Shown here piece after piece: positions 1 through 56,614 of a stretch of DNA of 56,614 nt. Source of the DNA: an uncultured Oscillospiraceae bacterium (GTDB taxonomy: Bacteria > Bacillota > Clostridia > Oscillospirales > Oscillospiraceae). The translations under genes were made by a program, and so were the position numbers. The DNA lies in the NCBI GenBank assembly GCA_944385365.1, contig CALWWW010000004.1, positions 71,297-127,910 on the forward strand, read 5' to 3'. Positions within the stretch are counted from its first letter, which is position 1, and every line of letters starts with the position of its first letter. The notes beneath the pieces were generated by a model. It saw nothing but the letters and a program-made list of their open reading frames with translations. It had not been told where the DNA came from and ran no database searches.

Positions 1-224
1 CGTTCCTGTTGGGAGAACAAATCACGGTGACGGTTCTGGGCGTGGAACCCAATGGCACAGTGAATCTGGGTATTGATGCGCCGCGGAACGTATTGATACT
101 GCGGAGCGAGTTGCAGCAGGCTGTGTCAGCAAATAAAGAGGCGGCAGCTGGCGATATGGCACTGGTGGAAGCGTTGGAAACGGCACTGTTCCATGTGGAA
201 CAGCATAAGGAGGATAACCAATGA
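1..224 (+). CDS. csrA: Translational regulator CsrA, 5'-truncated by the window edge
   Basis: The reading frame enters at base 3 and reads FLLGEQITVTVLGV..., followed by LGIDAPRNVLILRSEL. This is the core of CsrA, the small RNA-binding dimer that binds GGA motifs near ribosome binding sites and, in Bacillus subtilis, represses flagellin translation until FliW sequesters it (family knowledge). About 13 N-terminal residues lie outside the window. The tail after the core (AVSANKEAAAG... to HKEDNQ) is longer and more helical-looking than in minimal CsrA proteins. The stop codon overlaps the next start (ATGA), which suggests translational coupling. The flagellin gene just downstream is the expected target; fliW would be expected upstream, outside the window. 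Confidence 0.93.
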   Translation, partial: FLLGEQITVTVLGVEPNGTVNLGIDAPRNVLILRSELQQAVSANKEAAAGDMALVEALETALFHVEQHKEDNQ

Positions 225-409
225 GCATGACAAGCAGCATTGCCGGGGCATCCATGTCTATGGCCTCGGCAGAATTGATGCAGCAGTATTCCCTGTCTGT
301 AACCAAAAAGGTCATGGACACGCAGGAGGTTATGGCACAGAATATGCTGGAAATGCTGCCCCAGCAGACTGCTCCTGCCAAAGGAATATATATTGATACC
401 TATGCATAA
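221..409 (+). CDS. YjfB-family putative motility protein
   Basis: This is a 62-residue protein beginning MSMTSSIAGASMSM and rich in Met, Ala and Ser, with a central helix (KKVMDTQEVMAQNMLEML) and a short tail ending in IDTYA. The pattern fits the YjfB family of small proteins that often sit beside flagellin genes. The function is not established; an association with motility is family knowledge only. The gene overlaps csrA by four bases (ATGA) and has an AAGGAGG ribosome binding site at 207-213. A terminator follows directly, so csrA and this gene form the end of an upstream operon. Confidence 0.8.
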   Translation: MSMTSSIAGASMSMASAELMQQYSLSVTKKVMDTQEVMAQNMLEMLPQQTAPAKGIYIDTYA

Positions 410-414
410 AGGAA

Positions 415-448
415 CGGGAACGCCGAGGCCATGGCGTTCCCGCTTTTT
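415..448 (+). terminator. Intrinsic terminator after csrA-yjfB
   Basis: A perfect 10-bp stem (CGGGAACGCC with GGCGTTCCCG, loop at 425-432) is followed by CTTTTT. It separates the upstream operon from the flagellin transcription unit. Confidence 0.9.
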
Positions 449-519
449 GTGCGCAATAACTTCCTGTTGGTGTGCCTTTGGCGCGTCATAAAATTTTGGA
501 AATTTTTTTGCGTTTGCCC

Positions 520-546
520 TTAACTTTTAAAGTATTGGTACGATAT
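520..546 (+). promoter_or_regulatory. Candidate sigma-28 (FliA) promoter for flagellin
   Basis: TTAA at 520-523, a 15-base spacer and TACGATAT at 539-546 match the layout of sigma-D/sigma-28 promoters (TAAA-N15-GCCGATAT). The same spacing and similar boxes occur before cheA, fliD and the chemoreceptor. The predicted transcript start near 553 leaves a leader of about 100 bases before the flagellin start codon. Confidence 0.7.
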
Positions 547-606
547 AAGAAATGTAAGGTTTAAGCCGTCAGCTGTGAAGGCCTGCGGAGGGCGGCAAAA
601 CACCAA

Positions 607-643
607 AGGATGAGAAGGAACTTATCCTATTTTTTCAAGGAGG
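607..643 (+). promoter_or_regulatory. Flagellin leader hairpin with loop GGA plus Shine-Dalgarno: probable CsrA target
   Basis: AGGATGAG (607-614) pairs with CTTATCCT (621-628), with one G-U pair, around the loop AAGGAA (615-620), which shows GGA in a hairpin loop. The ribosome binding site AAGGAGG (637-643) supplies a second GGA eight bases before the ATG at 652. CsrA dimers are known to bridge such a pair of sites in the B. subtilis flagellin leader. The run of T at 630-635 after the stem means it could also act as a weak attenuator. Confidence 0.6.
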
Positions 644-651
644 AACTTTTT

Positions 652-2802
652 ATGCGTATTCAGCACAATATTATGGCGATGAACGCCTATCGCAACTACA
701 ACACAAACAATAGCGCTCTGTCCAAAAACCTGGAGAAGCTGTCTTCCGGCTATAAGATCAACCGCGCCGGCGACGATGCTGCTGGTCTGGCTATCTCTGA
801 GAAGATGCGTGCTCAGATCACTGGCCTGGGTGTAGCCCAGAAGAATGCCCAGGACGGTATTTCTCTGGTGCAGACCGCTGAAGGCGCTCTGACTGAGGTT
901 CACGATATGCTGAACCGTATGGTCGAGCTGGCCAACCAGTCTGCCAATGGTACCTATGCGGATGAAGTTGACCGTGAGAATCTGCAGGCTGAGGTGGATC
1001 AGCTGCGCAGTGAAATTGACCGTATTGCAGATGCTTCCAACTTTAACGGCATCAATCTGCTGGACGGCAATTTGTCTGAGGCCAAGGGACTGACCGAAGC
1101 CCTTAATATTGTTTCTTTGGACGCCAAAAAGACCGGCGATCTCGGTACTCTGGGCGGCACTGCAACCGATGGTGAACTGACGCAGGGTACCTCTGAGGTC
1201 AAATATTCCGCCAGCTTCTATATTGCCGATATGACCAACAACAATGCTGGTAATAAGACCATTACAGTTGGTTATAAGGATAATAATGGCGCTGACAAGA
1301 CGGTCACACTGACTATTGCCAGCGGAAAAACCGCTACCATTGATGGCATTGTGGCGGCACTCAATGCTGGTACGACCACTGGCGATGTCACATTGGCAGA
1401 TAGTGGTGATGCGGCTGATGGCACTGGCAAGGGCGGTAAGTTTAGTGAGCTCTTTGAGGTGACCAAGAACGGCAACGTTCTTACCATTACTGCAAAAATC
1501 TCCAATGGCGATAAGCTCAACAGCACTAAATCTGAAGTCCTCGATGGTTCAAAAATTTCGGTGGGCACCATTGGCAATACTTTCGACACGGCTGATGTCA
1601 ATGATGCGATTGATAAAATCAAAGAGAACTACGATGGTGCAGGTGCAGACGCCATTGGTTACGGTACTGCTGCGGGTGAGGCAACCAAATATGTGGCAGA
1701 GACCAAGGCGTCCTATACGGTTGCCAGCACCACCTTGGCGTTGGATGCTGGTATGACTGGTAAGGATATGCACCAGATGGCTGTGCAGATTGGTGAGTAT
1801 ACCTACATCATCAAGAGCGGCACCCAGGCTGTCGATAAGACCATCGAAGATGCAGTCACAAATGGCAGCGGTAAGGTCAAGTATGTGGATGTCAAGGATA
1901 ACGATACTGCTACCCAGGTTGCAGAGAAACTCGCCGCTGCTATCTCTGCTGATGAGCAGAACAACGGTGGCTTTGTTGCTACTGCAGCGACTGGCACGCT
2001 GACCATCTCGGAGTCCACCAACCGTGCACAGAATGTGGTCACCTCCAATGATCCCGATGATGCGCTCAAGGCTGCTGACATTGGCAAGCTTGTCAACTAT
2101 GAGCTGGTGGCCGGCAGCAAGGCTGTAAACGGTACGATTACTGTGGATGCTGCCAAGATTACGGATGGTACCACCTTGACGTTTGGCGACAAGACTTATA
2201 CGCTGACGACTGATACCAGCAAGATCGGCTCTGGCTATATTCAGTTCAGCCGTAATGATACCAGCGAGGACATTGCCAAGGCTATTGCCGACGCTCTTAC
2301 GGGTGATGGAGCAACGGGTGTCACTGCAAGCAACAATCAAATTACCTTTGCCAATGCTGCTATTGATGGCGTTTTGTCCAAGAGCGATATCAGCATGAAG
2401 GGCACGGGTCTCCAGCTGCAGATCGGCGACACTTCTGATAAGTTCAGTCAGCTCCATGTTGTTGTTCAGGATATGCACACTGATTCCCTGGGCATTGAGA
2501 ATCTGTCCATTGCAGATCCCAATAGTGCTTCGGCGGCTATTGATAAGATCAAGGCTGCTATCAATACGGTTTCTTCTGTCCGCGGTACCTTGGGTGCTAC
2601 GCAGAACCGTCTGGAGCACACCATCAACAACCTGTCTGTCATGGAGGAGAACATCCAGAACGCTGAGTCTGCTATCCGTGATACCGATGTGGCTGAGGAA
2701 ATGATGGACTACACCAAGAATAACATCCTCATCCAGTCTGCCCAGGCCATGCTGGCTCAGGCCAACCAGGTTCCTCAGGGCGTGCTGCAGCTGCTGGGTT
2801 AA
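652..2802 (+). CDS. hag: Flagellin, large filament subunit (716 residues)
   Basis: The N-terminus (MRIQHNIMAMNAYRNY, then LEKLSSGYKINRAGDDAAGLAI) and the C-terminus (SAIRDTDVAEEMMDYTKNNI... ending QANQVPQGVLQLLG) are the conserved D0/D1 regions of flagellin. Between roughly residues 150 and 610 lies a long Thr-, Asp- and Lys-rich variable region exposed on the filament surface, making the protein far larger than the roughly 270-residue minimal flagellins. The start at 652 is chosen because AAGGAGG lies eight bases upstream; an in-frame ATG at 610 lies inside the leader hairpin. The gene stands alone between a sigma-28-type promoter and a terminator. fliB follows, so surface lysines may be methylated. 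No Cys residue is seen. Confidence 0.97.
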   Translation: MRIQHNIMAMNAYRNYNTNNSALSKNLEKLSSGYKINRAGDDAAGLAISEKMRAQITGLGVAQKNAQDGISLVQTAEGALTEVHDMLNRMVELANQSANGTYADEVDRENLQAEVDQLRSEIDRIADASNFNGINLLDGNLSEAKGLTEALNIVSLDAKKTGDLGTLGGTATDGELTQGTSEVKYSASFYIADMTNNNAGNKTITVGYKDNNGADKTVTLTIASGKTATIDGIVAALNAGTTTGDVTLADSGDAADGTGKGGKFSELFEVTKNGNVLTITAKISNGDKLNSTKSEVLDGSKISVGTIGNTFDTADVNDAIDKIKENYDGAGADAIGYGTAAGEATKYVAETKASYTVASTTLALDAGMTGKDMHQMAVQIGEYTYIIKSGTQAVDKTIEDAVTNGSGKVKYVDVKDNDTATQVAEKLAAAISADEQNNGGFVATAATGTLTISESTNRAQNVVTSNDPDDALKAADIGKLVNYELVAGSKAVNGTITVDAAKITDGTTLTFGDKTYTLTTDTSKIGSGYIQFSRNDTSEDIAKAIADALTGDGATGVTASNNQITFANAAIDGVLSKSDISMKGTGLQLQIGDTSDKFSQLHVVVQDMHTDSLGIENLSIADPNSASAAIDKIKAAINTVSSVRGTLGATQNRLEHTINNLSVMEENIQNAESAIRDTDVAEEMMDYTKNNILIQSAQAMLAQANQVPQGVLQLLG

Positions 2803-2846
2803 TCCGGCGGTTCAGCGCATAGCGTGAATCACAGAATCAATGAGAA

Positions 2847-2877
2847 GGGGCCGGTTCCCAGGAACCGGCCCCTTTTT
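2847..2877 (+). terminator. Intrinsic terminator of flagellin
   Basis: A perfect 12-bp stem (GGGGCCGGTTCC and GGAACCGGCCCC) with a two-base loop is followed by five T residues. It is a very strong terminator, in keeping with a highly expressed monocistronic flagellin gene. Confidence 0.95.
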
Positions 2878-2900
2878 GAATGACAGGAGGCAGTGCGGCC

Positions 2901-4118
2901 ATGGGCCAAAATACCGAAAAAACAATTCAGATCAAGACACAGCTACGCCCTGCTATTTATTCGTCCTTTCAATGTATTGCTGACCGGTGCCAGAATAATT
3001 GCTGCCATGACTGGAATATCCGATTTAGTAAAAAGGATTACCTCAAAGTCAAGCGAGCCCCTAAAACACCGGAATTGGAGGAATTGGCCAGACAAGCCAT
3101 GCATCGGTTGCCAGATGGTCAACGTACTTTAGAGAATTATGCAGAATTTTGTTCGGGAACAGGGAAATGTGCATGGCAGCAGGAAAATGGACTATGTGCA
3201 TTGCAGTTGGGCTGTGGTGAGGAAACGCTTCCATTGGTGTGCCGCCAATTTCCCAGGCATAAATTAAATTCGCCTATGGGAAGGCTCCATTCTCTTAGTA
3301 CAGCTTGTGAGGCCGTGGTGGAGTTGTTGTGGAATACTCCCGAGGGTATGGAATTTTGCGAAGATATGCTGCCAAAACAACAATGGTATATTGTAAACGG
3401 GGATAATAATTTGTTTTTCCATCCGGTTTTAATGTCTACCTCCATTGATATTTTACAGGAAAGACGGTTTTCATTATCAAGGCGACTTATGATTCTCGGA
3501 CTGGCGCTGGAAACTGTGCGAAACCAGGGATTTGAGAAATTCCAACCGGATGAATGGTTAACAAGGGTTCATTATCTTCTCTCGGAACCGTCTCTTTCAG
3601 AGCCGTTGGAACGTTCAAAACATAACCTTCCTTTATATTTAGCCCACCAATACCGTACCATATTTAAGATATGTCGGATGCGAAAAGGTTGGTGGGAAAC
3701 GCTGGTGAATCGTGTCGGTATGGTTGAATATACGGGCGATTATCAATGGGAATCCACGTATTCCGTTACAGAGTACCAAAAGAAGGTGGAAATTTTTGAT
3801 GATTATTTCGGTGATATTTCGTATTTTTGGGAAAATTTAATGGTAAATACGTTCTATTTTTTGGCGTTTCCAGATGTTTCGTCGCCGGAAAAATTGTGGA
3901 AAAGCTATGTTAATCTGTGCAACCTATATAGTCTGTTCCGGTTTACTGCTATCATAAATTGTGGCGAGTCACCCAGCCAGGAAAAACTGTTTGAGGCAGT
4001 TGTTATGGTGAGCCGTGGCATGATACATAACAAGCAACAAATGGCACTTCTTCAGGATGAATTCTTTAATAATGACAGCTCCTCGCTATCCCATATGGCA
4101 ATTTTGGTCCAGGGATGA
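2901..4118 (+). CDS. fliB: Flagellin lysine-N-methylase FliB
   Basis: The 405-residue protein has the FliB cysteine signature: C25, C30, C34 and C35 just before a conserved Trp (CCHDWNI), and a second group in CALQLGCGEETLPLVCRQFPR. FliB methylates surface lysines of flagellin; its position directly after a large Lys-containing flagellin fits. The ATG at 2901 is preferred over 2880 because AGGAGG lies at 2885-2890, between the two. The coding sequence is clearly richer in A+T, and in codons such as TTA, AAA and ATA, than the genes on both sides, which suggests separate acquisition. No obvious promoter is seen between the flagellin terminator and this gene, so it may depend on read-through. 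Confidence 0.88.
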   Translation: MGQNTEKTIQIKTQLRPAIYSSFQCIADRCQNNCCHDWNIRFSKKDYLKVKRAPKTPELEELARQAMHRLPDGQRTLENYAEFCSGTGKCAWQQENGLCALQLGCGEETLPLVCRQFPRHKLNSPMGRLHSLSTACEAVVELLWNTPEGMEFCEDMLPKQQWYIVNGDNNLFFHPVLMSTSIDILQERRFSLSRRLMILGLALETVRNQGFEKFQPDEWLTRVHYLLSEPSLSEPLERSKHNLPLYLAHQYRTIFKICRMRKGWWETLVNRVGMVEYTGDYQWESTYSVTEYQKKVEIFDDYFGDISYFWENLMVNTFYFLAFPDVSSPEKLWKSYVNLCNLYSLFRFTAIINCGESPSQEKLFEAVVMVSRGMIHNKQQMALLQDEFFNNDSSSLSHMAILVQG

Positions 4119-4164
4119 AAATTATACTGGGCGATGGAAGATATTCTTGCGATAGCAATAATAA

Positions 4165-4200
4165 AGGGACGCGTTACAAGTCATCTTGCAACGCGTCCCT
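4165..4200 (-). terminator. Hairpin terminator for the minus-strand che operon
   Basis: AGGGACGCGTT (4165-4175) and AACGCGTCCCT (4190-4200) form an 11-bp stem that can extend inwards. On the minus strand it is followed by TTTATTATT, fitting termination of cheA-W-R-B. It lies between the convergent fliB and cheB genes; on the plus strand no T-run follows. Confidence 0.75.
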
Positions 4201-4209
4201 AATCAACTA

Positions 4210-5256
4210 CTACATAGTTTTCAAATGCTGCAACAGCACCGATGCGATATTCTCACAGGATGCCTGAACGGTCACAGCACCGATTTCATAGGCTGCGCAC
4301 GGCATACCGTAAACCACACAGGATTCCCGATCCTGGCCAATGGTATAGGCCCCAGCCTTGCGCATTTTCAGCAGACCGTCGGCACCGTCGCGGCCCATGC
4401 CGGTCATAATGATACCCACCATATGACACTGCACCGTGGAGGCCATGGAGGTAAAAAGCGCGTCCACCGACGGACGGTGACCGCTGACCTTTTCGCCCGG
4501 CTGGCAGGAAACCGTGTACCGGCTGCCCATCCGCACCACCCGCATTTGCAGGTCCGCGGGAGCAATGAGGGCCAGACCCGGCCGGATTTCATCACCGTGA
4601 ACCGCCTCCCGGACTTCCATCTGACAAAGACGGTTCAAACGGTCGGCGTACATTTTGGTGAAGCCCACAGGCATATGCTGTACGATGACCATACCGGGGA
4701 TATCCGCCGGAAGCCGCCGCAGCACTTCCAGCGTGGCCTCGGTGCCGCCGGTGGAAGCGCCCAAACCAATGATGGTGGGCTTGGGCAGACGTCCCTGGGG
4801 ACGGCCCAGCAGCGGTGCCGGAGCCGGAACTGCGCCCCGTGCGGCCGGACGGTGGGGTACTCTGGCACAGGAGGCCACCAGCACCTTCTGAGCAAGAGCC
4901 AGCAAAAACGCCGCATTGGCATGGGGACCGTCGGGCTTGCGGACAAAATCCACAGCACCGGCGCTCAAGGCGTCAAAAACCCGCAGGTTCAGCGACGATA
5001 CGAGAATCACCGGCAGCGGGTGCTGGGGCAGAAACTTCGTCAAAAACTCAATACCGCTCTCCCCCGGCATTTCCACATCCATCGTCACCACATCGGGATG
5101 CAGCGCGAGGATTTTGTTGCGTGCGTCGGTGGTGTTGACGGCTGTCCCCACAATCTCAATCCGGGGATGTTGGGCCAGTCCTTGGGTAATCAGATTCCGC
5201 GCCACGGCCGAATCGTCCACCACCAGTACCCGAATCGGCTTGTTGTTTGCGATCAT
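4210..5256 (-). CDS. cheB: Chemotaxis protein-glutamate methylesterase/deamidase CheB
   Basis: 348 residues. The N-terminal receiver domain shows the acidic pair D14-D15 and phospho-acceptor D60 (TMDVEMPG). The C-terminal methylesterase domain carries the catalytic triad in the motifs GASTGG (Ser), QHMP (His) and GMGRDGADG (Asp). CheB removes methyl groups from receptor glutamates as part of adaptation and is activated by CheA phosphorylation. It is the last gene of the minus-strand cheA-W-R-B unit, 35 bases after cheR, with a GAAGGAAGG-type ribosome binding site. Confidence 0.96.
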   Translation of the reverse strand: MIANNKPIRVLVVDDSAVARNLITQGLAQHPRIEIVGTAVNTTDARNKILALHPDVVTMDVEMPGESGIEFLTKFLPQHPLPVILVSSLNLRVFDALSAGAVDFVRKPDGPHANAAFLLALAQKVLVASCARVPHRPAARGAVPAPAPLLGRPQGRLPKPTIIGLGASTGGTEATLEVLRRLPADIPGMVIVQHMPVGFTKMYADRLNRLCQMEVREAVHGDEIRPGLALIAPADLQMRVVRMGSRYTVSCQPGEKVSGHRPSVDALFTSMASTVQCHMVGIIMTGMGRDGADGLLKMRKAGAYTIGQDRESCVVYGMPCAAYEIGAVTVQASCENIASVLLQHLKTM

Positions 5257-5291
5257 GTGTCAGAAGCCTTCCTTCCTGTGACGCTGCCGCG

Positions 5292-6110
5292 TCACTTTTT
5301 CTGGTAGATGGATGGAGACACCTGGCGGAACTTGGGGTTCTGGCCCAGGGATTCCGAATGGCTGATAAAAAAGTAGCCGTGGGGCTCCAGCACATCGTAA
5401 AACCGCGACACCAACGCGTCGCGGGTAGGTTGGTCGAAGTAAATCATCACATTACGGCAGAAGATCACATCGAATTTCCGGCGGAAGCGCATGGGTTCCA
5501 TCAAATTGAAGGGGCGGAAAATCACGTTATCCCGCAGGGCCTTGGACACCTTGTACTTGCCGGACGCGGCATCCTTGGTGAAGTACCGGCGCACCCAGGC
5601 CTCCGGCATGTCTGCAGGCATGTCATAAAGCCCAATCTGCGCCTTTTGCATAGCCTGATGGGAGATGTCCGTGGCCAGGATGCGGGTATCCCATGTCCCC
5701 TTGCCGTTGAAAAATTCCTTGAGGTAGATGGACAGGGTGTAGGGCTCTTCGCCGCTGGAACAGCCGGCGCTCCAGATGGAGACGCTGCGTTCCCGCTGCC
5801 GGGCCACGGCCAACTGCGGCAGAATGGTGTTGGTCAGATAGGTGAAATGATCTTTCTCCCGGAGAAAATACGTGTAATTGGTGGTCAGCTTGTTGAGCAC
5901 CAGCTCCAGGTCTTCCTGGGACTTTGTCCGGAACAGGTGCTCCAAAAAGGGTTTCATACTGGTGTAGCCCCGCTCTTTGAGGGAGTGGGACAGACGGCTG
6001 GTGATCAGGGCGCGTTTCTTACTCAGATCGATGCCGTAGTTCTTTTGGATGAATTGCACCAAATTGTGAAAATCTTCGTCGGTTACGGTGAGATCGTGAA
6101 AAAAGTCCAA
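5292..6110 (-). CDS. cheR: Chemoreceptor glutamate methyltransferase CheR
   Basis: 272 residues. The N-terminal helical CheR domain (LVQFIQKNYGIDLSKKR) is followed by the SAM-binding fold with WSAGCSSGEEPYTL and FDVIFCRNVMIYFD, both hallmarks of CheR. It methylates receptor glutamates, opposing CheB. The start is a TTG codon at 6110 with AAAGGAGA upstream; no better ATG is in frame. It lies between cheW and cheB. Confidence 0.95.
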   Translation of the reverse strand: MDFFHDLTVTDEDFHNLVQFIQKNYGIDLSKKRALITSRLSHSLKERGYTSMKPFLEHLFRTKSQEDLELVLNKLTTNYTYFLREKDHFTYLTNTILPQLAVARQRERSVSIWSAGCSSGEEPYTLSIYLKEFFNGKGTWDTRILATDISHQAMQKAQIGLYDMPADMPEAWVRRYFTKDAASGKYKVSKALRDNVIFRPFNLMEPMRFRRKFDVIFCRNVMIYFDQPTRDALVSRFYDVLEPHGYFFISHSESLGQNPKFRQVSPSIYQKK

Positions 6111-6131
6111 GAAACTCCCCTCTCCTTTCTG

Positions 6132-6596
6132 TTACGCCTGCGTCAGCAGATTGGCGCAGTCAAACTCCAGCATCGTCTCGCCGTCGGGCAGAGAGCACAT
6201 ACCGGACACCAGGCGCTGATGCTCCTTGGCCGGAGACATGCACAGGGTGGCCGTGTCCAGATCGATCATCCGCAGGACCGTATCCACCAGAACGCCCACC
6301 AGCATCCCGTTAATGGTGAGGATGATGATGCAGTCTCTGTTGGTGGGGATTTGTCCCAGCATAATGCGGATATCCACAATGGGGATGATCTGGCCGCGCA
6401 GATTGATGATGCCGCAGACGTAAGACGGCACCAGCGGAATCGGCGTAATGGGATGGTTGGTGATGATTTCCACCACATAGTCCGCCGCCGCGCCAAACAG
6501 CAGGGCATCGGAACGAAACAGCAAATATTTACACAGCGTATCGTCGACTGTGTCGGGGGTCAGGACCTGCTCGGTCTGCAGCTCATAATCTTCCAT
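6132..6596 (-). CDS. cheW: Chemotaxis coupling protein CheW
   Basis: 154 residues forming a single CheW-like double beta-barrel domain. Typical stretches are YLLFRSDALLFGAAADYVVEII near the start and GIINLRGQIIPIVDIR in the middle. CheW links chemoreceptors to the kinase CheA. AAGGAGGG precedes the ATG, and only 15 bases separate it from the end of cheA. CheV, encoded at 44152, is a second coupling protein in this locus. Confidence 0.95.
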   Translation of the reverse strand: MEDYELQTEQVLTPDTVDDTLCKYLLFRSDALLFGAAADYVVEIITNHPITPIPLVPSYVCGIINLRGQIIPIVDIRIMLGQIPTNRDCIIILTINGMLVGVLVDTVLRMIDLDTATLCMSPAKEHQRLVSGMCSLPDGETMLEFDCANLLTQA

Positions 6597-6611
6597 GGGG
6601 AACCCTCCTTC

Positions 6612-8705
6612 TTATTGGCCCTGATAGAGATTGTTGACGTCCAGAATCAGGCTGATATTGCCGTCGCCCAGGATGGTGCATCCGGCAATGCCGCTGCGCT
6701 TGATGTTGAAGCTGTTGAGGTAGCTGGGCAGGGGTTTCACAACCACCTGCTGCTCGCCCAGCAGTTCGTCGACGAAGAGGCAGTAAGACAGTTCGCCGGC
6801 TTCCAGCCAGATGAGAATGCCTTCCTCCACGTTGACGCGGCCGTCTTCAATCTGATACAGGTCCCGCATACGCACCACCGGATAAAACTCGCCCATGCAC
6901 TTGAACAGTTCGCCGTCGGAGGCGTCGCTGATAAGGTCCTTCTGGGAAATGCGGAAGGACTGACGGATATTGTGGATGGGAATGGTGAAGATGGAGCTGC
7001 CCACACTGACTTCCATGCCGTCCATGATGGCCATGGTCAGCGGAATTTTCAGCGTGGTGGTCATGCCCTTGCCCTGCTCACTGGTGATGGACACAGAGCC
7101 GCCAATGTCCTCCACGTTCTTTTTCACCACGTCCATGCCAACGCCGCGGCCGGAGAACTCCGTCACTTCGCTGTTGGTGGAGAAGCCGGGGGCCAGCAGG
7201 AAGGCCAGAATATCCTTGTGGGAGTATTCCACGCCCTCAAAGGCCAGACCCTGCCGGATGGCCTTGGCCAGAACGGCGTCGTCGTTGACACCCTGGCCGT
7301 CGTCGCGGATCTCGATGATGACCTCGCTGCCCGTGTGGCGGGCCGACAGAACGATCTCGCCCACCGGGTCCTTGCCGGCGGCAATACGGTCTTCGACGTT
7401 CTCCTCGATGCCATGGTCCATGGAGTTACGGACGATGTGCATGATGGGATCGCCGATGCTGTCCACAATGGTCTTATCCACTTCTGTGTCTTCGCCGATC
7501 AGGGTCAGATGAGCCTGCTTATCCAGCTTCTTGCACATATCGCGGACAATGCGGTTCATCTTCTGGAACGTGGCCGACACGGGGACCATGCGCAGGGACA
7601 TGGCCACATCCTGCAGCTCATCGGTGAGCTTCCGCAGCTGCCGGGCAGACTTGGTGAAGGCGTCCAGCTTAAGCCCCTTCAAGTCGGGAGAGGCGGTGAC
7701 CATGGATTCGGTGATGACGATTTCGCCCACCACCGCCGCCAGCTGGTCCAGCTTGCTGAGGCTGACGCTGATAAGGCTTTCCTTGTGATGGTTCTCGGTC
7801 TTTACCGGCGTGGCCTTGGACTGCGGCGCCGGTGCGGCGGCGGCAGCCGGGGCCGGAGCGGGCTGCTGGGCAGCCGGAGTCTCAGGCTGAGCCGGGGCCG
7901 ATGCAGGCTGCTCCGCAGCCGGAGCGGGCTGGGGAGCCGGAGCCGCAGGCGTTTCCACCGGGTCCATGGTCTGGTAGGTGCGGACGGAACCCATGCCGGT
8001 CACAGAGTGAACGGCGTTGTCCCGGTCCGTCCGATTGCGGAAACGCATGGTGAAGCCCGACTGGGCCACCAGGGCCGAAGTGGCAGGATCATGCTCCACG
8101 TCGGCGGGCTCAAAGGTAAAGTCCTCCTCGGGGCAAATGTCGTGGATGGAGGTCACGAGCATAAAGGCCCGCAGGTTCTCCATGCCGCAGCCCTCGTCGA
8201 AGAACACCTGCAGCCCATAGGGGAATCCCTCAGGCGCGTCGGCTGCTGCCGGTTCGCTGCCGCCGGACGGCTCTTCCGCCGCTGCCGGTGCAGTACCTTG
8301 AATTTGTGCGATAAAGCTATTAATTTTCTCCAACAGCGTGTCGATATTATCTGTGAGAGCTTCCCCGTTTTGGATGTGCTCGATCTCCTGCCGGAAGAAG
8401 TCGATGGTCTGGAAAAGCAGATCAAACAACTCCGGCCGGAGGCTCTCCGGCACGATGGAAATGGACTGCTCCCGGAGGATTGCGAAGAGGTCCTCGGCCC
8501 GGTGGGCGATGGTCATGAGGGAATTGAATTCCATCATGGCCGAAGAACCCTTGACGGTGTGCATGATACGGAAAATCGTGTTGATGTCATCGTTGGAAAA
8601 CGCGTCAGCCTGCTCCGCGGCCAACACAATGCTGTCCAACTGCTCTAAAAGCCCGTTGGTTTCATAGAGATAAGCGTCCAGAATGCTGTCGTTGCCCATA
8701 CTCAT
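6612..8705 (-). CDS. cheA: Chemotaxis sensor histidine kinase CheA
   Basis: 697 residues. In order: HPt domain with phospho-accepting H49 (MHTVKGSS); a P2-like response-regulator docking region (around residues 180-280); a Pro/Ala/Gln-rich linker; the dimerisation domain; the ATPase domain with VRNSMDHGIE (N box) and EIRDDGQGVN / FSGRGVGMDVV (G boxes); and a C-terminal CheW-like domain. It phosphorylates CheY, CheB and CheV in response to receptors. The start at 8705 (MSMGNDS) has AAGGAAGGG eight bases upstream; a longer frame to 8765 would run into the promoter. It is the first gene of the minus-strand che operon. Confidence 0.97.
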   Translation of the reverse strand: MSMGNDSILDAYLYETNGLLEQLDSIVLAAEQADAFSNDDINTIFRIMHTVKGSSAMMEFNSLMTIAHRAEDLFAILREQSISIVPESLRPELFDLLFQTIDFFRQEIEHIQNGEALTDNIDTLLEKINSFIAQIQGTAPAAAEEPSGGSEPAAADAPEGFPYGLQVFFDEGCGMENLRAFMLVTSIHDICPEEDFTFEPADVEHDPATSALVAQSGFTMRFRNRTDRDNAVHSVTGMGSVRTYQTMDPVETPAAPAPQPAPAAEQPASAPAQPETPAAQQPAPAPAAAAAPAPQSKATPVKTENHHKESLISVSLSKLDQLAAVVGEIVITESMVTASPDLKGLKLDAFTKSARQLRKLTDELQDVAMSLRMVPVSATFQKMNRIVRDMCKKLDKQAHLTLIGEDTEVDKTIVDSIGDPIMHIVRNSMDHGIEENVEDRIAAGKDPVGEIVLSARHTGSEVIIEIRDDGQGVNDDAVLAKAIRQGLAFEGVEYSHKDILAFLLAPGFSTNSEVTEFSGRGVGMDVVKKNVEDIGGSVSITSEQGKGMTTTLKIPLTMAIMDGMEVSVGSSIFTIPIHNIRQSFRISQKDLISDASDGELFKCMGEFYPVVRMRDLYQIEDGRVNVEEGILIWLEAGELSYCLFVDELLGEQQVVVKPLPSYLNSFNIKRSGIAGCTILGDGNISLILDVNNLYQGQ

Positions 8706-8745
8706 AAGCGGCACCCTTCCTTTTTCTGCAGAACTTATAATATAC

Positions 8746-8772
8746 ATATCGGCAGAAATCTGCAATAATTAA
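8746..8772 (-). promoter_or_regulatory. Sigma-28 (FliA) promoter of the cheA operon
   Basis: Read on the minus strand: TTAA (8772-8769), 15 bases, then GCCGATAT (8753-8746), an exact match to the -10 box of sigma-D/sigma-28 promoters. The predicted start is about 35 bases before the cheA ATG at 8705. Confidence 0.82.
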
Positions 8773-8874
8773 GGCGACGATACAAAAACTAAAAGAAAAC
8801 ATTGCAACCATTCCGCCCGTTCCGCCGCCGCTGCGGTGAGGACGGCGATACCATAGGAAAAAGGTGACAACGAT

Positions 8875-10314
8875 ATGGCCAACCTGATGGGAGTGACCAA
8901 CCCTGTACCGGGGTATGACGGTCCCAACAACACCCGGGTCCAGCCCACGGCAATCCGCCCCGGAGACACCACCATACAGAATATTCCCGACCCAACCCGA
9001 GTGGGACGGCCCGACGCCCGTACGGACCAGAACGGCGCCAATAACGCCCTTCTGTCCGACGGGCTCCGCTACGACTCCAACATGCAGATGTTCCTGCAGG
9101 CGCTGCGGGAATCGCCGGATTTGGCGGCGGAGTTCACCAAGATGGTGGGCTGGCTCAACGTCATGGCCGCCACGCCGGGACTGACCGAGGGCGTAGCAAC
9201 GGAAATGAAGGCGTTCTTGCAGATGCTGCACATGGACGCCCAGGGGCTGCATGAACTGTTCAGCACACAGATGAAGGCGGGCAACCGGTTTGCCGGACCC
9301 CTGATGTCTCTGCTGCGCCAGACGTTCCAGGCCAACAATAATCCCGCCATCCGGCAGGATATTTTGATGTTCCTCAAGCGCTACAGTGATTTTTCTTCCA
9401 GCGACCACATCGGCCGCACCATGAATCAGCTGCTGCGGCAGCTGCCGGACTACATGCCCAAAAGCTGGGGCGAAGCCCTGGCAAACTATAACGCCCGTCT
9501 GGAGCTGGGGCTCCAGGCCGGAGACCGGCAGGGCAATCTGAAGCTGCTGCAGGGAGAGGTCATCCCCCATCTGGCCGACTATGTGGAGCGGACCCACGAT
9601 ATGGGAACCGCCCGGACTCTGATCAGCATGCTGATTCTCAACGTGACCCGCTATGAGAACGGCGACGAAGAGAGCCTGCTCCAGGCGTTCCGGCAGCTGA
9701 GCCGCTGCGGCGAATCCCTGGCGGGATTGAACCAGCTGGACGACAAGGCGCTGCTGAAGCTGCTGCGGGAGAACGAGTTCACCAAGGCGGCCCGGGCCGA
9801 CGCCTTTTCCGAGCGTCTGGCGTCGCTGGCTTCCCGGGCCCTGCGGGGCGAGGGCGGCACGGACCTGCGGGAAACGTTCACGGAGATCGTCCGGGCCATG
9901 CTCATCAATGAGAGCGTCTATATGCCGCTGCGCCATGGATTGGTGCCGCTGTTGTGGCAGGACCGGGTCATGTACTCGGAGTATTGGGTGGACCCCGACG
10001 CCGACAGCGAAGAGAACGGGCGGCGGTCGGAGGACGGTAAAATCCAGTTCCTGTTTAAAATGGATATTCAGGGCCTGGGCTTTGTGGAGATGGTCCTGGG
10101 GGCCCGCAAAGACCAGGTGGACCTGGACCTCTACGCACCGGACAGCATTGCGCGCCACCGGGCGCGGGTGGCCGAGGATTTGCAGCAGATTCTCCAGGAT
10201 CACGGGTTGACGGGCCACAGTGTGCAGGTCCGCAAGTCGGAGAAGCCCCTGGCCATTACGGATGTATTTCCGGATCTTTTTGAAGGGAAGCGAAGCGTCA
10301 ATGTCAAAGTCTAA
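8875..10314 (+). CDS. FliK-like protein (YlqG-type), partner of FlhX
   Basis: 479 residues with no signal peptide and a low-complexity, Pro/Asn-rich N-terminus. A long helical middle (about residues 60-350) is followed by a C-terminal domain, near residues 390-460, with beta strands and a closing helix (LGFVEMVLGARKDQVDLDLY ... LQQILQDHGL). That C-terminal pattern resembles the hook-length-control (Flg_hook) domain of FliK. In B. subtilis an analogous gene (ylqG) sits directly before the FlhB-C-terminus homologue, as here. The next gene starts inside this one (14-base overlap). A true fliK exists at 26985, so this is a second, divergent member. The assignment rests on fold pattern and context. 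Confidence 0.62.
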   Translation: MANLMGVTNPVPGYDGPNNTRVQPTAIRPGDTTIQNIPDPTRVGRPDARTDQNGANNALLSDGLRYDSNMQMFLQALRESPDLAAEFTKMVGWLNVMAATPGLTEGVATEMKAFLQMLHMDAQGLHELFSTQMKAGNRFAGPLMSLLRQTFQANNNPAIRQDILMFLKRYSDFSSSDHIGRTMNQLLRQLPDYMPKSWGEALANYNARLELGLQAGDRQGNLKLLQGEVIPHLADYVERTHDMGTARTLISMLILNVTRYENGDEESLLQAFRQLSRCGESLAGLNQLDDKALLKLLRENEFTKAARADAFSERLASLASRALRGEGGTDLRETFTEIVRAMLINESVYMPLRHGLVPLLWQDRVMYSEYWVDPDADSEENGRRSEDGKIQFLFKMDIQGLGFVEMVLGARKDQVDLDLYAPDSIARHRARVAEDLQQILQDHGLTGHSVQVRKSEKPLAITDVFPDLFEGKRSVNVKV

Positions 10315-10672
10315 CGGCGGGGCCCGGCGGGCCGTTGCCCTGCAATACGGCACGGAACACTCCGCCCCGGTGATCATTGCCTCGGGCATGGGAAATCTGG
10401 CCGAGAAGATTGTGGAGGTGGCGTCGGAGAACGGCGTACCCATCTATGAAGACAATTCCCTGGCCACGGTGCTGTCCCAGATGGAGCTGGGCCGGGAAAT
10501 TCCCGAGGAGCTCTACGGGGCCATCGTGGAAATCTACCTGTACTTTTTGAATTTTGACCCCAACGACCCGGATAAATTCCGGCGGGAGCGGGAGAAATGG
10601 AGAGCGGAGCAGAAGAAAGCGGAACAGCAGAATGTGGAGCTGAGCAAGGCGGAACAGCAGGAGGTGCAGTAA
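10301..10672 (+). CDS. flhX: FlhX: free-standing homologue of the FlhB cytoplasmic domain
   Basis: 123 residues. ARRAVALQYGTEHSAPVIIASGMGNLAEKIVEVASENGVPIYED matches the FlhB C-terminal domain after its autocleavage point (compare RNPTHFAVALRYNAERDDAPVVLAKG in FlhB at 37443). The membrane domain and the NPTH cleavage motif are absent. Such FlhX/YlqH proteins can partly replace the cleaved FlhB fragment in export specificity (family knowledge). The C-terminus is a charged Glu/Lys/Gln helix. The start at 10301 overlaps the upstream gene by 14 bases, suggesting coupled translation. Confidence 0.82.
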   Translation: MSKSNGGARRAVALQYGTEHSAPVIIASGMGNLAEKIVEVASENGVPIYEDNSLATVLSQMELGREIPEELYGAIVEIYLYFLNFDPNDPDKFRREREKWRAEQKKAEQQNVELSKAEQQEVQ

Positions 10673-10673
10673 C

Positions 10674-11288
10674 ATGGCGGGAAATCTGAAAAACCGGTAT
10701 CTGATTCTGGATTCCCAGAGCATACCCGTGGGCCATTGTACTTGCCGGGATGACCCGGACACGGAGGTGTGGCGGCTGGAAGTGGACTATGCCGACGCAC
10801 GGAAGCTGTGGAATATGAAAGACATCCGTCTGGTGGGCGCGGCGGAATACTGCGTGGCCGTGGAGGGCGAGATTCTGCGCTGGGACGGCGATACGGTGGC
10901 CATGGTCCAGATGACGAAACGGCTGGGCCATGAGCTGCGGCAGAATCTGCGGCTGCCGGTCCGGTTTGAGAGCTTCCTCTATTCCATGAAGCAGCCCCAG
11001 GGACGGGTGCCCATTTTCAGCTTTGACCTGAGCTGCGGCGGTATTTCGTTTTTCTGCGCCAGGGCGCTGCCCGACGGGATGCGGGCCCAGGTGGTCATCC
11101 CCGTCACATCGACGCCGCTGATTCTGAACATTGAGATCATTCGCCGCTGTTCCTCCAAGGAATCGGTGCCCATGTATGCGGCAAAGTTCGTGGATCTGTT
11201 GCGGGAAGAGGAGAATATGGTCCGTGAGGCCGTGTTCAGTCTGCAATTCCATCACGCTTCCAGTTCCGAAAAAGGACAGAACAGGTAG
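10674..11288 (+). CDS. PilZ-domain protein, probable cyclic-di-GMP receptor
   Basis: 204 residues. The C-terminal half shows both PilZ binding signatures: R89-Q-N-L-R93 (RxxxR) and DLSCGG (D-x-S-x-x-G) about 25 residues later. The N-terminal half could be a YcgR-like flagellar brake domain, but the similarity is weak. PilZ proteins bind cyclic di-GMP and in motility loci often slow the motor or control exopolymer and surface traits. Only one base separates it from flhX, and GGAGGTG lies before the ATG. It is the third gene of the FliK-like/FlhX/PilZ/SLH unit. Confidence 0.82.
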   Translation: MAGNLKNRYLILDSQSIPVGHCTCRDDPDTEVWRLEVDYADARKLWNMKDIRLVGAAEYCVAVEGEILRWDGDTVAMVQMTKRLGHELRQNLRLPVRFESFLYSMKQPQGRVPIFSFDLSCGGISFFCARALPDGMRAQVVIPVTSTPLILNIEIIRRCSSKESVPMYAAKFVDLLREEENMVREAVFSLQFHHASSSEKGQNR

Positions 11289-11305
11289 AAAGGAACGCCG
11301 ATACG

Positions 11306-14300
11306 ATGAAAGGAAACCATATGCAAACTCTGAAACTCTTCCGGCGGATGCTGGCCCTGGTTCTGACGGCGGCCACACTGCTGACGGTGGTTCCCACCGG
11401 CTTGACGGCCCATGCGGCCAGCTATCAGGACCCCTACCTCAATCAGATGGTGGAGTGGGGCTTCCTGCGTGGCGATATCGAAGGCAACCTGCGCCCGGAC
11501 AGCGCGATCACCCGGGCGGAATTTGTCACCATTGTCAACCGGGCCTTCGGGTATACCCGTACCGGTGAGATGCCCTTTACCGACGTGAAATCCAGCGACT
11601 GGTATGCCGATGACGTGTCCATTGCCTACAATGTGGGATACATACAGGGCACCTCTGAGAACACTTTTGCTCCCGAGCGGTCCATCACCCGGGAGGAGGC
11701 GGCTGCCATTCTGGCCCGGAACCTGATGCTCCAGGCCGCGTCGGGCGAAAATACCGACTTTACCGACAGCCGCGACATCAGCAACTGGAGCCGCGGCCTC
11801 ATTACCACCCTGGCCGACTATGAGATCATCGATGGCTACGCCGACGGCACCTTCCGGCCTCAGGCGCCCATTACCCGGGGCGAAACCGCCATTATGCTGG
11901 TCCGGGCCATTGGCACGCCGGTGCAGACCGCCGGTGTCCATTCCCTGGGAAATGTCTATGGCAATGTGACCATCAACACCTCCGGCGTGACGCTGCGCAA
12001 CACGGTCATTGCCGGTAACCTGTACATCACCGCCGGTGTGGCCGAGGGCAACGTGCTGCTGGAAAATGTGACGGTCCTGGGCGAAATTGTTGTCAGCGGC
12101 GGCGGCGTCAGCGAAAGCGGCGAAGACAGCGTGGTGCTGCGCAACGTCACCAGCCCCAAGCTGGTGCTGGACAATGTCAAGAACACCGAAGTGTCCGTGC
12201 GCCTGGAGGGCGACGGCGTTATCAATGTGGCCAGCATCCGCACCAACGCCTTTTTGGAGGACAGCACCCCCGCCGACTGCGGCGCGCTGCGCATTGAGCT
12301 GGACGGCGAGGATGGCCGCTCCCTGGAGCTGGCCGGCAATATCAAGGACGTCATCAACCTGACGCCAAAGTCCTATCTGAGCCTGGGTGCCGGACAAGCC
12401 CAGAGCATCACCATCGATGAGACCGCCACCGGCACCACTCTGAACATTGTGGCCGGAGCCGAGGTGGAAGAGGTCAATCTGGACACGGCTGCCACCATCA
12501 CCGGCGACGGCGATATCGGCAAGCTGACGGTCAACACCTCCGGCAGTACCGTGTCCATGCTGCCCGATGAAATCGTGATTCGTCCCGGCGAGACCGCTAC
12601 CATTGACGGAGAGAAAATGGACAGCGCCGCGGCGGCGGAGTCTTCTGCCGATCCCAGAATTCAGGCGGGCTATCCCAAGATGACCGATCTGGCCCCCACC
12701 ACGGCAACGGCCAGTTTCAGCACCAATAAGAAAGGCATCGTTTACTGGGCCGTCACCTCTGTGACCGACGGTTCTGTGGGCGCGGATGACCTGATCAGCC
12801 CGTCTTCTTACAGCCCCAAGGTTCTCAAGCAGGGCAGCGTGTCCATGGGCGGGGCCAATCAGGCGGCCACGGCCAAAATCTCCGGTCTTACCGCCGGCGG
12901 TTCCTACTATTTGTCTACCGTCTTTGTGGACGGACGGGAGGAACGCAGCCCGGTAAAGGTCATTTCCTTTACCACGCCGGACAACACGGCCCCGAACTTT
13001 GCAACGGGTTATCCCTATATGTCGCGGATTACCAATATTTCCGCCCAGGTGACCACCATGGCCACCAAGACCTGCCGCCTGTACTATGCCGTTCTGCCCA
13101 AGGGCGCGACGGCACCCACGGCGGAGGACTTCAAGGCCAACGCTGTCACCGGCAACCTGGGTTACGGCGCATTGGACGTGACCAAGAACAAGCCCTATAC
13201 CTTTGATGTCAACAGCGTTCCCCTGGAGGAACTGGCCGATTACGACCTGTACCTGTGGCTTACCGATATTGACGGCGGGGCCAGCTCGGCAGTCAAGAAG
13301 CTGAGCTTTACCACGGTGGACAAGACGCCGCCGGTGTTCAACACAGAGCCCACCATCAATAAGGTGGACAAGACCGCCGTGGGCCTGTATGCCAACCTCA
13401 ATGAGGACGGCACCCTGTATTGGGTCGTGGTCAAGCAGGGCGAGGTCTATCCCAAGCCCCTGGCAGGCCAGTCCGGCCCGGTGGATTGGTCCAGCGATAC
13501 GGCCAAGCTCCAGGTGTCGGCGGGCATGAACGCCCTCAAGAGCGGCAAGGTGACCATGACCGAGGGCAAGGATGTGAGCTTTACTGTCAGCGGCCTGGAC
13601 AACCAGCAGTCCTATGACCTCTACTATGTGGCCCAGGACAAGGCTGGAAACTATACCGCCAGCATCGGCAAGATCACCATCCATACCGAGGACGACAGCA
13701 AGCCCACCGTGACCCAGGAGTTTACCAAGTACAACGGTACGGAAACAAACCGTCCCCTGCCGGACTCGGACGTGCGTCTGGTGTTCAGTGAGCCGGTGCA
13801 GTCCGTGGCCACCAATACTCCCCTGGTGGATTACTATGACCAGGTGACCAAGGTCATCGGTCAGCCAACGGAAATGGATGCCCGTAACCAAATGGCTGCG
13901 GTGCTGGAAGAGGCCATTCAGCTGTATATCAATCCCACTGACAGCCAGCCGCAGCTGATTCCGGGTGCCACAGCGGATACGGATAAGGTGAATGATGACT
14001 GGACCATCGATTACCGCTATGCGGAAATCGTTTTGGAAGACAGCAAGACCGTTGTAATCTTCCCCTATGAGACGGGAGCCATCAACCTCAAGAGCGGTGC
14101 AAAATACTATTTTGAAATTGCTGCCAAGACCATTTCTGATACATCCCAGGCCCAGAACGTCATGGGTCAGACGAAACTGCCGGAGTTTGAGACGGTGTTT
14201 GCACAGGTCAATCTGTCTGTGGGCAATAATACAGAAACAGCCATCACCGAGGCGGTGTATAAGGACGGCCAGCCCGTGCAAAACCTGCCCACAGGCGGCG

Positions 14301-16294
14301 CGCCCATTGATCTCTACTGGCGTATGGACCCGGTTTCCACCCAAAAGGTGGAGAACTCCATCTGCTGGGATATGATTCTCTGGTCCAATACCCATGTGGA
14401 ATTTCAGCTGTTCCGGCGGGTCAGCGGCGCGCTGAACGACAAGTGGGAACTGGTGGGTACTTCTTCTATTATGGTGTCGGAGAACATTTCCAGAGCGGGC
14501 AACAGCCTTCGCATGAACCTGGAAGACCCCAACAATAACAATCCCACCTTTGACCAGCTGAATACCCTGAAAGAGGGCACGGTGTACGAATACGCCGTCA
14601 GCTTTACCAAGGTAGAGGGAGAACCGGACCGCAGCACCTGGAGCCAGACGATTACTTTTGATATCAACGTACTCGCCGGCAGCGGCCTGGAGCTGCCCCG
14701 GCTGGGTGCAGACGTTACCGAAAGCAAATGGGACGAACTGGTGGGTACTACGCTGACCAACATCAGCCTGCCGGAGACGCTGACGCTGCACAAGCCGTTC
14801 CGCGATCAGGCTGCCCCCCACTTTATCGGTGACCGGCCCACATTTACAGCCGGTGACTCCACCGTTCGGATGGACCTGATGCTGGACCGCATGGGCACCA
14901 TCTACTGGGTTGTTGCCAAGCGCGGCGATATCAGCACCCTCGGCACGGATGCAAACCGAACGGACTACAGCCCCATCGACAAGACGGACCCGAACATTTC
15001 GGATGAAGAATATTATAAGAACTATAATAAGTTGCCCGATTCTGGTTTGAACGATGGAATTGACAACAGCGGCAAAGGTGATTATGTAACACCGGTATCC
15101 ACGCCGCCCTATAACTGGATTGTGGATGCAGGCAAATATCTGGTCAGCGAGGATGTACAGAATGGTTCCCTGTCCTGCGGTGCCAGCGTCAAGACAGTGA
15201 CCGTAGACGGCTTGGTGCCCAATCAGGATTACATTGCCTATTTTGTCATTCAGGGTACGTCCCAGGTGTATTCTGATGTCTACTGTTATCGATTTACTAC
15301 CGGCGATGTGACAAAGCCGGTGTTGACCTTGCAGGAACTGAGCCCCAATGTTGCCATTCAAACTTCGGAAGACTCCGATGTAAACTTTGCGCTGTTTGCT
15401 GATACGCAGTTGCCGCAGGAGTTTAAGCGGACGTTCAGAAGCTATGTTGACACGAGCTTGTTGGAAGAATTTGATAAAGCGGCGGGAACAAAGAAAGATA
15501 CCATGACCATCCTCCAAGCGCTGATGCAGACCGGCACCGGCGGCTATTCCTGGTTTGATATCTATGCACAACCGCCGGCAAAACCGGGAGAGGGCGCCAA
15601 AATCCGTGATACGATTCAGCAGATCATCACCCGTGGTCAAGGCACCGGCGGTACGCCCGGAGTTGCAGACAGTACTACCACCACGGCCAATCAGGAGTAC
15701 AAGCATGACTTTTCCAATGACATGGACCCGAAGAGCGCAACCAATTACTACTGCATTGCGGTAGCCAAGAATGTACTGGGCGGCGACTATGCCTATAAGG
15801 CGGTTGGAAACGTCCATATCCCGGATACGACACCACCTACCATGACCATTCCCGGCGCAGACGGTGAGAGACAAACGGATGGCACATATAAGGGTACGCT
15901 GACGCTGGTGTTCAGCGAGGTGGTATACTGGATTCCGGAGGACCGCGATACCAGTAAAATCTGTGCGGTGGTTGAGAAAAATGGTGTGTCTGACGATCCC
16001 AAGACGGAAGATGGCAAACTGATACCGGGCAAAACTTCCATGCTGGCGCATATGGGCGGCAACGTTGGTACACTAAAGACCATGTCCAACGCATCGGATA
16101 CCGCCACGAACACCTTTACGTTCGACTATATCGGTGTCAGAGTGGGCAATACGTTGACGCTGTTCAAAGATGGCTTTATCAGTGACCGTTGGGGCAACAG
16201 TACCGTCAATACAATTACGCTTCGATATGAAGAAGTAAAGACCGGCACCGGCACCACATTTACCGCAGGCGGCTGGGTAATTGTCCAGTCATAA
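11306..16294 (+). CDS. Very large secreted SLH-domain surface protein (1662 residues)
   Basis: A signal peptide (to about residue 37, ...LTAHAAS) is followed by three SLH repeats (about 40-200; signatures GYIQGTSENTFAPERSITR and DGYADGTFRPQAPITRGE). Next comes a run of short beta-strand repeats (about 205-430: NVTINTSGVTLRNTVIAG, GNLYITAG) that looks like a beta-helix, then several repeats of 100-130 residues with DxTPP-type boundaries resembling bacterial Ig/FN3 modules. SLH repeats attach proteins to secondary cell-wall polymers. The start may be 11306 or, with its own AAAGGA, 11321. It is 17 bases after the PilZ gene. The role is unknown; it could be a surface-layer or wall scaffold. Confidence 0.85.
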   Translation: MKGNHMQTLKLFRRMLALVLTAATLLTVVPTGLTAHAASYQDPYLNQMVEWGFLRGDIEGNLRPDSAITRAEFVTIVNRAFGYTRTGEMPFTDVKSSDWYADDVSIAYNVGYIQGTSENTFAPERSITREEAAAILARNLMLQAASGENTDFTDSRDISNWSRGLITTLADYEIIDGYADGTFRPQAPITRGETAIMLVRAIGTPVQTAGVHSLGNVYGNVTINTSGVTLRNTVIAGNLYITAGVAEGNVLLENVTVLGEIVVSGGGVSESGEDSVVLRNVTSPKLVLDNVKNTEVSVRLEGDGVINVASIRTNAFLEDSTPADCGALRIELDGEDGRSLELAGNIKDVINLTPKSYLSLGAGQAQSITIDETATGTTLNIVAGAEVEEVNLDTAATITGDGDIGKLTVNTSGSTVSMLPDEIVIRPGETATIDGEKMDSAAAAESSADPRIQAGYPKMTDLAPTTATASFSTNKKGIVYWAVTSVTDGSVGADDLISPSSYSPKVLKQGSVSMGGANQAATAKISGLTAGGSYYLSTVFVDGREERSPVKVISFTTPDNTAPNFATGYPYMSRITNISAQVTTMATKTCRLYYAVLPKGATAPTAEDFKANAVTGNLGYGALDVTKNKPYTFDVNSVPLEELADYDLYLWLTDIDGGASSAVKKLSFTTVDKTPPVFNTEPTINKVDKTAVGLYANLNEDGTLYWVVVKQGEVYPKPLAGQSGPVDWSSDTAKLQVSAGMNALKSGKVTMTEGKDVSFTVSGLDNQQSYDLYYVAQDKAGNYTASIGKITIHTEDDSKPTVTQEFTKYNGTETNRPLPDSDVRLVFSEPVQSVATNTPLVDYYDQVTKVIGQPTEMDARNQMAAVLEEAIQLYINPTDSQPQLIPGATADTDKVNDDWTIDYRYAEIVLEDSKTVVIFPYETGAINLKSGAKYYFEIAAKTISDTSQAQNVMGQTKLPEFETVFAQVNLSVGNNTETAITEAVYKDGQPVQNLPTGGAPIDLYWRMDPVSTQKVENSICWDMILWSNTHVEFQLFRRVSGALNDKWELVGTSSIMVSENISRAGNSLRMNLEDPNNNNPTFDQLNTLKEGTVYEYAVSFTKVEGEPDRSTWSQTITFDINVLAGSGLELPRLGADVTESKWDELVGTTLTNISLPETLTLHKPFRDQAAPHFIGDRPTFTAGDSTVRMDLMLDRMGTIYWVVAKRGDISTLGTDANRTDYSPIDKTDPNISDEEYYKNYNKLPDSGLNDGIDNSGKGDYVTPVSTPPYNWIVDAGKYLVSEDVQNGSLSCGASVKTVTVDGLVPNQDYIAYFVIQGTSQVYSDVYCYRFTTGDVTKPVLTLQELSPNVAIQTSEDSDVNFALFADTQLPQEFKRTFRSYVDTSLLEEFDKAAGTKKDTMTILQALMQTGTGGYSWFDIYAQPPAKPGEGAKIRDTIQQIITRGQGTGGTPGVADSTTTTANQEYKHDFSNDMDPKSATNYYCIAVAKNVLGGDYAYKAVGNVHIPDTTPPTMTIPGADGERQTDGTYKGTLTLVFSEVVYWIPEDRDTSKICAVVEKNGVSDDPKTEDGKLIPGKTSMLAHMGGNVGTLKTMSNASDTATNTFTFDYIGVRVGNTLTLFKDGFISDRWGNSTVNTITLRYEEVKTGTGTTFTAGGWVIVQS

Positions 16295-16324
16295 TCCAAA
16301 GTGCCGGAAGGAACCCGCACCTCT

Positions 16325-16349
16325 GCTGCCCCTGTTTTACAGGGGCAGC
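16325..16349 (+). other. Intercistronic hairpin between the two SLH genes
   Basis: GCTGCCCCTG and CAGGGGCAGC form a perfect 10-bp stem with loop TTTTA. No T-run follows, so it is more likely an mRNA processing or stability element than a full terminator. The next gene has AAAGGAGG shortly after it. Confidence 0.55.
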
Positions 16350-16372
16350 GTTCCAAAGGAGGAACTTGAGCC

Positions 16373-19300
16373 ATGAAATTGAAGTGGAGCAGTCGATTGC
16401 TGGCGTTGCTGCTGTGTGCGGCGCTGCTGCCGATGCAGCTGTTTGTGCTGCCTGTGGCTGCTGCGACGCCGACGCTGAGAAATGTAATTGTCAGCAACGA
16501 AAACGTGACCCTGAAAGAGGGGCAAACCAAGGACCTGACCGCAACGGTGACCCTGAATGATAACTCAGCTTATACCGTGAACAGTGATACGCTTCCCAAG
16601 GATTTAAAGGTTACTTGGACAGTGGAAGATAACCGGGACGATGAGGTTTCGGTTGTAAAAACCGGAAATGGCCTGGGTGCGACAATAACGGCTTTGCGCG
16701 TGGCAGATACCAACGAGCGTGTCAAAGAAGTGACTGTCCAGGTAACAGCAGAACTGAATGGAAAATTCAGCTATGCCACCTGCAAGGTCCTGGTGCAAAC
16801 GGAGGACCCGGCAGGTGTCACGGTTACGCCTGCCACACAGGAGATTGCGCCGGGCGGTAAAATCCAGCTCCATGCTACGGTAAAGCCGGAGACAAACCCA
16901 CCGGCCACAGTGACCTGGAGCTCCAAAAATCCAGCCATAGCCACGGTGGACAGTAATGGATGGCTGACCGGTGTCAGCGCGGGCAAAACCGAAATTACCG
17001 CCACAGCAGGCAACAATGTGGGTACCTGCGCTGTGACGGTGTTGGGTATCGTGCTGAAAGAAACGTCTGTCACCCTGCGGGAGCGGGGCAATCATACATT
17101 ACAGTATGAGGTGTTCGGTTCCACCCTGCAAAAGCAAAAAATTGAATGGACCAGCAGCGATTCCACGGTGGTGACCGTGCAGGACGGCTATCTGTATGGT
17201 CTCAAGGAGGGCACTGCTACCATCACGGCCAAAATCAGCGGCAGCACTTACTCCGCCACCTGTGAGGTCAAGGTGGAACGCAACACCGCCGATCCCATTA
17301 CTGTATCTGTGGATTCCGGCGAGCCGGTAGCGTTCTCGAGCCTGGTAAGCCGCATCCAAAGCGAGTGCAGCGATGTGCTGGGACGGACCCTCAGCCATGT
17401 GGGCGGCTTTAATCTTACCACCGCAGAGGGAACTCTGTACTACCGCTACCAGTCCGACTCGGACACCGGCGCGGGCATCGGTGCGGGCGAGATGTATTAT
17501 GTCAATCCTTCCCTGGCCCAGCGGGGTCTCAGTGATGTGACCTTTGTCCCCAAGGCGGATTTCAGCGGTAAAGCCGTCATCTCCTACACCGGCTATGCCG
17601 ATGCAACCACCTTCTTCCAGGGTACCATTGAGGTTACGGTGGCCCAGGTGGAGGACATCGCCTATACGATTGCAGCCAATAAGCCGCTGCAATTCAACGC
17701 CGATGACTTCAACCGCCTCTGCCGCAGCCGCACCGGCCGCGACCTGGCCAGCGTCTCCTTCTCCCTGCCCGACAGCAGCCGGGGAACACTCTATTACCGC
17801 TACTCCGCCGGCGCTTCCTACAATACCCCGGTAGAGGCGACCAAGGAGTACAAGCTCAACGGCTCCCCTTCCCTGAATGATGTCTACTTTGTGCCCAGCA
17901 ACGGATACAGCGGTGAAGTGGTGCTGTCCTTCTTGGCCAGAGACGTCAACGGCACATCGTTCCGCGGCAGTGTGCGTGTCCAGGTTTCCAAAGCCTCCGG
18001 TAATGGTGATATCAACTACACCATCACCAAGGGCGGATGGATCACCATGGATGAAAGCGACTTCAACAGCCTGTGCCGCAGTGCCACGGGCTACACCCTG
18101 GATTACATCCGCTTCACCCTGCCGCCTACCAGCCAGGGTAAACTCTACTATAACTATTCCGGCAGTTCCGGCGGCTACAGTGACGAGGTCACCGCCGACC
18201 GCAACTACTATTATAACAGTACGCCGTATCTGCGCCGTGTAACCTTTGCGGCAGCCGACTCCTACACCGGTACGGTCAATATTCCGTTCCGGGCCTGGGA
18301 TACCAAGGGCAACCAGTTCAGCGGCACCGTCTCCATTGTGGTGGAAACCAACGACGGCAGCGGCATCCGCTATACGGCTTATCAGGGTGGTAAAGTCACC
18401 TTTGACGATACGGACTTCAACAGTGAGTGCCAGAAGGTCACCGGTTCCAGCCTCAGCTATGTCAAGTTTGCGCTGCCGTCGTCCTCCCAGGGCGCGCTGT
18501 ACTACAACTACACCAGCAGCGGCAACTATGACAGCGCCGTGACCAGCAGCCGGAAGTATTACCGCTACTCCACCCCGTATCTGGACAAAGTGACCTTTGT
18601 CCCCCACAGCAGTTTCGTCGGCACGGCCACCATCCAGTATACCGGATGGGCCAGCAACGGCAGGAGCTTCAACGGCACCGTCACCATTGACGTTTACAAC
18701 TCGGCGCAGCAGATTGCCTACACGGTCCGCAGCGGCGGTGTGGCCGATCTGAATGCGGTGGATTTTGACCGTCTCTGTGAATATTACACCGGCGATCCCC
18801 TGCGCTACGTCCGCTTTACCCTGCCCTCCTCCTCCCGCGGCGTGCTGTACTACGACTATAACAGCACCAGCGGCAGCTACGGCAGCAAGGTGTCGTCCTA
18901 CACCAATTACTATTATTCCTCCAGCCCCTATCTGGAGCGGGTGTCCTTCGTGGCGGACGAAAGGTATGCCGGGACCTTTGAGATTTCCTTCACCGGTTGG
19001 AGCACCGGCGGAAAATCCTTTAAGAGTACCATCGAGATCACCGTAGAGGCGCCCCAGGGTCCGACAACCATCTATTACACGGCGGTCAACGGAACGGTGG
19101 ACTTCCAGAGCAGCGATTTCGTGTCGGCCTGTGATGACCGCGGCTTGGGCAGCCTCTCGTCGGTGCGGTTCCAGCTGCCTTCGTCCAGTCAGGGTAAACT
19201 GTACTACCGGTACAGCAGTACCCAGAGCAGTTCTACCCCCGTCCAGAGCACGACATCCTATTACCCCTCCTCCACCCCGCGTATTTCCGATGTCACCTTT

Positions 19301-19960
19301 GTGGCGGCGGCGGGATTCACCGGTGTGGTTACGGTGACCTATACAGGCACCGACAGCCGGGGCAATACCTATCAGGGACAAATCCGCGTCAATGTACCGG
19401 TTGCCGGTACCTCCCGTTATTTTAACGATCTGACCAATTACGCCTGGGCCGTGTCCTCCATCGACCGGCTGTATGAGCTGGGCGTGGTTACAGGAACCGG
19501 CGGCGGCCGCTACAGCCCCCAGAACAGCATCTCTCGCGGTGACTTTATGCTGATGCTGGACCGGGCCTTCGGCTTTGCCGATGTGTCAGGCACGGGCTTT
19601 ACCGATGTACCGGCGGGCAGCTACTACGCTTCCGCCATTGCGTCGGCCAAGGCGCTGGGCATTGCCACCGGTTACGCCAACGGTACGTTCCAGCCCAATG
19701 CGCCGGTGACGCGGCAGGATGCCATGGTATTTCTGAAACGGGCCATGGTTGCCGACGGCTGGAGCCTGAGCAACGGCGACCGGTTGGTGCTCCAGGGCTT
19801 CCGGGATGGCGCCTATGTGGCGGAATATGCCGTGGATGCCGTATCCACAATGGTAAGTTATGGGATTCTCACGGGCAACAACAACAATCAGCTGAACCCC
19901 ACCGCCTACATGTCCCGAGCGGAAATGGCTGTGGTGTTGACCAGAGTGCTGGATTTGTAA
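16373..19960 (+). CDS. Secreted SLH-domain protein with Ig-like domains and six internal repeats (1195 residues)
   Basis: A signal peptide (about 1-30, ...LPVAAA) is followed by Big_2-like Ig domains (about 35-300; TVTWSSKNPAIATVDSNGWLTGVSAG is typical). Then come six copies of a 110-120-residue module starting near residues 306, 428, 544, 663, 778 and 898. Each has a DF-x-x-x-C motif, a LPSSSQGxLYYxY-like strand and a FVxxxxxxG / TGWxxxG end. Three SLH repeats (about 1019-1195) close the protein, so the anchor is C-terminal, whereas in the upstream neighbour it is N-terminal. I do not recognise the repeat. A strong terminator lies 72 bases downstream. Confidence 0.85.
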   Translation: MKLKWSSRLLALLLCAALLPMQLFVLPVAAATPTLRNVIVSNENVTLKEGQTKDLTATVTLNDNSAYTVNSDTLPKDLKVTWTVEDNRDDEVSVVKTGNGLGATITALRVADTNERVKEVTVQVTAELNGKFSYATCKVLVQTEDPAGVTVTPATQEIAPGGKIQLHATVKPETNPPATVTWSSKNPAIATVDSNGWLTGVSAGKTEITATAGNNVGTCAVTVLGIVLKETSVTLRERGNHTLQYEVFGSTLQKQKIEWTSSDSTVVTVQDGYLYGLKEGTATITAKISGSTYSATCEVKVERNTADPITVSVDSGEPVAFSSLVSRIQSECSDVLGRTLSHVGGFNLTTAEGTLYYRYQSDSDTGAGIGAGEMYYVNPSLAQRGLSDVTFVPKADFSGKAVISYTGYADATTFFQGTIEVTVAQVEDIAYTIAANKPLQFNADDFNRLCRSRTGRDLASVSFSLPDSSRGTLYYRYSAGASYNTPVEATKEYKLNGSPSLNDVYFVPSNGYSGEVVLSFLARDVNGTSFRGSVRVQVSKASGNGDINYTITKGGWITMDESDFNSLCRSATGYTLDYIRFTLPPTSQGKLYYNYSGSSGGYSDEVTADRNYYYNSTPYLRRVTFAAADSYTGTVNIPFRAWDTKGNQFSGTVSIVVETNDGSGIRYTAYQGGKVTFDDTDFNSECQKVTGSSLSYVKFALPSSSQGALYYNYTSSGNYDSAVTSSRKYYRYSTPYLDKVTFVPHSSFVGTATIQYTGWASNGRSFNGTVTIDVYNSAQQIAYTVRSGGVADLNAVDFDRLCEYYTGDPLRYVRFTLPSSSRGVLYYDYNSTSGSYGSKVSSYTNYYYSSSPYLERVSFVADERYAGTFEISFTGWSTGGKSFKSTIEITVEAPQGPTTIYYTAVNGTVDFQSSDFVSACDDRGLGSLSSVRFQLPSSSQGKLYYRYSSTQSSSTPVQSTTSYYPSSTPRISDVTFVAAAGFTGVVTVTYTGTDSRGNTYQGQIRVNVPVAGTSRYFNDLTNYAWAVSSIDRLYELGVVTGTGGGRYSPQNSISRGDFMLMLDRAFGFADVSGTGFTDVPAGSYYASAIASAKALGIATGYANGTFQPNAPVTRQDAMVFLKRAMVADGWSLSNGDRLVLQGFRDGAYVAEYAVDAVSTMVSYGILTGNNNNQLNPTAYMSRAEMAVVLTRVLDL

Positions 19961-20031
19961 ATACCAATCTTTACAAATCCAATGCCAGACATGGTAGAAT
20001 TGCACAAACGAAACGTCTGAATATTGTGTAA

Positions 20032-20078
20032 AATCAAGAAATGCGGTGTCCGATGGGCATCGCATTTCTTGATTTTTA
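20032..20078 (+). terminator. Strong terminator after the SLH operon
   Basis: AATCAAGAAATGCG (20032-20045) pairs perfectly over 14 bases with CGCATTTCTTGATT (20061-20074), followed by TTTATT. The A-rich left side means it may also work on the other strand. Confidence 0.92.
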
Positions 20079-20207
20079 TTACGATACCACGGTTGATTAC
20101 TGTAAAAAAGTGAGAAGCGGGAACATTGTATGATGAAACTGTTGACATGGTCTTTTTTCATAGGTAAATGAATATGTATACATTAGTAAAATATCTATCT
20201 GAACGGA

Positions 20208-20236
20208 TTGACAGGACAGAGTTTACACTTTAAAAT
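20208..20236 (+). promoter_or_regulatory. Sigma-A-type promoter P1 of the main fla/che operon
   Basis: TTGACA (20208-20213), a 17-base spacer, then TAAAAT (20231-20236). The -35 is perfect and the -10 matches 5 of 6. The predicted leader to flgB is about 160 bases. Confidence 0.75.
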
Positions 20237-20283
20237 GTGTATAACAAAAAAATATAAAATTTTTGGGTATATGGGAATAAGGG

Positions 20284-20312
20284 TTGAAATTTCAGTTGTC
20301 AGGCAGTAAAAT
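20284..20312 (+). promoter_or_regulatory. Sigma-A-type promoter P2 of the main fla/che operon
   Basis: TTGAAA (20284-20289), a 17-base spacer, then TAAAAT (20307-20312), the same -10 box as P1, 76 bases downstream. The predicted leader is about 85 bases. Confidence 0.68.
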
Positions 20313-20405
20313 GTTATGGTAAGTGGAATATTTGAGATACACAGTGTATTTTTTGTTGAGAAACTTGTGAAAATCTTATTTTTTACAAATACTGGGGGGA
20401 TATAA

Positions 20406-20795
20406 ATGCAGCTGTTGGAGACCAATACGCAGCTGATGCTGCGGCGTTCCATGGAATATCTGTGGCAAAAGCAAACCTGCATTCTGGACAATATCGCCAA
20501 TGTAGAGACGCCGGGCTATCAGGTCAAGTATGCCACCTTTGAAGATGCTTTGGACGACGCATTGCAGGAGGCCGCCGGTAAGAGCAATACCGCGTCGGCG
20601 TGGGCACTGCGGGAGGCCATTGTCGCGCCGCAGGTGGAGATTCATGAAGCCGCGGAAAGCGTCCGTGCCGACGGCAACGGCGTGAATATCACCGAGCAGG
20701 CCGTGGAACTGGCCCGCAACGGTTATCAGCAGCAGTATGTGTTTAACTCCATTTCCAATGAGTTTACCTTGCTGCGGACGGCCATTCGAGGATAA
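20406..20795 (+). CDS. flgB: Flagellar basal-body proximal rod protein FlgB
   Basis: 129 residues. LWQKQTCILDNIANVETPGYQVKYATFEDAL is the rod-family N-terminal signature, and VNITEQAVELARNGYQQQYVFNSISNEFTLLRTAI the C-terminal helix. FlgB joins the MS-ring/FliE to the rod. It is the first gene of the fla/che operon, as in most Firmicutes. A GGGGGGA ribosome binding site lies five bases from the ATG. flgC follows 13 bases later. Confidence 0.95.
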   Translation: MQLLETNTQLMLRRSMEYLWQKQTCILDNIANVETPGYQVKYATFEDALDDALQEAAGKSNTASAWALREAIVAPQVEIHEAAESVRADGNGVNITEQAVELARNGYQQQYVFNSISNEFTLLRTAIRG

Positions 20796-20808
20796 GGAGC
20801 GATAGACT

Positions 20809-21264
20809 ATGGCATTTTTGAGTTCCATGAACATCGTGGGCTCGGGCCTGACGGCCCAGCAGCTGCGACTGGACGTGATCTCTGAAAATATCACCAATAT
20901 CAACACCACCCGGACCGAGGCCGGCGGTGCCTACCGCCGCAAGATCGTGACCATGGAGGCCATCGAGGGACAGACGACGTTCCAGGCGGCCATGGCCAGA
21001 GCCCAGGGACGGAACGCCTCTGCCGACAGCGCCGCCGGCGGTGTGCGGGTGACGGAGATTACCGAGGACCCCTCGGACTTCAAGCTGGTATACGACCCCA
21101 CCCACCCCGACGCCAACGAAGAGGGGTATGTGGAGATGCCCAACGTGGATCTGGTCAAGGAGATGGCCGATGCCATGGCGGCGAATCAGGCGTATTCCGC
21201 CAACGTAACCGCATTTAATGTACTGAAGCAAGTGGCCGCCAAGGGTCTGGAGATCGGCAAGTGA
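20809..21264 (+). CDS. flgC: Flagellar basal-body rod protein FlgC
   Basis: 151 residues. It has the rod signature near the start (GLTAQQLRLDVISENITNINTTRTEAGGAYRRK) and the classic FlgC C-terminus (YVEMPNVDLVKEMADAMAANQAYSANVTAFNVLKQVAAKGLEI). It forms part of the proximal rod with FlgB and FliE and is exported by the type III apparatus encoded downstream. Confidence 0.96.
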   Translation: MAFLSSMNIVGSGLTAQQLRLDVISENITNINTTRTEAGGAYRRKIVTMEAIEGQTTFQAAMARAQGRNASADSAAGGVRVTEITEDPSDFKLVYDPTHPDANEEGYVEMPNVDLVKEMADAMAANQAYSANVTAFNVLKQVAAKGLEIGK

Positions 21265-21297
21265 TCTGACAGGCCGCAGGGACAGGAGAGTTAAGAT

Positions 21298-21606
21298 ATG
21301 GAATTACATATGAGCCCAATCGCTCCGCTTTGGAACGATGATACGGTACAGGAGTCATCCGCTGCACGGAACAACGGGGCTCCTGCGATTCCGTTTGCAG
21401 ACGTTTTTCAGTCCGCCATTGATTCGGTCAAGGAGACCGACGCCACCAAGAATGAACTGCAGTATTTACAGGCCACCGGCCAGCTGGACAATCCGGCGGA
21501 ACTGGTGATTGCTGAGAATCAGGCAATTCTGTCTGTGCAACTGCTGGTGCAGCTCCGTGACAGAGCGCTGGACGCTTACAGTGAAGTTATGCGCATTAGC
21601 ATGTAA
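21298..21606 (+). CDS. fliE: Flagellar hook-basal body protein FliE
   Basis: 102 residues. FADVFQSAIDSVKETDATKNEL and the C-terminal NPAELVIAENQAILSVQLLVQLRDRALDAYSEVMRISM are typical of FliE, the adaptor between the MS ring and the rod. It is in the conserved order flgB-flgC-fliE-fliF. Confidence 0.95.
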   Translation: MELHMSPIAPLWNDDTVQESSAARNNGAPAIPFADVFQSAIDSVKETDATKNELQYLQATGQLDNPAELVIAENQAILSVQLLVQLRDRALDAYSEVMRISM

Positions 21607-21655
21607 GTGAAGCAGGAACGTATAGAAAGAATCTGAAGATCCGGGAGCGAGGGCA

Positions 21656-23302
21656 TTGGCCGTGCAAGAGAAGGTAAAGGGCTTTTTAAATAAAGGAAAG
21701 CAGCTGTGGACAGGCGCGAAAAAGCGGACGAAAATCCTGGCGGCGGCGGTCCTGGTGGTTGCGGCCGGCGCCATTGTCGCCGTGGTGGTGGCCAGTCAGA
21801 ACCAGCCCTACGCGACGCTGTTCACGGAGCTGAGCCAAACGGATATGGCTGCGATTACGTCGTATCTGACGGAAAATGGGGTGTCGGATTTCCGCATTGT
21901 GGACGACGATACCATCATGGTACCGGCGGACCAGGAGGTTCAGCTCAAGGGCCAGCTGGTGTCGCAAGGTTACTTCAACTCCGGCTATGCCTATAACTAT
22001 TCCACCTATTTAGATAACGTCAGCGCATTGACCACCGAGTCCGAACGGCAGCAGCTGGCACTCTATGAACTCAATGACAGCACGTCTGCCGTCATCCGCA
22101 GCATGGAGGGCGTCAAGGACGCTACGGTTCGGTTTACCCCTGGTGAGGATAACACCTATGTCCTGGACAGCGGCAATGTAGTGGAAGCTACCGCCTATGT
22201 CAAGGTGACGATGAAGGACGGTGTGCCCCTCAGCGACACCATGGCGGAAGGTATCCGCAATTTGGTGGGCAGCGCCATCCAGGGCCTGAAAGTGGAAAAC
22301 GTCACCATTGTGGACTCCTATGGCAATACATATCTCCCTGACGATGGTCTGGGGGATTTAGAGGACTCCTCTGCCCTGAAGCTGCGGTTGGAGGAACAGG
22401 TCAACAGCACCCTGGAAAAGAAAATCCTGTCGGTGCTGCTGCCCATCTATGGCGCGGAGAATGTCAGCGTCAGTGTAAACAGCATCGTGGATGTGGACCG
22501 GATGTACACGGATTCCACCAACTATACCACCGAGGACTGGGCTGCCGACGGCTCCACCAACGGTGAGGGCATCATCGGCCAGAAGATCTGGGACAACAGC
22601 TACGAGGCCGATGAGAACGGCGCCGCAGGCGGCGACGTGGGCACGGAAACCAACGCCGATTTCCCCACCTATCCGGAGAACGAGGGCGAGGAAGAACCCG
22701 GCAACGGCGTTGTCAGCTCCACGGGTCAGACCAACTATCTGGTGGACGAGGAAAATAAGCAGGTGGAGCGCGTAGGCGGCACCATCACCGACGTCATGGT
22801 ATCCGTCACCATCAATGAAGCCGTCAGCGGCGGTGTGAATGTGGAGGAGCTCTATCCCCATGTGGCCCGAGCTGCCGGTATTACCACAGCGGACCAGATG
22901 GAAAAGGTGCACATTTTGATTGCGCCTTTCAACACGGGAGACAACACGCCGACCGACACCAACGAGGACACTCCGGCAGAGGACGGCCTGCTGCTTGACA
23001 GCTGGATTCTGTATGCAGCGCTTGGCGGCCTGGTACTGTTTGTGCTGATCCTGGTACTGGTGCTGCTGCTGATCCGCCGTCACCGCCGCAAGAAGGCCGC
23101 AGCCATGGCTGCCGAGCTGGAGCAGCCGGAGGAGCTGCTGCAAGAGGCGGCGCCGGTGCCTGAAGGCGCGGATATTATGGAAATGCAGACAGAGAAGAGC
23201 ATGGAACTGCGCAAAGACGTACGGAAGTTCGCTGAGGAGAACCCGGAAATCGCCGCGCAGATGGTTAAGAACTGGCTGAAGGAAGGGGAGAGCATGGAAT
23301 GA
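21656..23302 (+). CDS. fliF: Flagellar MS-ring protein FliF
   Basis: 548 residues. A transmembrane segment near residues 24-44 is followed by the ring-building domains (YATLFTELSQTDMAAITSYL; YNYSTYLDNVSALTTESERQ), an acidic Asn/Gly-rich insertion (about 315-360), a second transmembrane helix (about 440-465) and a C-terminal FliG-binding tail (FAEENPEIAAQMVKNWLKEG). The frame starts with TTG at 21656; GTG at 21662 is an alternative, and no in-frame ATG is near. The stop overlaps fliG (ATGA). Confidence 0.96.
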   Translation: MAVQEKVKGFLNKGKQLWTGAKKRTKILAAAVLVVAAGAIVAVVVASQNQPYATLFTELSQTDMAAITSYLTENGVSDFRIVDDDTIMVPADQEVQLKGQLVSQGYFNSGYAYNYSTYLDNVSALTTESERQQLALYELNDSTSAVIRSMEGVKDATVRFTPGEDNTYVLDSGNVVEATAYVKVTMKDGVPLSDTMAEGIRNLVGSAIQGLKVENVTIVDSYGNTYLPDDGLGDLEDSSALKLRLEEQVNSTLEKKILSVLLPIYGAENVSVSVNSIVDVDRMYTDSTNYTTEDWAADGSTNGEGIIGQKIWDNSYEADENGAAGGDVGTETNADFPTYPENEGEEEPGNGVVSSTGQTNYLVDEENKQVERVGGTITDVMVSVTINEAVSGGVNVEELYPHVARAAGITTADQMEKVHILIAPFNTGDNTPTDTNEDTPAEDGLLLDSWILYAALGGLVLFVLILVLVLLLIRRHRRKKAAAMAAELEQPEELLQEAAPVPEGADIMEMQTEKSMELRKDVRKFAEENPEIAAQMVKNWLKEGESME

Positions 23303-24330
23303 GCGAAGCCGCCAGAGCCGGCCGGGAGCCGGGGAAACTGACGCAGCAGCAGAAGGCGGCGGCGGTCATCATCTCCCTGGGCGCTGAAAAGGCCTCCCAG
23401 CTCTACCAATACATGGACCCGGCTGATGTGGAACAGCTGACCATCGAGGTGGCCCGGATGGGCTACCTCGATGCAGAAACCACCGAAGAGGTCCTCAACG
23501 AATACTATCAGATGTGCCTGACCAACAAGGCGGTCACCGAGGGCGGCATGGAGTATGCCCGTGCGGTGCTGGAAAAAGCCTTTGGCAGTCAGGCCGCCGA
23601 CAGCCTGCTGGAAAAGGTGACAAAGTCCCTGAAAAACCGGGAGTTTGCCTTCCTCAACAAGGCCGACGAGAAATCCCTGTACGCTGCCTTGCAGCATGAG
23701 CGGCCCCAGACCATCGCTCTGGTCCTTTCCTATGTGGACCCGGAGAAGGCGGCGGCCGTCATTGAAGAGCTGGACGCCCCGCGCCAGACCAAGGTGGTGG
23801 AGAACATCGCCAACATGGAGAGCGCCTCTCCCGCGGCGGTGAAGATCATCGAGGCGGAGATGGAGAAGAAGTTCACCAACCTCATGGCCACCAGCAACGT
23901 CAAGGTGGGCGGCGTGGACTATGTGGCCCAGATCATGAACAATTTGGACCGCTCCAGCGAGAAGAGCATCTTCGACCGTCTGACGGTCCACAACGCCGAT
24001 CTGGTGGAGGAGATCCGCAAGCGGATGTTCGTCTTCGAGGATATCATGATCATGGACAATCGCTCTGTGCAGCGCTTCCTGCGGGAGTGCGATCCCAGAG
24101 ACGTGGTGCTGGCCCTCAAGGGCAGCAACAACGACGTGGCCAACAAGATCTTCAGCAATATGTCCACCCGTATGGCCCAGACCATCCGCGACGATCTGGA
24201 GATCACCACCAACGTCCGTATCCGCGATGTGGAAGAGGCCCAGCAGCGTATCGTCACCATCATCCGCAACCTGGAGGAAAAGAACGAGCTGATCATCAGC
24301 AAGGGCGGAAAGGACGATATCATTGCCTAA
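23299..24330 (+). CDS. fliG: Flagellar motor switch protein FliG
   Basis: 343 residues. The N-terminal domain (QQQKAAAVIISLGAEKASQLYQYMDPADVEQLTIEV), middle domain and C-terminal torque domain (DDLEITTNVRIRDVEEAQQRIVTIIRNLEEKNELII) are all present. FliG transmits force from MotA and binds FliF and FliM. The FliM-binding motif usually written EHPQT reads ERPQT here (residues 134-138). Start and stop both overlap neighbours. Confidence 0.97.
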   Translation: MSEAARAGREPGKLTQQQKAAAVIISLGAEKASQLYQYMDPADVEQLTIEVARMGYLDAETTEEVLNEYYQMCLTNKAVTEGGMEYARAVLEKAFGSQAADSLLEKVTKSLKNREFAFLNKADEKSLYAALQHERPQTIALVLSYVDPEKAAAVIEELDAPRQTKVVENIANMESASPAAVKIIEAEMEKKFTNLMATSNVKVGGVDYVAQIMNNLDRSSEKSIFDRLTVHNADLVEEIRKRMFVFEDIMIMDNRSVQRFLRECDPRDVVLALKGSNNDVANKIFSNMSTRMAQTIRDDLEITTNVRIRDVEEAQQRIVTIIRNLEEKNELIISKGGKDDIIA

Positions 24331-25147
24331 TATTTTCAAGAGCTTCTGGAGGTCCAATGATGAACGGTCTGTGGACCAGTACATCTTTCCCCAGGTAGAG
24401 GACATTCCAGTGGAAGCCGACCCGGAACCGGAAGAAGAACCGGCCGTCGAGGAGTATGACGGCGACGGTCAGACGCCGGAGCCGGAGAAAGATGAGGAGC
24501 AGGCCAACGCCGCTTCCGTCATCTCCTTTGCCAAGGTGCAGGCCGACGAAATTGTGGCTGCCGCCCGGCGGGAAGCCGAAGCCATGCTGGAGCAGCACCG
24601 GCGGGATATGGAGGAAGAGGTTCTGCGCGTCCGGCAGGAGGCCCACGACGACGGATACCGTCAGGGCTATGCCGAGGGCGTACAGCAGGCCCGCGTAGAG
24701 GGACAGCGCCAGATGGAGCAGTACCTCCAGGAGCAGGCCCGTGAGGTGCAGAAATTTCTGGAAGAGGCCCAGGAGGCCCGGGAGGATATGCTCCAAAAGA
24801 CCCGGGACGAGCTGCTGGATTTGACCGTGGCCATTGCGGAGAAGGTCATCCACATCAGTCTCAAGAGCAGCCTGGATGTCATTGGCCGGATGATTCAGAT
24901 GGCCACAGAAAAGCTGCGGCGGCGCGAATGGGTCCACATCTATGTGGGCGGCTACAGCGCCCGGGAACTGTCCCAGATCACACCGGAGCTGACCATGGCC
25001 CTGTCGGGCATTTCCGACCATATTAAAATCACACCCATGCCGGAGGACGAGCGCGGCGCCTGCATCATTGAGATGCCCGACGCCATCATCGACGCCAGCG
25101 CCTCCACCCAGTTGCAGAATATCCGGGAGATTCTGGGTCAGTCCTAG
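24323..25147 (+). CDS. fliH: Flagellar export ATPase regulator FliH
   Basis: 274 residues. An acidic Pro/Glu-rich N-terminus precedes a long coiled coil (about 75-160) containing Ala/Glu/Gln repeats, and a C-terminal FliI-binding domain (LLDLTVAIAEKVIHISLKSSLDVI) resembling the FliH/YscL E-like domain. The start is TTG at 24323, inside the end of fliG, with AAAGGA eight bases upstream. It regulates FliI. Confidence 0.9.
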   Translation: MPNIFKSFWRSNDERSVDQYIFPQVEDIPVEADPEPEEEPAVEEYDGDGQTPEPEKDEEQANAASVISFAKVQADEIVAAARREAEAMLEQHRRDMEEEVLRVRQEAHDDGYRQGYAEGVQQARVEGQRQMEQYLQEQAREVQKFLEEAQEAREDMLQKTRDELLDLTVAIAEKVIHISLKSSLDVIGRMIQMATEKLRRREWVHIYVGGYSARELSQITPELTMALSGISDHIKITPMPEDERGACIIEMPDAIIDASASTQLQNIREILGQS

Positions 25148-25174
25148 AGCCCCGTTCCAGATGGAGGTGAGACG

Positions 25175-26476
25175 ATGTTCCGGGAACTGATTCAACAGGT
25201 ACAAAACGCAGAAACCATCAGCTATACAGGAAAGATCGAGAACATCGTCGGCATGTCCATCGAGGCCTCCGGCGGCCACGCCGCCGTGGGCGATATCTGC
25301 CAGATTTACAACAGCGCCACCGGCAGCCAGGTTATGGCCCAGGTGGTGGGATTCAAAAACGACCGTATTCTGCTGATGCCCTACTCCGACATGAGCGGTA
25401 TTTCTGCGGGCAATTTTGTCCGCAATACGGGCCATCGGCTGAGTCTCAAGATGGGGCCATTTCTCAAAGGCCGCGTCATCAACGCTTTGGGCCAGCCCAT
25501 CGACGGCAAGGGACCGTTCAGCGGCGGTACCATGTTCTGCGTGGAAAACAACAACTATATCAACCCCATGAACCGCCCGCCCATCCGCCAGCGAATGGAA
25601 TTCGGCGTCAAGGCCATCGACAGTATGCTGACCATCGGCAAGGGCCAGCGTATCGGCATCTTCGCCGGTTCCGGCGTCGGCAAGAGTACCCTGATGGGTA
25701 TGATTGCCAAAAACGTCAAGGCCGATATTAACGTCATCGCCCTGGTGGGCGAACGTGGCCGTGAGGTGCTGGAGTTTATGGAAAAGGACCTGGGCCCTGA
25801 GGGAATGGCCCGGTCGGTCCTGGTGGTGGCCACCTCCGACCAGCCCGCCATGCTGCGGAAACAGTGCCCGTCGGTGGCCACCGGTGTGGCGGAGTATTTC
25901 CGGGACCAGGGCTACGATGTGCTGCTGATGATGGATTCTCTGACCCGTTTTGCCATGGCGCAGCGTGAAATTGGTTTGGCCGTCGGTGAACCGCCGGTGT
26001 CCAGAGGCTACACGCCGTCCATTTACGCGGAACTGCCCAAGCTCCTGGAGCGCAGCGGCAACTTCCAGCGAGGTTCCATCACCGGCGTCTATACGGTGCT
26101 GGTGGAAGGCGACGATACCAACGAGCCCATTGCCGATACGGTCCGCGGTATTCTCGACGGCCACATTGTTCTGTCGAGAAAGCTGGCCAACAGCAGCCAC
26201 TTCCCTGCCATCGACGTCAGCGCCAGCATTTCCCGTCTGATGGCTGACATTGTCTCGCCGGAGCACAAGAAACTGTCTGCCCAGATTCGGGATGTTCTGG
26301 CCGTTTATGAAAAGAATTCCGACCTGGTTTCCATCGGCGCCTATAAGGCCGGTACCAATCCCAAATTGGATTATGCCCTGGGAAAAATCGACGGCATCAA
26401 CCGGTTTTTGTGCCAGGGCGTGGACGAATCCTTTACCTATGAACAGGACTTGGACATCATGCGTAAACTTCTGTAA
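25175..26476 (+). CDS. fliI: Flagellum-specific ATP synthase FliI (export ATPase)
   Basis: 433 residues. The Walker A motif GSGVGKST (165-172), LVGERGREVLEF, the Walker B region DVLLMMDSLTRFAMAQREIGLA and GEPPVSRGYTPSIYAELPKLLERSG are diagnostic of the FliI/SctN family. It drives the first steps of flagellar protein export with FliH and FliJ. GGAGGTGAG lies before the ATG. Confidence 0.98.
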   Translation: MFRELIQQVQNAETISYTGKIENIVGMSIEASGGHAAVGDICQIYNSATGSQVMAQVVGFKNDRILLMPYSDMSGISAGNFVRNTGHRLSLKMGPFLKGRVINALGQPIDGKGPFSGGTMFCVENNNYINPMNRPPIRQRMEFGVKAIDSMLTIGKGQRIGIFAGSGVGKSTLMGMIAKNVKADINVIALVGERGREVLEFMEKDLGPEGMARSVLVVATSDQPAMLRKQCPSVATGVAEYFRDQGYDVLLMMDSLTRFAMAQREIGLAVGEPPVSRGYTPSIYAELPKLLERSGNFQRGSITGVYTVLVEGDDTNEPIADTVRGILDGHIVLSRKLANSSHFPAIDVSASISRLMADIVSPEHKKLSAQIRDVLAVYEKNSDLVSIGAYKAGTNPKLDYALGKIDGINRFLCQGVDESFTYEQDLDIMRKLL

Positions 26477-26510
26477 GTCATGGCCCTGAACAGGAGAAAG
26501 AGAGGGTGAC

Positions 26511-26957
26511 ATGAAAAAGTTTCAATTTTCCCTCAGCACGGTGCTGGGTTACAAGCAGCAGGTGCAGGAGGGATTGCAGAATGAGCACGCCCAGCTGCTC
26601 CATCGGGTCCGGGAAGCGGAACAGCGATTGGAAGAGCTGGAGGAGGCCTACCGCAGCTGCAACCGGGAGTTGCGGGAGGCGGAAGCCAAGGGTACCACCG
26701 TCGCTGAAGTTCTGAAATACCAGAGCGCCCTGCGTTATTGGGAACAGCAAATTCACGACGCCAGAGCTCATCTGGTCCAGTGCCGCCGGGCAGCGGAGGC
26801 CAAGCGGGCCGAGCTGGTGGTGGCCCGACAGGAAACGGCATCCCTGGAAAAGGTCCGGGAGCGCAAACAGGAAGAATACCGTCATCAGGTTCAGAAGAGC
26901 GAAGAGCTGTTCATTGAGGAACTGGTGGCGTCCCAATGGGGGGCCTCGGCCCCTTAA
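26511..26957 (+). CDS. fliJ: Flagellar export chaperone FliJ
   Basis: 148 residues, almost entirely coiled coil with heptads rich in Glu, Arg, Leu and Gln. It starts MKKFQFSLSTVLGYKQQVQEG, the conserved FliJ opening. It forms the central stalk of the FliI hexamer. The position between fliI and fliK is standard. Confidence 0.9.
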   Translation: MKKFQFSLSTVLGYKQQVQEGLQNEHAQLLHRVREAEQRLEELEEAYRSCNRELREAEAKGTTVAEVLKYQSALRYWEQQIHDARAHLVQCRRAAEAKRAELVVARQETASLEKVRERKQEEYRHQVQKSEELFIEELVASQWGASAP

Positions 26958-26984
26958 CCGACTCATGGAAAGGAGGTGAGAGCG

Positions 26985-28124
26985 ATGAAAATGGACATCA
27001 ACGAGCTGGTGCTGCAAATGACGTACGCCGCCGCCCAGGTGGCACAGAGCACCCTGCCCCAGACCCAGGAACCGACCCGTACAGAGGACGGCAAGAGCTT
27101 CCAGAATCTGCTGGAGGAAAAGCGGACGGAACGGGAGACCAAGACGACTGAAACGTCCGCGGCCACCACGCAGACGGCCCAGCAGAGCCAGACCGCAGCC
27201 AGCGGCACCCCTGTCATGCAGCAGCTGGCAGCCATGGTGACCGATACGGCGGTGATTCCCGCTGTGGTCAATACGGCCATGCCGGTTTCCGACGGTGAGG
27301 CGGCTGTGGAGGCTGTGACAATGGTTTCGACGGCCATGCCGGAGACGGTGGTCCAGGAGACCCTGCCCGAGCAAACTGCCCTGCCCCAGATGCAGGCTAC
27401 GGTGGAGACACCGGCCCCGGAAGCAACGGCCCAGCCGGTGGCGCTTCCGACGGCGGAGCCCCAGCAGGAAGCTGCGGAAGCGCCGGTGGATGCGGAGACG
27501 CTGGTCACTGCGAAAGCTGCGCCGGAGACGGAGGCCCAGAACCTTTCGGTTCCGGATGAGGTCCAGGTCACAGTGGAGCAGGACGCCGCACCGGTTCGGA
27601 AACAGGAGCAGGACGTGGACGAGACGGCGGTACAGACCGACGGCCTGTCGAAACCCCTCTTTGAAGACGCGGAGGCCATGCCCCAGCGGGTAGGTGACGC
27701 CCCGGTGGTGGACACGGAGAGCGGCGATCTGGAAGCCAAGCTGGCCACCAAGCTGAACGAAGCGCTGTCCAAGGGCAGCCAGCGGGTGGAAATCCGCCTG
27801 ACGCCTGAGAACCTGGGCCGCGTGGTCATTGAGATGCAGCGGAACCCGGAGGGCGTGCTGCAGGTGGTACTCCACACGGAGAACAGCCAGGCAGCCAAGC
27901 TCCTCAGCGAGCATTCCGGCGCCCTGGGACTGATGCTGCAAAATACCCAGCACACGGAAGTGCGGGTGGAGGTGCAGCAGTCTCAGCAGAACCAGCATTC
28001 CCAGCAGCAGCCGGATCAGAACGGCAGCCAGGGCCGGGAGCAGCAGCAACAGCAGCAGCGCCGGCAGCAGGCAGACCCGGAGCGGTTCCTGCAGCAGCTG
28101 CGTTTGGGCCTGCTTCCTACATAA
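26985..28124 (+). CDS. fliK: Flagellar hook-length control protein FliK
   Basis: 379 residues. A long, low-complexity Thr/Ala/Pro/Glu/Gln region (about 35-230) is followed by the Flg_hook domain (about 245-330: RVEIRLTPENLGRVVIEMQ, VVLHTENSQAAKLLSEHSGAL) and a very Gln-rich tail. FliK measures the hook and switches export specificity through FlhB. The start at 26985 is chosen because AAGGAGG (26970-26976) lies eight bases upstream; an in-frame GTG at 26976 overlaps that site. Confidence 0.93.
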   Translation: MKMDINELVLQMTYAAAQVAQSTLPQTQEPTRTEDGKSFQNLLEEKRTERETKTTETSAATTQTAQQSQTAASGTPVMQQLAAMVTDTAVIPAVVNTAMPVSDGEAAVEAVTMVSTAMPETVVQETLPEQTALPQMQATVETPAPEATAQPVALPTAEPQQEAAEAPVDAETLVTAKAAPETEAQNLSVPDEVQVTVEQDAAPVRKQEQDVDETAVQTDGLSKPLFEDAEAMPQRVGDAPVVDTESGDLEAKLATKLNEALSKGSQRVEIRLTPENLGRVVIEMQRNPEGVLQVVLHTENSQAAKLLSEHSGALGLMLQNTQHTEVRVEVQQSQQNQHSQQQPDQNGSQGREQQQQQQRRQQADPERFLQQLRLGLLPT

Positions 28125-28152
28125 GCACTCTGAGAAAGAAGGCTGACAGCAT

Positions 28153-28776
28153 ATGGATACAGAATTTATGCCCATGACTCTGACGGGCTTATCGGCCCAG
28201 AGCCGGGCGCAGAACGCCAAAACCAATGCCACCGATTACAGCGAGCTGGAAAAACTGGGCATCAACATTAAGGATGAGGACGACCAGTTCGGCCTCAACT
28301 TTGAAGACTTTTTGCAGCTGATGGTCCAGCAGCTCCAGAATCAGACCATGGATAACACGGCGGATACCGGCGAGATGCTGAACCAGATGGTACAGATGTC
28401 CACGGTGCAGATGCTCTCCTCGGTTCAGGACAGCATGGAGGCATTGATCAACGCCAGTTCCCTCAGCTATGCGGCTTCCCTGGTGGGCAAGACCGTCACC
28501 GTGGGTAAGCTGGATGACGAAGGCAATCTCCAGGAAGTGGTGGGCAAGGTCACCGGTACCGGCACCTACCAGGGCGCGTTTGTCATTTTCCTGGATGACA
28601 ACGAAATGTATTACCTCAACGACATCATGGCTGTGGGTACCCTGCCCGATCTGCCTGAGGAACCCGAGGAGCCCACAGACCCGACGGACCCCACCGATCC
28701 GACGGAGCCTACGGACCCGGCGAACCCCGGTGAAGGCGAAGGGGAAACCGATCCGACGGCGATGAGTCTGCACTGA
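28153..28776 (+). CDS. flgD: Flagellar hook capping/assembly protein FlgD
   Basis: 207 residues. The conserved N-terminal scaffold (FEDFLQLMVQQLQNQTMDNTADTGEMLNQMVQMSTVQ) and a short beta domain (SLVGKTVTV ... VFLDDNEMYYLNDI) identify FlgD, the cap under which hook subunits assemble. An unusual C-terminal tail of about 40 residues contains repeats of Pro-Thr-Asp and Gly/Glu. It lies between fliK and flgE, as expected. Confidence 0.93.
   Translation: MDTEFMPMTLTGLSAQSRAQNAKTNATDYSELEKLGINIKDEDDQFGLNFEDFLQLMVQQLQNQTMDNTADTGEMLNQMVQMSTVQMLSSVQDSMEALINASSLSYAASLVGKTVTVGKLDDEGNLQEVVGKVTGTGTYQGAFVIFLDDNEMYYLNDIMAVGTLPDLPEEPEEPTDPTDPTDPTEPTDPANPGEGEGETDPTAMSLH
28670..28730 (+). repeat. Short tandem repeat coding for the Pro-Thr-Asp tail of FlgD
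   Basis: Nine-base units of the type CCSACGGAC (Pro-Thr-Asp/Glu) repeat about six times near the end of flgD. Such tracts can vary in copy number by slippage without shifting the frame. Confidence 0.6.
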
Positions 28777-28812
28777 GGCGGATCATTACAATTTCAGGAG
28801 GGAGGCGGTCCC

Positions 28813-29184
28813 ATGATCGACCGTATTGAACGGCTTACACCGGTCTCGGGACAGAAGTCCGTCTCCGGCAGCCAAAGCGGCGACGCCTTTGCATCGGCCC
28901 TCCGGCAGGAACTGGAGCGGACCCAACAGCAGACGGTGGCCTTTTCCAAGCACGCCATGGCGCGGGCGGAGGAACGGGGCATCGAGGTGACGCCCCATCT
29001 CATCGAGCGGCTCAGTGATTCCGTGGCCCGGGCGGAAGCCAAAGGGGCCACCAATATTCTGGCCCTGGACCGGAGCCTGGCCTTTATCATCAACGTACCC
29101 AATGGCCGGGTGATTACCACCATGTCCCAGGATGAGATGAAAGACAACATATTTACCAATATCGACGGTGCCGTGATCCTGTAA
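28813..29184 (+). CDS. Flagellar operon protein (TIGR02530-type)
   Basis: 123 residues. FSKHAMARAEERGIEVTPHLIERLSDSVARAEAKGATNILALDRSLAFIINVPNGRVIT and NIFTNIDGAVIL match the small uncharacterised protein found between flgD and flgE in many Firmicutes. The molecular role is not established; the fixed position suggests a hook-assembly function. GGAGGGAGG precedes the ATG. Confidence 0.82.
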   Translation: MIDRIERLTPVSGQKSVSGSQSGDAFASALRQELERTQQQTVAFSKHAMARAEERGIEVTPHLIERLSDSVARAEAKGATNILALDRSLAFIINVPNGRVITTMSQDEMKDNIFTNIDGAVIL

Positions 29185-29282
29185 CACAGAGGGCAGGACC
29201 GCAAGGATGCCCTGGGGGCGTATCCGAATGATACGGCCCCGGCGGCCCGTCGAGCGGCAATCAAAGAAGGAGATTTCATACT

Positions 29283-30386
29283 ATGGCTTTGTCAGGTGCT
29301 ATGAGCACAGGTATTTCCGGCATGAAAGCCCAAATGGATGCATTGAACGTGGTGGGCAACAATGTGGCCAATGTCAACACCTACGGCTATAAGCCCGGCC
29401 GCGTTACGTTCCGTGAGAGTATTTATTCCACGGCGTCCGGCGGGTCTGATGGCAATGACGTCAGTGGCGGTACCAATCCGCTCCAATATGGTTACGGCTG
29501 CAGCATTTCCACGGTGGATTTGGATATGTCCTCCATGAACCTGGAGCCCACCGGCGTCAACGGCGACGTGGCCATCCAGGGCGACGGCTTCTTTATGGTG
29601 GGCCCCAAGACGGAGGAGGGAACGATTACTGATCCGAAGAAGCTGTCCTTGAGCCGTTACGGCGACTTTGAATTTGATGCCAATGGCTATCTTGTGGACG
29701 GCCGCGGCAACATTGTGTATGGTTTTGTTACCTGCAATGTAGACAATGGCGGTAAGGCAACTACGCCCGGCCTCAACGGCACGGACACCAGTACGCAGTT
29801 GGTACCCATTCGCCTGCCTTTAGCAGCAGGGGGTACCGGAACAGCAGGACAGCCGGGCTATATTGCGCCGGGCACGGCAGTGTATCCTGGTGTTGTAACA
29901 GATGCGGGCACAAATACCTACACGGGCGGTGCAGTGGCGACAAGTGACAAGTGTATTGTTGCCACCAATGTGAGCATCGGCAAGGATGGCAAGATTTCCT
30001 GCATCAACGGTAAGACCGGTGAGGTTGTGGATGTGGGCTACATCGCTTTGGCCAGCGTTGCCAATCCCGGCGGCTTGACCCACATGAGCGATTCCTATTA
30101 TAAGGCGATGGATGGCTGCGGCGATATGAGCATCAGCTGTGCAGACGGCGCACTGGCAGGAAAATATCTGAACAATGCAAATGCCGGCGATGCAGACGCG
30201 ACGATGGAGAATATGCTGGGTGAAGGCGGGGCAAAGCTGATGCCCGGCTTCCTGGAGGCTTCCGGCACGGACCTGGCGACGGAGTTTGCCAACATGATCA
30301 TTTATCAGAGAGGCTATCAGGCCAATACCCGTATCATCACTGTTACCGACACCATGCTTGAAGAGCTGGTCAACATCAAACGATAA
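29283..30386 (+). CDS. flgE: Flagellar hook protein FlgE
   Basis: 367 residues. The N-terminal rod/hook motif (GAMSTGISGMKAQMDALNVVGNNVANVNTYGYK), the GDVAIQGDGFFMVG motif and the C-terminal helix (SGTDLATEFANMIIYQRGYQANTRIITVTDTMLEELVNI) define FlgE. The middle (about 145-240) is Gly/Thr-rich and slightly A+T-richer, like the surface-exposed parts of flagellin. An AAGGAG site precedes the ATG after a 98-base gap. Confidence 0.94.
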   Translation: MALSGAMSTGISGMKAQMDALNVVGNNVANVNTYGYKPGRVTFRESIYSTASGGSDGNDVSGGTNPLQYGYGCSISTVDLDMSSMNLEPTGVNGDVAIQGDGFFMVGPKTEEGTITDPKKLSLSRYGDFEFDANGYLVDGRGNIVYGFVTCNVDNGGKATTPGLNGTDTSTQLVPIRLPLAAGGTGTAGQPGYIAPGTAVYPGVVTDAGTNTYTGGAVATSDKCIVATNVSIGKDGKISCINGKTGEVVDVGYIALASVANPGGLTHMSDSYYKAMDGCGDMSISCADGALAGKYLNNANAGDADATMENMLGEGGAKLMPGFLEASGTDLATEFANMIIYQRGYQANTRIITVTDTMLEELVNIKR

Positions 30387-30447
30387 GTTATAGGCTAAAG
30401 GCACCGGCGGGCTGACGCTCGCCGGTCCAGAGGGGAAAGGGAACGAC

Positions 30448-30666
30448 ATGATCGTACTGCAGAAGATGAACGGCGAACGGTTTGTGCTCAACCACAATCA
30501 AATCGAGTATATCGAACTGATCCCGGAAAGCAAAATCGTTATGATGAACCGTGACTACTACATCGTGAAGGATACGGTGGAGGAAATCATCCACAAAATC
30601 GCGGAATACAACGCAAAAGTGCAGGATATCCGCCGGGAGATTTCGATCAACGATTTCCGCGTATAA
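30448..30666 (+). CDS. flbD: FlbD/SwrD family protein
   Basis: 72 residues. MIVLQKMNGERFVLNHNQIEYIELIPESKIVMMNRDYYIVKDTVEEIIHKI is typical of the FlbD/SwrD family located between flgE and motA. In B. subtilis SwrD raises motor torque and is needed for swarming. The location next to the stator genes fits that role. Confidence 0.9.
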   Translation: MIVLQKMNGERFVLNHNQIEYIELIPESKIVMMNRDYYIVKDTVEEIIHKIAEYNAKVQDIRREISINDFRV

Positions 30667-30701
30667 GCGTTTCTGCGGCGTATTAAAGAAGGTAGTTGGA
30701 T

Positions 30702-31535
30702 ATGAACATAGTATATTTGATTGGCCTGCTGTTAGCGTTTTTCTTTGTGTTGTTCGGCATCACCGTGGATTTGAATGCCGAGAAGGTTATAGACTTCGGA
30801 CAGCTGATACGTTTTTTTGACCTGGCCAGTGTTCTGATTGTTATCGGCGGCACTCTTGCCGTGGTTGTGGCCTGCTATCCCAAGCAGGTGCGGTCCATGT
30901 TCAAGCACTTCCGCATTATGCTGGGCGCAAAGACGTTTAATCCGGAGAAATATATTGACGAGCTGGTGGAACTGGCGCAGATTGCCCGTAAAAACGGCCT
31001 GCTGGCGCTGGAAGAGCGAGCAAATGCCCAGACGGACCCCTTCTTCAAGCAGGCGATTATGCTGATTGTCGACGCTACGGACCCTGAACGCGTTCGGAAC
31101 ATTCTTACCAATGATATTGAGCAGACATCGGCCCGTCACCAGGAAGTCATAGCCATGTATGATCGCGGCGCCGGCGCCGCGCCGGCATTTGGTATGATCG
31201 GTACGCTGGTCGGTCTGATCAAAATGCTTTACGGCCTGGACGGCGCAGATATGAGCAGCCTGGGCCCCAACATGGGCGTTGCGTTGATTACAACTTTTTA
31301 CGGTTCCATTATGGCCCACGTTGTGTTTACTCCTATTGCCACCAACTTGTCCGCCCGTGACGAAGAGGAAATTATTTGCCGGGAGATTATTCTGGAGGGC
31401 ATTATGGCTATCCAGTCCGGTGAAAATCCCAAGTATCTCCGCGAGAGACTGCTGACCTTTATGCAGCAGAAAAACCGCGATGGTTCGGGAGATAAAGGCA
31501 AAGGCAAGGGTAAGGGCAAGGGAAGCGAAGAATAA
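30702..31535 (+). CDS. motA: Flagellar motor stator protein MotA
   Basis: 277 residues with four membrane helices and the MotA/TolQ fold (GGTLAVVVACYPKQVRSMFKHF; AAPAFGMIGTLVGLIKMLYGLDGADMSSLGPNMGVALITTFYGSI). It forms the proton or sodium channel with MotB and pushes FliG. The start at 30702 is preferred to TTG at 30696 because AAAGAAGG lies nine bases before it. The C-terminus ends in a run of alternating Gly and Lys, a highly basic tail not typical of the family. Confidence 0.95.
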   Translation: MNIVYLIGLLLAFFFVLFGITVDLNAEKVIDFGQLIRFFDLASVLIVIGGTLAVVVACYPKQVRSMFKHFRIMLGAKTFNPEKYIDELVELAQIARKNGLLALEERANAQTDPFFKQAIMLIVDATDPERVRNILTNDIEQTSARHQEVIAMYDRGAGAAPAFGMIGTLVGLIKMLYGLDGADMSSLGPNMGVALITTFYGSIMAHVVFTPIATNLSARDEEEIICREIILEGIMAIQSGENPKYLRERLLTFMQQKNRDGSGDKGKGKGKGKGSEE

Positions 31536-31570
31536 ACGGATTGTCTTGACCATATAAGGAGATGGACCCA

Positions 31571-32395
31571 ATGAAACGGAACAAAAAGGGCGGAGGCGGC
31601 GCCAACTGGATGGACACCTACGGCGATATGGTGACCTTGCTGCTGTGCTTCTTTGTTATGCTCTATTCCATGTCCAGAATGGATGAAAATAAATGGATTG
31701 CTCTGGTGCAGTCTTTCAACCCGGATTATGCGGTGGATGAGCCGTCGCAGATTGTTGTGGGCGGCGGAATTGCCAATGAGCCGGTGACAGATTTGCCGTC
31801 GGGGCTGACCGAGGAACAGGTGGAGGAGGCGTTGGAGACACTGTATCTCTCTATGGCGGAGACAGTCTCTTCCGCAGGCCTTCAGGACATGGTCAGTCTC
31901 AGCAAGGGCAGCGGCTATGTATTCATCTCCTTTGACGATACTATATTTTTTGACGGCGACAGCTATGTGCTCAAGGACGGCGGCAAAGCCATTCTCGATC
32001 AGATCGCTGTCCCGCTGGCGGAGGCCAGTGAGTCCATTAACGAAATCCGCGTCCTGGGCCATACGGCGCAGGCTTCGCCGGACCGGCCCAACTATGTGGA
32101 TGCGGACCGGTTCCTTTCCTCGAACCGGGCTACTGTGGTGACCATTTATCTTCAGGAGAAGAATATCATTGATCCGGCGCGGCTGGTCAGTGTGGGCTAC
32201 GGTCAGTGGCGGCCCATTGCCGACAACGGCAACGTTGAAGGGCGGGCGCAAAACCGCCGGGTGGAGTTGATCATCAGCGGTATGCAGCCCGACAGCACCG
32301 AAGGGGACAGTTTGACGCAGTATTACACCATGCGTGACGAAGATGCGGTCAACGTCACGGAGGAAACTGCTTCGCAGGCAATTCCTACGCCTTGA
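31571..32395 (+). CDS. motB: Flagellar motor stator protein MotB
   Basis: 274 residues. One N-terminal membrane helix carries the ion-binding Asp (D19 in YGDMVTLLLCFF). The OmpA-like peptidoglycan-binding domain follows (IRVLGHTAQASPDRPNYVDADRFLSSNRATVV ... GRAQNRRVELIISG). It anchors the stator to the wall. The start at 31571 has AAGGAG nine bases upstream; the ATG at 31562 would touch that site. Confidence 0.95.
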   Translation: MKRNKKGGGGANWMDTYGDMVTLLLCFFVMLYSMSRMDENKWIALVQSFNPDYAVDEPSQIVVGGGIANEPVTDLPSGLTEEQVEEALETLYLSMAETVSSAGLQDMVSLSKGSGYVFISFDDTIFFDGDSYVLKDGGKAILDQIAVPLAEASESINEIRVLGHTAQASPDRPNYVDADRFLSSNRATVVTIYLQEKNIIDPARLVSVGYGQWRPIADNGNVEGRAQNRRVELIISGMQPDSTEGDSLTQYYTMRDEDAVNVTEETASQAIPTP

Positions 32396-32444
32396 GAGGA
32401 ATGCAGGGCAAACGTGGACCGTTGTCCCATAGGGAGGTAACAAC

Positions 32445-33455
32445 ATGGCAGAGGTTCTGTCGCAGAGCCAAATCGACGCATTGCTCAGCGCCGCACGAAG
32501 CGGAGAGATGGATCTGTCCGCTTCGGCGGAAAAGAACGAAAAAAAATATCGAAAATATGACTTTTACAGCCCGAGAAAGTTTACCAAAGACCGGCTGAAA
32601 ATGCTCAATGGCATCTTTGAGAACTATACCAGGCTCATCAATTCCCGTATCAATGCACAGCTGCACACCACCTGTGAGATACAGGTGGAATCGGTGGAAG
32701 AGCAGCGCTACTACGAGTTTTCCAACGGCCTGTCGGAAGGAGATGTGCTGGCGCTGTCAGATGTCTGTGTAGAACAGCGCGCCGAACCCGATGCACAGCC
32801 GGTGCTGTTCCATTACACCACCACCTTGATGCTCAGCATGATGGACCGCCTCATGGGCGGCGATGGAGACTTGGGCAACAAGATTTCCGGCGGCTATACG
32901 ATGACCAATCTGGAGCTGAAGCTCTATGAGAGCATGGTCAAGGATATGATTACACCGTTGGGCAGCAGCTGGGAAAACTACGTCGATCTGGACTTTCAGT
33001 ACCGCAGGGTGGAAACCAACCCCACACTGGTACAGCTGATTGGTCTGGATGAGACGGTGGTCATAGTCGGCATCAACATCCGGTTTTCCAACTGTGAGGG
33101 ACGGCTGAACATCTGTCTGCCGGGCCTGACGCTGACCAACATCTTCACCCGGATTGTGGCGGCCAACCAAACAGGCCGCGGCAGCGGCGAAGACAATCGC
33201 CAGGAGATCATGGATATTCTGCGGGATTCGGAGTTGGATGTGGTGGCCGAGCTGGGACGGACCAAGCTGCAGCTGCAGGACATCTATTTCCTCCATGCGG
33301 GCGATGTGATCGATCTGGGACAGCCCGCATCGGGCACCATTCAGCTGTATGTGGGCAATGCGCCCTGGTTCAGCGGCAAGATCGGCACGCAGAACAAGAA
33401 TATGGCCGTGAAGATCATGGAGACCTATGACAATCAGGGAAGAAGGGAACAGTAG
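32445..33455 (+). CDS. fliM: Flagellar motor switch protein FliM
   Basis: 336 residues. The N-terminal CheY-P-binding peptide (EVLSQSQIDALLSA, residues 3-16), the CheC-like middle domain with GGYTMTNLELKLYESMVKDMI, and the C-terminal SpoA domain (VVAELGRTKLQLQDIYFLHAGDVIDLGQ) are all present. FliM receives CheY-P and controls the switch. The next gene, fliY, starts four bases after its stop. Confidence 0.97.
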   Translation: MAEVLSQSQIDALLSAARSGEMDLSASAEKNEKKYRKYDFYSPRKFTKDRLKMLNGIFENYTRLINSRINAQLHTTCEIQVESVEEQRYYEFSNGLSEGDVLALSDVCVEQRAEPDAQPVLFHYTTTLMLSMMDRLMGGDGDLGNKISGGYTMTNLELKLYESMVKDMITPLGSSWENYVDLDFQYRRVETNPTLVQLIGLDETVVIVGINIRFSNCEGRLNICLPGLTLTNIFTRIVAANQTGRGSGEDNRQEIMDILRDSELDVVAELGRTKLQLQDIYFLHAGDVIDLGQPASGTIQLYVGNAPWFSGKIGTQNKNMAVKIMETYDNQGRREQ

Positions 33456-33459
33456 GGCT

Positions 33460-34935
33460 ATGGAGCAGAACATATTTAGCGCAATGGAATTGGACGCCAT
33501 TGGCGAGGTCATGAATATCAGCCTGGGATCCTCGGCTACGGCGGTGTCCAATCTGTTGGACCATCGTGTGGATATCACAACGCCGTCGGCGTCGTTGGTG
33601 TCGGTGGAAGATTTCTCACTGGGCGCTTTGGAACCGGCTATCGCCGTGGAAATCAAGTATGTGTCCGGTCTGGAAGGCAGCAATATTATGCTGCTAAAGC
33701 GCGGCGACGTAAAGGTGATCGTGGATATTCTCATGGGCACGGAAATGTCCGATGAGGAGTTCGAGTTTAATGATCTGACCATCAGCGCCGTCTGCGAGGT
33801 CATGAATCAAATGATGGGCGCTTCGTCCACGGCCCTGTCGGATTTTCTGGGGCGGCCCGTTAACATCTCAACGCCGAAGTCCTACACCCTGGATGATTTG
33901 CCCACGTTCAAGGAGGAGCACTTCAAGGGCGTCAATGGTCCCCTGGTGGTGGTGCGCTTTATGCTGCGCATCGAAAATGTCCTCAACAGTGAATTTGTCA
34001 ACGTCATGTCCGTGGATTTGGCCCGGGAGTTGCTGAGCGGTTTTGGCATGGACTTCAGCAACATGTCGGAGTCTGCTGCTGCTCCGGCTCCCGCTGCAGA
34101 ACCTGCTGCGACGCCTGCCCCGGCTCCCGCGTCGGATTCCGGCGGCGTCCTGAGTCAGGAACAGATCGAACGCCTGATGGGCGGCGGCGGCGCAGCGCCT
34201 GCGCCTGCATCGGCACCGGCATCGGATTCCGGCGGTGTCCTGAGCCAGGAACAGATCGAACGCCTGATGGGCGGCGGCGGTGGCGCTGCCACACCGGCCC
34301 CCTCCCCTGCCCCAGCTCCGGCGGCATCCTCCGGCGGCACTTTGAGCCAGGAGGAGATCGAACGTCTGATGGGCGGCGGCGCAGCAGCAGCCCCGGCTCC
34401 GCAGCCGGCGGCAGCCCCGCAGCCCGCGGCGGCCCAGCCGGCCTATCAGCAGCCGGCAGCGGCGGCTTCGCAGCCCGTATACCAGCAGCCGGCGTATCCC
34501 CAGCCGGGCTATCCGCAGCCGATGTACCAGCAGCCCATGTATCAGCAGCCGGTTTATCAGCAGCCCATGTACCCCCAGCAGGAGCCCAAGGTCATCAGTG
34601 CCCGCCCCCTGCAGATGGAGCCGCTGGACGTGGCCCAGCAGATCGGCGAAGAGCAGGCCCAGAACCTGGAGCTCATCATGTCGGTTCCGCTGGAGGTATC
34701 GGTGGAAATCGGCCGCACAAGACGCAAGGTGGAGGACATCCTCACCTTCTCCAAGGGGTCCCTGGTGGTGCTGGACAAACTGGCCGGCGATCAGGTGGAC
34801 CTGTTTGTCAACGGGCTGTGCGTGGCCCGTGGCGATGTGGTAGTGGTAGACGACAACTTCGGCGTTCGTATCACCGAGGTGCTCCGCCAGCCGGGGCTGC
34901 TGAATTTGTCTGCAAATAATCCTCAGAAGAATTGA
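33460..34935 (+). CDS. fliY: Flagellar motor switch phosphatase FliY (CheC + FliN domains), with triplicated CheY-binding-like peptide
   Basis: 491 residues. The N-terminal CheC-like domain has two complete phosphatase motifs: D12-E16-N19-P42, and a second S-AVC-E-VM-N with Pro 23 residues on. The C-terminal FliN/SpoA domain is about residues 405-485 (SVPLEVSVEIGRTRRKVEDIL). B. subtilis FliY begins with a FliM-type CheY-binding peptide; here the protein starts directly with the CheC domain. Instead the long Pro/Ala/Gln/Tyr linker carries three copies of LSQEQIERLMGGG-like sequence, at residues 231-240, 261-270 and 295-304. The start at 33460 follows the fliM stop at once. Confidence 0.95.
   Translation: MEQNIFSAMELDAIGEVMNISLGSSATAVSNLLDHRVDITTPSASLVSVEDFSLGALEPAIAVEIKYVSGLEGSNIMLLKRGDVKVIVDILMGTEMSDEEFEFNDLTISAVCEVMNQMMGASSTALSDFLGRPVNISTPKSYTLDDLPTFKEEHFKGVNGPLVVVRFMLRIENVLNSEFVNVMSVDLARELLSGFGMDFSNMSESAAAPAPAAEPAATPAPAPASDSGGVLSQEQIERLMGGGGAAPAPASAPASDSGGVLSQEQIERLMGGGGGAATPAPSPAPAPAASSGGTLSQEEIERLMGGGAAAAPAPQPAAAPQPAAAQPAYQQPAAAASQPVYQQPAYPQPGYPQPMYQQPMYQQPVYQQPMYPQQEPKVISARPLQMEPLDVAQQIGEEQAQNLELIMSVPLEVSVEIGRTRRKVEDILTFSKGSLVVLDKLAGDQVDLFVNGLCVARGDVVVVDDNFGVRITEVLRQPGLLNLSANNPQKN
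34130..34395 (+). repeat. Tandem coding repeats in the fliY linker (CheY-binding-like peptides)
   Basis: Units 1 and 2 (motif Leu codons at 34150 and 34240) are spaced exactly 90 bases apart and are almost identical in DNA, pointing to a recent duplication. Unit 3 (Leu codon at 34342) is more diverged. Each encodes SGG-x-LSQEQIERLMGGG surrounded by Ala/Pro. Confidence 0.85.
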
Positions 34936-34953
34936 TAAAAAAGGATGGGAATT

Positions 34954-35319
34954 ATGGCCAAGATTATGATTGTTGACGATGCCGCATTTATGCGCAAGGT
35001 GATCCGCGACACCCTCTCCAAAAATGGGTATACCGATCTTCACGAAGCGGTGGACGGTGCGGACGCCGTGGAAAAGTACTTTGAGCTGAAGCCGGACCTG
35101 GTCCTCATGGACATCACGATGCCCAACATGGACGGCCTGGAGGCCCTGAAGGCCATTCGCGCCAAGGACAGCAATGCGAATATAGTAATGTGTTCTGCCA
35201 TGGGCCAGGAGGCCATGGTTGTGGAGGCCGTGCAGTCCGGTATCAAGGACTTTATCGTCAAGCCGTTTAAGGAGGATCGTCTCATGAAGGCCGTGACCTC
35301 CATCGTGGGCAATCCCTGA
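34954..35319 (+). CDS. cheY: Chemotaxis response regulator CheY
   Basis: A 121-residue single receiver domain with acidic pair D8-D9, phospho-acceptor D53 (VLMDITMPNMDG), the Ser/Thr switch residue in MCSAMGQ and the conserved Lys in IVKPFKEDR. CheY-P binds FliM, and probably FliY, to switch the motor. The start at 34954 has AAGGA eight bases upstream, so it is preferred to the ATG at 34945. The stop shares a base with fliO (TGATG). Confidence 0.96.
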   Translation: MAKIMIVDDAAFMRKVIRDTLSKNGYTDLHEAVDGADAVEKYFELKPDLVLMDITMPNMDGLEALKAIRAKDSNANIVMCSAMGQEAMVVEAVQSGIKDFIVKPFKEDRLMKAVTSIVGNP

Positions 35320-35681
35320 TGGGAGACGAACTGCTGACGCTGCTGGGCGCCGTGGTTACGGTGCTCCTGGTGATGGCGCTGGCTTATGGCTGCACCCGTC
35401 TGCTGGCGGGACGGCTGCCCGGTACCGTCACTGGCAGCGGTCAGCGGATTCGCATACTGGAAAGGGTCCCTATGGGCAAGGACAGCCATCTGCTGCTGGT
35501 AAAGCTGGGAGATACCTATCAGTTTTTGGGCGTGAGTCAGGGAACCGTAACCTGTTTACGGCAGGTGCCGTCGGAAGAGGCAGAGCACTGGGATCAAACT
35601 GGTGAAGATACCCGGACACTCGGTTTTCAGGCGGCACTTCGGCAGATCCTGGAGCAGAGGAAAAACAAGGGAGGACAGTGA
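35319..35681 (+). CDS. fliO: Flagellar export gate assembly protein FliO
   Basis: 120 residues. One N-terminal membrane helix (LLTLLGAVVTVLLVMALAYGCTRLL) is followed by a small cytoplasmic domain (IRILERVPMGKDSHLLLVKLGDTYQFLGVSQG), the usual FliO architecture. FliO helps assemble the FliP ring. The order cheY-fliO-fliP-fliQ-fliR is standard. The start overlaps the cheY stop. Confidence 0.88.
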   Translation: MGDELLTLLGAVVTVLLVMALAYGCTRLLAGRLPGTVTGSGQRIRILERVPMGKDSHLLLVKLGDTYQFLGVSQGTVTCLRQVPSEEAEHWDQTGEDTRTLGFQAALRQILEQRKNKGGQ

Positions 35682-35687
35682 GAAGCT

Positions 35688-36347
35688 GTGGATGCGTTGA
35701 TTAATGTGAACGGTGAGCAGGTCCAAACCCTGCAAATCCTCTTACTCACCACGCTCATTACCCTGATGCCCTCCATCCTGGTGATGATGACGTCATTCAC
35801 CCGGTATGTAATTTCCTTTTCCTTTCTGCGGTCGGCCATGGGCTTGCAGCAGAACCCGCCTAATATGGTCCTCATTGGTATGGCACTCTTTCTCACGTTG
35901 TTTACCATGTCGCCGGTCATTGATCAGATTCAGCAGGAGGCGTACACGCCGTATACGCAGGATCAGATCACCCAGGAGGAATTTATCGACCGCGCCCAGG
36001 TGCCTTTAAAGGAATTTATGGCCCGGCAAACGGAGAGCAGCGCTTTGCAGCTGTTCCTTGATCTGGCCCATATGGACCAGCCGGAGGACCAAGAGGCCGC
36101 AGATCTGCCTTTGCGGGTTCTGGTACCGGCGTTTATGACCAGTGAACTGAAACGGGCGTTCCTCATTGGTTTTTACCTGTACATCCCCTTTGTGCTCATC
36201 GATGTGGTCGTCTCGTCGGCCCTGATGTCCATGGGTATGATCATGCTGCCCCCGTCCATGATCTCCATGCCCTTCAAACTGCTGTTGTTCCTGGCGCTCA
36301 ATGGATGGGAACTGTTGTTTTCCACCTTGGTCCAGGGATTCCGATAG
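35688..36347 (+). CDS. fliP: Flagellar type III export gate protein FliP
   Basis: 219 residues with several membrane helices. It has the FliP signatures LMPSILVMMTSFTRYVISFSFLR, GLQQNPPNMVLIGMALFLT, PAFMTSELKRAFLIGFYLYIPF and GMIMLPPSMISMPFKLLLF. It begins with GTG at 35688; AAGGGAGG lies 13 bases upstream, a longer gap than usual. No N-terminal signal peptide is evident, unlike many enterobacterial FliP proteins. Confidence 0.96.
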   Translation: MDALINVNGEQVQTLQILLLTTLITLMPSILVMMTSFTRYVISFSFLRSAMGLQQNPPNMVLIGMALFLTLFTMSPVIDQIQQEAYTPYTQDQITQEEFIDRAQVPLKEFMARQTESSALQLFLDLAHMDQPEDQEAADLPLRVLVPAFMTSELKRAFLIGFYLYIPFVLIDVVVSSALMSMGMIMLPPSMISMPFKLLLFLALNGWELLFSTLVQGFR

Positions 36348-36369
36348 TGGAAAGGAGGTTGGGTGATCC

Positions 36370-36615
36370 ATGGAAGTGGTAGATATCATGCGCCAGGGCA
36401 TCGGCGTGGCCTTGAAGATCGGCGGTCCCCTGCTGATTCTCAGCATGCTGGTGGGCATCCTGGTAGCCATTTTCCAGGCGGTGACCCAGATCCACGAGCA
36501 GTCCCTGTCCTTCATTCTCAAACTGGTGGTGGTGGTAGCCGTCCTGCTGATCGGTGGAGGCTGGATGCTGGAGGTCCTGCTGGACTACACCCGCTATCTG
36601 TTCACGCTGATGTGA
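36370..36615 (+). CDS. fliQ: Flagellar export gate protein FliQ
   Basis: 81 residues and two membrane helices. GPLLILSMLVGILVAIFQAVTQIHEQSLSFILKLVVV is the hallmark FliQ segment. It is part of the FliPQR export channel. AAAGGAGGTTGG precedes the ATG. Confidence 0.95.
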   Translation: MEVVDIMRQGIGVALKIGGPLLILSMLVGILVAIFQAVTQIHEQSLSFILKLVVVVAVLLIGGGWMLEVLLDYTRYLFTLM

Positions 36616-36628
36616 CGGAGGTGGGCCT

Positions 36629-37405
36629 GTGATCGACTGGAGCCAGCTGTGGCTGCTGGAATGTATCTTTGTGCGGATGACGGGCTTCGTCCTGTTCAAT
36701 CCGCTGCTGGGCCGCAACAATTTGCCGGGTCTGGTGAAAGCGGGATTCATTTTGGTATTGACCATGGCGGTTTACGGCACCGGACCGGAGTTGACGGTGG
36801 CGGTGCCGGAGCACTATCTGGAATTTTCCGTGATTCTGCTGCTGGAGCTGGCCGCAGGCTTTGCCCTCGGCTTTATTCTGCGGCTGTTCTTCTCGGTGGT
36901 CCAGACCGGCGGCGGCGTCATCGATACCCAAATGGGCATCACTATGGCCCAGATCTATGACGCCGGCAGCCAGAGCAATATGAGCGTCACCGGCTCGTTG
37001 CTCAACATTCTGATGGTTTTGATTTTTTTCACGGCCAACGGCCACTATACGCTGCTGCGCATTCTGACGCTGTCGGGGGAACTGCTGCCCTACGGTACCG
37101 TTACCCTGAGCCGGGAGGTGGCCACCTATACGGCGGAGGTATTCATCAACTGCATGCTGCTGTCCATTAAACTGGCGCTGCCCATTCTGGCGGCGGAGCT
37201 GCTGGGCGAGATTGGCATGGGTATTTTGATGAAGGCCATCCCGCAGATCAACGCCTTTGTCATCAACATGGAGTTGAAGGTCATCATCGGACTGGTGCTG
37301 CTGTTCTTTTTCCTCACGCCCATCCACGAGTTTTTGCTGGGGATGGAACGGGAAATGCTGCAGGAGCTGGAGCGGATGTTACAGCATCTGGCAGCCGGGG
37401 CCTGA
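36629..37405 (+). CDS. fliR: Flagellar export gate protein FliR
   Basis: 258 residues with about six membrane helices. FVRMTGFVLFNPLLGRNNLPGLVKAGFIL near the start and the conserved GGGVIDTQMGITMAQIYD are FliR signatures. It is the third component of the FliPQR gate. It starts with GTG at 36629, eight bases after a CGGAGG site. Confidence 0.95.
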   Translation: MIDWSQLWLLECIFVRMTGFVLFNPLLGRNNLPGLVKAGFILVLTMAVYGTGPELTVAVPEHYLEFSVILLLELAAGFALGFILRLFFSVVQTGGGVIDTQMGITMAQIYDAGSQSNMSVTGSLLNILMVLIFFTANGHYTLLRILTLSGELLPYGTVTLSREVATYTAEVFINCMLLSIKLALPILAAELLGEIGMGILMKAIPQINAFVINMELKVIIGLVLLFFFLTPIHEFLLGMEREMLQELERMLQHLAAGA

Positions 37406-37442
37406 AGCCCGCGACGGACGGCAGAGGAGGTGGTGATGGACC

Positions 37443-38516
37443 ATGGCCGACAGCTCAAAAACTGAAAAAGCGACACCAAAGAAACGACGGGACGAACGAA
37501 AGAAAGGTCACATCTTCTTCAGTAACGACGCCGTTTCGGTGGTGGTGCTGCTGGCCTGTTTCTGGACCATCAAACTGCTGGGGCCCGGCGCTGCGGAAGA
37601 ACTGGCATCCTTTTTCTACTTCTGCATGCAAACGGCCACAGATTCCACGGCGCTGCCGGGGACGGAATTGATCATCCGGGCGCTGGTGACCTTTGCCAAA
37701 ACCGCGGGTCCGCTGCTGGCGGTGGCGGTGGCGGCAGGATTGGGCGCCACGTTTTTCCAGACGCGGCTTCTGGTGTCGGGAGAGTCTATCCGACCCAAGT
37801 TCAGCCGCCTCAATCCCATTCAGGGATTTACCCGGCTGTTTTCCCTGCGCAGTATCATCGAGGCCCTCAAGGGCCTGCTGAAAATCCTGCTGCTGCTGGT
37901 GCTGATCTATCAGTTCATCTCCGGCGTGGTGGGAATGTTTACAAAATATTTGGATACCGACCTGCTGGCGGCCTGTGCGCACCTCTTTGACGAGACGTTT
38001 CAGATGGTCAATCAGATTCTTCTGGTCTATGTGGTTCTGGCCGGCGCCGACGTGTTCTACCAGTGGTGGGACTATGAACGGCAGATGCGCATGTCCAAGC
38101 AGGAAATCAAAGAAGAATACAAACAGATGGAAGGCGACCCCCAGGTCAAAGGCAAGATCAAGGAGGCCCAGCGCCGCCGGGCCCAGTCCCGGATGATGCA
38201 GCAGGTGCCTCAGGCCGACGTGGTCATCCGTAACCCCACCCACTTCGCGGTGGCGCTGCGGTACAACGCCGAGCGGGATGACGCGCCTGTGGTGCTGGCT
38301 AAGGGCCAGGACGCACTGGCGCTGCGCATTGTCCACATTGCCGAGGAGCACAAGATTGCTGTGGTGGAAAATGTTCCCCTGGCCCGTGCCCTCTACGCCT
38401 CCACTGAGTTGAATATGCCCATCCCACCGGAGCTGTATAACGCGGTGGCAGAGGTGCTGGTGTACCTCTATCGGATGGACGGCAAGCTGAAAACCGGCAA
38501 GAAAGTAGGAAACTAA
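37443..38516 (+). CDS. flhB: Flagellar export switch protein FlhB
   Basis: 357 residues. It opens with the typical ADSSKTEKATPKKRRDERKKG, has four membrane helices, a conserved linker (DPQVKGKIKEAQRRRAQSRMM) and the autocleavage motif NPTH (VVIRNPTHFAVALRY). Cleavage at N-PTH lets FliK change export from hook to filament substrates. flhX at 10301 duplicates the part after this site. Confidence 0.97.
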   Translation: MADSSKTEKATPKKRRDERKKGHIFFSNDAVSVVVLLACFWTIKLLGPGAAEELASFFYFCMQTATDSTALPGTELIIRALVTFAKTAGPLLAVAVAAGLGATFFQTRLLVSGESIRPKFSRLNPIQGFTRLFSLRSIIEALKGLLKILLLLVLIYQFISGVVGMFTKYLDTDLLAACAHLFDETFQMVNQILLVYVVLAGADVFYQWWDYERQMRMSKQEIKEEYKQMEGDPQVKGKIKEAQRRRAQSRMMQQVPQADVVIRNPTHFAVALRYNAERDDAPVVLAKGQDALALRIVHIAEEHKIAVVENVPLARALYASTELNMPIPPELYNAVAEVLVYLYRMDGKLKTGKKVGN

Positions 38517-38522
38517 GATACC

Positions 38523-40628
38523 ATGAACAAAATTCTCAACAACGCCATATCGCTGATGGTCGTGGTCATCGTGTTGTTCCTGGTGATCCCCCTGCCGGCG
38601 TTCATGCTGGACATACTGCTCATTATCAACATCTCCATGTCCATCCTGATCCTGATGATCACCATGAACATCAAGGAGACGCTGGAATTTTCCATTTTCC
38701 CATCGCTGCTGTTGATCACAACGCTATTCCGATTGGGATTGAATGTATCCTCCACCCGATTGATCCTGTCCGAGGGCGGCAATGCCGGTGTGGTCATAAA
38801 ATCCTTCGGTACGCTCATCACCCGCGGCAATATCGTCATCGGCGTGCTGATCTTCCTGATCATCGTTCTGGTGCAGTTCATCGTTATCACAAAGGGCGCG
38901 GAGCGTGTCTCCGAAGTGGCGGCCCGCTTTACCCTGGACGCCATGCCCGGTAAGCAGATGGCCATCGACGCCGACTTGAGCTCCGGCCTCATCGATGAAA
39001 AAGAGGCCCGGCAGCGGCGCTACAAGATTCAGAAGGAAGCTGACTTCTATGGCGCTATGGACGGCGCCACCAAGATCGTCAAGGGCGACGCCGTCATGTC
39101 CCTGATCATTACGGTCATCAACTTTGTGGCCGGCGCCATCATCGGTATTGTCCAGGGTGGCGGCGACATCGGCACCGTCATCAGCACCTATTCCATCGCC
39201 ACCATCGGTGATGGTCTGGTGTCCCAGATTCCGGCCCTGATGATCTCCACGGCCACGGGTATGATTGTCACCCGTTCCGTGTCCGACGGCAGCCTGAATA
39301 CGGATGTCATCGGACAGTTCAAGGCCCAGCCCCGGGCCATCCTGTCCACCGGCATCATCCTGATTTTCCTGGCGGTTATCCCCGGTACGCCGACGGTTCC
39401 GCTGGTTCTGGTGGGCGGTGCTTTGGGCGTCGGCGGCTTCGTCAGCTCCAAACGGATGGAGCAGCAGAAGCTCATGCCCCCACTGGAGGAAGCGGCGCCC
39501 ACAGCAGCGGCCCAGGAGGTCCAGGCCCCCAGCGAGGCCGATTACTTCAAGGATATCAACAACGTCTATTCCCTGCTCAGTGTGGAACCCATCGAAATGG
39601 AGTTCGGCTACAGCCTGATTCCGTTGGTGGATGAAAGCAGCGGCGGCAAGCTGATCAGCCGCATTGTCATCTTCCGCCGTCAGTTTGCGCAGGATATGGG
39701 CTTTGTCATCCCCTCCATCCGTCTCCATGACGGCGCGGCGCTGGGCACCAACCAATATGTCATCAAGATTCGCGGCGAGGAAGTGGCTTCCGGTGAAATC
39801 CTGGTGGACTATTACCTGGCGCTGGAGCCCGCCAACCCCAGCGGCGAAATCGACGGTATTGAAACCGTGGAACCGGCTTACGGTATTCCGTCCCGGTGGA
39901 TTCTGCCGGAGAACAAGGAGATGGCCGAAATCTATGGCTATACGGTGATTACGCCGCTGACAGTCATGCTGACCCATCTGTCGGAAACCGTCAAGAAGCA
40001 CGTCCACGAGCTGGTCAACCGTACGGAGACCATGCAGCTGGTGGAAAACCTCAAGAAGACCGAACCCGATCTGGTGGCTGACGCCATTCCCAATATTGTC
40101 ACCTACGCCAACCTAGAGAAGATTCTCAAGAATCTGCTGCGGGAGGGCATTCCCATCAAGGACCTGAGCGCCATCCTGGAAACCATCGTGGATGTGGGCG
40201 CCACCACACGGGATATGGACCTGATTACCGAGCAGGTCCGCAGCGCGTTGAGCCGTACCATTACCCGCAAGTTCTGCGAAAACGGCCAGCTGCGGGTGGT
40301 GACGCTGGACGCCGAGGTGGAGACCAAGATTCTGTCGGCGCTGACAAAGAACGAACACGGCGTCTATCTGGCGCTGAGTCCCGAGATTATGCAGCAGATC
40401 ATCGCGGAACTGGGCGAGCTGCGTAAAAAGTTCAACGAGCTGTCTCAGACGCCCATTGTGCTGACCAGCCAGGTCATCCGCGTCTATGTCAGCCGGATGA
40501 TTGCCCAGTTCTATCCCGATGTCTACGTGCTGTCGTTCAATGAGATCACCAGCAACGTCCAGATTCAGGCCATCGGCAATATCACCCTGCCCGCCAAGGA
40601 GAAACGCACCGAGAGTAAAGGACGGTAA
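38523..40628 (+). CDS. flhA: Flagellar type III export protein FlhA
   Basis: 701 residues. About eight N-terminal membrane helices include the FHIPEP-family region (GAERVSEVAARFTLDAMPGKQMAIDADLSSGLIDEKEARQRR), and the large cytoplasmic domain (about 340-690) docks chaperone-substrate complexes. It forms the nonameric ring of the export gate. In most Clostridia flhF and flhG follow; here fliA follows directly. Confidence 0.97.
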   Translation: MNKILNNAISLMVVVIVLFLVIPLPAFMLDILLIINISMSILILMITMNIKETLEFSIFPSLLLITTLFRLGLNVSSTRLILSEGGNAGVVIKSFGTLITRGNIVIGVLIFLIIVLVQFIVITKGAERVSEVAARFTLDAMPGKQMAIDADLSSGLIDEKEARQRRYKIQKEADFYGAMDGATKIVKGDAVMSLIITVINFVAGAIIGIVQGGGDIGTVISTYSIATIGDGLVSQIPALMISTATGMIVTRSVSDGSLNTDVIGQFKAQPRAILSTGIILIFLAVIPGTPTVPLVLVGGALGVGGFVSSKRMEQQKLMPPLEEAAPTAAAQEVQAPSEADYFKDINNVYSLLSVEPIEMEFGYSLIPLVDESSGGKLISRIVIFRRQFAQDMGFVIPSIRLHDGAALGTNQYVIKIRGEEVASGEILVDYYLALEPANPSGEIDGIETVEPAYGIPSRWILPENKEMAEIYGYTVITPLTVMLTHLSETVKKHVHELVNRTETMQLVENLKKTEPDLVADAIPNIVTYANLEKILKNLLREGIPIKDLSAILETIVDVGATTRDMDLITEQVRSALSRTITRKFCENGQLRVVTLDAEVETKILSALTKNEHGVYLALSPEIMQQIIAELGELRKKFNELSQTPIVLTSQVIRVYVSRMIAQFYPDVYVLSFNEITSNVQIQAIGNITLPAKEKRTESKGR

Positions 40629-40633
40629 TTGCC

Positions 40634-41461
40634 ATGACGACCATGACAAGATATGACGGCAGTACCGCCATGGCCACGGACGGACCCGAAGAGGGACCGG
40701 ACACCGGCCAGGAGAGCAGTGAGTCTCTGCTGCGGCGGTACAAGGAAACCGGAGACGACGCCCTCAAATGGGAGCTGGTTCTGCGGTTTGAAAATCAAAT
40801 CCGCCGCATCGCCACCCGGGCCTATGGCGTGGGATTGGGCGGCAATCAGCTGGAGGATGTGGTCCATGAGGGACTGCTGACGCTGCTGGGGGCCGTGGAC
40901 CGCTTCGACCCGGACAAAGGCGTGAAGCTGGAAACCTATGTGACCAAACGGCTGCGGGGCATGATGATCGATCTGAGCCGCAAGGAGGATTGGCTGCCCC
41001 GCCAGCTGCGGCAGAAATTCACCAAGGTCAACCGGGCGGTGGATGAGCTGTCCGTGGAACTGGGCCGCACGCCCTACAGCTGGGAGGTGGCCCGCCGATT
41101 GGGCATGAGCCTGAAGGAGTATGAAAAGACCCTGTCGGAGACGGCGGGCGCCAACTTGATGTCCTTTGAGATGCTGCTGGACGCCTACGGCAGCGTCACA
41201 GGCCAGCCGCTGGAGCGGCAGGAACGGCTGGACTCGCCGGAGGTTCACTTCGAGGAGCAGGAGCTCCACAAGGCGTTGATCACAGGCATCGAAAACTTGC
41301 GGCCCAACGAACAGTTGGTGCTATCGCTATACTATGAAAAAGAATTGACCATGAAGGAGATCGCCGAGGTGCTGGGCATCAGCGCCCCACGGGTCTCGCA
41401 GATTCACAGCCATGCCATTGCGCGGCTGCGAACGCACCTGAAGGAGCAGATGGCGCAGTAG
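40634..41461 (+). CDS. fliA: RNA polymerase sigma-28 factor FliA (SigD)
   Basis: 275 residues. Region 2 (LEDVVHEGLLTLLGAVDRFDPDKGVKLETYVTKRLRGMMIDLSRKEDWLPR), region 3 and region 4 with a helix-turn-helix (MKEIAEVLGISAPRVSQIHSHAIARLR) follow the FliA/WhiG pattern. It should direct late flagellar and chemotaxis promoters, for which candidates precede flagellin, cheA, fliD and the chemoreceptor. It lies five bases after flhA. The gene for an anti-sigma FlgM is not in the window. Confidence 0.95.
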   Translation: MTTMTRYDGSTAMATDGPEEGPDTGQESSESLLRRYKETGDDALKWELVLRFENQIRRIATRAYGVGLGGNQLEDVVHEGLLTLLGAVDRFDPDKGVKLETYVTKRLRGMMIDLSRKEDWLPRQLRQKFTKVNRAVDELSVELGRTPYSWEVARRLGMSLKEYEKTLSETAGANLMSFEMLLDAYGSVTGQPLERQERLDSPEVHFEEQELHKALITGIENLRPNEQLVLSLYYEKELTMKEIAEVLGISAPRVSQIHSHAIARLRTHLKEQMAQ

Positions 41462-41482
41462 CGCCAGGAGGGAGTGACGGAA

Positions 41483-42241
41483 ATGACAAGAGGATTTTAT
41501 GATCTGACATCCGGTATGCTGTCCCAAACCCGCCGTCTGGACGTGGTGGGCAACAACATGACCAACGTGACCACGGCAGGCTACAAGCGGGAGACGTATA
41601 CAGACACCACCTTCCAGGAGGTGCTGCTGAGCCGTACAGGCAGCGCCGACAAGTCCAATCCGACCCCCATTGGCCAGGCTAGTTATATGCTGGTGCCCAG
41701 TGAGCTGTATGTCAACCATGACCAGGGCATTGTGGAGGAAACGGGGCTGACGCTGGATTTTGCCATCTATGGCGACGGCTACTTTGCCATTGAGACGGAC
41801 AACGGTGTGGAATACACCCGCAACGGCAATTTCTCCCTGGACAATGAGGGATATCTGTATCTGCCCAACCACGGCCGGGTGCTGGGTGTGGACCAACAGC
41901 CCATCCACCTGGATACCGATTACATAGAGGCCGACGATACCGGCCGGATTTACAACGCCGGTGACAAAACAACGGTCTATGGTCAGCTGGGTGTGTTCAC
42001 CTTTGCCGATCAGCAGCAGTTGGTGAAGAATGAAAGCGGCCTGTTCGGGGCCAACGGCCAGCAGCCGGCGGCTTCCAACGCCCAGGTGATGTGGAAGAAC
42101 CTGGAGAGCTCCAACGTGGATATGCTCCAGGAAATGAGCCGCATGATGACGGCCCAGCGGGCCTTGCAGGGTGCTGCGTCCGTTTTGCAGATCTATGACG
42201 GCGTGCTGACCAAGGCCACCAGCGATGTCGGCAGATTGTAA
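41483..42241 (+). CDS. flgF: Flagellar rod protein, FlgF/FlgG family (FlhO-like)
   Basis: 252 residues. The rod signature (GMLSQTRRLDVVGNNMTNVTTAGYKRE), GLTLDFAIYGDGYFAIETDNGVEYTRNGNFSLDNEGYL and the C-terminal helix (VDMLQEMSRMMTAQRALQGAASVLQIYD) place it in the FlgF/FlgG distal-rod family. It is the first of a tandem pair, matching B. subtilis flhO-flhP. The start at 41483 is set by AGGAGGG ten bases upstream. FlgF versus FlgG cannot be decided by sight. Confidence 0.9.
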   Translation: MTRGFYDLTSGMLSQTRRLDVVGNNMTNVTTAGYKRETYTDTTFQEVLLSRTGSADKSNPTPIGQASYMLVPSELYVNHDQGIVEETGLTLDFAIYGDGYFAIETDNGVEYTRNGNFSLDNEGYLYLPNHGRVLGVDQQPIHLDTDYIEADDTGRIYNAGDKTTVYGQLGVFTFADQQQLVKNESGLFGANGQQPAASNAQVMWKNLESSNVDMLQEMSRMMTAQRALQGAASVLQIYDGVLTKATSDVGRL

Positions 42242-42258
42242 GGGTTGGAGGTAGTACC

Positions 42259-43002
42259 ATGATTCAAGGGTTTTATAGCGCGGCCACCGGCGCCCAGCAG
42301 CAGATGAAGAAGATGGACGTCCAGGCCAACAACATTGCCAACGTCAACACCTACGGCTTCAAGGCCGAGCGGGCGTCCTTCGGCGCTCTGATGTACGGCA
42401 TGGTGGAGGGCACCGAAGGAGACCTGCCCAGAGGCAGCGGCGCGGCGATTGTGTCCACCGGCACAGACTTCAGCGACTCCTCCATCGAGGAGACAGGCCG
42501 CAAACAGGACTACGCCATCATCGGCGAGGGATACTTCGGCCTCTATGATCCGGCGACAGAGGAGATTTCCTTTACAAGGGACGGCTCCTTTGCACTGGGT
42601 TCCTTCCAGCAGCTGGTGGAGGAAGAGGGCGAAGAGCCGTACTACGAACAGATTTTCTATCTGACCGACGGCGAGGGGCGGCAGGTTCTGGACCGTCAGG
42701 GCTATCCCATTGTGGTGGAGGACGGCGGCTATGACGACGTCCAGCCCGTGGGCGTCTTTACCATCCAGTATGAGGACGGCCTGCAGCATGTGGGCAGCGG
42801 CCGGTTTGTGGCCGGTGAGAAAAACGGACAGATCTGGATCAGCGATACCGAGGCGCGCCAGGGCTACCTGGAGTCCTCCAACGCGGACCTTGCCACGGAA
42901 TTGGGTAAGGTCATCGAAGCCCAGCGGGCGTACAGCTATGCGCTCCGCATGGTCACCACCGCCGATGAAGTGGAGACCACAGTGGTCAATCTGCCCAACT
43001 GA
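42259..43002 (+). CDS. flgG: Flagellar distal rod protein FlgG (FlhP-like)
   Basis: 247 residues. MIQGFYSAATGAQQQMKKMDVQANNIANVNTYGFKAER, RKQDYAIIGEGYFGL and the C-terminal SSNADLATELGKVIEAQRAYSYALRMVTTADEVE are classic for FlgG. It has an acidic insertion (FQQLVEEEGEEPYYEQIFYLTDGEG). It forms the distal rod with the preceding gene product. Confidence 0.92.
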   Translation: MIQGFYSAATGAQQQMKKMDVQANNIANVNTYGFKAERASFGALMYGMVEGTEGDLPRGSGAAIVSTGTDFSDSSIEETGRKQDYAIIGEGYFGLYDPATEEISFTRDGSFALGSFQQLVEEEGEEPYYEQIFYLTDGEGRQVLDRQGYPIVVEDGGYDDVQPVGVFTIQYEDGLQHVGSGRFVAGEKNGQIWISDTEARQGYLESSNADLATELGKVIEAQRAYSYALRMVTTADEVETTVVNLPN

Positions 43003-43019
43003 CAGGATGGTGAGGACAA

Positions 43020-43643
43020 ATGAAAAATTACAATGAACTCAACAGCATGGAACTGGATACGCTCCGGGAGATCGGCAGCATGGGCACCGGCAACGCCGCC
43101 ACCGCCCTGTCGGGTATGATTGGACGCCGCGTGCGCATTGAAATGCCCGAGGTCCGCATTATGGGGTACAACGAGGCCATCGATTGGATTGGCGGCCCGG
43201 AAATCATCACCGCCGGCGTTCTGGCCCGGATGGAGGGCGAGATCAACGGCATCATCCTCTGTATCGAGCAGGCAGCCTTTGTGGAGCAGGTCCTGTCCTG
43301 TGTCCTGGATCGAACCTTCCACAGCTTTGACGAGCTGGAGGAGCTGGATATTTCCGCCCTGCGCGAAGTGGGCAACATCATGATTTCCGCCTACACCAAC
43401 GCCATGTCGGGACTGACCAGTATGAAGATCCGGCCTTCGGTTCCCGCCTTTGCGGTGGATATGCAGGGCGCCATTATGGCGGTGCCCATGGCGGAGTTCG
43501 GCGGTCAGTCGGATTACATCATGGCCATCGGCACCAATTTCATCTTTGACGATGAATGCACCGTGCCGTGCCGCCTGCTCATGTCGCCGGATGTGCGTTC
43601 CCTGAACTTCCTGCTGAGAAAGCTGGGGGTACTGGATGGATAA
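43020..43643 (+). CDS. cheC: CheY-P phosphatase CheC, first active site altered
   Basis: 207 residues with two CheC motifs of the form (D/S)xxxExxN-x22-P. The second is complete: S112, E116, N119, P142. The first has D13, E17 and P43, but Ser 20 replaces the catalytic Asn (the codon is AGC). CheC dephosphorylates CheY-P and is stimulated by CheD. The N-to-S change should weaken or inactivate one of its two sites (inference). It overlaps cheD by eight bases. Confidence 0.95.
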   Translation: MKNYNELNSMELDTLREIGSMGTGNAATALSGMIGRRVRIEMPEVRIMGYNEAIDWIGGPEIITAGVLARMEGEINGIILCIEQAAFVEQVLSCVLDRTFHSFDELEELDISALREVGNIMISAYTNAMSGLTSMKIRPSVPAFAVDMQGAIMAVPMAEFGGQSDYIMAIGTNFIFDDECTVPCRLLMSPDVRSLNFLLRKLGVLDG

Positions 43644-44121
43644 CAACAAATTGATTATCGGCATTGCCGATATGAAAATGGCCCAGCGGGAGGGAGAACT
43701 GATTACATATGCGCTGGGTTCCTGTGTCGGTGTGGCACTCTATGACCCGGTGATCAAGCTGGGGGCGCTGGTCCATGTGATGCTGCCCCTCAACATGGAA
43801 ACCGGCCGGACATCGCCGCTGAAATATGCCGATACCGGCATTCGTGAGACTTTGCGCCGGATGGAGCTGCAAGGCGCCAAGCGCAGCCGCATTGTGGCGA
43901 AAATCGCCGGCGGGGCCCGGATGTTTGATACGCCGGGCTGCGGCAGCCTGGGCAACATCGGCCAGCGCAACATTGAAAGCGCCCATATGACCCTCAAGCG
44001 GGAGAATATCCGGCTTTTGAAAGAGGATGTGGGCGGCACCGTGGCCAGAACCATGCTGTTCGATGTGGCCACCGGTGTGGGCCGGATTCGCAGCTACAAC
44101 CGGCCGGAACAAATTTTGTAA
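43636..44121 (+). CDS. cheD: Chemoreceptor glutamine deamidase CheD
   Basis: 161 residues. The catalytic triad is visible with the spacing known for CheD: T24, C30 (GSCVGVAL) and H47 (ALVHVMLP). IAGGARMF is the other conserved stretch. CheD deamidates receptor glutamines and also binds CheC to raise its activity. The eight-base overlap with cheC suggests coupled translation of the partners. Confidence 0.96.
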   Translation: MDNNKLIIGIADMKMAQREGELITYALGSCVGVALYDPVIKLGALVHVMLPLNMETGRTSPLKYADTGIRETLRRMELQGAKRSRIVAKIAGGARMFDTPGCGSLGNIGQRNIESAHMTLKRENIRLLKEDVGGTVARTMLFDVATGVGRIRSYNRPEQIL

Positions 44122-44151
44122 ATTAAGAATTAAGAGAGCGAGGAAAGCGCC

Positions 44152-45078
44152 ATGGATCAGGGTAAGAACGGCATTTTACTGGAATCGGGAACCAATGAAA
44201 TTGAGATCATGCAGTTTACCATCGACGGGAATCTGTATGGCATCAACGTGGCCAAGGTGCGGGAGATCATGCTGGCGCAGGAAGTGCGTCCCATGCCCCA
44301 CTCCCATATGGCTGTAGAGGGCATTTTCAAGCCCAGAGATCAGGTGATCACTGTGGTGGACCTGCCCAAGTACCTCAACCAGCAGGACGAGGAAAAGGGC
44401 GAAAAGGACCTGTTTATCATCACCAATTTCAACAAGATGCACATTGCGTTCCGGGTGCATACGGTGGTGGGCATCAGCCGCATTTCCTGGCAGGATATAC
44501 AGAAGCCCGACAAGACCGTGTCCGGCGGCCCCGACGGTGTGGCCACCGGCATTGCCCAGTGCGGCCAGCAGCTGGTGACCATCCTGGACTTTGAGCGCAT
44601 TGTGGCGGAGATTGCCCCGGAGACCACCATTCAGATGAAAGAAGTGGAGGACATGGGCTACCGCAACCGCAGCGAAAAGCCCATCTGGATCGCTGAGGAC
44701 TCCATCCTCCTGTCCCGCATGATTCAGGAGGCCCTGAGCAAGGCCGGTTACGACAATCTGCGGGCCTTTGCCAACGGCGCGGAGCTGTGGGAAGCGGTCC
44801 AGAAGGTTCGGGAGACCAAGGACCTGTTCGGCCAGGTGGCGCTGGTGATTACCGATATCGAAATGCCCCAGATGGACGGCCACCGGCTGACCAAGCTGAT
44901 GAAGGATGACCCCATTCTGCAGCGGGTTCCGCTGGTGATCTTCTCCTCCCTGATTACGCCGGAAATGTACATCAAGGGCAAGCAGCTGGGCGCTGACGAG
45001 CAGTTGAGCAAGCCGGAAATCGGCCATCTCATCGGCGTCATTGATCACCTGCTGGAAGTCAGCGGCAACGGCATCTAA
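44152..45078 (+). CDS. cheV: Chemotaxis coupling/response regulator protein CheV
   Basis: 308 residues. A CheW-like domain (about 15-160: FTIDGNLYGINVAKVREIM; VEGIFKPRDQVITVVDLPKYL) is fused to a receiver domain (about 175-305) with E/D pair AED, phospho-acceptor in VITDIEMPQMDG and the conserved Lys in LSKPEI. CheV couples receptors to CheA and adapts when phosphorylated. It lies 30 bases after cheD. Confidence 0.95.
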   Translation: MDQGKNGILLESGTNEIEIMQFTIDGNLYGINVAKVREIMLAQEVRPMPHSHMAVEGIFKPRDQVITVVDLPKYLNQQDEEKGEKDLFIITNFNKMHIAFRVHTVVGISRISWQDIQKPDKTVSGGPDGVATGIAQCGQQLVTILDFERIVAEIAPETTIQMKEVEDMGYRNRSEKPIWIAEDSILLSRMIQEALSKAGYDNLRAFANGAELWEAVQKVRETKDLFGQVALVITDIEMPQMDGHRLTKLMKDDPILQRVPLVIFSSLITPEMYIKGKQLGADEQLSKPEIGHLIGVIDHLLEVSGNGI

Positions 45079-45093
45079 GGAGGCGTTTCCTAC

Positions 45094-46401
45094 ATGAGCA
45101 GCAAATACATCGTGCGGCAGCCCATCAAGGACTGCAACAAAAAGACCATCGGTTATGAGATTCGATACCACGGCGAAAACCATGCGTTCAGCGACGGCGA
45201 ACGCAACATTACCGTCACCGATTTTGCCGCGGCGGATACCATCTACAGCTTTCTGACCCAGAATACCGACAAGCTGCTGCGCGGTGCCCTGAATTTTATG
45301 ACGTTCACCACCACGTTGCTGATGAAAAAAACGCCCCGGCTCTTCGGCAAGGATGAGGTTGTCATTCAGATTGACGACAGCGTCATCATCCATCCCCTGG
45401 CCATGCACATCGTGCAGCAGTATGTCAAAGAGGGCTATAAGGTGGCCGTCAATGAATTCCAGTTTGCGCCCCGGTATCTGGCTTTGCTGGACACCATCGA
45501 CTATATCAAGCTGAATCTGAAGACGACTTCCCAGATGACGCTGAAAAACATCGTCGATATTGCCCACAGCATGAATAAGCAGTGCATTGCCACTGAGGTG
45601 GACAGCCAGGAACTGTATGAAAGAGCCATGAAAATAGGCGTGGATGCCGTACAGGGTACATATGTAGCCTCCCAGCTGACTACCAAGGCCCACAGCAGCG
45701 GTTATCTCCAGAGCAACTTCTTCCGCCTGCTGATGGCTATTACCCGGGATGAGCCCAACGTGGAGGAAATCGAGCAGATTATCTCCGTGGACGCCACGCT
45801 GACCTATGGCATTCTCAAGATGGTCAACTCCTGCTATTTCGCCCTGCGCCATCGGGTCAACACTGTAAAGCAGGCCATTGTGATTATGGGTCTGGGCGAG
45901 CTGCGCCAGTGGGCGTACCTTCTCAGCGCCAGCAACGCCGAGAACCAGCTGGAAGAGGGCGCCGAGGACTTCCTGCGTCTGTCCTTCATGCGGGCCAGCT
46001 TCTGCAATGCCTTGATGAATTACGCCAAGAATATGCCCATTTCCAAGCCGGACGCCTATATGATGGGTATGTTCTCCACACTGAATTACCTCATTGACGC
46101 ACCTATGGAAGAGATTCTGGAGCAGGTGCCCCTACGGGATGAGGTCAAGGAAGCGCTGCTGAAGCGGACGGGCCGCTGCGGAATGCTCTATGATCTGGCT
46201 TTGGGCTATGAAGAAGCCGACTGGGGCCGGATTGACGGCCTGGCGGAAGCTCTGGGCATCCCCACCAACCTGCTGACCAGCGTCTACTTCAACTGCATGG
46301 AAGAGGTCAACCGGGTCTGGAAGGAGATCACCAGCCCCGAACCCAACCAGCTGCCGCCTGAGGAGGCAATCGAAGCCGATGCCGCAGCGCAGCCGGTGTA
46401 A
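45094..46401 (+). CDS. EAL-like (degenerate) + HDOD signalling protein
   Basis: 435 residues. The N-terminal half (about 1-195) has the fold pattern of an EAL domain (IVRQPIKDCNKKTIGYEIRY; VAVNEFQF; YIKLNLK), but the EAL signature itself reads YEIRY and metal-binding acidic residues are missing, so diesterase activity is unlikely. The C-terminal half (about 200-410) is an HDOD domain (SVDATLTYGILKMVNSCYFALRHRVNTVKQAIVIMGLGELRQW). Similar YuxH/CdgJ-type proteins influence motility in other bacteria. It is the last gene of the main operon, 15 bases after cheV. Confidence 0.85.
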   Translation: MSSKYIVRQPIKDCNKKTIGYEIRYHGENHAFSDGERNITVTDFAAADTIYSFLTQNTDKLLRGALNFMTFTTTLLMKKTPRLFGKDEVVIQIDDSVIIHPLAMHIVQQYVKEGYKVAVNEFQFAPRYLALLDTIDYIKLNLKTTSQMTLKNIVDIAHSMNKQCIATEVDSQELYERAMKIGVDAVQGTYVASQLTTKAHSSGYLQSNFFRLLMAITRDEPNVEEIEQIISVDATLTYGILKMVNSCYFALRHRVNTVKQAIVIMGLGELRQWAYLLSASNAENQLEEGAEDFLRLSFMRASFCNALMNYAKNMPISKPDAYMMGMFSTLNYLIDAPMEEILEQVPLRDEVKEALLKRTGRCGMLYDLALGYEEADWGRIDGLAEALGIPTNLLTSVYFNCMEEVNRVWKEITSPEPNQLPPEEAIEADAAAQPV

Positions 46402-46433
46402 GTTGCTGCTGGAAACAACTTAATTTTGTAATA

Positions 46434-46468
46434 AAACGGGAGCGCCGCACATTGCGGCGCTCCCGTTT
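46434..46468. terminator. Bidirectional terminator at the end of the main fla/che operon
   Basis: A perfect 15-bp stem (arms 46434-46448 and 46454-46468) around a five-base loop has A-rich and T-rich ends, so it can serve both the plus-strand operon and the minus-strand comFB gene. Its core GGAGCGCCGC/GCGGCGCTCC recurs at 54370. Confidence 0.88.
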
Positions 46469-46469
46469 G

Positions 46470-47369
46470 TCATGATTGGGTATGACGAGGTGCTTCCAGC
46501 ACCTGTTTGCAGGCGTAAATCACTTGAGCTGTTACCATGGAATCAAACTTGGCTTCCAAAAAGCTCAGCATGGGACGGTAGGACTGTTCCGGCAGGACCA
46601 CATATTTGGCCGGGAGCCGGGACAGGGCCAGGGCCATGGAGTCGGCCAGACAGCGGGGGCAGCAGCACAACTGGAACATATGGGCGTAATATTCCACCTT
46701 CTGGCTCACCAGATATTCCATGACGTTGATCATCCGGGACCCATCGGGCAGAATTTGACGGGTTGCCGCCGCTTCCGGGTCCGGCGGCACAACCGAAACG
46801 GTTGTATTTACCTCCGGCGTGGGCTCCGGTACGGACGCGGGTTCCGAAGACGCTTCCGCTGCGGGCGCAATGGCGGGAGATGCTGCGGGTGCCGGTTCCG
46901 GTGCAGGCTCGGATACAGGCAGCGGGGCCGATTCCAGAATCGGGGCCGGTTCCTCCATGGAAACCGGCTCGGGCATGGCGGCTGATTCAGGCACGGCTTC
47001 CGGAATCGGTACTGATACCGGCTCAGGCGGTGCAGCAGGAGCCGGCTGGGGCATGGGTTCCGATACAGGCGGAGCGGCAACATCCTCTTCCAGCGCCGCT
47101 TCCAACGCCTGATGAATGGTTGCTTCTAGGGCTTCGTTGTTGGTGCGGGCCACTTCCAGAATGGGCGGAGACAGCCGCTGCGGGGCGCTGGGCGGTGCTT
47201 CCGTGGCTGGGGCAGCAGCCACAGCAGGCACCGCCGCCGGACTCTCTTCGCTGGGGGCTTCGGCTGCTGCCGGAACCTCTTCCGCGGCCGGTTCCTGGGC
47301 GCTGCTGTTGGACAGCAGGCTCAGAACGTGGTCGGTCTTGCTGCTGCGTGTGTTTTTTTTGGTTGCCAT
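46470..47369 (-). CDS. ComFB-domain protein with long Pro/Ala-rich N-terminus
   Basis: 299 residues. After a short basic start (MATKKNTRSSK), about 190 residues are almost pure Pro/Ala/Glu/Ser/Val. The C-terminal ~85 residues match ComFB: NVMEYLVSQKVEYYAHMFQLCCCPRCLADSMALALSRLPAKYVV, with a CxxC pair and an extra Cys. ComFB-type domains have been reported as cyclic-di-nucleotide binders in some bacteria; that function here is inference. Its start overlaps the parA stop (TGATG), so the two are translationally coupled. Confidence 0.8.
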   Translation of the reverse strand: MATKKNTRSSKTDHVLSLLSNSSAQEPAAEEVPAAAEAPSEESPAAVPAVAAAPATEAPPSAPQRLSPPILEVARTNNEALEATIHQALEAALEEDVAAPPVSEPMPQPAPAAPPEPVSVPIPEAVPESAAMPEPVSMEEPAPILESAPLPVSEPAPEPAPAASPAIAPAAEASSEPASVPEPTPEVNTTVSVVPPDPEAAATRQILPDGSRMINVMEYLVSQKVEYYAHMFQLCCCPRCLADSMALALSRLPAKYVVLPEQSYRPMLSFLEAKFDSMVTAQVIYACKQVLEAPRHTQS

Positions 47370-48157
47370 CAGTCTACCTCCTCAGCGGGCAGGGGGAAGA
47401 CATCACCGGCAATTTCGTCACACAGGGCTGCAAAGTCCAGGGCGGGCTTGGAGCGGGGGGCGTAGTCGTTAATGCTCTGGCCATGGGCCGGGGCCTCTGC
47501 CACGGAAACGCTGCTGCGAATTTTGCTGTCAAATACCCGGGTGTTCAGCTGCCGGGCAATCTCCTGGGCCAGCTCCAGCATTTCCCGGCTGAGATTCAGC
47601 CGGCCGTTGTAGCGGTTGAGCAGAATGCCAAGAACCTGGAGACGGGAGTTGTAATAGCTGCGGACGCTTTCGATGGTCTCCTTGATCTGGGATACGCCCA
47701 GGAGGCTCAAAACCTCCGGCGCCATGGGGATGATGAGAGTGTCGGAGGCCACATAGGCGTTGACCGTGAGAATATTCAGGGCCGGGGGCGTGTCAATGAG
47801 AATGTAGTCGTAATTGTCAGAGACCTTGGACAGGGCGGCTTTGAGAAGAAATTCCCGTCCGGGCTTGTTGAATTCCAGTTCAGCGGCGGAAAGCAGAATG
47901 TTGGACGGCAGAATATCACAGACGTCCGTGGGACGGATCACATCCGACGGCTCTTCGACGCCGCGGAAGACGTCGTAAATGGTGGCGCAATGCTCGATGT
48001 CCAGACCCATGCTGAAGCCGAGACTGCCCTGGGGGTCCAGGTCCACGCCCAGGACCCGGGCGCCCCGCTGGGACAGGCAGGACAGCAGAGCGGCGGCGGT
48101 GGTGGTTTTACCGACGCCGCCTTTCTGGTTGGTGATGGCGGTGATGGTGGCAGGCAT
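47369..48157 (-). CDS. ParA/Soj-family ATPase without ParB
   Basis: 262 residues. The deviant Walker A motif K12-GGVGKTT, the Walker A' region VLGVDLDPQGSLGFSMG and DYILIDTPPALNILTVNA are typical of ParA/Soj. No parB or parS-like cluster is seen, and the next gene encodes the ComFB protein. It lacks the FlhG-type N-terminal helix with DQA, so it is not FlhG. ParA relatives such as ParC or PomZ position chemoreceptor arrays or other structures; a similar role here is inference. AGGAGG lies 12 bases before the ATG. Confidence 0.88.
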   Translation of the reverse strand: MPATITAITNQKGGVGKTTTAAALLSCLSQRGARVLGVDLDPQGSLGFSMGLDIEHCATIYDVFRGVEEPSDVIRPTDVCDILPSNILLSAAELEFNKPGREFLLKAALSKVSDNYDYILIDTPPALNILTVNAYVASDTLIIPMAPEVLSLLGVSQIKETIESVRSYYNSRLQVLGILLNRYNGRLNLSREMLELAQEIARQLNTRVFDSKIRSSVSVAEAPAHGQSINDYAPRSKPALDFAALCDEIAGDVFPLPAEEVD

Positions 48158-48211
48158 CCTGGGTCGATTCCTCCTGTTTTTGGGCCGGTAAAAGAAATCA
48201 GCACAGACGGC

Positions 48212-48238
48212 TTATTTTTCTTTATATTTGGCCGATAT
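48212..48238 (+). promoter_or_regulatory. Sigma-28 (FliA) promoter of fliD-fliS-fliT
   Basis: TTAT (48212-48215), 15 bases, then GCCGATAT (48231-48238), an exact -10 match. It lies in the 192-base gap between divergent parA and fliD, giving a leader of roughly 105 bases. Confidence 0.8.
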
Positions 48239-48349
48239 AGTAGATGAAAAGAAACAGCAATACTGATAATCATAAATTATTTTATCGGGTATTGCAGTAT
48301 TTGTCAATCGGACGTGTCAAACCAAAGGGTTTTTAAGGAGTGAATTATT

Positions 48350-50926
48350 ATGGCATCGATTTCCAGCCTCATGGGAAGCAGTTCGTCCAGCAGCATTTTC
48401 GGCAGCCGGACCAACAATATGATCACCGGCCTGGCCAGCGGCCTGGACACCGAGTCCATGATTGAGGGCATGGTACAGGGGTACCAGCAGAAGATTTTGC
48501 AGCTTCAGCAGAGCAAAACCAAGGTTCAGTGGCAGCAGAATGCCTATCAGAGCATTTCTGATAAGCTGGTGGAATTCAGCAGAAAGTATACATCCTATGC
48601 CTATTCCACCACAAATCTTATGAGTAATTCATTCTTCAACAACGCTGTTATTACCACCGCCAAAGGCGTGAATGCCGACAAGATTACGGCCAGCGGTAAG
48701 AGCGACAGTACCATTGTCATCAACGAAGTGAAGCAGCTGGCTACAGCGGCAAAATATAATATCAGTGCGGACCATTTGGGCGCTGACGGTGTTTCTGCAT
48801 CCACGGAGCAGGTATGGTTGGGCGATAAAAAGCCGCTCAGCAACATGAGCGGGTCGCTGACCATCAACTATGGTACAAAAAAAATTACCCTTGAGTTTTC
48901 GGAGACAGAATGCTTTGGAGACGAGGATGGCAATTTGGATGTAGATGCTTTCCAAGAAGCTATCAATAAAAAACTTGCCGAGCAAAAAATTACCAATTCG
49001 GCAGGTGAGCAGGTAGAGGCCTCCAAGCTGATTAGCGCAGAAGTAGATGATAAAGGTAACGTCATCTTTAAGAGCAAGGACAGCAACAGCGTCAGCATAG
49101 ACGGCGCAACAGGTGATTTTGCAAAGCGCATTTCTAATTTGGAGGAGGCTGTCAAAGGGGATAGCAACACGCTCTGTCTGGACACAAAAAATGTTGTGGA
49201 TACAAGTGGTACCAAAGGCAAATATTTGTCCGGTAAGGAATTTACTGTGACGCTGAATGGCAAGTCCAAGACCATTACCCTGGGTGAAATTGAACCAAAG
49301 GGCAAAGAGAATTGGAATCAGGCGACTGTGCGTGTTATGCAGGAGGCATTGAGCAAGGCATTTGGCGATCAGCACAAGATCGATGTTTCTGTGAGCGGCG
49401 GCGTTTTTAAATTCCAGACAGTGGATTCCATGGGAAACCCCGTGGAGGGCGATACAATTTCTATTAAGGCAGTGGACTCTGATGTGGGCGAAGTCTTTTT
49501 TGGTGAGGGAAACTACGGCGTCAGCAATTATTTGGATGTCAGCAAAACGCTGGGCAGCTTGGGAAAAATGGAGTACAATGAGGATAAGACAACGTGCACA
49601 TTGACTCTGAACGGCATGGTGCTCACAGGCAAGGCTACACAGATTGCCGAAGAAGATCGGATAGAAGACCCGGATGAAGAGGGTGTCTTCTATGATGCCA
49701 ACGGCAATAAGCTGGATGAGGAAGGTTATGTACTGAATGCCGATGGTGAACGGCTCTACTCCTTTACTGCTACAGTCAATGGGGAGGAGATTGGCACATA
49801 TACTCAGGATACAGCGCTGGAAACCATTATAAACAATATCAACTCCAACAGTGAGGCGGGTGTCAACGTCAGTTATTCAAAACTGACTAACCAGTTTGTT
49901 TTCACAGCCAAGGATACCGGCTCCGCAGGAAAAATTGAAATGACAGGTGAAAATAACCTGGCGGCAGCGCTCTTTGGCGACACAAAAGACGGAGCGCTTA
50001 CGGATGCTGAGGGCAAATTTACGGAGGGCATAGATGCTAAACTCACCGCCACCATCAACGGTGATACTGTTGAACTGACCCGCAGCTCCAATACCGTTGA
50101 GCTGGATGGTATGACCATCACTCTGGAGGGGACCTTTGACGCGAAGCGGGACGGGGACGGCAACATCATAGATAAGAATGAGGGCGTTACATTTACCAGT
50201 AAGACCGATACGGATACGGTATTTGACGCTATCAAGCAGATGGTTACTGACTTCAACGCCATGGCTACGGAGATCAAGAAGGCGTATACCGATCAGCCTC
50301 TGAAGCAGACGGACGGCTCCCGTTATGAGCCGCTGACGGCAGAAGACGAGGCCGATATGACGGAGAGTGAGATCAAGGCTTACGAGGAAAAGGCCAAGAC
50401 TGGTATTCTCTTCATGGATCGGGATCTGTCGTCGCTCTATTCGGAACTGCGAGGGGCTGTTGCCGCTGGTGGCATGGACAGTGCTTATCTCCGTTCCATC
50501 GGTATTGAGACCAGCTATGAGGACGGCTTGACCACTATCACTTTGGACGAATCTAAGCTGCGAGCGGCCCTGGAGTCCGATCTGGACGGTGTCCGAGATA
50601 TCTTTACTAAAAGTAAGGAGAATGGTGCCGACAGTGATGGAATCATGGCTTCGATTCAAAAGGTTACGGACAAGTATGCTGCTACTACTGGCGCGACTAA
50701 GGGCATCCTGATTGAAAAGGCTGGCTCCCAGTATTCTCCGACAGCGGCTCTGTCGAATACAATGCTGGATAAGATGGATGAAATTGACAAGCAGATTTCC
50801 AGCTGGCAGAGCAAGCTGTCCGATAAGGTGGACTACTACACCAACAAATTCACTCAGCTGGAACTGCTGATCAACCAGATGAACTCTCAGAGTTCTGCAC
50901 TGGCTGGTCTGACCGGCGGATATTGA
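48350..50926 (+). CDS. fliD: Flagellar filament cap protein FliD (858 residues)
   Basis: The N-terminal FliD region (ITGLASGLDTESMIEGMVQGYQQKILQLQQ ... WQQNAYQSISDKLVEF) and the C-terminal coiled coil (EIDKQISSWQSKLSDKVDYYTNKFTQLELLINQMNSQSSAL) are conserved. The middle is much longer than in most FliD proteins and A+T-richer than the ends. It includes an acidic stretch with DANGN and NADGE turns (about 440-475). FliD caps the filament and helps flagellin fold. Its large size parallels that of the flagellin. Confidence 0.95.
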   Translation: MASISSLMGSSSSSSIFGSRTNNMITGLASGLDTESMIEGMVQGYQQKILQLQQSKTKVQWQQNAYQSISDKLVEFSRKYTSYAYSTTNLMSNSFFNNAVITTAKGVNADKITASGKSDSTIVINEVKQLATAAKYNISADHLGADGVSASTEQVWLGDKKPLSNMSGSLTINYGTKKITLEFSETECFGDEDGNLDVDAFQEAINKKLAEQKITNSAGEQVEASKLISAEVDDKGNVIFKSKDSNSVSIDGATGDFAKRISNLEEAVKGDSNTLCLDTKNVVDTSGTKGKYLSGKEFTVTLNGKSKTITLGEIEPKGKENWNQATVRVMQEALSKAFGDQHKIDVSVSGGVFKFQTVDSMGNPVEGDTISIKAVDSDVGEVFFGEGNYGVSNYLDVSKTLGSLGKMEYNEDKTTCTLTLNGMVLTGKATQIAEEDRIEDPDEEGVFYDANGNKLDEEGYVLNADGERLYSFTATVNGEEIGTYTQDTALETIINNINSNSEAGVNVSYSKLTNQFVFTAKDTGSAGKIEMTGENNLAAALFGDTKDGALTDAEGKFTEGIDAKLTATINGDTVELTRSSNTVELDGMTITLEGTFDAKRDGDGNIIDKNEGVTFTSKTDTDTVFDAIKQMVTDFNAMATEIKKAYTDQPLKQTDGSRYEPLTAEDEADMTESEIKAYEEKAKTGILFMDRDLSSLYSELRGAVAAGGMDSAYLRSIGIETSYEDGLTTITLDESKLRAALESDLDGVRDIFTKSKENGADSDGIMASIQKVTDKYAATTGATKGILIEKAGSQYSPTAALSNTMLDKMDEIDKQISSWQSKLSDKVDYYTNKFTQLELLINQMNSQSSALAGLTGGY

Positions 50927-50962
50927 TGTAGCAATCGCTACAGAAAGGAACTGTGATCCATA

Positions 50963-51358
50963 ATGGATATGAGAGGCTATCAGCAGTATCGCCAGAATTC
51001 TCTGGAGACCATGACACAGGGAGAATTGCTGTTATTGGTCTATGACGAATTGGTTAAACGGTTGAAGCTGGCGCATATTGAGCTGGGCCGACAGCAGTAT
51101 GATAACTTTGAAAAGGCCGTGGACCGGTCCTTGGAGATTGTCCGCTATCTTTCGGATACTCTGGACCGGCGCTATCCCATCAGCGCCAACCTGGACCGGC
51201 TGTATGAGTTCTTCTGCTATGAACTCAGCCGTGTCAAGGCCGGACGCAATGAGACGGAGCTGGAGCGGGTGACCCGGATGGTCGATGAACTGCGGGACAG
51301 CTTCCGTCAGGCAGAAAAGAACAGTATCGCTTCTCAACGGATGGAGGCACAGCTTTGA
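50963..51358 (+). CDS. fliS: Flagellin export chaperone FliS
   Basis: 131 residues. YQQYRQNSLETMTQGELLLLVYDELVKRLKLAHIELGR is the classic FliS start; the rest is a four-helix bundle. FliS binds flagellin C-termini and delivers them to FlhA. The stop codon overlaps the TTG start of the next gene. Confidence 0.95.
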   Translation: MDMRGYQQYRQNSLETMTQGELLLLVYDELVKRLKLAHIELGRQQYDNFEKAVDRSLEIVRYLSDTLDRRYPISANLDRLYEFFCYELSRVKAGRNETELERVTRMVDELRDSFRQAEKNSIASQRMEAQL

Positions 51359-51756
51359 ACGAACAGACCATTACCGAAGCCCACGGCGCTTGCCGCAGCA
51401 TGTATACAGCCCTGACGGAGCTGCTGGAGCTGACCAATGAATTGTCGGAGGCCATTCAGCGGCAGGATCAGGTTTCGGTGCAGCTGTTTCTGAGTATGCG
51501 CCAGGAGCCCTTGGACCGGCTGCGGGTTTGCGATACCCGTCTGCGGCGGCTGTGCAGCCTGCTGCCGCCGGCAGAGGGCGCACAGCTGCGGCAGGTTCTG
51601 AACGGTCAGGGCGGCGGTACAGCAGCGACCCAGGGGCTGGAACGGACTGTCCGGCAGAACCGGCAGCTGCTGGAGCAAATCACTCGGATTGATGAACGTC
51701 TCAACCGGCGTATGGGCGGAAAAAAATCCTTCTACGGGCAACACGCGTCCCAGTAA
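51355..51756 (+). CDS. FliT/FlgN-like export chaperone (probable)
   Basis: 133 residues, all helical: TALTELLELTNELSEAIQRQDQVSVQLFLSMRQEPLDRLRVCDTRLRRL resembles the FliT/FlgN helical hairpin. After fliD-fliS the usual gene is fliT, chaperone of FliD, so that is the best guess; FlgN is the alternative. It begins with TTG at 51355, overlapping fliS, with GGAGG eight bases upstream. Sequence similarity within this family is low. Confidence 0.62.
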   Translation: MNEQTITEAHGACRSMYTALTELLELTNELSEAIQRQDQVSVQLFLSMRQEPLDRLRVCDTRLRRLCSLLPPAEGAQLRQVLNGQGGGTAATQGLERTVRQNRQLLEQITRIDERLNRRMGGKKSFYGQHASQ

Positions 51757-51766
51757 CAGAAACAAC

Positions 51767-51800
51767 AGTCCCCTGCCGGGCGTGGCCGCGGCAGGGGACT
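51767..51800. terminator. Hairpin between convergent fliT-like and C39 peptidase genes
   Basis: AGTCCCCTGCCG and CGGCAGGGGACT form a 12-bp stem with a ten-base loop. T-rich sequence on either side is weak, so termination strength is uncertain. Confidence 0.65.
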
Positions 51801-51836
51801 TCCCTTGTGATTGTACCGGGGTAAACGGGATTGCAA

Positions 51837-52775
51837 TTAAAAGGCTTTCTTTCCTTCCGGAGTAGATATGCACCAAAGTGGCGCGCCATCGTTGCGTGAT
51901 GACGATAATTCGTCTATAATAAGCTGAGGTTCCCAAGCGGTGAGACTCCGCTGGCGGCTGTTGGGATCGGATACCAGGATACGGCCGTCCAATGTGACGC
52001 CCCGCAGAATGATAAAATGGCCGCCGGCTGTAAAGTGGCCGGGTCCCATCAGTGCGACGAAAATTTTACCGGAGGCCAATGTGCTGAGAATCGAATCGGC
52101 AGTGCGGTCCTCCCAAATGATTCCCTCCAGGCCCCAGGCCTGGGCAGCGGCAGGAATCAGATCATGGTACGAACCGCTGCCGGGAGCACAGTAGCCGTTT
52201 TCGTAGGCCCACTGGGCCATCTGTGCCGGGTCCACCACGGTGTCCGTCAGTGTGGACACCACCATGGCCATGGCGGTGGGACCGCAGCCGTAGCCGCCCA
52301 CATGGTCCGGCCCGTAAGGGGCATCGGCCCAGGGCGCTTCACTCTGGCAATAATATACGAAGTTGGCGCTACCGCCGGTGAGCACTTCCAGGCCGTCCCG
52401 TTCAGACAGCTCGGTGACGGCTGGGTCTTCGATGGGACGGTGGTCATCCACGGCAGGGGCTTCCGCCAACTGGCTTTCCATGGGCTCCTCTGGCTCGGCA
52501 GTCTCCTCATCGGGCGGCGGCGTTCCCGTCTCGTCCGGCTTCAGGGCGGCGGAAATCCGCACAACCAGAGAGCGGCCGGCTTGCATGGCTTCGTCGAGCA
52601 TGGCGCTTCCGGCGTCACCGACCCGATGGGCGGCAGCCACGACCGGATCAGTGATGCGCCGGTACAGGTCCGGTGCGGCGAAGCGGCAGACGGCCAGCTC
52701 CACACCGCCGACGCATACGGTCGCCAGACAGAGAACAGCGGCGACTTTCAGAACGGTTTTACGACGACCTTTCAT
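51837..52775 (-). CDS. Membrane-anchored C39-like cysteine peptidase
   Basis: 312 residues. One N-terminal membrane helix or uncleaved signal (VLKVAAVLCLATVCVGGVELAV) is followed by a Pro/Glu-rich spacer (about 80-130) and a peptidase C39-like domain (about 140-310). Catalytic residues are suggested by GGYGCGPTAMAMV (Cys), GGHFIILRGV (His) and VSDPNS (Asp/Asn). The substrate is unknown; such domains occur in wall-associated hydrolases. It is divergent from the FtsE-like gene, with only 61 bases between the starts. Confidence 0.8.
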   Translation of the reverse strand: MKGRRKTVLKVAAVLCLATVCVGGVELAVCRFAAPDLYRRITDPVVAAAHRVGDAGSAMLDEAMQAGRSLVVRISAALKPDETGTPPPDEETAEPEEPMESQLAEAPAVDDHRPIEDPAVTELSERDGLEVLTGGSANFVYYCQSEAPWADAPYGPDHVGGYGCGPTAMAMVVSTLTDTVVDPAQMAQWAYENGYCAPGSGSYHDLIPAAAQAWGLEGIIWEDRTADSILSTLASGKIFVALMGPGHFTAGGHFIILRGVTLDGRILVSDPNSRQRSLTAWEPQLIIDELSSSRNDGAPLWCISTPEGKKAF

Positions 52776-52836
52776 GGGAACACCTCAAACTAAACTAGAC
52801 ATAGACCCGACCACGGTCCGGAACAGGAGAAGAACC

Positions 52837-53574
52837 ATGCCACAGATTCGATTGGACAGCGTCAGCAAATACTTTATGCAGGAGGGCCGGAAAAACTATG
52901 CCATCCGGCAGGTGGATCTGACCATAGAACAGGGGGAGTTTGTCTTTGTCACCGGCAGTAGCGGTGCGGGCAAAAGCACCCTGCTGAAGCTGATTACCGG
53001 CGAATACCGGCCGGATCAGGGCAAGGCCTATGTCAACAATATGGATGTGGTTCGGCTGGCCCGCTGGGGGCTGCTCCGGCGGCGCAACTACTTCGGGTAT
53101 GTGCCCCAATTGCCGCAGCTGATCCGCCGTCGCACCATCGGTCAGAACCTGGAACAGGTCATCATGGCTCACCGACGACGTCTGGATGGCACGGTGGAGG
53201 AGCGGGTACAAAAAGCCCTTGCCATGGTAGGCCTGCGGGATGTGGTTGACCGGTATCCGGTGGAGCTGTCCCAGGGCCAGTGCCGACAGGTGGAACTGGC
53301 ACGGGCCATCATCACCAGTCCGCCGGTTTTGGTGCTGGATGAGCTGACGGCCAATCTGGACGAGGATGCCATTTGGGATGCCTTCCACCTGCTGGAAGAG
53401 CTGAATCACCGGGGCACCACCGTGATCATGGCGACCCACGCCAAAATGTTTGTCAATATGATGCGTAAGCGGGTGATTACCCTGGTGGATGGCAGCATCT
53501 TCGGCGACGTGCCCAAGGGCCGCTACGGCGACGTGCTTTCCAATCGGGACGATGGAACCGCCGCACGCGGATAG
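52837..53574 (+). CDS. FtsE-like ABC transporter ATPase without a permease gene
   Basis: 245 residues. Walker A GSSGAGKST (40-48), Q-loop (GYVPQLPQLI), signature LSQGQCRQVELARA, Walker B LVLDELTANLD and H-loop MATHAK are complete. The N-terminus (VSKYF... AIRQVDLTIEQGEFVFVTGSSGAGKSTLLKL) is closest to FtsE, the ATPase of FtsEX that controls peptidoglycan hydrolases at division. No FtsX-like gene adjoins; a lipoprotein gene follows after 14 bases. The start at 52837 is set by AGGAGA six bases upstream. Confidence 0.85.
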   Translation: MPQIRLDSVSKYFMQEGRKNYAIRQVDLTIEQGEFVFVTGSSGAGKSTLLKLITGEYRPDQGKAYVNNMDVVRLARWGLLRRRNYFGYVPQLPQLIRRRTIGQNLEQVIMAHRRRLDGTVEERVQKALAMVGLRDVVDRYPVELSQGQCRQVELARAIITSPPVLVLDELTANLDEDAIWDAFHLLEELNHRGTTVIMATHAKMFVNMMRKRVITLVDGSIFGDVPKGRYGDVLSNRDDGTAARG

Positions 53575-53588
53575 GGAGGAAGGAACGC

Positions 53589-54344
53589 ATGGGAAAGAAT
53601 GTATGGAAAGCGCTGGGTACCGCAGGCGCGCTGCTGCTGTTGTTGACGGGCTGCGGAGAAACAGAGGAGGCCGCATCTCTGCCGAACAACTACGTATTCG
53701 GTCAGGAGATGCTGCCCGCCATGGGCGAGGATCAGGGCGTCGGTACGGAACAAGGCGTGTCCTGTGAGGTCACCACCGACAGCGAGACGGGAGAGACCAT
53801 CTATGCCTATAGTGGTTTAACATCGGGTCAGGAGACCGCAGCAGCCTATCTGGAGGCGCTGGAGACGCAGTATGGCTGCTCCCCCATGGATGAGGAAGGC
53901 GTGCGTCAAGCCAATGCGGCTGTCACCGACGCGGAGGGCTCGATTCTGGTGGGCAAGGATATGGCCGACGGTTCCGGAATCCTGCGCCTGGATATCCAGT
54001 GGGCGGAAACCACATGTCAGCTGACAGCCTCCATTCTGGAGGGAATGCAGTTGCAAGACCCGGCAGAGCCGGAAAAGGAACCCATCGGTGTTACCGCCGC
54101 GGTGGAAAAGCTGAAAGCCATGACACCGGAGGAACTGGGTGTTCCGGAGGATGAAACGTATACGATCTATGCGGATGACGGCTATATCATGGTCGATGAT
54201 GAGGCGTGCTACCGCCTGAAGCTGTATCGCCGGACGGAAGTAGACACGCGGGAGATTGTGGGAACTTATCTGATGTCCCTGGACGGCAGCAATGTCTACC
54301 GGCTGAGCGGGGACAATCAAGTGGAACAGCTGAATCCGTCATAA
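53589..54344 (+). CDS. Lipoprotein of unknown function
   Basis: 251 residues. A signal peptide with lipobox LLTGC (lipidated C22) is followed by an acidic mature region. Two halves are visible: about 60-150 (a SGQETAAAYLEALETQYGCSPMDEEG helix region and beta strands) and about 165-250 (ELGVPEDETYTIYADDGYIMVDDEACYRLKLYRR ... GTYLMSLDGSNVYRL). I do not recognise the family. It is probably co-transcribed with the FtsE-like ATPase. Confidence 0.82.
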   Translation: MGKNVWKALGTAGALLLLLTGCGETEEAASLPNNYVFGQEMLPAMGEDQGVGTEQGVSCEVTTDSETGETIYAYSGLTSGQETAAAYLEALETQYGCSPMDEEGVRQANAAVTDAEGSILVGKDMADGSGILRLDIQWAETTCQLTASILEGMQLQDPAEPEKEPIGVTAAVEKLKAMTPEELGVPEDETYTIYADDGYIMVDDEACYRLKLYRRTEVDTREIVGTYLMSLDGSNVYRLSGDNQVEQLNPS

Positions 54345-54367
54345 CGTCATAAGGCCATTAGGGAAGA

Positions 54368-54394
54368 AGGGAGCGCCGCAATGCGGCGCTCCTT
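54368..54394. terminator. Hairpin sharing its core with the terminator at 46434
   Basis: GGAGCGCCGC and GCGGCGCTCC form a 10-bp stem around AAT, followed by TTGTTT. The two arms are the same as in the terminator at 46434-46468. Confidence 0.75.
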
Positions 54395-54400
54395 GTTTGG

Positions 54401-54432
54401 AAGCGGACGCCTTGCAAGGCGTCCGCTTTTTT
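54401..54432. terminator. Bidirectional terminator between lipoprotein and chemoreceptor genes
   Basis: A perfect palindrome (AAGCGGACGCCTTG and CAAGGCGTCCGCTT) is followed by TTTT. It sits four bases before the chemoreceptor stop on the opposite strand. Confidence 0.88.
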
Positions 54433-54435
54433 GTA

Positions 54436-56430
54436 TCAGTTTGCACCAGCCATGGAATTGTCGTCCTGCAGCTGGAACCGGTCGGCCAGCTCCTTGAGCA
54501 GCTGGGCCTGTCCCGACAGCTCTTCGCTGGCGGCGGCGCTTTCCTCAGCCGTAGCGGAGTTGGTCTGCACCACGCTGGCAATCTGATCGATGCCTTCGGT
54601 GATCTGTGCAATGGCATTGGCTTCGTTCATGGCGTTCTCCACCACCTGCTCAATGTAGGTGACGGCAACGTTGGTCAGCTCCTTGCTCTCGTCCAGAGTG
54701 GCGGTAACCTCCTCGCTGAGGCGGCTGCCCTCCTCCACGCTGCCGGTGGAGCGCTCAATGAGTTCCTTGGTGTGCTTAGCAGCCTGGTCGGACTTGGAAG
54801 CCAGATTGCGGACCTCGTCGGCCACAACGGCAAAGCCCTTACCGGCGTTACCGGCCCGGGCGGCTTCGACCGCAGCGTTCAGGGCCAGAATGTTGGTCTG
54901 GAATGCGATGTTTTCGATGGTGGTGATGATCTGACCGATCTCCTGATGGCCTTCCAGAATGGAGGCCATGGCGTCGCGGAGCTCGTGCATCTTTTCGTTG
55001 CTCAGCGTTACCTGGGTACCGGCGGCGTTGGCCTTCTCCTTGGCGGTCTGGGCGGCGGTGGTGTTGTTCTGGACGCCGGTGTTGATGTCTGCCACCGTGG
55101 CAGACAGCTCCTGCACGGCGCTGGCCTGCTCCGTGGCGCCCTGGGCCAAAGCCTGTGCACCGGAGGACACCTGCTCGGCACCGGCGGAAACCTGGGCGGC
55201 AGCCGTATCCATCTGACGCAGGGTGTCGTTCAGATTGTACTTAATATTCCGCAGAGAGGTGAGAATCTGGGACATATCACCACAGTACAGCTCGTAATTC
55301 CGGGAAGTGACACGGAAATTACCCTTTGCCATCTCACCCAAAAAATAATCAATATCATGAATCAGGCCGGTCAGTGTCGATACAATACCGGAGGTGGCAG
55401 TGGCCAGAATGCCGATTTCATCATCCCGCTGCAGCTGCGGCGCCGGAGTGGTGAGATCACCCTGGCTCAGCTGCTCCAGACGGCGGGCACAGATCTGAAT
55501 GGGCTTACTGATGCCCTGGGACATGCGAATGGTAATCAGGGAACCGATGACCAGTACGGCTACCAGCAAGGCGGCAATCATGTAAATGCTCCGATAGGTG
55601 GCGCCCATGAAGTCGGAGGTGTGGGCGTTGATGGCAATGCTCCAGCCATCGGTACCGGGAATGGGGGCGTAACCAACGTTCTTTTTGATGCCGTCCAGGG
55701 TGTAGGAACCCTGACCTGTTTCGCCATTGCGCATCTTGGCGTGAATGGCGGCCAAATCTTCGTAATCGCTGTCGGTTTTGGCCTGCTCCTCAATGTTCTC
55801 CTTGGCTACCAGAGAGATGTCCGGGTCGGCGATGGTGGTACCGTCGGAGGAGATGACGTAGGCCATGCTGTTATCGCTGATGTGGATGGTGTTGACAATG
55901 TTATTGAGGAAGGTTTCCGGCGGAACTACATAGACGACGCCGGCAACCTCGGAGTTGACCTTGCCATCACGCCACAAGGGGGCCGCCACCATGATGGACA
56001 GCTCACCGGTGATCTTACTGATGATAGGGGTGGAAATCCAGACTTCACCCTCCATGGCCTTCTGGAAATATTCCCGGTCGGCGTAGTTGTTGCCGTCAAA
56101 CAGGCTGTTGCCGGAGGTGTCCAGCAGATTGGCGCGGGCCATACCGTAGGTATCGGACCACTGCTGTACCACTTCCTGCTTTTCCGATACAGACGTATTT
56201 TCGTCGCTGAGCATTGGCACCATGCCAAGGGACTGAACGGCGTTTTCGTAGGCAGTCAGTTCAAAGTAAACCCGCTCTGCGGCCAGTGTGGCCGTAGACT
56301 CCAGATTTTTTTCTAAAAGGCTCTGGCTGCTGTTGTAATTGGTGAAGATGCCGATACCGCCGCACAGAAGCGCGGCGACACCGACCATCGACAACACTCG
56401 AATTGCGATTTTTCGCTGAATGCTTTTCAT
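54436..56430 (-). CDS. Methyl-accepting chemotaxis protein with dCache sensor
   Basis: 664 residues. A membrane helix (about 10-32), an extracellular double-Cache-like sensor (about 35-275; [37 protein letters not shown]), a second membrane helix (about 280-300), a HAMP domain ([20 protein letters not shown]) and the cytoplasmic signalling hairpin with tip [35 protein letters not shown] are present. The usual RxWY amino-acid-binding motif of dCache is not seen, so the ligand is open. No C-terminal CheR-binding pentapeptide is present. GGGAGG precedes the ATG. Confidence 0.95.
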
Positions 56431-56491
56431 GGATGTACCTCCCGAAGCGTAAACTAGAACAATAGCATGAAACTATACACTCTATATTATT

Positions 56492-56518
56492 ACATCGACC
56501 AAAAACGGCAAAAAATAA
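56492..56518 (-). promoter_or_regulatory. Candidate sigma-28 promoter of the chemoreceptor gene
   Basis: On the minus strand, TTAT (56518-56515), 15 bases, then GTCGATGT (56499-56492). The -10 differs from GCCGATAT at two positions, but spacing and -35 match the fliD promoter. The rest of 56431-56614 is A+T-rich with no visible gene. Confidence 0.6.
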
Positions 56519-56614
56519 TGGAATGGTAAAAAAATTCGTAAGCGTAAAATCTAACCACACCTTGTTCCAATATGTGTAATATGAAACAATACCTCCGTGT
56601 AGTGTCAGACAGTG

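Follow-up and report, generated by a model that had tools for sequence, protein, structure and literature searches.

In FliY, the N-terminal peptide LSQXEIDALL is described as responsible for the interaction with phosphorylated CheY (CheY-P), with the next domain promoting dephosphorylation (PMC7595845). The alpha4/alpha5 groove of CheY is reported to hold the FliM peptide, and all motile bacteria are stated to have EIDALL in their FliM and FliY (PMC9126983). The locus studied here raises the question of what peptides of this type might do in a FliY that has none at its N-terminus and several in its interdomain linker. It is located in a 56,614-nucleotide stretch from an uncultured Oscillospiraceae bacterium (contig CALWWW010000004.1, positions 71,297 to 127,910), the whole of which is referred to as the window.

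The fliY locus of the window

The features relevant to this question are the following.

32445..33455, + strand: fliM, with the N-terminal peptide LSQSQIDALL at 32457-32486
33460..34935, + strand: fliY, encoding a CheC-linker-FliN switch phosphatase of 491 aa (Pfam CheC 6e-23, FliMN_C 1.8e-21)
33460..34059, + strand: CheC-like phosphatase domain, approximately aa 1-200 of FliY, with ExxN motifs E16/N19 and E113/N116
34112..34280, + strand: tandem repeat enclosing linker units 1 and 2 (Tandem Repeats Finder: 90-base period, 91% matches, 1.9 copies)
34150..34179, + strand: linker unit 1, LSQEQIERLM, aa 231-240
34240..34269, + strand: linker unit 2, LSQEQIERLM, aa 261-270, in the 90-base repeat with unit 1
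34342..34371, + strand: linker unit 3, LSQEEIERLM, aa 295-304
34399..34600, + strand: rest of the FliY linker, Pro/Gln-rich, with 15-base period repeats at 34470-34573
34663..34887, + strand: FliN-type C-ring domain, approximately aa 402-476 of FliY (domain match)
34954..35319, + strand: cheY, the presumed ligand gene, directly downstream of fliY

The encoded FliY scores 312.7 bits against NCBIfam NF005995 (curated cut-off 218), and a domain search places a FliN domain at its C-terminus. Both ExxN motifs are invariant in a 55-sequence alignment. The closest solved CheC domain is that of T. maritima FliY (4hyn, 1.7e-28, aa 7-195); the 4hyn chain of 202 residues matches the CheC part, and the source text available for T. 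maritima FliY mentions no linker array.

The neighbouring FliM begins with MAEVLSQSQIDALLSA, a classical docking peptide, in agreement with an earlier note made from the sequence of the window. Translation of 33460-34935 also bears out the claim that the FliY N-terminus (MEQNIFSAMELDAIGEV) is devoid of a CheY-docking peptide. As this peptide is missing, the window protein is a FliY variant rather than a typical FliY. The CheC and FliN domains are joined by a Pro-, Ala- and Gln-rich linker of approximately 200 residues, and it is here that the three FliM-type peptides proposed in the earlier note were found, at aa 231-240, 261-270 and 295-304. Successive units are spaced by 90 and then 102 bases, and the near-identity of units 1 and 2 at exactly 90 bases was likewise recovered, with 91% matches within the repeat. 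Each unit has the docking core [LM]-[ST]-Q-x-x-I-x-x-[LM]-[LM]; in the six-frame open stretches >60 aa across the window, this pattern is confined to FliM (one copy) and FliY (three copies).

A second linker repeat at 34470-34573, with a 15-base period, encodes QP-x-Y-Q-like units and is shorter in the related loci L033 and L097. Matches of the linker to TAL effectors in a PDB search were repeat-on-repeat artefacts, with no stretch passing on its own. No CheY-FliM complex was recovered when the PDB was searched with the 30-residue N-terminal part of FliM. Elsewhere in the window, between chemotaxis and flagellar genes, 11306-16294 and 16373-19960 (both + strand) encode two very large proteins with what appear by eye to be S-layer-homology-like repeats.

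Conservation, copy number and origin of the linker units

Relatives were collected from three sources. A family protein search matched 59 of 300 genomes at 1e-20, of which 30 loci were kept; the best 80 of 552 relatives from named genomes were retained; and class and phylum relatives were sought with a FliY model, adding 80 further stretches. Linker units were present in 98 distinct FliYs, which carry 230 units in total, with one unit in 15 proteins, two in 43, three in 32, four in 7 and five in 1. The strict pattern leaves 14 near-miss stretches in 14 of the 98 FliYs, roughly half of which are probably decayed units, and the copy numbers are therefore slight underestimates. Composition shuffling of the 98 linkers (200 shuffles) gave a mean of 0.135 units and a maximum of 2, compared to the 230 observed, which rules out a chance or compositional origin. 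With ORFs that match CheC, FliM or FliN domains excluded, the pattern was found in none of 6987 ORFs of at least 70 aa from 311 loci; some FliN-only proteins also carry it.

The units are strongly conserved position by position (n=230): L/M in 230, S in 221, Q in 230, E in 190 and E in 210 at positions 1 to 5, followed by I in 228, E in 223, R/K in 172, L/M in 230 and M/L in 223 at positions 6 to 10. Ala takes position 8 in 43 units. The residue before a unit is usually Ser or Gly and the one after usually Gly, and the inter-unit spacer drifts. Free drift of the segment had been named in the earlier note as grounds for abandoning its proposal; the opposite was seen, with S-Q-x-x-I-E-x-[LM]-[LM] retained across the 230 units while the flanks drift as a Pro/Ala/Glu/Gln spacer. 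For the first unit, 4130 between-species pairs display 73% identity, with 56% of the codons for identical residues differing compared to 53% expected at saturation. Synonymous sites are thus saturated between species while the unit is kept, which reflects selection rather than drift. Both CheC ExxN motif patterns are also retained, in 97 and 98 of the 98 proteins.

The units resemble known docking peptides without being identical to them. Position 7 is E in 223/230 linker units and D/N in 126/129 N-terminal FliY peptides; A8 is found in 113/129 of the latter. The FliM peptide, kept in 95 of the 97 array loci with FliM, has D7 in 95/95 and A8 in 89/95. Hence, the linker units depart from the EIDALL peptide both in the D/N7 and A8 pair and in their location away from the N-terminus. 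With E7 and mostly R/K8, their affinity or partner may differ. The FliM peptide nonetheless shares the core of the units, is encoded by the neighbouring gene and likely has the same ligand, the differences being its single N-terminal copy and D7. Compared to B. subtilis FliY, the array proteins have the same CheC/FliN order, two ExxN motifs and LSQxxIxxLL core (PMC7595845); the B. subtilis type has one N-terminal peptide, whereas array FliYs have none there and one to five in the linker, as E and R/K variants.

Copy number varies between relatives. The window FliY has three units, L033 two, and L097 one intact unit plus a first unit decayed to LSQEQIERLT, a case of unit loss by point change. 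On a FastTree tree of the 98 FliYs, unit number changed at least 33 times, with some changes reflecting decay. The earlier note had suggested that copy number may vary among strains; variation between species was confirmed on trees. Units within one protein are 91% alike, compared to 73% for first units between species. The first unit follows the CheC end by a median of 36 residues, and median linker lengths for one to four units are 158, 190, 210 and 224 aa (15, 43, 32 and 7 FliYs), corresponding to median increments of 32, 20 and 14 residues. The linker-array FliY is a real, selected and widespread architecture with a changing number of units.

The origin of this architecture was traced on a tree of 271 FliY rows built from the CheC and FliN domains with the linker omitted. 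These rows were drawn from 297 loci with a FliY ORF; rows were dropped when their domains were identical to those of another row, when the number of strong CheC matches was other than one, or when they were partial. The array label requires two changes for its 98 rows, interpreted as a single gain and a single loss (row L197); of the 99 rows descending from the ancestor that the array rows share, 98 have one unit or more. One of six search patterns used on named genomes derived from the motif itself; when that source is left out, a unit is present in 30 of the 31 clade rows that remain. A second tree, model-based and with 87 rows, left out 18 named long-branch or low-scoring rows; it combined 28 array rows (11 selected, the others random), the first 26 rows without a motif, 30 N-terminal rows (14 selected from the window's family, the others random) and all three N-terminal-array rows. 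The array clade, comprising the 28 sampled array rows and L197, has support of 100/98, and forcing L197 outside it is rejected (p 1e-4). By record names the clade covers Oscillospiraceae, Lachnospiraceae, Butyricicoccaceae and Anaerovoracaceae, with some records called Paenibacillaceae, and many linker-array bacteria come from animal guts.

The branches next to the array clade hold 14 long-linker FliYs without a motif. Some FliN-only proteins carry LSQxEIDALL at their N-terminus, and the linker motif could conceivably be the old N-terminus of a fused FliN. As the FliYs nearest the array clade are without any motif, this origin was rejected, a late gain being the better fit. The 172 rows outside the 99-row clade form an uneven sample of best matches and hand-picked weak or split ones, and comprise 132 N-terminal-type, 36 no-motif and 3 N-terminal-array rows and one chance case. 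Row L153, scored as N-terminal plus linker, has a chance match at the CheC end. The N-terminal peptide is hence usual, not universal, in FliY, with 37 of 271 rows scored as no-motif, a few of which, L250, L267 and L271 among them, have degenerate or masked N-termini.

A distinct arrangement was found in three members of the window's family (genus g9; L241, L246 and L249), which form a separate clade with three to five tandem docking-like units placed before CheC. One example starts with LSQEEIEAMM followed by MSPEAIAAML repeats. Joining this clade with the linker-array clade is rejected (AU p 5e-5), and unlike the linker-array genomes these genomes have FlhF.

As a separate observation, seven loci (L208, L209, L211, L214, L215, L275 and L288) encode FliYs 532-805 aa long that have multiple CheC matches and in which no peptide was found; L209, L211, L214 and L215 have a separate FliN with N-terminal L(S/T)Q(A/E)EIDALL.

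FlhF, FlhG and chemotaxis gene content

CheY-P is not the sole user of the FliY N-terminal region. FlhG binds FliY in B. subtilis (PMC12826062), and in Geobacillus the N-terminal 36 residues of FliY are reported as necessary and sufficient for FlhG binding (PMC12327844). Genomes were consequently searched for FlhF, FlhG and CheA. At a FlhF threshold of 1e-30, matches were obtained in 24/24 N-terminal-type genomes taken from the highest-ranking FliY matches elsewhere in the class and phylum and in 3/3 N-terminal-array genomes. There were none in 30 array genomes (completeness of 90% or more in 22), in 11 no-motif genomes, mainly neighbours of the array clade, or in four N-terminal-type genomes of the window's family. 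The retention of the N-terminal peptide by these four, despite the lack of FlhF, is consistent with another use for it, for instance in CheY-P binding.

The FlhG query was run on 46 genomes. In 10/10 N-terminal-type genomes outside the family, its matches began at residue 1-3 and scored 3.1e-52 or better; those in the three N-terminal-array genomes were good but shorter (7e-41 to 3e-46). Across 22/22 array genomes the query reached 2e-24 at best, with MinD/ParA-like matches only, such relatives being expected. FlhF and FlhG were thus not found in the array genomes tested, unlike the B. subtilis-type setting. This extends to the draft genome of the window (91% complete), where no FlhF match exceeds the cut-off and the FlhF/FlhG pair was not recovered.

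Within the window, flhA is directly followed by a gene for a FliA-type sigma factor (38523-41461), with flhF and flhG missing in between; in Bacillus, flhF and flhG sit between such genes. The flagellar cluster also contains, on the - strand (46470-48157), a ParA/MinD-like ATPase gene (47369-48157) and an Ala/Pro-rich partner (46470-47369). This ATPase is not among the listed FlhG-query matches of the window's genome, and is a possible stand-in for FlhG.

A CheY-like ORF was present in the fetched locus, the loci differing in length, for 98/98 array, 99/132 N-terminal, 22/37 no-motif and 0/3 N-terminal-array FliYs. CheA was found in all 56 genomes searched for it, 15 of them with a no-motif FliY, so that loss of chemotaxis is not supported as the cause of the missing motifs. 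A CheY-like ORF accompanies FliY in every one of the 14 long-linker no-motif sister rows and in L197, and CheA was found in 13/13 tested genomes among these 15. Because these no-motif relatives keep both genes, the array is dispensable and its role would be modulatory.

Candidate roles of the linker array

We consider it probable, at about two chances in three, that the linker array acts as a multivalent docking arm for CheY-P that serves the tethered phosphatase. The earlier note had proposed a CheY-P bait of this kind; its placement in the linker and the varying copy number both stand on trees, and CheY-P binding itself we infer from the likeness to FliM and FliY peptides, the CheC domain with ExxN, the CheY-like ORF in 98/98 loci and the absence of FlhF/FlhG. 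The starting state would have been a single N-terminal peptide, used in the B. subtilis type for CheY-P and in Geobacillus/Bacillus also for FlhG. In a lineage without recognisable FlhF/FlhG the N-terminal peptide is missing, and a related peptide presumably arose once in the flexible CheC-FliN linker and multiplied by tandem duplication, so that the units would be docking peptides both relocated and amplified. Each unit may fold into a short helix that fits the CheY groove formed by helices 4 and 5. Acting with avidity, the units would concentrate CheY-P at the C-ring and pass it to the CheC phosphatase, their number tuning local signal removal, and FliM would retain its single peptide for switching.

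An AlphaFold model of FliY and CheY as one read-through chain is poor (mean pLDDT 62, pTM 0.50, 20 sequences). In it, units 1 and 2 are short helices with block-mean pLDDT of 61 and 56 in a linker of ~40, unit 3 is not helical (block means 44 and 43) and the FliN domain is below 50, with no contacts reported for the model; the two helices are a weak hint. Against the docking reading, T. maritima FliY was reported to bind activated CheY no better than inactive CheY (PMC7355467).

It is also conceivable, though rather unlikely, that the units bind a partner other than CheY, such as FliM, FliN, CheC, CheD, or a ParA-like ATPase encoded in the flagellar cluster that substitutes for FlhG. The combination of E7 and R/K8 does set them apart from the FliM peptides and from nearly all N-terminal peptides of FliY, and the window's ParA-like gene lies ~12 kb from fliY, with weak ParA/MinD-like matches at 12-14 kb in seven FlhG-less array relatives. 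Against this, their S-Q-x-x-I-x-x-[LM]-[LM] core is the CheY-docking core. We regard FlhG itself, recruited by the units for C-ring assembly in place of the N-terminal 36 residues that suffice in Geobacillus, as an unlikely partner, with FlhF in 0/30 array genomes and the FlhG query giving only MinD/ParA-like matches in 22/22. In all 41 tested genomes with neither the N-terminal FliY peptide nor FlhF, the linker units are unlikely to serve FlhG docking, and the comparison with N-terminal-type genomes outside the family points the same way; FlhG docking accordingly has very little probability.

A purely mechanical role, in which short helices interrupt the Pro/Ala-rich arm and determine how far it extends or how soluble it is, without a specific ligand, would agree with the rise in median linker length from 158 to 224 aa with unit number and with the sister FliYs that retain long linkers without motifs. 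We judge it improbable, as an invariant Q, near-invariant I and E, and the likeness to a known docking core are unexpected of a spacer. The least credible account makes the units a functionless product of recent slippage: the 91% repeat of window units 1 and 2, and the greater likeness of units within proteins than between species, are what slippage would leave, yet units are kept across several families despite saturated synonymous sites, and in all but one of the 99 rows under the array ancestor. Conservation refutes neutrality as a full account, although copy number itself may be near-neutral.

Returning to the CheY-P docking arm, a wider proposal can be attached to it, one that we hold tentatively and with somewhat more doubt than confidence: loss of FlhF/FlhG may have freed the docking peptide from assembly duty, the peptide may then have been re-established in the linker as an array, the copy number of this array may serve as an evolvable gain control, and multivalent baiting may have been invented at least twice in FliY, the two inventions meant being the linker array and the N-terminal array. 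None of the titles or abstract starts among the open-access full-text matches listed describes docking peptides or arrays in the FliY linker, subscription literature being outside the scope of that search. This Clostridia clade and the further no-motif FliYs break the universality of EIDALL as stated for FliY in PMC9126983. The N-terminal peptide region of FliY has two known users, CheY-P and FlhG; as FlhG is apparently gone in the array clade, the two jobs may be separated in nature. If the docking arm operates as proposed, capture and destruction of CheY-P there would increase with the number of units, and unit number would offer a handle on how local removal of CheY-P at the motor shapes switching.
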